Shown piece after piece: positions 1 to 40,170 of a stretch of 40,170 bases of DNA. The stretch comes from Verrucomicrobiota bacterium (GTDB lineage: Bacteria; Verrucomicrobiota; Verrucomicrobiia; Verrucomicrobiales; DEV007): NCBI GenBank assembly GCA_002862135.1, contig PKCI01000162.1, positions 1 through 40,170 on the forward strand, given 5' to 3'. How positions within the stretch are numbered: the first letter of the stretch is position 1; the number at the start of each line of letters is the position of its first letter. The notes under the pieces were generated by a model. That model ran no database searches and had not been told where the DNA came from. It worked only from the letters and a program-made list of their open reading frames with translations. Position numbers and translations under genes: made by a program.

Positions 1-1
1 G

Positions 2-67
2 AACATGAAGGTGACCAACCTCGAAGCGGCCAACCCGATGATTCAAGGCGACTACCGTAAGTTCTGA
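2..67 (+). CDS. C-terminal end of a Gfo/Idh/MocA family oxidoreductase (partial)
   Basis: Only the last 21 codons are inside the window, ending at TGA 65-67. The visible peptide contains NMKVTNLEAAN followed by DYRKF. This resembles the usual C-terminus of the large Tat-exported Gfo/Idh/MocA proteins of this phylum, where a 'MKVTN.PEAN' stretch is followed by 'YRKGW' or similar. The gene 3158-4534 in this window carries a comparable MKVTNRPELN near its end. The 5' part lies outside the window, so the catalytic residues and any signal peptide cannot be seen. Identification rests on this short tail alone. Confidence 0.6.
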   Translation, partial: NMKVTNLEAANPMIQGDYRKF

Positions 68-102
68 AGGGCGACCGGTTGAATACCTTTGAGACGGAAA
101 GA

Positions 103-129
103 ACGCCGGTTTTTGCCGACGCTTTTTTT
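103..129 (+). terminator. weak terminator-like hairpin with T-run
   Basis: An imperfect short stem (ACGCCGG against CCGACGC, one internal mismatch) around a TTTTTG loop is followed by seven T residues at 123-129. It sits between the convergent ends of the partial gene at 2-67 and the oxidoreductase gene ending at 128. The stem is short, so this is only a plausible rho-independent terminator for the plus-strand gene. Confidence 0.3.
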
Positions 130-1540
130 AAATGCCTTCGTAGAAACCTTCCCAACCCGAACGCGGTGCCGGGCCGGCGAGGAGATCGTTGGCTTTGGTG
201 TTGCCCTTGAAGGTCTCGGTTTCCGGAACAAACTCGAGGCTTTCGTTGAGGTACTGGCAGATCACCCCAAGAAGCAGCACCTTGGTAAGCGGAGCTGCGA
301 TACTGAACGGAGAGTTCGTGGTGCAGTTTCCGAGACAGGCCTGGGTGAAGCTTTCCTGGTGATTGAACTCCGGTCCCGGGACCTTGATGTCGTCTTTGTA
401 CTTCATCATTTCGTCACGCGGGTAGATGCGGGAGACGCTGGCGTGGGAGCCGCGCTGCACGACGAAAGCGCCGTCCTCTCGATGGAGCAGGGTGCCAACG
501 CGACCGAGATTGGGAGCCGTATCGCCGTCCCAGAATGTTTCAGAGACCTCCGGTGCGCAATTGTCATTCCGGTCTTCCCAGGTCAGGTCACAGGCGGGCA
601 GTCCCTCGCCGCGTGCCGGGAAGTGCATGGCGAGCTTGGAGATCAGTGGGAAGATGAACTGGTTGTGATCCGCCATTTCAATGGCTTCGATCTTCGTGGG
701 AAGGCCCAGTTTAAGGAAGTCATGGGCGAAGTCGATGACGTGCGCTCCCCAGTCGCCCAGCATGCCGTTTCCGTAGAGATGGAAGCCGCGCCAGGAGAAG
801 GGGTGATAGAGTGAGCTGAAGGGCTTCACCTCCTTCGGGCCGCACCAGAGGTCCCAGTCGAGGGTGGCGGGCTTGGGTTCTTCGGCGGGGTATTCGCTGA
901 TGCGGTTGGCCGCGTCCATAAACCAAAGGCCACCTGACTTCCAGGACTCGATTTTGACGATGTCCTTAATGATGCCCTTGTTGACGAGATTCTTGAACTG
1001 CTCGGAACCGGCTGAGCTGTGCCCTTGGTTGCCCATCTGGGTGACGACTCCGTACTTCTGCTCCGCTTTCATGAGCAGATCCGCTTCGCGGTAGGTATGA
1101 GTCAGTGGTTTCTCGACGTAGACATGCTTGCCCAGTTGCATGGCCGCGATCGTGGCGACGTAGTGGGTGTGATCCGGGGTGACGACGCTGACGGCATCGA
1201 TGTCGTCGCCCATCTTGTCGAGCATGACGCGGAAGTCGGCGAACTGCTTCACTTCGGGATATTTCTCGAGATTCTTCTGGATGTTTCGTGCGTTGAAATC
1301 AACGTCGCAAAGGGCCACCGGCTGGGCAAAACCACCTTGGCAAATTCCGGGGATAACGCTGGCGGCGCGTCCACCGACGCCGACGCATCCGAGATTGATG
1401 CGTTGGCTCGGAGGCACGTTGCCTTCGTTGTCGGGCTTGCCGAGGGCAAGGTAGGAAGGCATGACCGAGAATCCGAAAGCAGTGGCAGCGGATTTTTTAA
1501 GAAGGAAACGGCGAGTCGTATTCGGGGGCGATGATTTCAT
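128..1540 (-). CDS. Gfo/Idh/MocA family oxidoreductase, Tat-exported
   Basis: A 470-residue protein with a twin-arginine signal at the N-terminus (TRRFLLKKS at residues 9-17, then a hydrophobic stretch ending near ALGKP). The Rossmann NAD(P)-binding loop GCVGVGG is at residues 51-57. A 'GKHVYVEKPLTH' segment supplies the conserved EKP lysine. 'LGDWGAHVIDF' holds the likely catalytic histidine and aspartate. Family members are NAD(P)-dependent dehydrogenases, often acting on sugars, and the Tat signal suggests the folded, cofactor-loaded enzyme is exported. The substrate is unknown. It is the last of three same-strand paralogs (3158-4534, 1645-3102, 128-1540) with gaps of 55 and 104 bases, probably one transcription unit. 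Confidence 0.9.
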   Translation of the reverse strand: MKSSPPNTTRRFLLKKSAATAFGFSVMPSYLALGKPDNEGNVPPSQRINLGCVGVGGRAASVIPGICQGGFAQPVALCDVDFNARNIQKNLEKYPEVKQFADFRVMLDKMGDDIDAVSVVTPDHTHYVATIAAMQLGKHVYVEKPLTHTYREADLLMKAEQKYGVVTQMGNQGHSSAGSEQFKNLVNKGIIKDIVKIESWKSGGLWFMDAANRISEYPAEEPKPATLDWDLWCGPKEVKPFSSLYHPFSWRGFHLYGNGMLGDWGAHVIDFAHDFLKLGLPTKIEAIEMADHNQFIFPLISKLAMHFPARGEGLPACDLTWEDRNDNCAPEVSETFWDGDTAPNLGRVGTLLHREDGAFVVQRGSHASVSRIYPRDEMMKYKDDIKVPGPEFNHQESFTQACLGNCTTNSPFSIAAPLTKVLLLGVICQYLNESLEFVPETETFKGNTKANDLLAGPAPRSGWEGFYEGI

Positions 1541-1644
1541 AGTGGTAGCTCTGGCAGAAAAGAAACCCCCCTTGACGGAACCAGGATTCCGACGGGAACG
1601 GATTTATTTTTACGTTAGCACTGGAAGTATGCGCAAGGTCAGGA

Positions 1645-3102
1645 TCACGCCAACTCGGGGACTGCGAACGCCTCACGATAGTCACGCTTGATGAGGCGTG
1701 GATCGGCGCTTTCGGTCAGCACCTTACCGGAGGCAGGATCGACTTCGATTTTTCTACCCAGCGAGTAGGCCGGCGGATCGATGCCCCAGGCGGAGAGTTG
1801 ACGGGACTGCTCTTCGGCAATAGTGCGAAGGATCTCATTATCACCAATGGCCTGATCGACCACTTCGGCACTCGTGGACGCGCCGGATAGGTAAGAGATG
1901 TTGGCCAGGTGAGCGACAGCAGATGATTTCTCGGCGTCGACGAGCTTGGACTGCAAGCCGTCTGACTTCCGAGAACGAACTGCGGCGAGGAAGTTCTCCT
2001 GGTGAGTCTTTCCTCCGTCCCCGGGGAACTTGTGAGTCTTGGTCTTGCCGTCTTCGCCGACCACATACATGCCGCCGCGGCCGCCGCGGAGTTCGCCACC
2101 CTCGCACTTGACCACGATACCGACGCGAATGCCGTCACGAACTGGGGAAACGTTGCGTTCGGGGGTGAGCCACATGTCGTTGACTTCGATGATGCAAGGC
2201 ACGCCGGCTTGGGAATACCAGGTAGAGAGCATGTTGGGAGTTTCGCCGGCGTCGTTCCAGCCGAAGCGTTCTCCGTAGCAGTTCACCTCGGCAGGCAGGG
2301 CGGGATCACCGAGCACCCAGCAGGCCATGTCGATTTCATGAGGTGCCTGGTTGCCGACGTCACCGTTCCCGGTGTTCCACTCCCAGTGCCAGTCGTAGTG
2401 GAACTTCTGACGGTAAAGGTCCTCGTGCTGGCAGGGGCCCAACCAGAGATCGTAGTCGAGCGTCTCCGGAGGAGAGAGCTTGGCGTCCTGCTTGCCAATC
2501 GAAGCGCGGTTGCGCATGCAGACGGCGTGAATCGAAAGAATCTTTCCGAGATTACCTTCCTGGACGAACTGAATGCCGTCCTGCGGTCCGGGATCGGAAC
2601 GGTTTTGAAACCCGCCCCCGATGATCTGGCCATATTTCTTCTCGGCCGCGACCAGTTGCTGGCCTTCCCATAGGCTGTGGCTGACGGGCTTCTCGACGTA
2701 GACATCTTTTCCGGCGGCCATGGCGTCAATGGAATGAAGCGCGTGCCAGTAATTCGGCGAACTGATGATCACAGCGTCCACGTCATCACGCTCTAGCACC
2801 TTGCGGTAGTCCTGAACGTGGTCAGCTTTGCTGATGTCGATATCCTTTTTTGCCGAGCGGGCCACGAGGGACTCCATCTGTGCGGTGTCCGGGTCGCAGA
2901 GAACGGTGATCGCCGTGTTGTCAGCCGCGGAGAAACGTTCGGTGAGGCCGCCGGAGCGACCGCCACATCCGATCACCGCGAGGCGAACGCTTTCATTCGC
3001 ACCAAGGACGGAGGAGCGGCCTGCCACCGAGAGGGAGAGGGCCGCAGCGCCGGTGGTGCCGATGAAATTACGGCGAGAAAACTGGGTTCTTTTTTCTCTC
3101 AT
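1645..3102 (-). CDS. Gfo/Idh/MocA family oxidoreductase, Tat-exported
   Basis: A 485-residue protein beginning with a Tat-type signal (SRRNFIGTTG, then an Ala/Leu-rich stretch ending near VLGAN). The nucleotide-binding loop reads VIGCGGRSGG. The conserved lysine is in 'GKDVYVEKPVSH'. The substrate-domain signature is 'GNQAPHEIDMACW', with H and D in the usual places. It is clearly diverged from both flanking paralogs, so it is not a recent duplicate. It is the middle gene of a three-gene minus-strand run. Export through Tat and NAD(P)-dependent sugar oxidoreduction are inferred from the family; no substrate can be assigned. Confidence 0.9.
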   Translation of the reverse strand: MREKRTQFSRRNFIGTTGAAALSLSVAGRSSVLGANESVRLAVIGCGGRSGGLTERFSAADNTAITVLCDPDTAQMESLVARSAKKDIDISKADHVQDYRKVLERDDVDAVIISSPNYWHALHSIDAMAAGKDVYVEKPVSHSLWEGQQLVAAEKKYGQIIGGGFQNRSDPGPQDGIQFVQEGNLGKILSIHAVCMRNRASIGKQDAKLSPPETLDYDLWLGPCQHEDLYRQKFHYDWHWEWNTGNGDVGNQAPHEIDMACWVLGDPALPAEVNCYGERFGWNDAGETPNMLSTWYSQAGVPCIIEVNDMWLTPERNVSPVRDGIRVGIVVKCEGGELRGGRGGMYVVGEDGKTKTHKFPGDGGKTHQENFLAAVRSRKSDGLQSKLVDAEKSSAVAHLANISYLSGASTSAEVVDQAIGDNEILRTIAEEQSRQLSAWGIDPPAYSLGRKIEVDPASGKVLTESADPRLIKRDYREAFAVPELA

Positions 3103-3157
3103 GGAACCGCGTTATTGGAGTTCTTTGAATTCGAGTTTGGTAATCACTGATGATGGA

Positions 3158-4534
3158 TCAGGTCCAGAGGTCCTCGCCGTATTCCCAACCTTCGCGGACG
3201 GGTTCTTTGACGAGCGCGTTGAGCTCGGGGCGGTTGGTGACTTTCATCTCCTTGGCATCCCATTCGATCTTGCCGCCGGCTCGCATCGCCATCACGCCAA
3301 GGCAGGTGGTCTCAGCGAACGGTGCGGCGTAGTCGAAGTTGGAACCGGGCTCGGGGCCGTCACCCTTGATGGCATCGATCCATTCTCCGACCGGGCCGTC
3401 AGATTTGACGCGGGGATACTTCTCTTGGGGAAAACCGGCTTCTTTGAAAGCGACCATGTCTTCTTTGCTGGTGAGGCGGGGATTGTTGGAGCGGTTATCG
3501 AGGAAGGCTGTTTTCTTGTCGCCGATGAAGAAGCTGCCCGCATTGGGGACTTCGCCCCAGGACCAGTCCTTTGGTGTCTCGGGACGGTTTTTGCCGTTGT
3601 GCCAATACATGGTGCACGGCTCCTTAGTGCCGCGTTTTTCGAATTCCCACTTCACCACGCTGGACACAGCGGCGACGCCATCTGGAATATCGGTCTGGCT
3701 GACAAGCTCGGCTGAGATCGGGTCGTAAAGGTCGAGAATCCAGACAGGGCCATCGCCGATGTGGGGGAACCAGTCACCGAGAATACCGCTGCCAAAGTCG
3801 TAGTATCCGCGCCAGGTGAGAGGGTGAAAAAGGTTGTTGTAGGGGAGGTCGGTCACGACTGGTCCAACCCATTTGTCCCAGTCAACGTGAGAGGGGACTT
3901 CCATGGCGGGCGGCGGGAACTGGTCGGGCATGCGGAAATAGCGTGAGCCGTAGCTGGGGCCCGGACTCCAACAGTGAACCTCGCGGACCTGACCGAGAGT
4001 GTCGGCTTCATACCATTCGCGAAGGCTGCGGATTCCATCGTAGGTGTGTCCCTGGTTGCCCATTACGGTGACGACCCCATACTTTTCCCTGGCCTTCTTC
4101 AGAGTGCGGGCCTGCCAGATATTGTGGGTGAGAGGCTTCTGGGTGAAGACATGCTTACCGCGCTGCATGGCTTCCATTGTCGCAGCGAAGTGAGTGTGAT
4201 CGGGCGTGTTGATGCAGACGGCGTCAATGTCGTCGCCCATCTTGTCGAACATTTCGCGGAAATCAGCGAAACGCCTGGCTTCCTTGAGGTGGGGGAAATT
4301 CTTGGAGTGCTCGTCGAACTTGTTCTCGTCGATATCACAGAGGGCGACGGTATTTTCGTTCTTGCTTGGGCCATAGGCCATCTTGGCGATGCCGCCTGCG
4401 CCGACGTGGGCAATGTTCAGCTTGCTGTTCGGAGCGGCACCGGCTTTCCCGATAAAAAACTGCGAGAGGGTGGAGGAAGCGGCTACTGCGGCAGCCGATT
4501 GCTTGAGGAACTTACGACGATGCGTTGATTTCAT
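3158..4534 (-). CDS. Gfo/Idh/MocA family oxidoreductase, Tat-exported, QKP variant
   Basis: A 458-residue protein read from ATG 4534, which places the Tat motif HRRKFLKQS at residues 5-13. The frame is open up to 4624, but that upstream start would bury the signal peptide and lie above a perfect TATAAT box at 4612-4607. The dinucleotide-binding loop is HVGAGGIA (about 43-50). The usual EKP motif reads TQKP at 131-134, keeping the lysine. The substrate-domain motif is also unusual: 'LGDWFPHIGDG' instead of G-A-H-x-x-D. It is the first gene of the minus-strand run of three paralogs. Likely an exported NAD(P)-dependent oxidoreductase of unknown substrate. Confidence 0.88.
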   Translation of the reverse strand: MKSTHRRKFLKQSAAAVAASSTLSQFFIGKAGAAPNSKLNIAHVGAGGIAKMAYGPSKNENTVALCDIDENKFDEHSKNFPHLKEARRFADFREMFDKMGDDIDAVCINTPDHTHFAATMEAMQRGKHVFTQKPLTHNIWQARTLKKAREKYGVVTVMGNQGHTYDGIRSLREWYEADTLGQVREVHCWSPGPSYGSRYFRMPDQFPPPAMEVPSHVDWDKWVGPVVTDLPYNNLFHPLTWRGYYDFGSGILGDWFPHIGDGPVWILDLYDPISAELVSQTDIPDGVAAVSSVVKWEFEKRGTKEPCTMYWHNGKNRPETPKDWSWGEVPNAGSFFIGDKKTAFLDNRSNNPRLTSKEDMVAFKEAGFPQEKYPRVKSDGPVGEWIDAIKGDGPEPGSNFDYAAPFAETTCLGVMAMRAGGKIEWDAKEMKVTNRPELNALVKEPVREGWEYGEDLWT

Positions 4535-4901
4535 ATTCGAGTATTTAGGTGATTGGAGTTTTCGGTAATGGACAGCAAAAGGGATTCGGTGAAAAATGAC
4601 AAACAGATTATAGAACCTCTTCAAGGTGGAGAAATTTCGTATTCAGGAGGTCTATCGAACGAGTGAGAGCACCGGCGCCGCTTGCTTAAAGAGATGACTT
4701 GTTTAGAAATTGGGGGGATTTTGCTCTCCCGACCACGAAAATCGACATTTTCGGGCTTTTCCTACCGGGGCTTGATTCGGTAAGTTTCTGGCCTCCGTAG
4801 TTAAAAGTCCCCATTCTCAGCACCCTTTATTGCGGACCTAAAACCGCTTTACGATCGATTTGACCTGAGCATACCTAAGCAAAATCCAACCCACCCATAT
4901 T
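4535..4901. other. divergent intergenic region (367 bases) with small inverted repeat
   Basis: This gap separates the minus-strand oxidoreductase run from the plus-strand DoxX gene and should contain both promoters. Besides the TATAAT at 4607-4612 it holds a perfect 7-base inverted repeat, CGAAAAT (4736-4742) and ATTTTCG (4747-4753), around a CGAC loop. This could be an operator or a small hairpin. No coding sequence or RNA gene was recognised, and no clear plus-strand promoter was found. Confidence 0.5.
4607..4612 (-). promoter_or_regulatory. candidate -10 box for the three-gene oxidoreductase run
   Basis: On the minus strand positions 4612 to 4607 read TATAAT, a perfect sigma-70-type -10 hexamer, about 70 bases upstream of ATG 4534. 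The -35 region at 16-18 base spacing is poor (ATTTCT or TTTCTC), so the assignment rests on the -10 and on position in the divergent gap. Confidence 0.4.
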
Positions 4902-5429
4902 TTGAAAAACGACCCATCATCTGAATCCGGTTCTGACCTTGGCGGTTTCTTCGCCTTTATTCTCCTGCGTCTTTGGCTCGCTCTGCGCGCGATCTTCACG
5001 GGCATCGAAAAATTCTCGGGTCAAAAATCAAGCGAGGTGGCTATCGTTGTCGACGGCGAACCCAACAGTTATGGGCTGACCTCTTCCGACTCCGACAAGG
5101 TCTACGGCCTGCAGTTTTACAAAGGCATTCCCGAAGCACTAGGAGATAAGCTGAAGGACGAGCCGCTTCTGCCAGGTTTCGCGATGGGTATTTTCGACGT
5201 TCTGCTGGGGCCTGTTCTGATCATCTCCGGTTTAACTCTTCTTCTTGGAATCGCAACCCGGATTTCTCTGTTTGTCCAGGGACTCCTCTACTGCTTCCTG
5301 ACGGTAGGCTTGATCCTTCTGAAGCAGGACGGCGGTATCGCGTGGCTGGCCATCCATGTGCTTCTTGTGGTCGTAGCCCTTATGAGTGTGAAGAACAATC
5401 GTTTCCAGCTCTTCGCCAAGAAATTGTAA
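4902..5429 (+). CDS. DoxX-like integral membrane protein
   Basis: A 175-residue hydrophobic protein with about four predicted membrane segments, arranged as in DoxX/DoxD-like proteins: an N-terminal segment with 'LRLWLALRAIFTGIEKFSG', a soluble loop, then 'GIFDVLLGPVLIISGLTLLLG', 'LFVQGLLYCFLTVGLIL' and a last segment before VKNNRFQLF. The central loop (roughly residues 45-90) is longer than in minimal DoxX proteins. The start is a TTG at 4902 without an obvious Shine-Dalgarno sequence; no better in-frame start precedes the first membrane segment. It lies 25 bases before a Gfo/Idh/MocA gene and is probably co-transcribed with it. DoxX-family function is poorly defined; a respiratory or redox role is possible. 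Confidence 0.7.
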   Translation: MKNDPSSESGSDLGGFFAFILLRLWLALRAIFTGIEKFSGQKSSEVAIVVDGEPNSYGLTSSDSDKVYGLQFYKGIPEALGDKLKDEPLLPGFAMGIFDVLLGPVLIISGLTLLLGIATRISLFVQGLLYCFLTVGLILLKQDGGIAWLAIHVLLVVVALMSVKNNRFQLFAKKL

Positions 5430-5454
5430 TCTATTAATAATCCTCAATCTCATT

Positions 5455-6831
5455 ATGAATGAGCCATCCAACATAAAAAGACGCAATTTTCTGAAGAAGG
5501 GATCCGTTGCCGGTGCCGGTCTCGTTCTCGGAGCCCCAGCCATCCTCAGTGCAGAGGCGAAGAATGCGCCATCTGAGGAGCTTCGAGTCGGCTTCATCGG
5601 CTGCGGCAAACAGCATGAGGTTCTTTTCGACGCGATGAAAGATATCCAGGGGATGCACTACGTCGCGGTTTGCGACATCATGAAAAACCGCCTTGGCGGA
5701 TCTGCTTCCCGGATCAAAAACATGTTTGGGAACATGCCGGAGCGCTACTTCGATGCCGAAGAAATGCTTTCCAAAGAAGATCTCGACGTGGTTTTCATCA
5801 CGACACCGGATTTCTGGCACTCACCTCATACGGTCATGGCCCTGGAAGCGGGTTGCCACGTTTACTGCGAGAAAATGATGTCCAATACTCTCGAGGGTGC
5901 CCGCGCCATGGTAAAGGCCATGGATGACACCGGCAAACTGCTCCAGATCGGACACCAGCGCCGTAGTAACCCTCGCTACATCTTCACCCTCGAAGAACTG
6001 ATCAAGAAAGAGAAAATCTGTGGCCAGATCGTCAACATCAATGGGCAGTGGAACCGCGCCGTCGGGTCCTCCCAAGACATCAGCGTGAAGGAGAGCATCC
6101 TTCCGGACGAGCAGACACTTCTCAAATACGGTTTCGACCAGGGCGTCGAAGGAAAGCTTTCCCTTGGTGAACTGCGTCACCGTTTTCTCAACTGGCGGAC
6201 CTACAAGGATCTCTCCGGTGGTCCGATTTCTGATCTCGGTGCACACCAGATCGATATCTTTAACTGGTTCCTTGATGCCCAGCCCAAGTCAGTGATGGCG
6301 TCCGGCGGGAAAAACTTTTTCAAAAACCGTGAGCATTTCGACAACGTGATGTGCGTTTTTGACTATGACACTCCCGAAGGTGGAGCCCGCGCATTTTACC
6401 AGGTCCTGACGACCACATCCGCGGGTGGTGGTTACTACGAGTCATTTATGGGGACCGATGGAACTATCGAAATCTCTGAGCGCGCTGCTTACACTAATAT
6501 TTACCGTGAGTCAGGTGCCGAACGCAGTTGGGATCCTCTCGTCCAGCGCGGTCTCCTCAAGAAAGTGGCTGTCGGACAGGCCGCTGGTGGTGACGATGCC
6601 ATCGCTGCTTACGAATCCGCTCCGCCGGACCAGTATGAACTCCCCGGTGGACTGAGCAAGCCGCCGCACCAACCTCATATTGAGAATTTTGTTGAATCGG
6701 TTCGCGGCAATGCAACACTCACCTGCGACGGGCGACACGCCCTCGAGTCGGAAGCTCCGATTTACTGGGTCAACCCGGCAGCAGAAAACCAAGAAATTAT
6801 CCACTTCACTGACGAGCACCTCCACGCATGA
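5455..6831 (+). CDS. Gfo/Idh/MocA family oxidoreductase, Tat-exported, EKM variant
   Basis: A 458-residue protein with a Tat motif (KRRNFLKKGS, residues 8-17) and a cleavable hydrophobic region ending around ILSAEA. The nucleotide loop is GFIGCGKQHE. The motif that is EKP in most of the family reads E139-K140-M141, so the lysine is kept but the proline is lost. The substrate-domain signature 'ISDLGAHQIDIFNWF' is canonical. The gene overlaps the next one, a lipoprotein, by four bases (ATGA), so the two are translationally coupled and may work together at the outer envelope. Substrate unknown. Confidence 0.9.
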   Translation: MNEPSNIKRRNFLKKGSVAGAGLVLGAPAILSAEAKNAPSEELRVGFIGCGKQHEVLFDAMKDIQGMHYVAVCDIMKNRLGGSASRIKNMFGNMPERYFDAEEMLSKEDLDVVFITTPDFWHSPHTVMALEAGCHVYCEKMMSNTLEGARAMVKAMDDTGKLLQIGHQRRSNPRYIFTLEELIKKEKICGQIVNINGQWNRAVGSSQDISVKESILPDEQTLLKYGFDQGVEGKLSLGELRHRFLNWRTYKDLSGGPISDLGAHQIDIFNWFLDAQPKSVMASGGKNFFKNREHFDNVMCVFDYDTPEGGARAFYQVLTTTSAGGGYYESFMGTDGTIEISERAAYTNIYRESGAERSWDPLVQRGLLKKVAVGQAAGGDDAIAAYESAPPDQYELPGGLSKPPHQPHIENFVESVRGNATLTCDGRHALESEAPIYWVNPAAENQEIIHFTDEHLHA

Positions 6832-7589
6832 TGAAAAAACAAAGTGATCAAAACAAGCTTCGCACCCTTGCGGCTGCAGCCCTATTTATCGCAACTGCTG
6901 CCCTCTTCACCGGTTGCGGTGGCGGCGGAGACGACGCTGCCGATAGCAGTAGCGACGCAGATGGCGGTGACGCCCCCACTGCTGCGCCTGCAGGCGGCCA
7001 GATGGTTCTCACCACCGAAATCCCCCCTCAGAAAATCGAAGGTACACCCAAGGCCATTAAGGTCCCTGTATTGGAACCCGCTCCCCAGGAAGCCCCCAAG
7101 ATGGCGGTTCCTGAAGGCACCGTGCTTCTGTCCAAGGGCAAGCCTGTGACCAGCTCTGATGACTTTCCTATCATCGGTGAAGTGGACCTCATTACTGATG
7201 GCGACAAAGATGCCGGCGAGGGTTATTTCGTCGAGCTCATGGACGGCATGCAGTGGGTCCAGATCGATCTCGAGACCGGCGCTGACATCGCTGCTATCTG
7301 GATCTGGCACTTCCACAGTCAGGCCCGTGCCTACCACGACGTCGTCGTCCAGATTTCTGACGATCCAGAGTTCGCTGACGGTGTCACGACTCTCTTCAAC
7401 AACGACTATGACGCTTCCTCCGATTTCGGAAAAGGTGACGACAAGCCCTATGTTGAAACTCGGTTTGGTAAAGTTATCGACGCAAAGGGAACCACGGGAC
7501 GCTACGTTCGTCTTTACAGCGCCGGGAACACTTCGAATAGTGCCAATCACTACATCGAGGTCGAAGTTTACGGCAAGCCCGCTGCCTAG
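6828..7589 (+). CDS. discoidin-like (F5/8 type C) lipoprotein
   Basis: A 253-residue protein whose N-terminus carries a hydrophobic stretch and a lipobox (LFTGC, Cys30), so it should be lipid-anchored after cleavage. A low-complexity Gly/Asp/Ser/Ala/Pro linker follows (about 31-80). The C-terminal 150 residues look like a discoidin/F5-8C beta-sandwich: 'VTSSDDFP', 'LITDGD', 'GMQWVQIDLE', 'YHDVVVQISDDPEF', and a closing 'GRYVRLYSAG...NHYIEVEVYG'. Such domains usually bind carbohydrates. Two consecutive ATG codons (6828, 6831) can start it; the first overlaps the upstream oxidoreductase stop. The coupling suggests it may tether or assist that enzyme, which is inference only. Confidence 0.8.
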   Translation: MMKKQSDQNKLRTLAAAALFIATAALFTGCGGGGDDAADSSSDADGGDAPTAAPAGGQMVLTTEIPPQKIEGTPKAIKVPVLEPAPQEAPKMAVPEGTVLLSKGKPVTSSDDFPIIGEVDLITDGDKDAGEGYFVELMDGMQWVQIDLETGADIAAIWIWHFHSQARAYHDVVVQISDDPEFADGVTTLFNNDYDASSDFGKGDDKPYVETRFGKVIDAKGTTGRYVRLYSAGNTSNSANHYIEVEVYGKPAA

Positions 7590-7601
7590 GGTGACGGTTC
7601 T

Positions 7602-7638
7602 GGGCAGGATCTTTCGGCCATTGGTCCAGATCCTGTCC
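7602..7638 (+). terminator. strong hairpin after the lipoprotein gene
   Basis: GGGCAGGATCT (7602-7612) pairs with AGATCCTGTCC (7628-7638) over 11 positions with one G-T wobble, around a 15-base loop. It begins 13 bases after the lipoprotein stop and is followed by GCTCTTTCCC, a poor T-run. It may be a terminator or attenuator before the glycosyltransferase gene at 7664, or an mRNA-stabilising structure. Confidence 0.5.
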
Positions 7639-7663
7639 GCTCTTTCCCGACCATGCGCCGACC

Positions 7664-9157
7664 ATGCGAAATCTCGCGTTGGTAGCCTGGGGACTGAGTG
7701 TTTTAGCGGTCGGGGGCTGGCTGCGTTTCTCGGATCTTGAGCGCCAGCCCTTTCACGCTGACGAGGCTGCCACGGGCGCGCAGTCTCTCGCTGATCGACT
7801 CGAAGGAAAAGGTTACGAGTTTGATCCTTCCCATCGGCATGGCCCACTTCTGACTGTAATCGCCGAATCCTGGTGTCGGGCCAAGGGTGAAACCAGTTGG
7901 GAAGCTCTCAACGAGCGGACCCTCCGCGAGATTGTCGCTGTTTGCGGTTTGATGGCGGCGTTCGGATCGCTAGCGCTTGGATTGGGATGGATCCGGGCCC
8001 TTGTCGCGGCCAGCCTTGCGGCCACTTCTCCCTTACTGGTCTACTACTCTCGATTGTTCATTCACGAACCGGTCTTTCTCGTCTTTGCCATCCCGGCCCT
8101 GGCCGGAGCCATCTTCTTTTTGAAAGGGAGTCGTCTTTGGCTGGGGGCATCACTGTTCGGCATCGGCGTCGGCCTGATGGCTGCGACCCGCGAGACAGTG
8201 GTGATCAGTCTCATCGCCTGGACGGTTGCGGGTGTTCTCTGTCTCCTGCGGCAGGGCGAGCTTAAGGCAATCACCACGAAACTTTGGAAGCCGGTCTTGC
8301 TCGCGGCCGGTCTTGCCTTGGCCCTTATCTGCTGGTTCTACACCGAAGGGGGGAAGCAGCCCTCCGGATTCCTTGGTTTCTTCAAAACCTACTTCGACTA
8401 CGAGACGGGAGAGGGGCACGACAAAGCCTTCTACTACTACCTGCAACTGCTCGCCTGGCCGAAGCTTATTGTGGCCCGGTGGTGGACTGAGGGAGCGATT
8501 CTCCTGTTTGCCCTGTGCGTCTACCTGGATCGTTCTAAAACCGCGGTTGCCTCCCTCGGGCGGTTCCTTTTTGAAGCAGGTATAGTTCACTTGTTAGTGT
8601 TTTCGCTATTTTCATACAAGGTGCCCTGGCTGCCATCGCTGGCCTGGTTGCATGTCTGCTTTGCTGCCGGGGCGGGAGGCGCCACTCTGATTCAGAAGTT
8701 TTCCGGATGGGGGCGATGGGTCGTGGTGGCAGGATTGGTTGCGGTCACCGGTTGGCACGGTGTCCAGGCCCAGCGGGCTGCGATTCGTCTCGCGGCAGAC
8801 GGACGGAATCCCTACGCCTACGTACCGACGAGCCGCGATGTCACGGGGTTGGGCAAGTGGCTGAGTGAGGTGAAGGCGGTCGTGCCCGACACGGACAACC
8901 GACCGATTGCCGTGATCGGCGAAGAGTATTGGCCGTTGCCCTGGTATCTCCGGGGAGTCGGGGAAGCGGGCTACTGGGCCGCCTTGCCCGAAGGTGGCGC
9001 GGAGTTCCCCATTCTAATTATCATGCCAACGGCATACGAGGAGGTCTCGATATCGTTGCAGGAAACTCATACCTACATTCCCCGCGGGCTCCGCGACGAA
9101 TTCCCGGTGATGGTCGCGATTCGAAACGATATCTGGGAAGCCTACCAGGAACGATGA
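7664..9157 (+). CDS. polytopic glycosyltransferase-like protein, Agl23/TIGR03663 type
   Basis: A 497-residue membrane protein with many hydrophobic segments. After the first one comes 'RFSDLERQPFHADEA' with the Asp-Glu pair (33-34) typical of GT39/GT83-like (GT-C fold) lipid-linked sugar transferases, then 'YEFDPSHRHGPLL', the pattern of the TIGR03663 'flippase activity-associated protein Agl23' family. Alternating membrane segments run to about residue 380, followed by a soluble C-terminal part. It probably transfers a sugar from a polyprenyl-linked donor on the outer face of the inner membrane. It shares an ATGA overlap (9154-9157) with the following apbE-like gene. Acceptor and donor are unknown. 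Confidence 0.75.
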   Translation: MRNLALVAWGLSVLAVGGWLRFSDLERQPFHADEAATGAQSLADRLEGKGYEFDPSHRHGPLLTVIAESWCRAKGETSWEALNERTLREIVAVCGLMAAFGSLALGLGWIRALVAASLAATSPLLVYYSRLFIHEPVFLVFAIPALAGAIFFLKGSRLWLGASLFGIGVGLMAATRETVVISLIAWTVAGVLCLLRQGELKAITTKLWKPVLLAAGLALALICWFYTEGGKQPSGFLGFFKTYFDYETGEGHDKAFYYYLQLLAWPKLIVARWWTEGAILLFALCVYLDRSKTAVASLGRFLFEAGIVHLLVFSLFSYKVPWLPSLAWLHVCFAAGAGGATLIQKFSGWGRWVVVAGLVAVTGWHGVQAQRAAIRLAADGRNPYAYVPTSRDVTGLGKWLSEVKAVVPDTDNRPIAVIGEEYWPLPWYLRGVGEAGYWAALPEGGAEFPILIIMPTAYEEVSISLQETHTYIPRGLRDEFPVMVAIRNDIWEAYQER

Positions 9158-10011
9158 GCCAGTCCCCAAAAAATAAGCCGCCGCCGCTGCATTCCTTCGA
9201 CAGCCAAGGAATGAACACGCTCTTCACGATCCGAATTCATCACAAAGATGTCAAAGAGGCACGCAGAATGGCGGGGAACTGTTTTTGCCGGTTGGAGGAA
9301 ATCGAAGCGCAGCTCAGTCGCTATCGGATCGACAGCGACGTCACCCGGATCAATCAATTGAAAGCCGGTCAGTCCATGTTGCTGACCGACGTGACCTATC
9401 GCTGCCTGCAGCGTTCCGTCGAGGCCACGATAATGACGGCCGGACTCTTCGATGTGACACTGGGCGCCCAAACGTGGCGGACGGATGTCAGGACCGACGA
9501 GCGCCCCAAAGGCAAGCTCACCTTATCGCCCGACCGACCCGAGATTCTCTGCGAAGAGGCAGGTCGGGAAATCGATTTCGGAGGCATCGGGAAGGGGTTT
9601 GCTTTGGACGAAATGGCGGAACTGCTCCGCGACCTCGGAGTGAAATCCGCTTTATTGAGCTGCGGAGCCAGTACGCACCTCGCTGTCGGGGAGCGCTATT
9701 GGCCCATGGCTCTTCGCGGTGATAAAGAAACCTTCAAAATTGATCTGAACAGGCAGGCCCTCAGCGCCAGTGGAATTGGCGAGCAGGGAGCCCATGTGGT
9801 GCATCCCGATACTGGGGCGCCACCTGACTACAGTTTCCAGCGTGTCTGGGTCGTGGCACCTTCGGCCGGGATCTGCGATGCTCTTTCCACCGCTTGCCTC
9901 ATCATGGATGAAGAGGAAGTGGCCGAATTTGCGAAAGCGACCGCAGAAGAGGGAATTTCCATTAACATTGAAAGCGCCCTTGATCACGCTATTCGCAATG
10001 TGACACCATAG
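9154..10011 (+). CDS. apbE: ApbE-family FAD:protein FMN transferase-like protein
   Basis: A 285-residue protein started at ATG 9154, which overlaps the upstream stop by four bases. The open frame extends further upstream but only as a shadow of the glycosyltransferase. ApbE features: 'MNTLFTIRI' near the N-terminus, 'LEEIEAQLSRYRIDSDVTRIN' split around residues 48-66, 'DFGGIGKGFALD' (141-152), 'HPDTG.P' (217-223) and 'DALSTA' (242-247) with the metal-binding Asp and Thr. The usual GGD/GGN-like loop reads SCGAS at 169-173. No signal peptide or lipobox is visible, unlike many ApbE proteins. Family role: covalent FMN attachment to a Thr/Ser of redox proteins such as NqrB/C or RnfG. No partner is nearby. 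Confidence 0.82.
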   Translation: MSQSPKNKPPPLHSFDSQGMNTLFTIRIHHKDVKEARRMAGNCFCRLEEIEAQLSRYRIDSDVTRINQLKAGQSMLLTDVTYRCLQRSVEATIMTAGLFDVTLGAQTWRTDVRTDERPKGKLTLSPDRPEILCEEAGREIDFGGIGKGFALDEMAELLRDLGVKSALLSCGASTHLAVGERYWPMALRGDKETFKIDLNRQALSASGIGEQGAHVVHPDTGAPPDYSFQRVWVVAPSAGICDALSTACLIMDEEEVAEFAKATAEEGISINIESALDHAIRNVTP

Positions 10012-10031
10012 ACCGACAGTCTCCGCCCAAA

Positions 10032-10049
10032 GATCGAACAATGTCGATC
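10032..10049. repeat. small perfect inverted repeat upstream of an oxidoreductase gene
   Basis: GATCGA (10032-10037) and TCGATC (10044-10049) flank a six-base loop in the 61-base gap between the apbE-like gene and the oxidoreductase gene at 10073. It could be a weak hairpin or an operator half-site pair. Confidence 0.3.
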
Positions 10050-10072
10050 ACGCCATTTCTAAACAAACTCAT

Positions 10073-11566
10073 ATGACAGCGAAATCCAAGACCTCCAACG
10101 TCTCCAGACGTAAATTCATCTCTGCCAGTGCGGCTGCTGGAGCGGGCATTCTCGGGGCACCTGCTGTCCTGAACGCTCAAAACAAGGGCGATAAGCTTCG
10201 CGTCGCCTTTATCGGCGTCGGCGGCATCAACAAGCGCCACATTACCGACACTGCCGCTCACGGCGACATTTGCACCGCCTACTGCGACGTGGATACCAAT
10301 CGCTGGGACAACATCCCGAACACCATCGCGAACCTGCAGAAGGAAGGAAATTCTGAGCTCGCCAAGCACTGGAAGGGCGCCAAAGGCTACCAGGACTACC
10401 GCGAGATGTTCGAGAAAGAGGCTGACAATTTTGATGCCGTCATGATCGGCACACCGGATCACTCTCACTATCCCGCGACGGTGCTGGCGATGAATGCCGG
10501 CAAGCATGTCTTCACTCAGAAACCGTTGACCCACACCGTGTGGGAAGCTCGCCAGCTCGCGGAAGCGACCGACAAGTATCAGCTTGCAACCCAGATGGGG
10601 AACCAGGGACACGCTAATGAAGGTAACCGCAGCATTGCCGCTTTTGTTCAGGGTGGTCACCTCGGCGACATCAAGGAAATCCACTGCTTCACCAACCGTC
10701 CAGTCTGGCCGCAGGGCACCGAGTTTCACCAAGGTGATAGCCCCGTTCCGGAGGGTTTCGATTGGCAGAACTGGCTGGGGCCGGCACCGGAGCGTCCTTT
10801 CACGGCTGAACCTGAGAACAAGCGCGGGGGTCCATACCATCCCTTCAACTGGCGTGGTATTCTCGATTTTGGCGGAGGTGCCCTCGCTGATATGGCCTGT
10901 CATACCATGGACTCAATCTTCATGGCGCTCGACCCGGGCTTTCCGACTCATGTGGAAGCGATTAACGTCGATACTCTGACTGATGACGCCTTCCCGAAAG
11001 GCTCGACTCTCAAATGGACGTTTGGACCGAAGGGCGATCGCCCCGGCTTTGAGGTTTACTGGTATGACGGGACTGACAACGAATACGTCGACAAAGATGG
11101 TAACAAACGTCGTCATCCTCGCCTTGAAGAACTGGCTGAGGGCGAAGAACTTCGTTCCTCCGGCAACATCTATGTCGGAACGAAGCACAAGCTGCTGGTC
11201 TCCGGTGACTATGGGGATTCCAGCAAGATTATTCCAGCAAGTGCTTACCGCGAGTTTGCCATGGCCCTGAAGGAGGAGACTGGTGATCACCGTCCGGCTC
11301 GTGTTTATGAGCCGTCTATTGGACACCACACTGAGTGGCGCGAAGCAGCAATGGGCAACTATGCCTACGACTACCCCGGTTCAAATTTCAGGTATGCCGG
11401 ACCGTTCACAGAGACGATCCAGTTGGGTAACATCTGTCTCCATCACCCCGGCGAGAGTCTGGCCTGGGATGGGCCGAACCTCCGCTTTTCTAACAACGAA
11501 GAAGCAAACAAACTGATCACAAAGCCCTACCGCGAAGGTTGGAACTTCGAGCTGGACAAGGCTTAA
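10073..11566 (+). CDS. Gfo/Idh/MocA family oxidoreductase, Tat-exported, QKP variant
   Basis: A 497-residue protein with a Tat motif (SRRKFISAS) and a hydrophobic Ala/Gly segment ending in VLNAQ. The NAD(P) loop is FIGVGGINKRH. The conserved lysine lies in 'GKHVFTQKPLTH', again Gln instead of Glu. The substrate-domain signature is 'LADMACHTMDSIF', with His and Asp placed as expected. The C-terminus has the family's 'NLRFSNNEEAN' and 'YREGW' ending. It is followed 20 bases later by the ankyrin lipoprotein gene, so the two are likely co-transcribed. Substrate unknown. Confidence 0.9.
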   Translation: MTAKSKTSNVSRRKFISASAAAGAGILGAPAVLNAQNKGDKLRVAFIGVGGINKRHITDTAAHGDICTAYCDVDTNRWDNIPNTIANLQKEGNSELAKHWKGAKGYQDYREMFEKEADNFDAVMIGTPDHSHYPATVLAMNAGKHVFTQKPLTHTVWEARQLAEATDKYQLATQMGNQGHANEGNRSIAAFVQGGHLGDIKEIHCFTNRPVWPQGTEFHQGDSPVPEGFDWQNWLGPAPERPFTAEPENKRGGPYHPFNWRGILDFGGGALADMACHTMDSIFMALDPGFPTHVEAINVDTLTDDAFPKGSTLKWTFGPKGDRPGFEVYWYDGTDNEYVDKDGNKRRHPRLEELAEGEELRSSGNIYVGTKHKLLVSGDYGDSSKIIPASAYREFAMALKEETGDHRPARVYEPSIGHHTEWREAAMGNYAYDYPGSNFRYAGPFTETIQLGNICLHHPGESLAWDGPNLRFSNNEEANKLITKPYREGWNFELDKA

Positions 11567-11586
11567 TCGCTGACTTGATCTCTGTC

Positions 11587-12291
11587 ATGAACCGTCGCTG
11601 CTTACCCTGGCTTTCCACGATAATTCTTGCTCTGTTCCTCGCCGCCTGCGCTGGGGAAACAGAGCAACCTAAGAAACCACAAGCTGCCGGCGGTGAAGCG
11701 AAGAAAGAAGCAGAAGCGTCGACTCCGAAGACCATCGAGGAGGCGATTGCACGCGGGAATATTGAGGCCGTGAAGGGTTTCATTGCCGCCGATCCCAATG
11801 CAGCGAGCACCGGGGCCCGCCCCGGTTCGCCGCCGTTGCACCAGGCGATCCTGCGCCAGAAATCAGATATTGCGCTCTTCCTGATCAGTTCGGGGGCAGA
11901 CGTCAATGCCGTTGACTCCAGTCAGCGCACCCCGTTGCATCTCTGCGTGGAGCGTGATTTGCCCGATCTCGTCGCGCCACTGGTTGATGCAGGGGCCAAA
12001 ACCGATGAGAAAGATCCGGCCGGCTGGACGCCGCTTCACCACACAGGTGCGAAAGATCGCATGGCTGTGGCCAAGGCGCTGCTTGAAAATGGGGCCGACG
12101 TCAACATTCGCAGCGAGCTTGGCGGAACCCCGCTTCACGAAGCTGCCGCTAGTGCGAGCGCCGAGCTTATCCAGATGCTGCTCGATGCCGGAGTAGATGC
12201 CTCGATCGTTGCCGACGGAGGCTCTGCCCTTGATATCGCCAAAGAGTTCAAAAACGAAGCGGCGATCCGGCTCTTGAAAACTTCCAAGTGA
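11587..12291 (+). CDS. ankyrin-repeat lipoprotein
   Basis: A 234-residue protein read from ATG 11587. This start puts a short basic N-terminus and a hydrophobic stretch directly before a lipobox (FLAAC, Cys21). The frame is open further upstream, but there it overlaps the oxidoreductase gene and would spoil the signal. After a Lys/Glu/Ala-rich linker come about five ankyrin repeats, seen as 'GSPPLHQAI', 'RTPLHLCVE', 'GWTPLHHTGAK', 'GTPLHEAAA' and a degenerate last one, with 'GADVNA/GADVNI' turns between them. Ankyrin repeats mediate protein-protein contact. As an envelope-anchored scaffold it may bind a periplasmic or surface partner, possibly the upstream oxidoreductase. Confidence 0.85.
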   Translation: MNRRCLPWLSTIILALFLAACAGETEQPKKPQAAGGEAKKEAEASTPKTIEEAIARGNIEAVKGFIAADPNAASTGARPGSPPLHQAILRQKSDIALFLISSGADVNAVDSSQRTPLHLCVERDLPDLVAPLVDAGAKTDEKDPAGWTPLHHTGAKDRMAVAKALLENGADVNIRSELGGTPLHEAAASASAELIQMLLDAGVDASIVADGGSALDIAKEFKNEAAIRLLKTSK

Positions 12292-12412
12292 AAGCGTTGC
12301 CGTTTCGCGGAAAAACTTTCAAGGAACCACCCAAAAGGCGCACACTTTTTTGCCTGATGACGGCATAAAAAACGCTAAACAACGACACCCTCCTGATCGA
12401 TCGTACACACTC

Positions 12413-14929
12413 ATGAAGCGGGTGGCTTTCATCTTTCTCGGATTGCTTTTCGCCGGCGATATCGCAGGGGGCGTCGAGTCGAGGGTTGATTTTAATCGGG
12501 ATATTCGGCCTATCCTTTCCGAGAACTGTCTCTACTGTCACGGGCAGGACGGAGCCAAGCGGGAGGCGGACCTGCGTCTCGATCAGCGGGCCGGTGCGCT
12601 CGAGGGCGAGGCATTTGTCCCGGGTGATCCTGAGGCAAGCGAAATAATCTATCGCATCCTGACGGATGATGAGAATGACCTCATGCCTCCGCCGGACTCT
12701 AACAGGATGCTCTCAGATAAAGAAAAAGAACTCATTCGGCAGTGGATTGCTGAAGGAGCAGAATATAGTGAGCATTGGGCATTTGTGAGTCCCGTTCGAC
12801 CAAAACTACCGTCAGTCAGCAAGATAGGATGGGTTAGAAACGAGATTGATCGATTTATCCTCGCCAAGCTCGAGGAAAAGGGGAGGGAGCCGTCTTCGGA
12901 GGCTGATTCCGCTACGTTAATCAAAAGGCTCTATGCCGATCTAGTAGGCCTCGCGCCTTCTCCGGAAGACGTTGATGCTTTTGTGGAGGACCGAAGCCCC
13001 AAAGCTTACGAAGAACTAGTCGATCGACTTCTCGCAAGCTCGCACTACGGAGAGCGTTTAGCGCTGCCATGGCTGGATGCAGCCCGTTACTCAGATTCTA
13101 ATGGATTTCAGCAAGATGGAGAGACCTGGCAATGGATGTGGCGGGACTGGGTTGTCAAAGCACTCAACGAAGATCTCCCCTTCGATGCGTTTACGATTTG
13201 GCAACTGGCTGGGGATCTGCTCCCAGATGCAACGAATGAGCAGAAGATTGCATCAGGATTTAATCGCAACCATCTCAGCAATGGAGAAGGGGGAGCCATT
13301 CCGGAAGAGCAGCGTTTTGTGGTTTTGTTTGACCGCGTCGATACAACGGCTACGACATGGCTCGGCCTAACCATGGCCTGTGCCCAGTGCCACGATCACA
13401 AATATGATCCCATCACGTTGGCAGATTACTATCGGTTTCTCGATGCCTTCAATCACGTTAAAGAAACAGGCCGGCCAGGGCGCCAGTCGGTTCGAATACG
13501 AGTGGCAGCCCCTTTTCTTGAATTGCCGACACAAGAAAACGAAAAAGTGATCGCCGAATGGAGTGCAAAAATCTCTGCTCAACGCAAAGTTGTTGATCCA
13601 ATCATCAAAGCGGAACGAGCGAAATGGGAACATGCCGTAAGAATTGACAACGATTCGCTCGATAAGAAGGTCAGGGATCTGCTCGCAAAAGAAAAACTAA
13701 CAGAAACCGAACAAAAGACTCTCAGTCAGCAACTGCTGACTCATTTCAATAAAGTGGAGCGACCAAAGCTCAATGGGAAGTTGCCCGAATTAAAGAAGCT
13801 TGACGAGTTCAATAGAAAACTGGCGGAATATAAAGGTGAGCACGTGCCACGCCCCATGGTGATGAATGACGACCAGAAACGTCAGACTCACATTCTGGAT
13901 CGGGGAGCTTATCTTAGTCCGTTGAAGCCGGTCTCTTTTGCGACGCCTTCATTTCTTCCTCCTCAGAGAGCGGGTGCACCTCGCAACCGATTGGGGTTGG
14001 CCCAATGGCTCGTTGAACCGGATCATCCCTTGACCGCCCGCGTCCAGGTGAACCGGATGTGGCAATATTTCTTTGGTGTAGGAATCGTCAAGACCTCTGA
14101 AGATCTCGGTGTGCAAAGTGAGTATCCTGAGCATTTGGAACTGCTGGATTGGCTCGCGACCGAGTTCGTAGAGCGGGGTTGGTCCATGAAAGCCATGCAC
14201 CGCCTTATCGTCATGAGTGCTGCTTACCGCCAGGACTCTCGCATGAACGACTGGCATCGAGAGCACGATCCTGAAAATCGTCTCGTATCTCGGGGATCCA
14301 GATTTCGCATGCCTTCGATGGTTCTGCGCGACTGGGCCCTGAGTTCCTCTCGGCTTATCAACTCTGAAATTGGTGGTAAGCCGGTCTATCCCTATCAACC
14401 GGAGAATCCATGGGAGACGCTGGCACAGGTAACCAAGGAACGCGACTTCAGCTACCCCACTTCCAAGGGAAAGGATCTTTACCGACGTTCGATTTACAGC
14501 TTTTGGCGGAGAACGGTAACACCGGCAAATATGTTTGATGCGTCAAGCCGGCAGGTTTGTCGTGTGACTGATACCCGCAATAATACGCCTCTTCACGCGC
14601 TTACGACCTTGAATGACCCAACGTGGGTAGAGGCGTCTCGTCTACTTGCAGCCCGCGTGATGGAGCGAGAGACGCAGAGTGTTGACCAATTGTCGCTCGC
14701 TTTCAAATCAGTAACAGGGAGAGTTCCATCGGAGGAGGAAATGCAACTTCTCAAAGGACTCTACGAGAAGCAGTTTTTTATCTACCAGAGCGACCTTGAA
14801 GCGGCAGAAGCATTTCTTGCTGTTGGGGAGACCCCAACTTATGGGTCACTTCCTTTACCAAGCCACGCCGCCATGGCGGCGACCTGCCTTGCAATTTTCA
14901 ACCTCGATGAATCCTTGACCCGACTGTGA
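12413..14929 (+). CDS. PSCyt1 / DUF1549 / DUF1553 secreted cytochrome-like protein
   Basis: An 838-residue protein started at ATG 12413, giving a clean signal peptide (residues 1 to about 22). A planctomycete-type cytochrome domain follows at once, with a c-type haem motif CLYCH at 39-43 in 'DIRPILSENCLYCHGQDG'. DUF1549 comes next (about 150-370, 'RFILAKLEEKG', 'LLASSHYGERLALPWLDAARYSDSNG'), then a charged, probably helical linker (about 390-500), and DUF1553 (about 540-800, 'RLGLAQWLVEPDHPLTARVQVNR'). This architecture is common in Planctomycetota and Verrucomicrobiota, next to DUF1501 genes, and often near sulfatases. Molecular function is not established. It is coupled to the DUF1501 gene by a four-base GTGA overlap. 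Confidence 0.88.
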   Translation: MKRVAFIFLGLLFAGDIAGGVESRVDFNRDIRPILSENCLYCHGQDGAKREADLRLDQRAGALEGEAFVPGDPEASEIIYRILTDDENDLMPPPDSNRMLSDKEKELIRQWIAEGAEYSEHWAFVSPVRPKLPSVSKIGWVRNEIDRFILAKLEEKGREPSSEADSATLIKRLYADLVGLAPSPEDVDAFVEDRSPKAYEELVDRLLASSHYGERLALPWLDAARYSDSNGFQQDGETWQWMWRDWVVKALNEDLPFDAFTIWQLAGDLLPDATNEQKIASGFNRNHLSNGEGGAIPEEQRFVVLFDRVDTTATTWLGLTMACAQCHDHKYDPITLADYYRFLDAFNHVKETGRPGRQSVRIRVAAPFLELPTQENEKVIAEWSAKISAQRKVVDPIIKAERAKWEHAVRIDNDSLDKKVRDLLAKEKLTETEQKTLSQQLLTHFNKVERPKLNGKLPELKKLDEFNRKLAEYKGEHVPRPMVMNDDQKRQTHILDRGAYLSPLKPVSFATPSFLPPQRAGAPRNRLGLAQWLVEPDHPLTARVQVNRMWQYFFGVGIVKTSEDLGVQSEYPEHLELLDWLATEFVERGWSMKAMHRLIVMSAAYRQDSRMNDWHREHDPENRLVSRGSRFRMPSMVLRDWALSSSRLINSEIGGKPVYPYQPENPWETLAQVTKERDFSYPTSKGKDLYRRSIYSFWRRTVTPANMFDASSRQVCRVTDTRNNTPLHALTTLNDPTWVEASRLLAARVMERETQSVDQLSLAFKSVTGRVPSEEEMQLLKGLYEKQFFIYQSDLEAAEAFLAVGETPTYGSLPLPSHAAMAATCLAIFNLDESLTRL

Positions 14930-16371
14930 GTGCTATGTTGCAGGATCTTATTAGGGAGAACGCCAAGCAGGTTACGAGGCGCCAGTTTTTTGGCAAAGCT
15001 TCAACCGGTGTGGGAACCGCGGCGCTGGCATCTTTGTTGGGTCAAAATATTAAGGCCGGAGTGAAGGCTCCAGACTTTGCGCCTAAGGCCAAACGGATTG
15101 TGTTGTTGTGGCAGGGCGGGGGGCCTTCTCATATCGATTTGTTTGATCACAAACCGACTCTGGCGAAACAACAGGGCGAAGACATTCCGGCCTCGGTCCG
15201 CGGTGACACGCGCCTGTCGACGATGTCATCCAATTACTCAAAGTTTCCCTGCATTCCGGCGATAAAGCCGTATGCGCGTTATGGGGAAAGTGGCATGGAG
15301 CTCAGTAGCATGATACCCTGCACCGGGGCAATTGCTGATGATATTTGCCTGGTGCGATCCTTGCATACCGAAGCAGTCAACCATGCGCCTGGAGTCACCT
15401 TCTTTTTAACCGGCGCTCAGATTCCTGGCCGTCCCAGCATGGGTTCATGGTTGACGTATGGCTTGGGCAGTGAAAGTGAAAATCTTCCCTCTTTTGTCGT
15501 GATGACATCCTCAGACGAAGGGCGCACCTGTGGGCAACTCTTCTTTGACCATTATTGGGGTAGCGGTTTTCTGCCCTCCCGCTATCAAGGGGTGCGCTTG
15601 CGCAGCGCGGGTGAGCCGGTGCCCTATTTGTCCAACCCTCCTGGGGTGAGTCGCGAAGCTCGGCGCACTTTGCTCGATGATCTTCGTCAGATGAATCAAA
15701 AGCATCTTGCAGACTACGGTGACCCCGAAACCGATACCCGTATCGCGCAATACGAGATGGCGTTTCGCATGCAGGCAAGCGTGCCGGAGCTGACCGATTT
15801 TTCAGGTGAGCACCCTAAGGTGATGGAGCGCTACGGTCCCAAGGTGCACCAGAAGGGAAGTTATGCGAATAACTGCCTCATCGCGCGACGTCTCCTCGAG
15901 CGGGGAACACGCTTCGTTCAGCTGATGCATTCCGGTTGGGATCAACATTCGAACCTCTACACTCAGCTAGAGGAACAGTGTCGCGATACGGATGCACCGA
16001 GTGCTGCCCTTGTTACGGATTTAAAGGAGCGCGGTTTGTTGGAAGATACATTGGTCATTTTCGCAGGGGAATTCGGCCGCACTCCTTTCGGTCAGAGTCG
16101 TCCCGGTCGCCCCAATGCCGGACGTGATCACTTTGGCCGCGCCTTCTCCTGGTGGATGGCCGGTGGAGGTGTCAAAGCTGGAACCACCTACGGGGCAACG
16201 GACGAATACGGTTGGAACATCACCGAGAATCCCATCCACGTGCACGACATGCAGGCGACCATCCTCCACCTCGCCGGGATCAATCACACCAAGCTGACCT
16301 ACCGCTATCAGGGCCGACAGTTCCGGCTCACCGATGTGCATGGACGCGTGCAGCACGGGATTTTGGCTTAG
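14926..16371 (+). CDS. DUF1501 family protein, Tat-exported (sulfatase-like fold)
   Basis: A 481-residue protein. The GTG start at 14926 overlaps the upstream stop (GTGA); an ATG at 14935 is an alternative and keeps the signal intact. A Tat motif TRRQFFGKAS is near residue 18. DUF1501 hallmarks are 'KRIVLLWQGGGPSHIDLFDHKP', 'GGRDHFG'-like 'NAGRDHFGRAFSWWMAGGG', 'IFAGEFGRTPFGQ' and 'GATDEYGW...IHVHDMQATILHLAGI'. These recall the alkaline phosphatase/sulfatase superfamily, with metal-binding Asp/His residues. It pairs with the PSCyt1/DUF1553 protein. The stop TAG at 16369-16371 is followed, in the same frame, by remnants of a sulfatase gene. Confidence 0.88.
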   Translation: MSAMLQDLIRENAKQVTRRQFFGKASTGVGTAALASLLGQNIKAGVKAPDFAPKAKRIVLLWQGGGPSHIDLFDHKPTLAKQQGEDIPASVRGDTRLSTMSSNYSKFPCIPAIKPYARYGESGMELSSMIPCTGAIADDICLVRSLHTEAVNHAPGVTFFLTGAQIPGRPSMGSWLTYGLGSESENLPSFVVMTSSDEGRTCGQLFFDHYWGSGFLPSRYQGVRLRSAGEPVPYLSNPPGVSREARRTLLDDLRQMNQKHLADYGDPETDTRIAQYEMAFRMQASVPELTDFSGEHPKVMERYGPKVHQKGSYANNCLIARRLLERGTRFVQLMHSGWDQHSNLYTQLEEQCRDTDAPSAALVTDLKERGLLEDTLVIFAGEFGRTPFGQSRPGRPNAGRDHFGRAFSWWMAGGGVKAGTTYGATDEYGWNITENPIHVHDMQATILHLAGINHTKLTYRYQGRQFRLTDVHGRVQHGILA

Positions 16372-17070
16372 GACCGACCTTTCTTTTTCTATCTGCCTCA
16401 TACGAGGCCGCACAAACCTCAATTCGTGGAGGAGGAATATGCCGGAAACAGTGGAGCCGGGATCTTCGGCGACATCGTCCAGCAAATCGACTGGAGTGTG
16501 GGCGAAGTGGTGAAGGCGATCGAACCGCAGGGGCTTGAGGAAGATACCCTGGTGTTTTTCTGTTCTGACAACGGTCCCATTCTGGAAGGCTCGGCCGGCC
16601 CGATGAGGGGCAATAAGTTTTCAAGTTTCGAAGGCGGTATGCGCACGCCGGCTATTTTCGGGGCACCGGGAACGGAGCCGGCTGGAGAGGTCTCCGATGA
16701 AATTCCGTCCACCAAGGACCTGCTTCCCACTTTTGCCCAATTCGCCGGAACGAAGGTGTCAGGAGACCGCACCTATGATGATTTCGATATTGCGGAACTG
16801 CTCGAAGGGAAGAATCCCAAGAGTCCGCGGAATGAAATTCTCTACTACGGCGCCAACACCGAGTTGATCAATGGCATTCGCGTGAGGGATTGAAAATATC
16901 AGATCTGGGGAGTGCACCCCCGTCAGAGGAAGGAGAGTGAATCGCCCAAGCTCTACAACGTGGTCGAAGACATTGGTGAAACCAACAAGGTGATAGAGGC
17001 GAATTCCGAGATATCCGAGAAGTTGCGCAAGCGGATGGAGGAGTTCGATGCCGGAGTGAAGGCGTGGTGA
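16372..17070 (+). pseudogene. 5'-truncated sulfatase pseudogene with an in-frame stop
   Basis: Directly after the DUF1501 stop, in the same frame, the translation reads as the middle of a type I sulfatase: 'RPFFFYLPHTRPHKPQF', then 'GAGIFGDIVQQIDWSVG', 'TLVFFCSDNGP', 'GGMRTPAIF' and 'DLLPTFAQFAG'. The N-terminal part, with the C-x-P-x-R formylglycine site and the first metal-binding Asp residues, is absent. At 16891-16893 a TGA replaces the Trp expected in the 'R-x-x-D-W-K' motif (context RVRD*KYQIW). The frame then stays open with normal sulfatase C-terminal sequence ('KLYNVVEDIGETNK') to TGA 17068-17070. A deletion fused to the DUF1501 3' end plus a nonsense mutation explains this. It should be catalytically dead. 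Confidence 0.85.
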
Positions 17071-17138
17071 TTTTACTTGTCGGTAAGAAAGTCGCTCTGC
17101 TTTAACGGGCGTAGTGTTTCAATGAATGGTAGCGTAGA

Positions 17139-17150
17139 AGGGCCGGCCCT
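17139..17150. repeat. GC-rich 12-base perfect palindrome in a convergent gap
   Basis: AGGGCCGGCCCT is its own reverse complement. It lies in the 140-base gap between the sulfatase pseudogene and the convergent sulfatase gene, in a very GC-rich stretch (about 17139-17215) that also contains GGGACGCCCCGCCC. It looks like a dispersed intergenic element or bidirectional terminator, but one copy cannot prove a repeat. Confidence 0.35.
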
Positions 17151-17210
17151 CCGCCGACCGCGCTAGAAAACTTCGGCGGGTGAATAGCCACCCCGTCGGG
17201 ACGCCCCGCC

Positions 17211-18659
17211 CTACCTGTCTTCTCTCAGGAAATCATATTCGGGTGACTCCACGTTGCCCTTGGCGTAGTCGTAGACTGCCTTGAGTTCTTCGGGGCTGTC
17301 TATTTCCTGGCCTTGATCACCGGTCTCTTCGATCCACTCTTCGAGAATCTGGCGGTGCTGCTTGAGGATGGAGGCACACTCGGGATCCTTGGCCAGGTTG
17401 TGGAGCTGGTCGGGATCCTTTTCGAGATCATAGAGCTCTTCTTCGGGACGGGTCTCGGCGCTCATGTAGGAGGCCTGGAGGGGAGTCATTTCGCCGTCGG
17501 CGTATGCGCGGCGCAGCTCGATGATGCTGGCATGCTTGTCCCGGTACTGGGCCTGGTAGAAAGCGCGGTCGGTCAGGTAATTTCGAATGTAGCGAAAGCG
17601 TTCCGTCCCGACCGCCCGGATGCGATCGACGGCAATGCCACAACGATCTCGGGCGGAGATGACGAATTCCCGCGGCTGGTAGTCTGCGGCAAAGAGGTCA
17701 TGACCTTCAAAGGAAGCCGGGATTTCGAGTCCGCCGAGGGCGACGGTGGTTGCGGTGATATCGATGCCGTTGACGAGGTCCTCACGCACCGTGCCCGCTT
17801 CCGGCGCCCCTTCGATGGTTGGAGGAAAGCGCACGATGAGCGGCACCTTGGTCCCGTCTTCGTAGAGGAACTGCTTGGCGCGGGGCAGGGGAGCTCCGTG
17901 ATCCGTGAAGAAGAACACGATGGTATTGTCCCAGAGACCATATTCCTTCAATCCGGCAACAATGGCTCCGACCTGTTCGTCCGTTTCGACGACCTGCTCA
18001 TAGTGGCGGGCGATCGCATTTCGAATGACGGGTGTGTCAGGGTAATGGGCGGGTAGGTGAACCGAGGCCTCATCGACCCGGCTAGGCATGGGATACCTGG
18101 AACCGGTCTCTCCTTCAAACTTGCCCCCAGCCAGTTGGATCTGTCCGAAGAAGAGTTTGCCTTTCAATTGCTCAAGGAAAGAAACGTCGCGGCCTTTGAA
18201 GTGGCCACTGTAGCCGAGGCGCTCGAATTCTTCTGAGAACAGATTCTCGCGCTTGAAGGTGAAGTTGTAGTCTTCTTTCGATTCGTTAAAGGTGAGGTAG
18301 CCCGCGTCCTTCAAGAGCGAAGGTAGTGTGAAAACACCTGCGGGTAGTGGCTTCTTCAACATGGTGCGATGACGGTGCAGGCCATGGGTGGTCTGCATGG
18401 TGCCGGTGATGATGGCGGATCGAGTTGTGGAGCAGACCGGTGAAGGCATGTAGGCGCGTTCGAATCGCACCCCGGCATCGGCCAGGCCATCGATATTAGG
18501 TGTTTCGACCATTTCGTAGCCGTAGCAACCCATCCAGTCGCTCATGTCGTCGACGAAAATCCAGAGGATGTTGGGCTTTTTGTTCGCCACGTTCGCTGCA
18601 TACGCTGCTTGAAAAGTAGGCAGCAGTAGCGCGGAGAAGAGCAGGGTCAGGAACCTCAT
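17211..18659 (-). CDS. secreted type I sulfatase with CSTTR active-site motif
   Basis: A 482-residue protein with a Sec signal peptide (residues 1 to about 22, ending AAYAAN). The alkaline-phosphatase-fold start 'KPNILWIFVDDMSDW' gives the metal-binding Asp pair 37-38. The maturation motif reads C76-S-T-T-R80, followed by SAIITG. Thr replaces the Pro (or Ala) of the usual C-x-P/A-x-R recognised by the formylglycine-generating enzyme. Other sulfatase motifs are intact: 'DNTIVFFFTDHGAPLPR', 'LIVRFPPTI' and 'ELYDLEKDPDQLHNLAKDP'. It resembles the group often annotated as heparan N-sulfatase-like, but the substrate is not determined. It stands alone, convergent with the pseudogene. Confidence 0.87.
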   Translation of the reverse strand: MRFLTLLFSALLLPTFQAAYAANVANKKPNILWIFVDDMSDWMGCYGYEMVETPNIDGLADAGVRFERAYMPSPVCSTTRSAIITGTMQTTHGLHRHRTMLKKPLPAGVFTLPSLLKDAGYLTFNESKEDYNFTFKRENLFSEEFERLGYSGHFKGRDVSFLEQLKGKLFFGQIQLAGGKFEGETGSRYPMPSRVDEASVHLPAHYPDTPVIRNAIARHYEQVVETDEQVGAIVAGLKEYGLWDNTIVFFFTDHGAPLPRAKQFLYEDGTKVPLIVRFPPTIEGAPEAGTVREDLVNGIDITATTVALGGLEIPASFEGHDLFAADYQPREFVISARDRCGIAVDRIRAVGTERFRYIRNYLTDRAFYQAQYRDKHASIIELRRAYADGEMTPLQASYMSAETRPEEELYDLEKDPDQLHNLAKDPECASILKQHRQILEEWIEETGDQGQEIDSPEELKAVYDYAKGNVESPEYDFLREDR

Positions 18660-18920
18660 GAGTCAGTGTTTCATCGAATGAGAGAGGCCGCAAGGCAGGG
18701 GGGGGTGACCGGTTTGCGTCTATATTTGGTTTGCTACTTTTTAAATAAATTATCGATGGTGACGGAGGTTGGTGCATCAAGAGAGAAATTTCAGCCGCGT
18801 TGAAACGAAACACGGAAGTTGATTGGGCTGGTCACTTCATTGGGGTCGTTAGCTTCCATGCCGATCCGGTGACAAAACTGTTTCTTGAGTTAGCAATCGC
18901 TGCGTGGGTCGTTGTAATCT

Positions 18921-19310
18921 ATGAAAAGTTTAATCCTTTCAATCGCCCTTTTCGTCGGATTCTCTGCGCCCGCGTTTGCAGATGCTGTTCTGACGTCCAT
19001 CAACACAAAGAGTCCCGATTACGTTATTATTAAAAATACGGGTTCATCAGAGATTAACCTCGGAGGATATAAGTTGGTCGAAGATGATGCTAGCTGGACC
19101 ATTCCTGGGGGCACGAAGTTGGCGGCTGGTAACAGCCTCAAAGTTTATTGCTTTAGCAAAAAGAAAGCGGCCGCTGAGGGGCGCGCTTTTGCCAAGTCTC
19201 AATCGGGGAAGTCCGGAGTTCTCGTGTCGATCGAGTTTGGTATCAGTTCCGGTGAGAAAATTGAGCTCAAGTCGAAGTTCGGCAAGACAGTCTCCGTGAT
19301 TCGGGGGTAA
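18921..19310 (+). CDS. small secreted lamin-tail-domain-like protein
   Basis: A 129-residue protein with a Sec signal peptide (MKSLILSIALFVGFSAPAFA, residues 1-20). The mature part fits a single lamin-tail (LTD) beta-sandwich: 'DYVIIKNTGSSEINLGGYKLVEDD', where 'EIxNTG...xxLxGYxL' is the typical start, then 'WTIPGGTKLAAGNSLKVYCFSK', and a closing 'FGISSGEKIELKSKFGKTV'. Bacterial LTDs occur on secreted nucleases and surface proteins, where they probably serve in binding or attachment; here the domain stands alone. The function is unknown. The 261-base gap before it (18660-18920) holds the divergent promoter region and nothing else that I recognise. Confidence 0.75.
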   Translation: MKSLILSIALFVGFSAPAFADAVLTSINTKSPDYVIIKNTGSSEINLGGYKLVEDDASWTIPGGTKLAAGNSLKVYCFSKKKAAAEGRAFAKSQSGKSGVLVSIEFGISSGEKIELKSKFGKTVSVIRG

Positions 19311-19317
19311 GCTTTTT

Positions 19318-19400
19318 CTTGTGCCGCGAGAGTCTTTTGGTAGGGGAGTGTCGCATAGGCACAAGTTGGGTCGGCCGCTTCATTTGAAACCCGCCGAACC
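19318..19400 (+). other. two consecutive hairpins between the LTD-like gene and sufE
   Basis: First hairpin: CTTGTGC (19318-19324) pairs perfectly with GCACAAG (19359-19365), and the inner GCGA (19326-19329) pairs with TCGC (19351-19354). Second: GGGTCGGC (19368-19375) pairs with GCCGAACC (19393-19400) at seven of eight positions. They could be a terminator for the upstream gene or a structured leader of sufE; no known riboswitch was recognised. Confidence 0.4.
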
Positions 19401-19460
19401 TGCGCTAGTGTAACCAGCCTTCGCCGGTGAGCGTATCCTCCGGTGGTCAGTTGGTTAAAC

Positions 19461-19898
19461 ATGAGCGCGTCGATACAGGAATTACCAAACTTCAAGGAGA
19501 TTGCCGAAACGATGGGCTATCTCCCAGACCTGGACGCAAAGTTTCAGTTTCTCATCGATTTAAGCAAGCGGCTACCGCCGATTCACGAGGATGAGGAAAC
19601 TGACGACTACCGCGTCTGGGGCTGCCAGTCTTCGGTGTGGATTGTGCCGTTTGAGGATGAAGCTAAGCCTGGCGTGCTCAATTTCCGCGGCAAGAGCGAT
19701 TCCGTGCTCGTCAGCGGCATCATTGCGACCGCGCTTGCGCTTTATTCCGGTCACACGGCTGAAGAGATTCTTACGATTGATGGCCCGGCCGAGATGAAAA
19801 GGCTGGACCTCGAATCCCATCTCAGCCCGACCCGACGCAACGGACTGATCGGCATGATTGATCGGATTCGTGAGTATGCGGCGGCTACTCTGGGATAA
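19461..19898 (+). CDS. sufE: SufE-like cysteine desulfurase sulfur acceptor
   Basis: A 145-residue protein read from ATG 19461; a GTG at 19443 is a poorer alternative. SufE signatures are 'KFQFLIDLSKRLPP', 'DYRVWGCQSSVWI' with the sulfur-accepting Cys55, and 'SDSVLVSGIIATALALYSGHTAEEIL'. The ending 'LSPTRRNGLIGMIDRIREYA' also matches. Family role: accepts persulfide sulfur from the cysteine desulfurase SufS in the cytoplasm and passes it to the SUF scaffold for Fe-S cluster assembly. No other suf gene is in the window, so it is a stand-alone copy. The two hairpins upstream may affect its expression. Confidence 0.93.
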   Translation: MSASIQELPNFKEIAETMGYLPDLDAKFQFLIDLSKRLPPIHEDEETDDYRVWGCQSSVWIVPFEDEAKPGVLNFRGKSDSVLVSGIIATALALYSGHTAEEILTIDGPAEMKRLDLESHLSPTRRNGLIGMIDRIREYAAATLG

Positions 19899-19979
19899 CC
19901 TCTCTCGGGGCAACCCTGCCGGGGGCGAGTCAATTGATGCCATTATCACCTTCGTTTGCGCCATGAGATGGCAGTTTAC

Positions 19980-19998
19980 ACCGGTGGGATCCACCGGT
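19980..19998. repeat. 8-base inverted repeat just upstream of the PhoD-like gene
   Basis: ACCGGTGG (19980-19987) and CCACCGGT (19991-19998) flank a three-base GAT. The hairpin ends 11 bases before ATG 20010, where a ribosome binding site would lie. It could hamper translation initiation or act as an operator. There is no T-run, so a terminator role is less likely. Confidence 0.45.
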
Positions 19999-20009
19999 TT
20001 CATGGGATC

Positions 20010-22340
20010 ATGATTGAACGGATCTCCCGACGACTCAGTTTAAAGTTTTTCTCCGTGGCCGCCTTGCTCGGTCTCTTTGGCAAGCGGCCCGCAATGGCTC
20101 AGGATAAGAAGGCGAAGTTACAACGCCTCGATCGCTGGGACAAAACCCACGACCGCATTTTTCTCGGGGGCGATTTTTGGGCCAATCCGATGGAGGACTG
20201 GGCCATCAAGGATGGCTGGGCCGAGTGCATGACCGATTCGGCCAATCGAAGTATTCACTCTCTCACGCACCAGATCGCGGGGCCGGGCAAAGGTTTTGCC
20301 ATGTCGGTCAAAGTCGGGCACAGCCGCACCACCAGGAAAGATGGTGGCGCCGGCTTTCGCCTCGGGGTGAAGAGCGACATCAACGAAGTGAAGAGTAATG
20401 TCTTTGCGGGCGGCGGAGTCAATGCTGGTCTCGTTGGCCAGGAATTGTTCATCGGCAAGAAGAAGGCCAAACTCACCGGAGCGCTTGATGGCGGTGTGGT
20501 CATCCTTGAACTCGAAGGTGCGGCTTCCGGTGATCAGGTGGAACTCATGCTCACGGCCAAGTCCTGGGATAGTGCCGAGGAACTCGGCAAGGTGACGGCG
20601 AAGGCCGGGGCCGACAGTCTCATTGGAAACATCGCGCTGGTCAGCCAATACACCGGAGCCAAGGGCCGCACCCAAGGCGTGCTCGGCCACCGTTTCACCG
20701 ATTGGCAGGTGGGCGGCGACGCTTTCACCGTGAAGCCAGAGCAGAGTTTCGGTCCGATTCTCTGGTCCATGTATACCTTGAGTGACTCCCGCAGCGATGA
20801 GGGCTTTGTCATGAAGATTTCAGCGCTGCTCGGGCCCGTGGGTGAAAAAGACAACCGCGAGGTGGATCTCGAAGTGAAGCGCAACGGTCGGTGGGAATCC
20901 CTCGGCAGCGAGACGCTCGATCCGGCGGCGTGGGTTTCCACCTGGCGCATTCCGAACTGGAACGAGAAGAAGGATACGCCGTTCCGTCTCGTTTACCACG
21001 AGCTGTTCAAGGACGGCAGCGAAGTGCCGGCCGAGTGGACGGGTAAGATTCGCCAGAACCCGGTCGGGCGTCCTGTCCGCATCGGTGGCTTGACCTGCCA
21101 GAAAGACTACGCATTCCCTTACGAGCCAGTGGCCAATAACCTGGTGAAGCTGGATCCTGATCTTCTTTTTTTCTCTGGCGATCAGCTATACGAGAACCAT
21201 GGTGGTTTCGGCATCATTCGTGATCAGGGGGGTCCTGCCATTCTGAACTACCTTCGCAAGTTCTACATGCATGGCTGGGCCTTCGGCGAAGTGATGCGCA
21301 ATACGCCCACGATCTGTGTGACCGACGACCACGACGTCTTCCACGGCAACATCTGGGGCGAAGGAGGGGAGGCCTGGGACACCGAAACACCTGGTCAGTC
21401 CAAAGCTGGCTACAAGCAACCTCCTGGCATGGTCAACGTGGTCCACACCACGCACGCGAGTCATCACCCTGACCTCTACGATGACACTCCGATGAAGCAG
21501 GATATCAGCGTTTACTACGGCGACATGGTTTACGGTGGTGTCAGCTTTGCTATCTTGGGAGACCGGATGTGGAAGAGTGGACCGGAGCGTGTCGACACCG
21601 GCACAGGCCGTGCCGATCACGTCTATGATCCGACCTGGGACACCATCGCTCTCGACGTTCCCGGCCTCGACCTGCTCGGAGATCGCCAGGAGAAGTTCCT
21701 CGAAGAATGGGGCGATGACTGGCGCGGTCACAGCATGAAAATGCTGCTCAGCCAGACACTCTTTGTGAACGCAGCAACTCATCACGGCAAGTATGATGGC
21801 TACATCAAGGCCGACCTCGATTCAGGTGGCTGGCCGCAGACGGCCCGCAACCGGACCGTTGATATTCTCCGCAAGTCCAAGGCCCTTCACGTCAACGGTG
21901 ATCAGCACCTTACGACGATGACACAGTATGGTTCGGCAAAGCAGCGCGACGCGAACTGGTCTTTCTGCACCCCGGCGATCGCAGCGGGTTATCCTCGCTG
22001 GTGGCGTCCCGATGAAATCGAAGGCATGAGCCACCAGAACCGTCCTTCCCATGGTCGCGAACACACCGGCGAGTATCTCGATGGATTCGGCAACAAGGTT
22101 TACGTCTACGCCGTCGGCAATCCCGAGGTGGGAACCGAGAAACATCGCTATGACCTCGCGCACCAGAAAGCAAGCGGGTTCGGTCTCATCACGGTGGACA
22201 CGGACGAGAAGACTTATCTTTGCGAAAGCTTCAAGTTTCTCGTCGATGCCACCGATGGCAATCCTGACAACCAGCACCCCGGCTGGCCGGTCAAGATTCA
22301 CATGGACGAGAACGGTGGTGAGAACCGTTTGGAATCCTAA
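20010..22340 (+). CDS. PhoD-like metallophosphatase, exported
   Basis: A 776-residue protein started at ATG 20010, giving an N-terminus with SRRLSLKFF and a hydrophobic stretch ending AMAQ, a Tat- or Sec-like signal. In-frame starts at 19956 and 19968 would put about 14-18 extra residues before it. The first 350 residues are beta-rich and resemble nothing certain. The C-terminal part is a PhoD-type phosphatase: 'LFFSGDQLYENHGG' (metal Asp near 391), 'TDDHDVFHGN' (about 438-447) and 'HVNGDQHL' (about 627-634). PhoD enzymes are Ca/Fe-dependent phosphodiesterases or monoesterases. Here it probably releases phosphate outside the inner membrane. No Pho box was recognised. Confidence 0.82.
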   Translation: MIERISRRLSLKFFSVAALLGLFGKRPAMAQDKKAKLQRLDRWDKTHDRIFLGGDFWANPMEDWAIKDGWAECMTDSANRSIHSLTHQIAGPGKGFAMSVKVGHSRTTRKDGGAGFRLGVKSDINEVKSNVFAGGGVNAGLVGQELFIGKKKAKLTGALDGGVVILELEGAASGDQVELMLTAKSWDSAEELGKVTAKAGADSLIGNIALVSQYTGAKGRTQGVLGHRFTDWQVGGDAFTVKPEQSFGPILWSMYTLSDSRSDEGFVMKISALLGPVGEKDNREVDLEVKRNGRWESLGSETLDPAAWVSTWRIPNWNEKKDTPFRLVYHELFKDGSEVPAEWTGKIRQNPVGRPVRIGGLTCQKDYAFPYEPVANNLVKLDPDLLFFSGDQLYENHGGFGIIRDQGGPAILNYLRKFYMHGWAFGEVMRNTPTICVTDDHDVFHGNIWGEGGEAWDTETPGQSKAGYKQPPGMVNVVHTTHASHHPDLYDDTPMKQDISVYYGDMVYGGVSFAILGDRMWKSGPERVDTGTGRADHVYDPTWDTIALDVPGLDLLGDRQEKFLEEWGDDWRGHSMKMLLSQTLFVNAATHHGKYDGYIKADLDSGGWPQTARNRTVDILRKSKALHVNGDQHLTTMTQYGSAKQRDANWSFCTPAIAAGYPRWWRPDEIEGMSHQNRPSHGREHTGEYLDGFGNKVYVYAVGNPEVGTEKHRYDLAHQKASGFGLITVDTDEKTYLCESFKFLVDATDGNPDNQHPGWPVKIHMDENGGENRLES

Positions 22341-22445
22341 ATCTTTCAGAAGCTCGTCGTTTCAGTATTTCTGTTTTCTTAAGCCTGACAGTTTTTTGAC
22401 AACTTCCGCATTGGGGAAATGACGGGGCTGGCCGTAGTGTAAGGC

Positions 22446-22919
22446 ATGAATCGATACCTATCTCTATCTCTGGCTTTATTTTCCTCCATGGCAGTGAGTG
22501 CGGACGCTGACCATCCGGAACTGAAGCCATTTCCTGAGGCTGAAAACGGCCAGGTGCGTCATGTTATTGTCCTTCCTGAGAAGACCCGTGAAGAGGAAGT
22601 CAATTTTCAGGTCGAACTGATACCCGGTAAAGTGATGGAGACGGACGGGGTGAACAGAATCTACCTCGGACATAAGCTGGAATCTCGCCCGCTCAAAGGA
22701 TGGGGCTATACCTTTTACGAGGTCACGGGTGAAGGCGAGGCAATGAGCACTCTCATTGGAGTGCCCCCGGGGACACCCAGGGTTGAAAAATTCGTCGCAG
22801 GCAAATCAATTATGATCCGTTACAACAGCCGCCTACCCGTTGTGATTTATAGCCCTGAGGGAGTCGAGATTCGGTATCGCATTTGGGAGGCGGGAGAAGA
22901 GCAGGTCATCAGTGAGTGA
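22446..22919 (+). CDS. eco: ecotin-like serine protease inhibitor lacking the disulfide
   Basis: A 157-residue protein with a Sec signal peptide (about residues 1-18). Ecotin motifs are clear: 'LKPFPEAENGQVRHVIVLP', 'ESRPLKGWGYTFYEV', 'IRYNSRLPVVIYSPEGVEIRYRIWEA'. The reactive loop aligned with E. coli STMMACPDG reads STLIGVPPG, placing Leu103 at P1. E. coli Cys50 and Cys87, which form the loop-stabilising disulfide, are both replaced (Gly and Val), and the whole protein has no cysteine. Family role: a periplasmic dimer that inhibits trypsin-, chymotrypsin- and elastase-like proteases, protecting against host or predator proteases. It ends 33 bases from the convergent esterase gene. The 105-base gap before it has TTGACA at 22396-22401 but no convincing -10. 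Confidence 0.9.
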   Translation: MNRYLSLSLALFSSMAVSADADHPELKPFPEAENGQVRHVIVLPEKTREEEVNFQVELIPGKVMETDGVNRIYLGHKLESRPLKGWGYTFYEVTGEGEAMSTLIGVPPGTPRVEKFVAGKSIMIRYNSRLPVVIYSPEGVEIRYRIWEAGEEQVISE

Positions 22920-22952
22920 CTTCTGCTCGACAGCGACCATCTCTCGCAGGTT

Positions 22953-24647
22953 TTACTGCTTCATTGCCGGCCGCACCCAGTCCTCGGAGATATGGCCGTC
23001 CGGCTTGGCTGGCTTGTTCACTTCAACCGGTTCGGCTTTGGGATCGAAGAGCGGCCAATTGTCGGTTCGGAATGGAGATGCGGGGAGCCCCTCCCTGTTG
23101 TAGATGAGGTTGCGCTGGGAAGGATTCATGGCCCAGGCATACCGAACAGCGACAGGATTCTCAACCTCCGGTGAGGAGACGACAACGGTGTCGTCCTTAA
23201 TGCGCGCATTGGCCCAGTGCCAAACCTGATCATTTCCTGCGATGGCAAATGAGTTGATTGGTCCTTCCCTGGCTGCCATCAGTCCACTGCCGATGGAGTC
23301 AAAGGAGAGGATGAAGCGACGTTCACGAACGGTGTGACTGATGTATTGAGGCCCGTCTCCGACGATGTCTTTCCCATAGGTATTGGTTAGAGCATGGTAG
23401 GCGTGGCGAATACCGATTGGCTTCTTATTCTTGGGATGCAGATCAATGGGGTTTCCCGTATCGATCGTCACCGCCATGCCGGTATTGGGAATGTCGTGGG
23501 TGGCGAGGCGCATTGCTTCCCGGCTGACCGCCCAGGAAGCCTCGATGCCTTCGACCGGTTCTGTTTGCTCCGGGTTCCAACTCGGCAGTTGGGTGAACTG
23601 GAAAGGGAAGGTGTCAGAGACCGCGCCATTGGAGAGCTCGTGCCAGGATTTTCGGTAGTAACCGATCAGGGTGGCGAGTTGGTTGCGGTAGTGCTCCGCC
23701 TGTGGCGCGTTCTTCGCGTTGCGTTCACCCTGATACCAGATCATGCCGCGAATGCCGTATGGACGTATGGGGTAGATCATTGCGTTGAACTGGTGGCCGG
23801 GATATTGGTGACCGAGGGTGGCCGGCTTGGTGATGATAGGAGGTGACAGTTGCCTAACACTGTTCTTCATCGTTTCACCGGAATCGATCAGTGCGTTGTA
23901 GGCAGCGAGTTCCTCTTCAAATACGGCAAGGCCCTTCTCTTCAGTATCGCCACGAGCGATCATGCGTAGGGCGGTTTCTTTGTAGCCTTCTTTATGAGCG
24001 AGGGCTCGGGGATCGTCCTTTTGAATTTCCCAGGGCATCCAGCCTTCGATGGGAGTGCCGGCGAAAGCTTGCTGAATGATGCCGACAGGAACGCCAAGTT
24101 CCCTGTGAAGTTTCTTACCGAAGTAATAGGAAACGGCTGAGGTTTCGAGAGCGGACTCGGGCGTGCAGGTTTTCCAGGTGCTGAGTCGGTCGCGGGACTG
24201 CTCGAGCGGTTCGTGCCAGTGTTCTCGACTGGACTTGAAGATGCGGAAGTCAGGCAGATCAACATTCGCCTCGCCTTCAGCTTCAAAGCTGTTGCCGACA
24301 GACCAGCCCATGTTGGACTGGCCGGCACAAAGCCAGACTTCACCGACGGCCACGTCATTGAGTTCGATGGTATTGTTTCCCTTGATTGTAAGGCTGTGTC
24401 CGGTGCCGTGCTCCGGGGTTTCAAGATAGATGCGCCATTGACCTTTGTCGCTGGTGGTAGTGTTTCCTTCAGCGCCCCAACTGGCAGTAACGGATATTTT
24501 TTCACCAGGTTCAGCCCAGCCCCAGATCGTATTGCTGATCTGTTGCTGCAGAATCATATGATCAGCAAAAAAGTTGGGAAGGCGAATCTCAGCTGAAGCT
24601 ATCGTGGAGATACCTGCGACTGCCAATAGTAATGAGAAGCGCTTCAT
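22953..24647 (-). CDS. sialate O-acetylesterase-like (SASA/SGNH) protein
   Basis: A 564-residue secreted protein with a Sec signal peptide (residues 1 to about 19). It follows the order of family members: 'LPNFFADHMILQQ' and 'WGWAEPGEKISVT' form an N-terminal beta domain, then 'GEVWLCAGQSNMGW' carries the nucleophile Ser111 of the SGNH hydrolase, and 'GMIWYQGERN' the oxyanion/Asn region. A C-terminal 'HPKNKKPIGIRHAYHAL' segment would bring the catalytic His. It probably removes O-acetyl groups from sialic acids so that sialidase or lyase can act. Related esterases also act on acetylated plant glycans, so specificity relies on the neighbouring lyase gene. Same strand as that gene, 205 bases downstream. 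Confidence 0.85.
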   Translation of the reverse strand: MKRFSLLLAVAGISTIASAEIRLPNFFADHMILQQQISNTIWGWAEPGEKISVTASWGAEGNTTTSDKGQWRIYLETPEHGTGHSLTIKGNNTIELNDVAVGEVWLCAGQSNMGWSVGNSFEAEGEANVDLPDFRIFKSSREHWHEPLEQSRDRLSTWKTCTPESALETSAVSYYFGKKLHRELGVPVGIIQQAFAGTPIEGWMPWEIQKDDPRALAHKEGYKETALRMIARGDTEEKGLAVFEEELAAYNALIDSGETMKNSVRQLSPPIITKPATLGHQYPGHQFNAMIYPIRPYGIRGMIWYQGERNAKNAPQAEHYRNQLATLIGYYRKSWHELSNGAVSDTFPFQFTQLPSWNPEQTEPVEGIEASWAVSREAMRLATHDIPNTGMAVTIDTGNPIDLHPKNKKPIGIRHAYHALTNTYGKDIVGDGPQYISHTVRERRFILSFDSIGSGLMAAREGPINSFAIAGNDQVWHWANARIKDDTVVVSSPEVENPVAVRYAWAMNPSQRNLIYNREGLPASPFRTDNWPLFDPKAEPVEVNKPAKPDGHISEDWVRPAMKQ

Positions 24648-24693
24648 AGGGAATGTGATCGCGAGAAAATAGATTTCAGTTTTGTCCAGAATA

Positions 24694-24720
24694 GCAAAGA
24701 GGCACAGAGTCGCAAGAACG
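24694..24720. repeat. degenerate nine-base tandem tract
   Basis: Three loosely matching nonamers, gcaaagagg / cacagagtc / gcaagaacg, lie in the 205-base gap between the lyase and esterase genes. Purine-rich 'GCAAAGACGCAAAG'-like tracts occur in intergenic regions of several phyla. The match is weak and no more is visible in this gap. Confidence 0.25.
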
Positions 24721-24852
24721 GGTAGGCCTTCAGTGTGTTCGTGGGGGAGACAGAAACCAATTCAAAGTGGGAACTGCGAATTGTTCGATAGGCCTCCCTC
24801 GAGTGATTCAGACCTGCTACCGCACTGCGGAACCCCGGTTCTTGATGGGTTC

Positions 24853-25782
24853 TTACGGTATGAATTTACCGAGCTTGATGGCTTCGGAGAATCCAGACTG
24901 CTCAAGCTGTTGCCTGACTTCTTGGCAATTCACTTCTGATAGCTGCGATTGCGGGAGACGAACGGGGCCAAGATCAAAGCCTAGTAGCGGCCAGATGACT
25001 TGTCGCACCGCCGCATGAAATGGCCCGGGTTGCCGGTCGAGTAGGCGAACCAATGAAATAGCCTTCCGCATTAAGGCATTGGCTCTTTCGGCATCACCAT
25101 CGTGGTGCGCTTCGATGATCTGGTTCCAGAGAGGAGCAGCAAATCCGTAGCAACTGCCCACGGCTCCAGTAGCTCCCATGGCGAGGGCTCCGAGAATCAT
25201 TTCGTCGGAACCGAAAAGAATATCAAACTTCCCACCGCTGACAGCTTGGCAGGCTCCCATCTCCGCGAGAAAAAAATCGCTGAACTTGATTCCTGCGAAG
25301 TTTGTAATGAGAGGATCTACCTTTTCCAGAAGCGTTGGCATGTCAAAGCGGACGCCGCTCAGCCGCGGGATATGATAGTAGTAATAGGGGAGGTCGGGAG
25401 CAGAGGCAGCGATCTCAGCAAGGCATTCAATTAAGATGTCGAGAGAAGTCGGTTTGAAATAGGTGGGTGGCAGCGATGAGATGGCATCCGCCCCGCACAG
25501 ACTGGCATGGCGGGCAAGCTCGCAAGCGGTGCTGAGACTGTTGTGCCCCACCTGGACCACAACAGGAAGGCGTCCGTCGGCGGCAGATACCGAAACTTCA
25601 GCGACTGCTTTTCGTTCTTCGATGGTGAGCGACTCACCTTCTCCGGTGCTGCCGCAGACATAAAAACCCGACACGCCCCTTTCGATCATGTGCTCGATCA
25701 TAGCCGGGATGAGGTCGAGGTTGACGGCACCATCGGGAGCAAATGGTGTGTAGGTCGCGGCAATGAGTCCGTTGAGTTTCAT
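24853..25782 (-). CDS. nanA: N-acetylneuraminate lyase-like (DHDPS superfamily) aldolase
   Basis: A 309-residue TIM-barrel class I aldolase, the usual family length. 'GLIAATYTPF' opens the barrel, 'GSTGEGESL' (44-52) binds the carboxylate, Tyr136 sits in the 'YHIP' signature, and the Schiff-base Lys166 is in 'FAGIKFSD'. The 'YYHIPRLSGV' and 'GIKFSD' motifs are those of neuraminate lyases (human NPL has YYHIPALTGV) rather than of dihydrodipicolinate synthase. Reaction: N-acetylneuraminate to N-acetylmannosamine and pyruvate, in the cytoplasm. It diverges from the gntR-type regulator with a palindrome between them, and neighbours a sialate esterase and a mutarotase-symporter. Another 2-keto-3-deoxy acid remains possible as substrate. 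Confidence 0.9.
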   Translation of the reverse strand: MKLNGLIAATYTPFAPDGAVNLDLIPAMIEHMIERGVSGFYVCGSTGEGESLTIEERKAVAEVSVSAADGRLPVVVQVGHNSLSTACELARHASLCGADAISSLPPTYFKPTSLDILIECLAEIAASAPDLPYYYYHIPRLSGVRFDMPTLLEKVDPLITNFAGIKFSDFFLAEMGACQAVSGGKFDILFGSDEMILGALAMGATGAVGSCYGFAAPLWNQIIEAHHDGDAERANALMRKAISLVRLLDRQPGPFHAAVRQVIWPLLGFDLGPVRLPQSQLSEVNCQEVRQQLEQSGFSEAIKLGKFIP

Positions 25783-25856
25783 GGTTGCGTGAAAATACCC
25801 AAACAGGTTTAGCTCAATGACGTGACCCTGTAGAGGCAGAAAGTCGATGACAGCAA

Positions 25857-25885
25857 TTGATCTCGGTGTTAGACAATGTTATAAC
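25857..25885 (+). promoter_or_regulatory. sigma-70-like promoter of the gntR-sulfatase operon
   Basis: TTGATC (25857-25862) and TATAAC (25880-25885) are separated by 17 bases, a near-consensus sigma-70 arrangement. The -10 lies 40 bases before ATG 25926 of the regulator gene and inside the palindrome described separately. Confidence 0.55.
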
Positions 25886-25887
25886 AT
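25876..25887. promoter_or_regulatory. palindromic operator candidate between nanA and gntR genes
   Basis: ATGTTATAACAT is a perfect 12-base palindrome. It has the nGT...ACn form often bound by FCD-type GntR regulators and overlaps the -10 box of the plus-strand promoter. It lies in the 143-base divergent gap, next to a gene for such a regulator, so self-repression lifted by a sialic acid-related ligand is a natural reading (inference). Confidence 0.55.
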
Positions 25888-25925
25888 AAGCGAACGCGCA
25901 AGGGCTTTTCAAGCTATTACGAATC

Positions 25926-26627
25926 ATGTCCACTGTATCGCTCAGCGAGAAAGCGTATCATCATATTCGGCGTCAAGTCTTTGCGGGAGAGTTGGCCCCG
26001 GGAGACCGCTTGGTGAATCGGACTCTCGCAACGGAGCTTGGCACCAGCTTTATCCCGGTTCGGGAAGCCATCAGCCGGTTGGCCAGTGAGGGATTGGTAG
26101 AGCAGGTCGCCGGCGCCGGAGCATTCGTGCGCACGTTCGATCGACAGGAAATTTCCGAGATTTACGACGTTCGTGAGTTGTTTGAGCCCTACGCGGCGGC
26201 CCAGGCGGCGCGCTTCATGACGGATCACGAAATTTCTGAGTTGGAGTCGCTGTTAAAAGAGTGGGAAACAGTCGGGGAAACGATTTTGTCGCGCAAGCGT
26301 GGCGCGACAGAGGTGGATCTCGATCGCTGGCTTGACTTGAATGAGCGATTTCACGAAGTGATGATCCGAGCTTCGAGAAATCATATGCTCTCAAAGATTA
26401 CCAAGGATGTGAACGTGCTCTCACAATGCTTCGCCGCTCATCGCGGTTCTCCTCGGCTACTGTCCGGAGAGACGGTGAAGTCCACGCTCGCTTCGCACCG
26501 TAAGTTGTATGAATTGCTGGCAGATCGCGATGCGACTCGTGCGGAAGCGTTGGTAAGAGACCAGTTGTCATTTGGGCGTGAGTCGGTACTCGACTTTTTT
26601 GATCAAAATCGGAATCGTTCAATTTGA
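25926..26627 (+). CDS. GntR-family (FadR/FCD subfamily) transcriptional regulator
   Basis: A 233-residue cytoplasmic regulator. Residues about 5-75 form the winged helix-turn-helix: 'AYHHIRRQVFAGELAPGDRLV', 'LATELGTSFIPVREAISRLASEGLVEQVAGAGAFV'. Residues about 80-215 form the all-helical FCD ligand domain: 'EIYDVRELFEPYAAAQAA', 'LNERFHEVMIRASRNHML' and 'SHRKLYELLADRDATRAEALVRDQL', with Asp/His positions typical of metal-binding FCD members. E. coli NanR belongs to the same subfamily. It is the first gene of the sulfatase/sialidase-like/symporter operon and is divergent from the lyase gene, so it most likely controls both arms. Its stop overlaps the next ATG by one base (TGATG). Confidence 0.9.
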   Translation: MSTVSLSEKAYHHIRRQVFAGELAPGDRLVNRTLATELGTSFIPVREAISRLASEGLVEQVAGAGAFVRTFDRQEISEIYDVRELFEPYAAAQAARFMTDHEISELESLLKEWETVGETILSRKRGATEVDLDRWLDLNERFHEVMIRASRNHMLSKITKDVNVLSQCFAAHRGSPRLLSGETVKSTLASHRKLYELLADRDATRAEALVRDQLSFGRESVLDFFDQNRNRSI

Positions 26628-28042
26628 TGAAACCCTTTTTCATAGCACTGGCAGCTTTGGCCGCCATGTCCATGTCTGAGGCGGCAGTGCGCCCCAATGT
26701 CATTCTCTTTCTAGTAGATGACCTGGGGTGGAGAGATCTTGGTTGCCAGGGTAGCGAGTATTACCAGACACCCAACATTGATGCCTTGGCGGAATCGGGT
26801 CTCAGGTTCACTGACGCTTATGCCGCTTGTGCGGTTTGTTCACCGACTAGAGCGGCTATCCTGACCGGAAAGTATCCTGCCCGCCTCATGTTGACGCAGT
26901 GGCTGCCGGCAGGGCGTTGGAGTGCCACAGAAAATAAGATGAAAGAAGGACGATTCCTTCGCTCCTTACCATTGGAAGAAGTGACACTGGCAGAAGCGCT
27001 GCGGGAAGAGGGGTATGCCACCTATCATGTCGGAAAGTGGCACCTCGGAGGTGAACCGTTTTCGATGCCGAGGCACCATGGATTTGACAAAAACGTGGGA
27101 GGTGATGACCATGGCGCCCCGGGCAGTTACTTTTATCCCTTTAAAGGAAAGTGGACCGTTCCGACAACCAGGGAAGCTGTCGCCAAGCAGGCATTCGATG
27201 GAGGTAGCGAAGGAGACTTCCTCACCGACCTGATGGCGGAAGAGGCAGGCAAGTTGATTCGCAGCTCGGGTGAGGATCCTTTCTTTCTCTATCTCCCGTT
27301 CTACGGAGTCCACAGCCCGCTTCAAGGGAAAAAGGACAAGGTCGAACGCTATGCTGCGATTCCGAAAAAAAAGCGGCAGGGCGATCCCAAGTATGCCGCC
27401 ATGGTGGAGTCGATCGACGATGCAGTGGGACATGTCATGCGAGTCGTGGAGGAACTGGGGGAAACCGAAAACACCCTCGTCATTTTCACGTCGGATAACG
27501 GGGGGTTGGCCAAGGCAACCAATCATGAGCCGCTGCGAGCTAACAAGGGCTCCCACTACGAAGGTGGCATCCGGGTGCCTTTCATCATGGCGGGTGCCGG
27601 CATCGGGCTGGATGCTCCAGACGGCGTCGACCTGCCAGTCACGTCCTGTGATCTCTACCCGACCGTTCTCGCTATCACCCGAACGCCGATGCGGAAGTCA
27701 GACGGAATGAACCTGGCGCCATTGGTGAGCGGTCTTGGTGAGGTCGAGTTTTCCCCGGACCGTCCCATCTTCTGGCACTATCCCCACTACAATCAGCATC
27801 CTTCGAGCGCCCCTATCTCCATCATCCGACGCGGGCCGTGGAAACTGATTGAGTTTCTCGATTCGGGGCAAGTGGAACTTTACCACCTCGGCGAAGACAT
27901 CGGGGAATCCCAGGACCTGTCCGAAGAGAAGCCAAAGCTGGCGGCTGAATTGTTGAAGCAACTGGCTGATTGGAAAAGAGAGGTCGGCGCGGACCCGATG
28001 CAGCCCAACCCTCAATACAAAAAAAAGGAGGTAGTGGAATGA
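26627..28042 (+). CDS. secreted arylsulfatase (type I, CSPTR)
   Basis: A 471-residue protein read from ATG 26627, which overlaps the regulator's stop. The signal peptide spans residues 1 to about 19 (MKPFFIALAALAAMSMSEA). 'RPNVILFLVDDLGWRDLGCQG' provides the metal-binding Asp pair 31-32. The formylglycine site is canonical, C71-S-P-T-R75, followed by AAILTGKYPARL. Further hallmarks are 'YHVGKWHLGG', 'GHVMRVVEELGETENTLVIFTSDNGG' and 'KGSHYEGGIRVPFIMAGAG'. The 'PARLMLTQWLPAG' stretch is typical of the arylsulfatase A/GalNAc-sulfatase-like group common in this phylum. It should hydrolyse a sulfate ester on an exposed sugar in the periplasm or outside. It overlaps the next sulfatase gene by four bases. 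Confidence 0.92.
   Translation: MKPFFIALAALAAMSMSEAAVRPNVILFLVDDLGWRDLGCQGSEYYQTPNIDALAESGLRFTDAYAACAVCSPTRAAILTGKYPARLMLTQWLPAGRWSATENKMKEGRFLRSLPLEEVTLAEALREEGYATYHVGKWHLGGEPFSMPRHHGFDKNVGGDDHGAPGSYFYPFKGKWTVPTTREAVAKQAFDGGSEGDFLTDLMAEEAGKLIRSSGEDPFFLYLPFYGVHSPLQGKKDKVERYAAIPKKKRQGDPKYAAMVESIDDAVGHVMRVVEELGETENTLVIFTSDNGGLAKATNHEPLRANKGSHYEGGIRVPFIMAGAGIGLDAPDGVDLPVTSCDLYPTVLAITRTPMRKSDGMNLAPLVSGLGEVEFSPDRPIFWHYPHYNQHPSSAPISIIRRGPWKLIEFLDSGQVELYHLGEDIGESQDLSEEKPKLAAELLKQLADWKREVGADPMQPNPQYKKKEVVE
28025..28032 (+). promoter_or_regulatory. strong Shine-Dalgarno sequence of the two-headed sulfatase
   Basis: AAGGAGGT lies six bases before ATG 28039, inside the 3' end of the preceding sulfatase gene. 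It is a near-perfect anti-16S match, rare in this window, and it decides the start of the 957-residue gene although its frame is open from 27970. Confidence 0.8.
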
Positions 28043-30912
28043 GGAAGCTGGTGGTCTGGTTTCTGGCCCCTGTGATCGGATGCTTCGCGGCAGCTTCGGA
28101 ACGTCCGAATATTCTCCTCATTGTATCCGAGGACAATGGGCCTGAACTGGGATGCTACGGTCAACCTTATGTGGAGACGCCGGTTCTCGACGAGTTGGCG
28201 GCAAGCGGTATTCGTTATGAACGAGCCTATGTCGCGCAGGCAGGTTGCAGTCAGTCGCGAGCTGCCCTGCTGACCGGTCTCTACCCGCATCAGAACGGTC
28301 AGATTGGATTGGCCACGTGGAAGTTTGGACTCTACCACGGAGCGACGCCCAACCTGGTGCGGTCGCTCAAGGGGGCAGGCTATCGCACCGGCATCATCGG
28401 AAAGCTTCATGTCAATCCGGAGGAAGCCTTCCCTTTTGACTTCAAAGCGATTCCAACGTCGAATTTCGCCCGAAAGAATCAGGATCAGTATGCGGTCGAA
28501 GCTAAGGAATTTATCGAGGCGTCCGATGAGCCATTTTTCCTTAGCGTGAATTATCCTGATGCGCATCGGCCATTTTTGGCTGAGGTGGACGGCGTGCCGG
28601 CGAAGCCTCTTACAGAGGGAGATGTGACACCGCTGGACTACTTTGGGCTCGATACGCCTGAATTGCGTCGCCAGACCGCGGACTACCTCAACTGCATGAG
28701 CCGTCTCGATGTGCAGGTAGGAGAATTGCTGGAGGTGTTGCAAGCCTCCGGAAAGGCGGATGATACGCTCATCATTTACATGGGAGACCACGGGGCCGAC
28801 ATGTTGCGCGGTAAACGAACCTCGTATGAGGGGGGAGTCAGGATACCGTTGATTCTTTCGTGGGCAGGAAAGATCAAGCCGGAGCAGGAACGAAGCGAGT
28901 TGGTCTCCACGCTCGACTTGATGCCGACCTTGTTGAGAGTCGCGAGAGCCGACCTGGTTGACTATTTGCCTGGTCGAGATCTGGTTCCGATGTTCGACGG
29001 GTCAAAAGTCGAGTGGCGCACTTACCTTTTTACCGAGTATCACACTCATTCCGCTCATAACTACTACCCGCAACGAACGGTGCGGGATGATCGCTACAAG
29101 TTGATTTGTAATTTGATGCCGGGCGAGGTCAATCCAGGCTATGAATTCACGCGGCGAAAGTTCTTTGAGGAGAAACGTGAAGTCGTTGCGGCGGCGCCGA
29201 GCCCAGTAAGGTCTGCTTATGAGCTGATGGAGCGACCTCCGGCCTATGAACTCTACGACCTTGAGGCTGATCCTTACGAATTCATCAACCTGGCGGAGAA
29301 CGAAGAGTACGCGGAAGTGCTCGCTCGATTGCAGGGGGAACTGGAGCGCTGGCGCGACGAGACGAATGATCCAATGCGAGATTCGGAGAATATTCTTAGG
29401 CTTAAGGCGGAGATCGATGCTTGTCTCGACGGTGTCGATGCGTCCAAGGCGAAGTTGAACCTGACCTATCCGGAATACTTTTTCTCTGCCTCCGCGGCCA
29501 TACCTCAAGGGAACGGGAAGAACGTGCTCTTCATTGCGATCGACGATTTGCGTCCGGCCTTGGGATGTTTCGGTGACTCGGTGGCGATGACGCCCCATAT
29601 CGATGCGCTTGCCCGTCGGGGGGTGATTTTCAATCGTGCCTATTGCCAGTTGGCCGTCTGTGCCCCTTCACGGCACTCCGTGCTGACCGGGCTTCGACCG
29701 GATACAATCAAGGTTTGGGACTTGGGAACGCATTTTCGTGAGGCGCTTCCGGACGCGGTGACCTTACCGCAAGCGTTTAAGAAGGCGGGATATTCGACTC
29801 GGTCGATTGGGAAGATTCTTCACGGAAGTGGAGCGCCTTCTCAGGATCCTCCCTCATGGTCGGTTGATCCCATACTCGATACCAACCGGGCGCCGGAACT
29901 GCGTTATGCCCTGGCCGAGAACCTTAATGGCTCGGGTTTGAAGCGAAATAGCTCAGAGGCTGCATCCGTCGAGGATGATTACTATATCGACGGACTGATC
30001 TGCCGGGAAACGATCACCGCGCTAAAGGGATATGCGGAATCGGGAGAGCCCTTTTTTCTTGCGGTAGGCTTCAAGAAGCCGCACTTGCCGTTTTGTGCTC
30101 CGAAGCGCTATTGGGACCTCTATGATAGGGAAGCCATTTCGTTGCCTGCTTCGATGGCTCATCCCAAGAAAGCTCCTGAATTTGCCGTTCGCAGCTGGAG
30201 GGAGTTGGAAGGATACCGCGATATCGCGAAGAACGGCTCGCTAACCGTGGCCCAGGTCAAAGAGCTACGTCATGGCTACTATGCGTGTGTGAGCTACATT
30301 GACGCTCAGGTTGGGAAGTTGATGAAAACGCTGGAGGCGTCCGGACTCATTGAAACTACGGTCGTCTGCCTCTGGGGAGACCATGGGTTTCACCTTGGAG
30401 AGCAGGGACTTTGGACCAAGGCCAATAACTACGAGTGGTCGACGCGAGTGCCGCTCCTGATAGCTGATCCGGGTCAGGAACCGGGAAAAACCGAGGCACT
30501 CGTAGAGTTGGTCGATATTTACCCAACCCTGGTCGAGCTTTGTGAGCTGCCGATTGGCAGTCAGCTTGAAGGACAGAGCCTCATTCCTTTGCTGAGAAAT
30601 CCTCATCAGCCGTGGGCGGAGTCAGCCATGAGCCAGTATCCCCGGTCAAAACAGGGGAATCGTCACAGTCGCGATGGAGATTTCATGGGTTACACCATTC
30701 GAACACGCGATTACCGCTATGTGGAATGGCGAAACTCTGACACGGGTGATGCTGTGGCGGTGGAGCTTTACGATCACCTCAAAGATCCTGACGAAATCGC
30801 GAATGTAGCTCAGAACTCTGCCTATCATCCTATTCTCAAGCGTCATGAGGCACTGCTTCGCCTCAGTCTGGAATCTTCCCGTTCGGCATCACGAAACCTT
30901 TCTTTACCTTAA
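28039..30912 (+). CDS. two-headed sulfatase: SGSH-like + IDS-like fusion
   Basis: A 957-residue protein, twice normal sulfatase length, with one signal peptide (about 1-19). Head 1 (about 22-470) resembles N-sulfoglucosamine sulfohydrolase: 'RPNILLIVSEDNGPELGCYG', C70-S-Q-S-R74, 'LTGLYPHQNGQIGLAT', 'YRTGIIGKLHV', 'PFDF' and 'YPQRTVRDDRYKLICNLMPG'. Head 2 (about 493-957) resembles iduronate-2-sulfatase: 'NVLFIAIDDLRPALGCFGD', C541-A-P-S-R545, 'RPDTIKVWDL', 'FKKAGYSTRSIGKILH' and 'LWGDHGFHLGEQGLW'. Both keep cysteine sites and metal ligands, so both may be active. The human counterparts act on heparan sulfate. ATGA overlap with the gene before. The frame is continuous, so this is a true fusion and not a missed stop. 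Confidence 0.9.
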   Translation: MRKLVVWFLAPVIGCFAAASERPNILLIVSEDNGPELGCYGQPYVETPVLDELAASGIRYERAYVAQAGCSQSRAALLTGLYPHQNGQIGLATWKFGLYHGATPNLVRSLKGAGYRTGIIGKLHVNPEEAFPFDFKAIPTSNFARKNQDQYAVEAKEFIEASDEPFFLSVNYPDAHRPFLAEVDGVPAKPLTEGDVTPLDYFGLDTPELRRQTADYLNCMSRLDVQVGELLEVLQASGKADDTLIIYMGDHGADMLRGKRTSYEGGVRIPLILSWAGKIKPEQERSELVSTLDLMPTLLRVARADLVDYLPGRDLVPMFDGSKVEWRTYLFTEYHTHSAHNYYPQRTVRDDRYKLICNLMPGEVNPGYEFTRRKFFEEKREVVAAAPSPVRSAYELMERPPAYELYDLEADPYEFINLAENEEYAEVLARLQGELERWRDETNDPMRDSENILRLKAEIDACLDGVDASKAKLNLTYPEYFFSASAAIPQGNGKNVLFIAIDDLRPALGCFGDSVAMTPHIDALARRGVIFNRAYCQLAVCAPSRHSVLTGLRPDTIKVWDLGTHFREALPDAVTLPQAFKKAGYSTRSIGKILHGSGAPSQDPPSWSVDPILDTNRAPELRYALAENLNGSGLKRNSSEAASVEDDYYIDGLICRETITALKGYAESGEPFFLAVGFKKPHLPFCAPKRYWDLYDREAISLPASMAHPKKAPEFAVRSWRELEGYRDIAKNGSLTVAQVKELRHGYYACVSYIDAQVGKLMKTLEASGLIETTVVCLWGDHGFHLGEQGLWTKANNYEWSTRVPLLIADPGQEPGKTEALVELVDIYPTLVELCELPIGSQLEGQSLIPLLRNPHQPWAESAMSQYPRSKQGNRHSRDGDFMGYTIRTRDYRYVEWRNSDTGDAVAVELYDHLKDPDEIANVAQNSAYHPILKRHEALLRLSLESSRSASRNLSLP

Positions 30913-30928
30913 TAAATCTCCAACATTG

Positions 30929-32092
30929 ATGAAACCCTCATTTCATATCAGTCAATTAATCTCGCTTAGTGGAATCATCCTCTGGTTCGGTCAAACCGGT
31001 CTCTCGGAAAATGTTCTAGAAGCAAGCCTTGATCCGTTTCTCGGTGACGCTGTTGTCGAAATTCAAACCGTCTTTGAGGATGAACGATTTCCCAACGTGG
31101 TCGTTTCGACGGAAGGCACTGTCCTCGCCACTTTTGGTAAAAAAACCTTGCGCGTTTGCCGGAGCGAAGATGGCGGCAAGACCTGGGGCGAACCGATACG
31201 GATCGCGGAATCGGGAATTCACGGAGGAGGAACGACGGTGGATGAGAACACCGGGGATATTCTTGTGTTTGTGGAGGATGAGCATCCACCGGCACCACTG
31301 ACTGTCTACCGCAGTCAGGATGATGGTAAAACCTGGCTGGTCGATAACGTTATCATTCATTCGGATTCAGAGGGACGTGAGGTCTCAATGCACATGAATG
31401 AACATGGTATCACCTTGCGCCATGGGCAGCATAAAGGACGTCTGCTGAGGCCATCGCGTCATTACGGTGAGGGGAATCGTCCCGAAAGTTTGTTCCCGAC
31501 CCACTTTACCAACGCCATCTACAGCGATGACGGTGGTAAGACCTGGAAGGCCAGCGATCCATTCCCGCACATGGGGACTGGTGAGGCCGCAGTGGCGGAG
31601 TTGTCAGATGGGCGTATTTATTACAACTCCCGTCGCCACTGGGCGCCTGAAAATGTTGATTCGCGCCGTCGTTGGATTGCATGGAGCGATGATGGGGGTG
31701 AAACCTGGCAGGATGGTGGTATCTGTGAAGTGCTTCCTGATGGGGCTCAGGACAGGGACTACGGCTGCATGGGGGGATTGGTCAGATTACCGGTGAAAGG
31801 TCGGGATATTCTTCTATACAGTAACTGCGATAGCGATACTGGTCGAAAGCAGGGCACGATCTGGGGCAGTTTTGACGGTGGAAAAACCTGGCCGATTAAG
31901 CGTCTCATTTACGAAGGTCAGTTTGCTTATTCATCCCTGAACGTGGGCCGCCCGGAAACTGGTTCTGAAGGCTGGGTCTACCTCCATGTTGAAAGTGAAG
32001 GGGGTTCAAAAGTGGCGCGCTTCAATCTGAGTTGGCTGCTGGAAGGAGAATTGACGGGCGACGGACACATTCCAGTTGAGCTGGCTCGATGA
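30929..32092 (+). CDS. sialidase-like BNR-repeat (GH33-type) secreted protein
   Basis: A 387-residue protein read from ATG 30929, giving a signal peptide (about 1-24); the frame is open further upstream only through overlap with the previous gene. Five Asp-box repeats mark a six-bladed propeller: SEDGGKTW (79-86), SQDDGKTW (129-136), SDDGGKTW (199-206), SDDGGETW (253-260) and SFDGGKTW (314-321). GH33-like residues are Arg53 ('RFP' for the RIP motif), Glu219 and Arg235 ('GEAAVAELSDGRIYYNSR'), Arg306 and Tyr334 ('FAYSSL'). The loop that carries the acid/base Asp in classical sialidases seems short, with no obvious Asp between Arg53 and the first Asp box. Release of sialic acid is likely but unproven. 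Confidence 0.75.
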   Translation: MKPSFHISQLISLSGIILWFGQTGLSENVLEASLDPFLGDAVVEIQTVFEDERFPNVVVSTEGTVLATFGKKTLRVCRSEDGGKTWGEPIRIAESGIHGGGTTVDENTGDILVFVEDEHPPAPLTVYRSQDDGKTWLVDNVIIHSDSEGREVSMHMNEHGITLRHGQHKGRLLRPSRHYGEGNRPESLFPTHFTNAIYSDDGGKTWKASDPFPHMGTGEAAVAELSDGRIYYNSRRHWAPENVDSRRRWIAWSDDGGETWQDGGICEVLPDGAQDRDYGCMGGLVRLPVKGRDILLYSNCDSDTGRKQGTIWGSFDGGKTWPIKRLIYEGQFAYSSLNVGRPETGSEGWVYLHVESEGGSKVARFNLSWLLEGELTGDGHIPVELAR

Positions 32093-33606
32093 AACAACTT
32101 GTGTTGATCGCGGCTGCCTCGGTTAGCCTGTTGGGATCGCAGCTCACGGGGGAAGTTGCGCGCCCCAATGTGTTGTTCCTGGCGGTGGATGACCTGAAGG
32201 ACTGGGTCACTTGCCTCGGCGGATATGAGGGCACGGTTCAAACGCCGAACATTGATCGTCTCGCGGCGGGAGGGACGTTGTTCACCAATGCACACTGCCC
32301 CTCACCTAAGTGCGCACCGTCACGTGCAGCGATTATGACGGGACTGATGCCTTCGACCACGGGGCTCTATGACAACGGGAACTGGTGGTATGCTAATTAT
32401 CCTGACGTAACCACTATCCCGGTGCACTTCATGCGGCATGGTTATAAAGTGGTGGGTGCTGGAAAAATCTTTCATCACACTGCCGGTAATCATCCTCCCA
32501 ACCAGTGGGACGATTTTCAAAAGTTGCTCTTTCGTGATGATCCCTGGTTTCGCGGGGTGAAGTTGAACTACCCCTGGTCGGATCACGAGCCCTATCCGAA
32601 AGGCTTCCCTTTCAGTGGTGTGAAAGGTCTCGGGCATGAGAACGACTGGGGATCACTGGGATACAAGGAGGCGGACTACGATGATTCCAAGTCGGTGACT
32701 TACGCAGTGGAATTCCTCAAGCAGGAGCGAAACGGACCTTTCTTCCTGGCCTGCGGTTTGTTTCGACCGCACCTGCCCTGGTATGTGCCTCAACCGTATT
32801 TTGATCGGTATCCGCTCGATGAAGTCGTCTTGCCGAAGGTGAGGGAGGATGATCTCAAAGATGTGCCCAACGCTGGGAAGGCATTTGCTAAGGCCCGTAA
32901 GAAAGACCTTGAGACGATTCTAGAGGCGGATCAATACCGGGAGGCGGTGCAAGCCTACCTCGCCAGCATCACTTATGCCGATGCTCAGTTGGGACGAGTG
33001 CTGGAGGCGCTGGAAGAGAGCAGTCAGGCTGACAACACCGTGGTGGTGCTTTGGTCAGACCACGGTTGGCATCTCGGGGAGAAGGGGCACTGGCACAAGA
33101 CCACGCTGTGGGAAGAAGCCACTCGTGTACCGTTCATCATTTCGGCTCCGGGGTATGAACCAGCCCGTTGCTCCCGGCCCGTTAGTCTGGTGGATCTCTT
33201 TCCGACCTTAAATGAATTGTGTGGGCTGCGGCTTGATGACGCTCATGACGGCGAAAGCTTGGTGCCTTTGCTGGAGGATCCTGAAGCATCTCTTGATCGC
33301 GTTGGAGTCATGATCCAATACAAGCCGGGCAATGTCGCGATCCGGAGCGACCGCTTTCGTTACATCCGTTACGCCGACGGCAGTGTGGAATTCTATGATC
33401 ACGCGGCCGATCCCTATGAGTGGAAGAATCTGGTAGACGACAATGCCATCAGCGAGGCAAAATCTGCCTTGGCGCATTTCGCAACCTTTGAGTGGGCGGA
33501 GCCGTCTTCAGCTAAGAAGAAATTTGACTTCGATCCTGAGACCTTCACCTGGACGGAAAAGTTGACTGGTCGAGTGATTGACGGGAAGGCCCCGGTGACC
33601 CCCTGA
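32089..33606 (+). CDS. secreted iduronate-2-sulfatase-like sulfatase (CAPSR)
   Basis: A 505-residue protein with a signal peptide (about 1-21) and a four-base overlap with the upstream BNR gene. 'RPNVLFLAVDDLKDWVTCLGGYEG' starts the domain with Asp34-Asp35. The formylglycine site is C75-A-P-S-R79, then AAIMTGLMPSTTGLY. 'YKVVGAGKIFHH' and 'VVVLWSDHGWHLGEKGHWHKTTLWEEATRVPFI' are typical of the iduronate-2-sulfatase-like branch. The C-terminus has 'RYIRYADGSVEFYDHAADPYEWKNL'. It should remove a sulfate ester from a sugar outside the inner membrane; the exact sugar cannot be read from sequence. The next sulfatase gene starts five bases after its stop. Confidence 0.9.
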   Translation: MKQLVLIAAASVSLLGSQLTGEVARPNVLFLAVDDLKDWVTCLGGYEGTVQTPNIDRLAAGGTLFTNAHCPSPKCAPSRAAIMTGLMPSTTGLYDNGNWWYANYPDVTTIPVHFMRHGYKVVGAGKIFHHTAGNHPPNQWDDFQKLLFRDDPWFRGVKLNYPWSDHEPYPKGFPFSGVKGLGHENDWGSLGYKEADYDDSKSVTYAVEFLKQERNGPFFLACGLFRPHLPWYVPQPYFDRYPLDEVVLPKVREDDLKDVPNAGKAFAKARKKDLETILEADQYREAVQAYLASITYADAQLGRVLEALEESSQADNTVVVLWSDHGWHLGEKGHWHKTTLWEEATRVPFIISAPGYEPARCSRPVSLVDLFPTLNELCGLRLDDAHDGESLVPLLEDPEASLDRVGVMIQYKPGNVAIRSDRFRYIRYADGSVEFYDHAADPYEWKNLVDDNAISEAKSALAHFATFEWAEPSSAKKKFDFDPETFTWTEKLTGRVIDGKAPVTP

Positions 33607-33611
33607 TAAAC

Positions 33612-35048
33612 ATGAGGATTAGACGAACAGGATTCATGATGTGGTTCGTCTTGAGCGTAGGTTTGAGCTATCTGGTCAGCCCGTCGTTCGCGAAGCCCCG
33701 CCCCGATGTGCTCTTCGTTGCGATCGATGACATGAACGACTGGATCTCGCTCCTGGATCCGGAATCACCAATCCGAACCCCTAACCTGGAGCGTCTCGCC
33801 AAGCGAGGCACTCTCTTCAAGAGGGCCTATTGCGCGTCGCCTGCCTGCAATCCTTCCCGCGTGGCGACCCTGACGGGACTGCGTCCGACATCCACCGGGG
33901 TCTATGGCAACAAGAGCAATTGGCGCAAGGTGCTGCCGGGGCGAAAGACGATCATGCAGCAGTTCCGGGCTGCCGGCTATGAAGTGAAGGGCGCCGGGAA
34001 AATTTTTCATCATCATCTCGACGGTGCCTTCCACGACGACGCGTCATTCGATGAGTTTCAGCCCATGGCGCCGCAGAATATGCCGGAGGACAAGCTGAAT
34101 GGTGCGCCGCAGTATGGTTCGCCTAATACCGACTGGGGCGAGTGGCCTTCGGAAGAAACGGACACGATCGATTTCAAGACGGCTGACTACTGCATCGAGG
34201 TGTTGCAGGGAGATCGAAGTGAGGAACCTCTTTTTCTCGCCTGCGGGATTTTCAAGCCGCACTCACCGTTCTTTGCGCCCGCAATCTACCATGAACCTTA
34301 TCGCGGGATGGATCTGCCTGAGCGGAATCCTGATGACTGGAACGACCTGCCTTCCGGAGCCGATGATCTGATGAATTCAAAGCGTTGGTTCTGGACTGGG
34401 ATGATGGAAGTGGAAGATCAATCTTCGGGATCCTATCAGCGGTTCATTGAAGCTTACGCGGCTTGTTGTGCCTTTGCTGATGCTCAGTTGGGGCGCGTCC
34501 TCGACGCGCTTGATGCCAGTCCTCGAGGGAAGGAAACTATCGTGGTTCTGTGGTCTGATCATGGTTTTCACCTCGGCGAGAAAGATCACATCGAAAAGTT
34601 TGCGCTTTGGGAGAAAGCCAATCGTATTCCGATGATTGTGGTGGCACCTGGGGTGACGACTCCTGGAAGTGTCTGTAATGCCCCGGTCGATTTGACGGCC
34701 TTGTATCCCACCTTGCTGGAGTTGGCGGGGTTACCAGAAGACAGCAGGGCGGATGGTGACAGCCTTGTTCCTCAATTGAAGAATCCCGACCACGAACGAC
34801 CGTCACCGGCGCTGATGACTTACGGGAGGGGTAATCACGCGGTGCGCACAAAGAGGTGGCGCTACATCCGCTACGCCGATGGCACCGAGGAACTTTACGA
34901 TCATGAGTTGGATCCTGAGGAATGGACCAACGTGGCTTCTGCTCCGGAGCATGTTGCTGTCTTGAAAGAACACCGGCAGTGGCTCTTCATGGTTGAGGCT
35001 GATCCTGTCGCTGATTTAAAACGAAAACCCAAGATCAAAAGTAAATGA
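33612..35048 (+). CDS. secreted iduronate-2-sulfatase-like sulfatase (CNPSR)
   Basis: A 478-residue protein with a signal peptide (about 1-27, ending SFAK). 'PDVLFVAIDDMNDWISLL' holds Asp39-Asp40. The formylglycine site is C79-N-P-S-R83, followed by VATLTGLRPTSTGVYGN. 'YEVKGAGKIFHHH', 'LACGIFKPHSPFF' and 'VVLWSDHGFHLGEKDHIEKFALWEKANRIPM' match the preceding gene's product closely in order and spacing, so the two are probably old tandem duplicates that have diverged in substrate. The C-terminus includes 'RYIRYADGTEELYDHELDPEEW'. It overlaps the mutarotase-symporter gene by four bases (ATGA). Confidence 0.9.
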   Translation: MRIRRTGFMMWFVLSVGLSYLVSPSFAKPRPDVLFVAIDDMNDWISLLDPESPIRTPNLERLAKRGTLFKRAYCASPACNPSRVATLTGLRPTSTGVYGNKSNWRKVLPGRKTIMQQFRAAGYEVKGAGKIFHHHLDGAFHDDASFDEFQPMAPQNMPEDKLNGAPQYGSPNTDWGEWPSEETDTIDFKTADYCIEVLQGDRSEEPLFLACGIFKPHSPFFAPAIYHEPYRGMDLPERNPDDWNDLPSGADDLMNSKRWFWTGMMEVEDQSSGSYQRFIEAYAACCAFADAQLGRVLDALDASPRGKETIVVLWSDHGFHLGEKDHIEKFALWEKANRIPMIVVAPGVTTPGSVCNAPVDLTALYPTLLELAGLPEDSRADGDSLVPQLKNPDHERPSPALMTYGRGNHAVRTKRWRYIRYADGTEELYDHELDPEEWTNVASAPEHVAVLKEHRQWLFMVEADPVADLKRKPKIKSK

Positions 35049-37684
35049 TGAGCCGATTTGGAACTGCGCTGGCAGGGATGATCCTCTTGGTGGCCAATGT
35101 GGTCGACGCTGCCGAAAACGTGACTGTCGGTGCGGGGGGGATTCAATGGCACTCACTCCCAAAGCTTCCTGACGATCATGGGCTAGCTGGTCCGTTTGCC
35201 GGGAAAATCGGGGGATCGCTGGTCGTTGCCGGTGGGGCTAATTTCCCGGAAGCACCGCCGTGGGAAGGCGGAAAAAAGGTCTGGCACGATCGCATTTTTG
35301 TTTACTCAACCGAGCAGAATTCGTGGATGGTTTCAGAGATGCGGCTCCCCCAACCTCTAGCTTACGGGGTGTCGCTGACGCTGCCCGGGCGTGCTTCTGT
35401 GGTGGTGCTGGGAGGCACTGATCAGGAGAACGTTCCCACCACGACCGCGCTGGAACTGCGATTAGTCTCGGGGAACGTGATCCTGACCGAACTGCCTTCG
35501 CTCCCCGTGCCCCTAGCTGAAATGAGTGGGGAGGCGATAGGCAACACGCTTTACCTTTTTTCGGGACGAACCAGCGGAAAAACATCTCAGACCCTGTTTC
35601 AAATCGACCTCGACGCCGTCAAGCCCCAGTGGAAGGCTTTGCCGTGGCCCGGTGAGGCCAGAGGGCGTATGCATTCCATTGCGGGGAAGCAAGGTGAGAA
35701 GCTCTACTGGTTTGGGGGTCGCGACCGGATGTCCGAAGATTCCATTCCCTTTCCCGAAGACCGCATGGAACCCGAGAGCCTCGATTTTCTCAGGGACTGC
35801 TATCGCTTCGATCCTGTCAGTGGTGAGTGGGAGCGATTGGCGGATCTTCCGGCCGGTCTTTCCGCGGCCCCGTCCCCCGCGGTTTCAATCGGAGACGCGC
35901 ACCTTCTCGTAGTTGGCGGTGTGACCGTCGATTTCCTGAAGGAACAGCTGGCGGCACGACCTGAGCTGAATGGACAAGGTCATGAGCACCCTGGCTTTGC
36001 GAAGACAATCTGGGGGTATCACATAGTGACCGACACCTGGGCGCCAGTGGATGAAATCCCCTCTGAGTTCGACGCGCCCGTGACGGTCCCGGTGGTGATG
36101 GGAGATGAGAATGTCTTCGTAATTCCGTCAGGAGAAATCAGACCCGGGGTTCGGACGCGGCAGGTCATTCGCGGACACGTGGAGGTCAATCGAGCTTCTT
36201 TCGGAATGGTAAACTGGATCGTAGTTGCGGTTTATCTTCTCGCCATGGTCGCGATTGGCTACGGCTTCATGAGGCGGGCGTCTTCCGCTTCGACCGACAC
36301 CTATTTCCGTGGAGGGCAGCAGGTGCCATGGTGGGTCGCGGGTCTCTCTATCTTTGCGACGATGCTGTCGGCTATCACCTTCATGGCGATTCCAGCGAAG
36401 GCTTATGCCGAAAACCTCAACTTCTGGATTGGCCAGTGGGCCATGGTACTGATCGTGCCATTGGTTGTTTTCTTTTATCTTCCTTATTTCCGAAAGCTGA
36501 ATATCACATCGGCATACGAGTTTCTCGAGAATCGCTTTAATCTAGCGTCTCGCTTAGTCGCCAGTTCATTGTTCATGCTCTTTCATATTGGGCGAGTCGC
36601 TATCGTGCTCTATCTGCCGGCTCTGGCACTATCTAGTGCCACCGATATCAATATCTATGCCGCTATTCTCGCTATTGGAGTGCTCTGCATCATCTATACC
36701 GTCATGGGTGGGATTGAAGCGGTAGTGTGGACGGATGCGATTCAAGCGCTGGTTCTGTTAGGTGGAGCGCTCCTGTGCCTGTTTATCGTGATTTTTAATC
36801 TCGAGGGTGGCATGAGCACGCTTATCGATATCGCCCGGGAAGATGGAAAGGGCCTCGTCGCTGAGTGGGATTTCCTCGACTTCAGTTCCTCGACCAACTC
36901 CGGCTGGGTCATCTTTCTCGGGTTTCTCTTTGCATCGCTGCCATCGTACACGGCAGGGCAGGATGTGGTGCAGCGATATGTGACCACTCCAAGTGAGAAA
37001 GCGGCAGCGCGTTCCCTCTGGCTGAACCTACCCATGACCTTGTTGGGCTCCTTGCTCTTCTTCGGCCTCGGAACCGCACTCTATGCCTTCTACAAATCCC
37101 AGCCGGAACTGCTTGATCCCACGCTGGAACGGAATGACGGGATCTTACCGTTCTTCATCCTGCAGAACCTGCCGGTAGGAGTTGCCGGGCTGATTGTTGC
37201 CGGCATCTTTGCGGCGGCACAGTCGACGATTTCCAGTTCGTTAAACTCGGTGGCGACTGCGTTCGTGACGGATTACTACGGTCGCATCCTGAAACCGGAA
37301 TCGCCTGATCCGGCACGTCTCACGGTAGCGCGGCGAGTTGTGATCGCTTTGGGTCTTGTCGGAATTGTGCTTGCCTCTTGGATTGCAGCGACGGGGATGA
37401 AGTCGGCCTTTGATGCGTTCAATACCTTCATCGGCATGGCCCTGGGTCCGGTGGGTGGCATGTTTTTCCTCGGCGTTTTTGTGAAGCGATCATCAGGCTC
37501 TGCTGCCTTGATCGGAGCGGTCATAGGATTCCTGACCGTGTTAACGCTTCACTTCGCGAGACAGGTCGGAGCGATCGATCTCTGGCCGGTTCTTAACGGC
37601 ATGATCAGTTTTACTGTTACAGCTGTCGTGGGCGCGCTGGTTGGACTCTCACGGCGAACAAGCGCACCATCAGATTGCGGTTAG
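35045..37684 (+). CDS. cyclically permuted mutarotase fused to a sodium:solute symporter
   Basis: An 879-residue protein with an N-terminal signal peptide (about 1-22). Residues about 25-375 form a Kelch propeller. Its opening segments ('GLAGPFAGKIGGSLVVAGGANFP', 'LPQPLAYGVSL', 'VVVLGGTD') match the C-terminal part of E. coli sialate mutarotase NanM, and later ones ('GRMHSIAG...LYWFGGRD') the N-terminal part, so the propeller is circularly permuted as in TIGR03548. Residues about 387-870 are a sodium:solute symporter: 'YFRGGQQVPWWVAGLSIFATMLSAITFM', the signature 'GGIEAVVWTDAIQALVL' and many membrane helices. The propeller should lie outside, converting sialic acid anomers for the transporter. 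It is the last gene of the operon; its stop overlaps the convergent aldolase stop. Confidence 0.88.
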   Translation: MMSRFGTALAGMILLVANVVDAAENVTVGAGGIQWHSLPKLPDDHGLAGPFAGKIGGSLVVAGGANFPEAPPWEGGKKVWHDRIFVYSTEQNSWMVSEMRLPQPLAYGVSLTLPGRASVVVLGGTDQENVPTTTALELRLVSGNVILTELPSLPVPLAEMSGEAIGNTLYLFSGRTSGKTSQTLFQIDLDAVKPQWKALPWPGEARGRMHSIAGKQGEKLYWFGGRDRMSEDSIPFPEDRMEPESLDFLRDCYRFDPVSGEWERLADLPAGLSAAPSPAVSIGDAHLLVVGGVTVDFLKEQLAARPELNGQGHEHPGFAKTIWGYHIVTDTWAPVDEIPSEFDAPVTVPVVMGDENVFVIPSGEIRPGVRTRQVIRGHVEVNRASFGMVNWIVVAVYLLAMVAIGYGFMRRASSASTDTYFRGGQQVPWWVAGLSIFATMLSAITFMAIPAKAYAENLNFWIGQWAMVLIVPLVVFFYLPYFRKLNITSAYEFLENRFNLASRLVASSLFMLFHIGRVAIVLYLPALALSSATDINIYAAILAIGVLCIIYTVMGGIEAVVWTDAIQALVLLGGALLCLFIVIFNLEGGMSTLIDIAREDGKGLVAEWDFLDFSSSTNSGWVIFLGFLFASLPSYTAGQDVVQRYVTTPSEKAAARSLWLNLPMTLLGSLLFFGLGTALYAFYKSQPELLDPTLERNDGILPFFILQNLPVGVAGLIVAGIFAAAQSTISSSLNSVATAFVTDYYGRILKPESPDPARLTVARRVVIALGLVGIVLASWIAATGMKSAFDAFNTFIGMALGPVGGMFFLGVFVKRSSGSAALIGAVIGFLTVLTLHFARQVGAIDLWPVLNGMISFTVTAVVGALVGLSRRTSAPSDCG

Positions 37685-38691
37685 AAATTGCCAATAACCT
37701 CCAATGCCCGATCCACATCGGGGATGTCTTTGTGCGTGACGAGGCGCAGTCGAGTCGGTCCCATCGAACCAGAGAGAATGTCCTCGCCAGCCAGTTGGTC
37801 CATCGCGGAAGCCATCGCTTCCGGCGTTTCGAAATCGAACATGACCAGGTTGGTCTCGGGAGGCAGAGCTGTTCCGGAGATCGATGATGCGGCAAGAGCT
37901 TCACTGAGTCGTTTGGCGTTGCGATGATCTTCAACCAGTCGATCGACGTTGTGCTTCAGGGCAAACAATCCCGCTGCGGCAAGGTAACCGGCCTGGCGCA
38001 TGCCGCCGCCGAAGGCCTTTCGCATGCGGTTGGCCTCGTGGATGAATTCCGCTCCGCCCAGCAGGAGAGAACCGACTGGTGCGCCGAGTCCCTTGGAAAG
38101 ACAGACCGAAATGCTGTCGAAGATCCTGCCAAAATCCTGCGGCGATTGCTTTGTCTTAACAACCGCATTAAAGACGCGGGCCCCGTCGAGGTGAAGGCGG
38201 AGATCGTGTTCGTTGCAGATCGAACTGATGCGCCGGATTTCATCGAAGTCCCAGACCGTCCCGCCTCCCTTGTTGCAGGTGTTCTCGATCGAAACGAGAC
38301 GAGTGCGCGGATAATGAGGATCGTCGGGGTTGATCGCTGCAGCCACGTCGTTGGCTGAGAAGCGACCGCCGTCGCCATGCATCAGCTTGCAGGAAATTCC
38401 TGAGTGCAAGGCAGCGCCGCCACCTTCGTAGACGTAGACGTGAGCGGTCTCATCGCAGATCAATTGATCGCCCGGACGGGTGTGTGACCGGATTGCTATC
38501 TGATTGGTCATGGTGCCGGACGGGCAGAAGAGTGCACCGTCCATGCCGAAGAGATGGGCCGCGAACGACTCCAGTTCGAGGACGGTGGGATCGTCACCGA
38601 AAACGGCATCGCCAACCTCGGCCGAGTGCATCGCCTCGAGCATGGCGGGGCAGGGTCGGGTCACGGTGTCACTGCGGAGATCAATCTGCAT
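37681..38691 (-). CDS. ltaE: low-specificity L-threonine aldolase
   Basis: A 336-residue PLP enzyme of fold type I with normal family length. 'DLRSDTVTRPCPAMLEAM', 'VGDAVFGDDPTVLELE', 'CPSGTMTNQIAI', 'HVYVYEGGG', 'IENTCNKGGG', 'LHLDGARVFNAVV' and the cofactor Lys200 in 'SVCLSKGLGAPVGS' are all present. Reaction: L-threonine or L-allo-threonine to glycine and acetaldehyde, in the cytoplasm. It is convergent with the symporter gene; the stop codons overlap (TTAG: TAA on the minus strand, TAG on the plus strand), leaving no room for a terminator between them. It seems unrelated to the sulfatase operon. The 91-base gap to the next minus-strand gene (38692-38782) holds nothing recognised. Confidence 0.94.
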   Translation of the reverse strand: MQIDLRSDTVTRPCPAMLEAMHSAEVGDAVFGDDPTVLELESFAAHLFGMDGALFCPSGTMTNQIAIRSHTRPGDQLICDETAHVYVYEGGGAALHSGISCKLMHGDGGRFSANDVAAAINPDDPHYPRTRLVSIENTCNKGGGTVWDFDEIRRISSICNEHDLRLHLDGARVFNAVVKTKQSPQDFGRIFDSISVCLSKGLGAPVGSLLLGGAEFIHEANRMRKAFGGGMRQAGYLAAAGLFALKHNVDRLVEDHRNAKRLSEALAASSISGTALPPETNLVMFDFETPEAMASAMDQLAGEDILSGSMGPTRLRLVTHKDIPDVDRALEVIGNF

Positions 38692-38782
38692 AGGTGGGAG
38701 CCGATGGAATCAAGGCAAGTTCCGCCACCATCTCATCGTAGCGGAAGATGCCAATCTTCGGTTCTTTGAAATGCGGACCGGC

Positions 38783-40105
38783 TTATCCGAACGAGTAAGG
38801 CGCCCGGTATTCGCGGGTGAGCCACGCCGGATCGCCGGTGTCGTCGGCAAATTCGTTGGTCTCCGGATCCCACTTCACGTTCGCATTGAAGTAGTAGCCG
38901 ATGTTCATAAGGTGACAGCATACCGCCGAACCACCGCCGACGACTTCGTCAGTGATCGGCTTGGTTCGATTGGCAACGGCCTTAAGGAAATCCGAAACAT
39001 GGCCCGCGCTCTTGTAGAGTTTCACCTCCGCGTTCTCAAGGAACTCGCGCTCTGCCAGGGTGTACTGGGATGTCACTGATTTGTCTTCGCTACTGAGTGC
39101 TTTGTATTTCACCTTGCCATCGATAGTGAGAGCGAACTTGCCACGCGAAACTTGGACGAGTCCCTTGGAACCGTGAAACTCGACCCCGATCCCACCGCCG
39201 TGAGTCACGGTGACACCGTTGGCATACTTGAGCGTGCAGCCGCGCCTTGCGTCGGGATCTTCCGGGGGAATAATTTCAACCGGACCGGAGCCGTCCATGC
39301 CGAGTCCCCACTGAGCGATGTCGAGGTGGTGGGCACCCCAGTCGGTGACCATGCCGCCGCCGTACTCGCGATAGTTTCTCCAACGAGGGAAATTATTATG
39401 AATGCCTCGCGGGCTCAGAATGGAGTGGTAGGGGCGTTCCGGGGCAGGCCCGAGCCAGCGTTCCCAGTCGAGTCCGGGTTCCATTTCTTCTTCCGGCAGG
39501 TCGCAGGGAACACCCGGGTCGCCAAAGTTGCATTCGACGCGCTCGATCTCGCCGATGACGCCGTTGCGAACTAATTCGCAGGCGACGCGGAATTCCTTGG
39601 AGGAACGCTGCATCGATCCGGTTTGAAGAACCCGATCGTTCTTCTCTACTTCGTCGATCACGGTGATGGCTTCGAAGATGTTGTGAGTCAGCGGTTTTTC
39701 GCAGTAAACGTCCTTACCGGAGCGCAGGGCTGCCACCGTCGGGATGGCATGCCAGTGGTCCGGGGTCGCAATGCAGACCGCGTCGATGTCGTCGCGGGCA
39801 ATGATGTCTTCGTATTTCGTGGTGGCGATGCATTCGATATTGAGGCCTTTGCTGGCATTCTGTTCATCAACCCGGGCCTTGGCATCCTTGAGGCGGGCTT
39901 CGTCGACGTCACAGACGGAAACCACATGAGTGCCGTGGCTCATGAAGTTACGCAGTAGACCGCGGTTCTGCTTGCCCATGCCGATGAAGCCCATGCGGAG
40001 GGGTTTTAATTTTGTTTCGGCACCCGAGAGGCCGTGGGGGAGAATGAGCGGGGCTGCGGCAGCGCCTGCGGAGGTTTTGAGGAAATTTCGACGGGTTTGA
40101 TTCAT
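38783..40105 (-). CDS. Gfo/Idh/MocA family oxidoreductase, Tat-exported
   Basis: A 440-residue protein read from ATG 40105, which gives the Tat motif TRRNFLKTS (residues 4-12) and a short hydrophobic stretch ending around LSGAE. The frame is open to 40168 but that start would precede the signal by 21 residues. The NAD(P) loop is GFIGMGKQNRG. The lysine is in 'GKDVYCEKPLTH', the canonical EKP. 'YGGGMVTDWGAHHLDIAQW' carries the conserved His and Asp. 'MQRSSKEF' is typical of the planctomycete/verrucomicrobial exported group. It is the seventh member of this family in the window. Substrate unknown. Same strand as the threonine aldolase and upstream of it. Confidence 0.9.
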   Translation of the reverse strand: MNQTRRNFLKTSAGAAAAPLILPHGLSGAETKLKPLRMGFIGMGKQNRGLLRNFMSHGTHVVSVCDVDEARLKDAKARVDEQNASKGLNIECIATTKYEDIIARDDIDAVCIATPDHWHAIPTVAALRSGKDVYCEKPLTHNIFEAITVIDEVEKNDRVLQTGSMQRSSKEFRVACELVRNGVIGEIERVECNFGDPGVPCDLPEEEMEPGLDWERWLGPAPERPYHSILSPRGIHNNFPRWRNYREYGGGMVTDWGAHHLDIAQWGLGMDGSGPVEIIPPEDPDARRGCTLKYANGVTVTHGGGIGVEFHGSKGLVQVSRGKFALTIDGKVKYKALSSEDKSVTSQYTLAEREFLENAEVKLYKSAGHVSDFLKAVANRTKPITDEVVGGGSAVCCHLMNIGYYFNANVKWDPETNEFADDTGDPAWLTREYRAPYSFG

Positions 40106-40170
40106 AGTGGGAGATGCTAGATAGAGCCGGCGCAGAAGGCTATCCCGTATCTGCGGCAAAGTTTGCAAAT

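Follow-up and report, generated by a model that had tools for sequence, protein, structure and literature searches.

A conserved palindrome as the probable operator of a GntR/FCD regulator at a sulfatase-sialidase locus of an uncultured Akkermansiaceae-like bacterium

We analyzed the intergenic gap upstream of a GntR-family regulator gene in a 40,170-nt stretch of Verrucomicrobiota DNA (hereafter, the window). The regulator gene lies at the front of a run of genes on the plus strand, and a gene of the N-acetylneuraminate lyase/DHDPS family lies divergently on the minus strand. The genes and the sequence features between them are as follows.

24853-25782, minus strand: divergent gene of the N-acetylneuraminate lyase/DHDPS family, scoring below the NCBIfam equivalog cut-offs
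25847-25852, plus strand: ATGACA, proposed -35 box of the regulator promoter (in 9 of 12 orthologous gaps, TGACA precedes the core by 21-24 nt)
25857-25862, plus strand: TTGATC, a doubtful -35 box (2 of 12 gaps have TTG here)
25867-25875, plus strand: TGTTAGACA, conserved columns, proposed extended -10 box (TGn TAGACA, 17-bp spacer from ATGACA) and/or upstream half-site
25876-25887, no strand: palindrome ATGTTATAACAT, holding the 10-bp putative core operator TGTTATAACA at 25877-25886
25891-25901, plus strand: CGAACGCGCAA, block conserved at a constant distance just after the core
25926-26627, plus strand: GntR-family regulator with an FCD domain, 233 residues, the presumed binder
26624-37684, plus strand: six more genes (open reading frames, Pfam), presumed to form an operon with the regulator

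Both the N-terminal GntR winged helix-turn-helix (HTH) domain (PF00392, 60.6 bits) and the C-terminal FCD domain (PF07729, 76.3 bits) of the regulator scored above their cut-offs, which places the protein among the GntR/FCD regulators. Its recognition helix reads SFIPVRE, with Arg and Phe at the positions equivalent to 35 and 45 of FadR, and its nearest named orthologue is from Akkermansiaceae bacterium UBA1506, which probably places the window in that genus-level group. The genes that follow encode, in order, a sulfatase, a double sulfatase, a sialidase-like BNR protein, two sulfatases, and a NanM-kelch/SSF transporter fusion; they overlap or nearly abut wherever the starts are unambiguous (that of the double sulfatase is uncertain). 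The double sulfatase (28108-30912) is a single reading frame with two tandem sulfatase domains, and the last gene (35045-37684, 879 residues) joins a NanM-type kelch mutarotase/epimerase part to an SSF sodium symporter. The core of the palindrome stands 39 bases before the regulator gene, and the seven-gene sulfatase-sialidase-transporter run headed by the regulator is likely the main target of the operator.

The letters reported by the initial annotation were confirmed, namely the palindrome at 25876-25887 and two hexamers separated by 17 bases, TTGATC at 25857-25862 and TATAAC at 25880-25885. At up to two mismatches, ATGTTATAACAT matches one site in the window, the exact copy itself; this count proves little alone, because at least one such match also arose in 31 of 100 shuffled sequences. 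The source genome assembly (3.48 Mb, 91.8% complete) holds no second exact copy, and at up to two mismatches it contains 19 sites, counting the exact one, compared to 31 for the reversed control. A wider regulon of degenerate palindrome copies, for which these counts give no excess, was ruled out. An Rfam scan of the window gave no match at the gathering thresholds. The evidence for the palindrome as a functional site is its conservation between genomes, not its copy number in the window.

For the comparison of orthologous gaps, 56 genomes including the window's own were searched, and 10 others carried an orthologue of the regulator (67-89% identity); a further locus, L033 (82% identity), brought the set to 12 gaps. 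The core TGTTATAACA was exact in 11 of them, and the exception, G028, carries TGCTATAACA followed by TGCTATAGCA. Nine of the ten core columns, the outer TGT and ACA included, are invariant, and the tenth varies in one of the 12 gaps. Loss of the palindrome from orthologous gaps had been named beforehand as one of two observations that would refute it as an operator, and the palindrome was instead retained. Five gaps in which no lyase gene turned up next to the regulator also keep it, in exact form in L008, L009, L012, and L033 and as a variant in L011, so that the palindrome goes with the regulator; lyase absence was scored by tblastn with matches covering more than 35% of the lyase, the L009 contig ends ~0.8 kb upstream of the regulator, and the stretch upstream of the regulator in L033 reads as broken or chimeric.

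Across 33 genomes of the genus, the core occurs in 16 copies, compared to 79 for the reversed-pattern control (summed over genomes). Twelve of the 16 copies stand at operons of FCD regulators, ten in orthologue gaps and two in the divergent promoters of operons with an FCD paralogue of ~41% identity (L050:8858 and L051:7098). These two paralogues have Val at position 45, and the exact core lies at the front of their operons, which by eye contain Gfo/Idh-like and SDR genes and, in L051, an HpcH-like gene. The four remaining exact copies have no FCD-regulator neighbor and are probably due to chance: by eye, those in L066 and L069 lie inside coding sequence and that in L067 just past a gene end. 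The copy in L068, 12 nt before an SDR-like gene, may be a real target. The conservation in 11 of 12 gaps and the location of 12 of the 16 genus-wide copies at FCD operons led us to conclude that TGTTATAACA is very probably the operator of the adjacent GntR/FCD regulator.

To place this site among others of its family, 95 FCD loci were gathered by similarity to the window's regulator, the HTH was located by profile, and two duplicates were dropped. A perfect TATA-centered palindrome of at least 10 bp was found within 150 nt upstream of the HTH match for 47 of the 93 regulators, whereas 100 dinucleotide shuffles averaged 0.25 and never exceeded 3. The other 46 regulators had no such palindrome near the gene, and 31 of these have Arg at position 45. 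Among the upstream windows of other genes, 12 of 222 held a TATA-centered palindrome; ten of these were the same operator word shared with a divergent or neighboring gene, and two belonged to loci fetched for holding the word. The assignment of the palindrome to its FCD-type neighbor, as first proposed from the window alone, was thus strengthened by orthologue conservation, genus-wide rarity, and this survey.

The palindromes of the survey differ with the recognition helix of the regulator. Helix SFIPVRE of the window's regulator goes with TGTTATAACA, SRTPVRE with CTGGTATACCAG or ATTGTATACAAT, and SIIPVRE with TCATATATGA; SRVPVRE occurs mostly with ACGGTATACCGT-type sites and SATPVRE mostly with CTCTATAGAG. 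In the SATPVRE group (L014, L018, L019, L021, L022, L026, and L027), CTCTATAGAG is centered 23-25 nt before the HTH match and 11-13 nt ahead of the position that aligns with the first codon, which suggests very short leaders. A phylum-wide search of 387 genomes (E up to 1e-18), in which 29 of the 39 matches were examined and three were already in the set, added six palindromes: two CCGGTATACCGG with Arg, three TTCTATAGAA with Pro or Ser, and one TTATATATAA with Pro at position 45. No regulator with Phe or Val at this position was among these 29 matches. None of the three Val45 regulators has a palindrome immediately before its own gene. The Val45 locus L049 has, at 4932-4951, a tandem near-match pair CGTTATAACATGGTATAACA only.

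In total, 53 of 119 regulators had a TATA-centered palindrome. Base 3 was G in 21 of 21 palindromes of regulators with Arg or Lys at FadR position 45, and T, C, or A in 31 of 32 with other residues, a rule noticed and counted partly on the same loci, with six palindromes coming from the later set. Clustering at 60% HTH identity left 5/5 against 5/5 clusters (Fisher p 0.008), and at 50% identity the test lost power because four clusters remained (p 0.25). The two nominal exceptions, L033 and L073, each have a second palindrome. The pairing of Phe with T is not absolute, since G028, which has Phe45, carries TGCTATAACA/TGCTATAGCA. At position 35, counted by palindrome, all 16 cases with Arg had G, all 3 with Asp had C, and 13 of 14 with Gly had T. 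Gln, Leu, His, and in part Ala or Ser are likewise found with G at base 4, so that Arg35 is dispensable for this base and the rule runs one way. These patterns point to a one-residue/one-base code in the FCD regulators, which in our judgment has an even chance of being right. By this code, FadR position 45 would set base 3 of the 10-bp NNNTATANNN (Arg/Lys with G, Phe/Val with T, Ala/Pro/Ser with C, and Ile with A), position 35 would help to set base 4 (Arg with G, Asp with C, and Gly with T), and repeated replacement of the 'key' arginine would have produced orthogonal operators in Verrucomicrobiota. If true, the operators of uncharacterised FCD regulators would be predictable from the protein alone. 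The survey documents natural FCD regulators without the arginine reported as key for the operator G, with a matching base change, and FCD specificity becomes testable by a one-residue/one-base-pair swap, such as Phe45Arg against TGGTATACCA (base 3 T to G in both arms).

Three regulators appeared as alignments among the PDB sequence matches of the window's regulator. Thermotoga maritima UxaR (TM0439, PDB 3sxy) alone among them has Arg35 and Phe45 in the same columns. The second match, 6z74, we take to be Atu1419 of Agrobacterium fabrum. UxaR is an FCD regulator of a polysaccharide locus for which DNA binding was measured, and the letters of its operator were sought in the text of that report and not found there (PMC3750489).

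The window's system is of a known kind with a changed recognition pair. Operators of the FadR subfamily have the consensus TKGT-N2/3-ACMA, with Arg and G or Asp and C paired at the FadR-35 equivalent, and Arg-45 of FadR is tabulated as a specific contact to G (Suvorova et al. 2015, PMC4494728, Table 1); the words 'position 38' (equal to FadR 45) are absent from the main text of that paper, which set NanR and BioR aside as having motifs outside the consensus. The window's site has the same 10-bp frame, an A/T-rich palindrome in the regulator's own intergenic gap, and here too Arg at FadR-35 occurs with G, as Asp does with C in relatives. Unlike in TKGT, the G is T in 11 of 12 orthologous gaps. 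The GT...AC core named in the initial annotation for sites of FCD-type regulators was not supported in this case: GT and AC are 4 nt apart, and the TKGT-N2-ACMA frame fits only with the conserved G as T. The site is also closer to the regulator gene than to the structural gene, opposite to the tendency reported for the subfamily (PMC4494728). Atu1419, a VanR-type FCD regulator, likewise binds a 10-bp TATA-centered palindrome, ATGTATACAT, in the same frame and has its own promoter among its targets; in crystals its Arg45 contacts G3, and in work that included gel shifts changing G3 abolished binding (PMC7797058). The window's site instead has T at base 3 and its regulator Phe, and whereas Atu1419 is a tetramer that loops DNA between two palindromes (PMC7797058), one exact site was seen in the window.

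Escherichia coli NanR is an FCD regulator beside a sialic-acid lyase gene, and its half-site TGGTA is in the same frame. The earlier statement that the palindrome differs from the GGTATA repeats of NanR is true but overstated, as the first repeat of the nanA operator (GGTATA)3, TGGTATAACA, is identical to the core at 9 of 10 positions. The arrangement is different, with a single palindrome GTTATAAC here against three direct repeats there; GGTATA does not occur in the regulator gap, which lacks the at least two direct repeats of a NanR operator. The regulator scored 40.8 bits with the NCBIfam NanR model NF003011 (cut-off 260). NanR Arg69, aligned by eye with FadR Arg45, corresponds to Phe in the window's regulator, which has no counterpart of the NanR N-terminal extension. 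The NanR metal ligands Asp172/His176/His222/His244 correspond to Asn/His/His/Gln in all 12 orthologues. By analogy, the window's regulator may still bind metal, because Ps5454 can have Asn in place of Asp and three ligands are used in DgoR (PMC7674646). As these ligands are only partly kept, Neu5Ac itself is not to be assumed as the ligand.

The best explanation overall, which we consider highly probable, is that a regulator dimer sits on the core over the promoter start, hinders transcription of the operon, and is released by a product of sialoglycan breakdown. It draws on the conservation of the core with its regulator, its scarcity at other places, its recurrence with paralogues, and residue-base covariation, as read from genome comparisons. 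We infer direct binding, with one winged helix on each half-site TGTTA (NNNTA before the center and TANNN after it), where Arg at FadR-35 would pair with G (base 4 from the center) and Phe at FadR-45 with T (base 3). The bound dimer would cover the start point of an ATGACA-N17-TAGACA promoter (25847-25875), and would thereby repress rather than activate the regulator gene and the sulfatase, sialidase, and transporter genes behind it. The gene content suggests that the dimer is presumably released by a product of sialoglycan breakdown. This reading gives a probable operator to a sulfatase/sialidase locus in an uncultured Akkermansiaceae-like group. A literature search by titles and abstract beginnings, covering a minority of subscription papers, found no description of TGTTATAACA as a GntR site among the papers listed, and no regulator site for a sulfatase/sialidase locus of this kind was seen among the titles of the open-licence papers listed.

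The same palindrome may also control the divergent lyase gene by covering its promoter, a reading to which we give slightly less than an even chance. On the minus strand, TTGAAA-N18-TATGTT (25912-25883) has a -10 box that runs into the palindrome, and this pair was the sole promoter-like match in a consensus scan of 25700-26000 (shuffle mean 0.3). A lyase gene lies beside the regulator in seven gaps, that of the window included, where its start is ~100 nt from the operator center. In the six lyase genes measured this distance is 60-108 nt, with ~100 nt in four and either 60 or 108 nt in the remaining pair. However, the TTGAAA/TATGTT pair occurs in just 2 of 12 gaps, those of the window and of L003, its closest relative, and the palindrome is kept in gaps that showed no lyase gene next to the regulator. 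The consensus scan and the comparison of 12 gaps established no lyase promoter; dual control of the regulator operon and the lyase gene may occur.

The conserved flanks of the core could alternatively make it the strongest of several half-sites one helical turn apart, in an extended NanR-like operator bound cooperatively by two or three dimers; we hold this tentatively, as the less probable reading. Upstream, the columns G, T, A, and A at -9, -7, -6, and -4 are conserved in 10-11 of the 12 rows at a constant distance from the core, and TGTTAGACA includes a possible half-site, TGTTA, that precedes the core by exactly one turn (10 bp). This TGTTA is present in 6 of 12 gaps, with near-matches in four more, and downstream AAC stands in half-site register 10 bp after the core (+16 to +18) in 8 of 12. 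By eye, G028 has three tandem 10-mers and L049 two. E. coli NanR needs at least two repeats (PMC8012715), and extra half-sites 7-12 nt from GntR sites have been reported (PMC4494728). Against this, the upstream copy is equally readable as a -10 box and is missing in L006 and L009, and the regulator, whose winged HTH begins at residue 6, has no NanR-type cooperative N-terminal extension. In the downstream block CGAACGCGCAA, C at +18 is found in 12 of 12 gaps and the bases at +14 to +17 and +21 to +24 in 9-11. Besides the invariant C, 8 of the 11 columns of this block are kept at that level; the block was not seen beside the two paralogue sites. It may be a weak half-site GAACg one turn after the core, a leader element, or part of a divergent promoter.

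In the initial annotation the palindrome was placed on the -10 box of a TTGATC-N17-TATAAC promoter, which the repressor would block; such a promoter would start transcription at ~25891-25893. We consider this layout unlikely. TATAAC is a good -10 box at the right 17-base spacing, and the published palindromes of Atu1419 also overlap -10 boxes (PMC7797058). A sigma-70 promoter with the palindrome as its -10 box would need a conserved -35 hexamer 17 nt upstream of TATAAC, and TTG is found there in 2 of 12 gaps, whereas TGACA, with a background of ~0.0007 per position, stands in 9 of 12 at 21-24 nt ahead of the core. In the window, ATGACA (25847-25852) is separated by 17 bp from TAGACA (25870-25875), which is preceded by TGT. 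The TTGATC-TATAAC pair was not listed in the consensus scan of 25700-26000, and neither was the favored pair, because the scan demanded T at the sixth base of the -10 box. Since TTGATC is not conserved and TGACA and the extended TGnTA box upstream are mostly kept, the operator is more likely to lie on the start point of the regulator promoter, which would fall ~7 bases past TAGACA, inside the palindrome (25881-25883). TATAAC in the core could also serve as a (second) -10 box.

It is improbable that the palindrome is the site of another factor and that the regulator binds elsewhere in the gap. The gap does contain further conserved blocks, namely CGAACGCGCAA and a dispersed inverted repeat at 25804-25830. 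However, the core recurs with the ~41% identical paralogues in otherwise different gene surroundings, where by eye the downstream block was not seen, and base 3 tracks the recognition-helix residue across FCD regulators. That the conservation is merely that of a promoter, with TATAAC in a palindrome formed by chance, is very improbable given the near-invariance of all ten core columns out to the outer TGT/ACA, and TATA-centered palindromes stood before other genes only at shared or preselected sites.

The 27-bp inverted repeat at 25804-25830 (consensus CAGGGTTnnnTCnnTnACnTnACCCTG) was dropped as a candidate second operator and from the operator finding because it is dispersed, occurring in divergent, tandem, and convergent gaps alike. 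It is present in 32 of the 33 genus genomes, with up to 140 forward matches per genome at up to three mismatches compared to 0-3 for the reversed control, and the source genome has 30 forward and 33 reverse matches. Among 23 copies examined in the source genome, 16 were scored as intergenic (six divergent, six tandem, and four convergent) and seven lay inside crude open reading frames. In six loci measured, the repeat begins 70-80 nt before the start of the operator core. It may be a REP-like element or the site of a global regulator.
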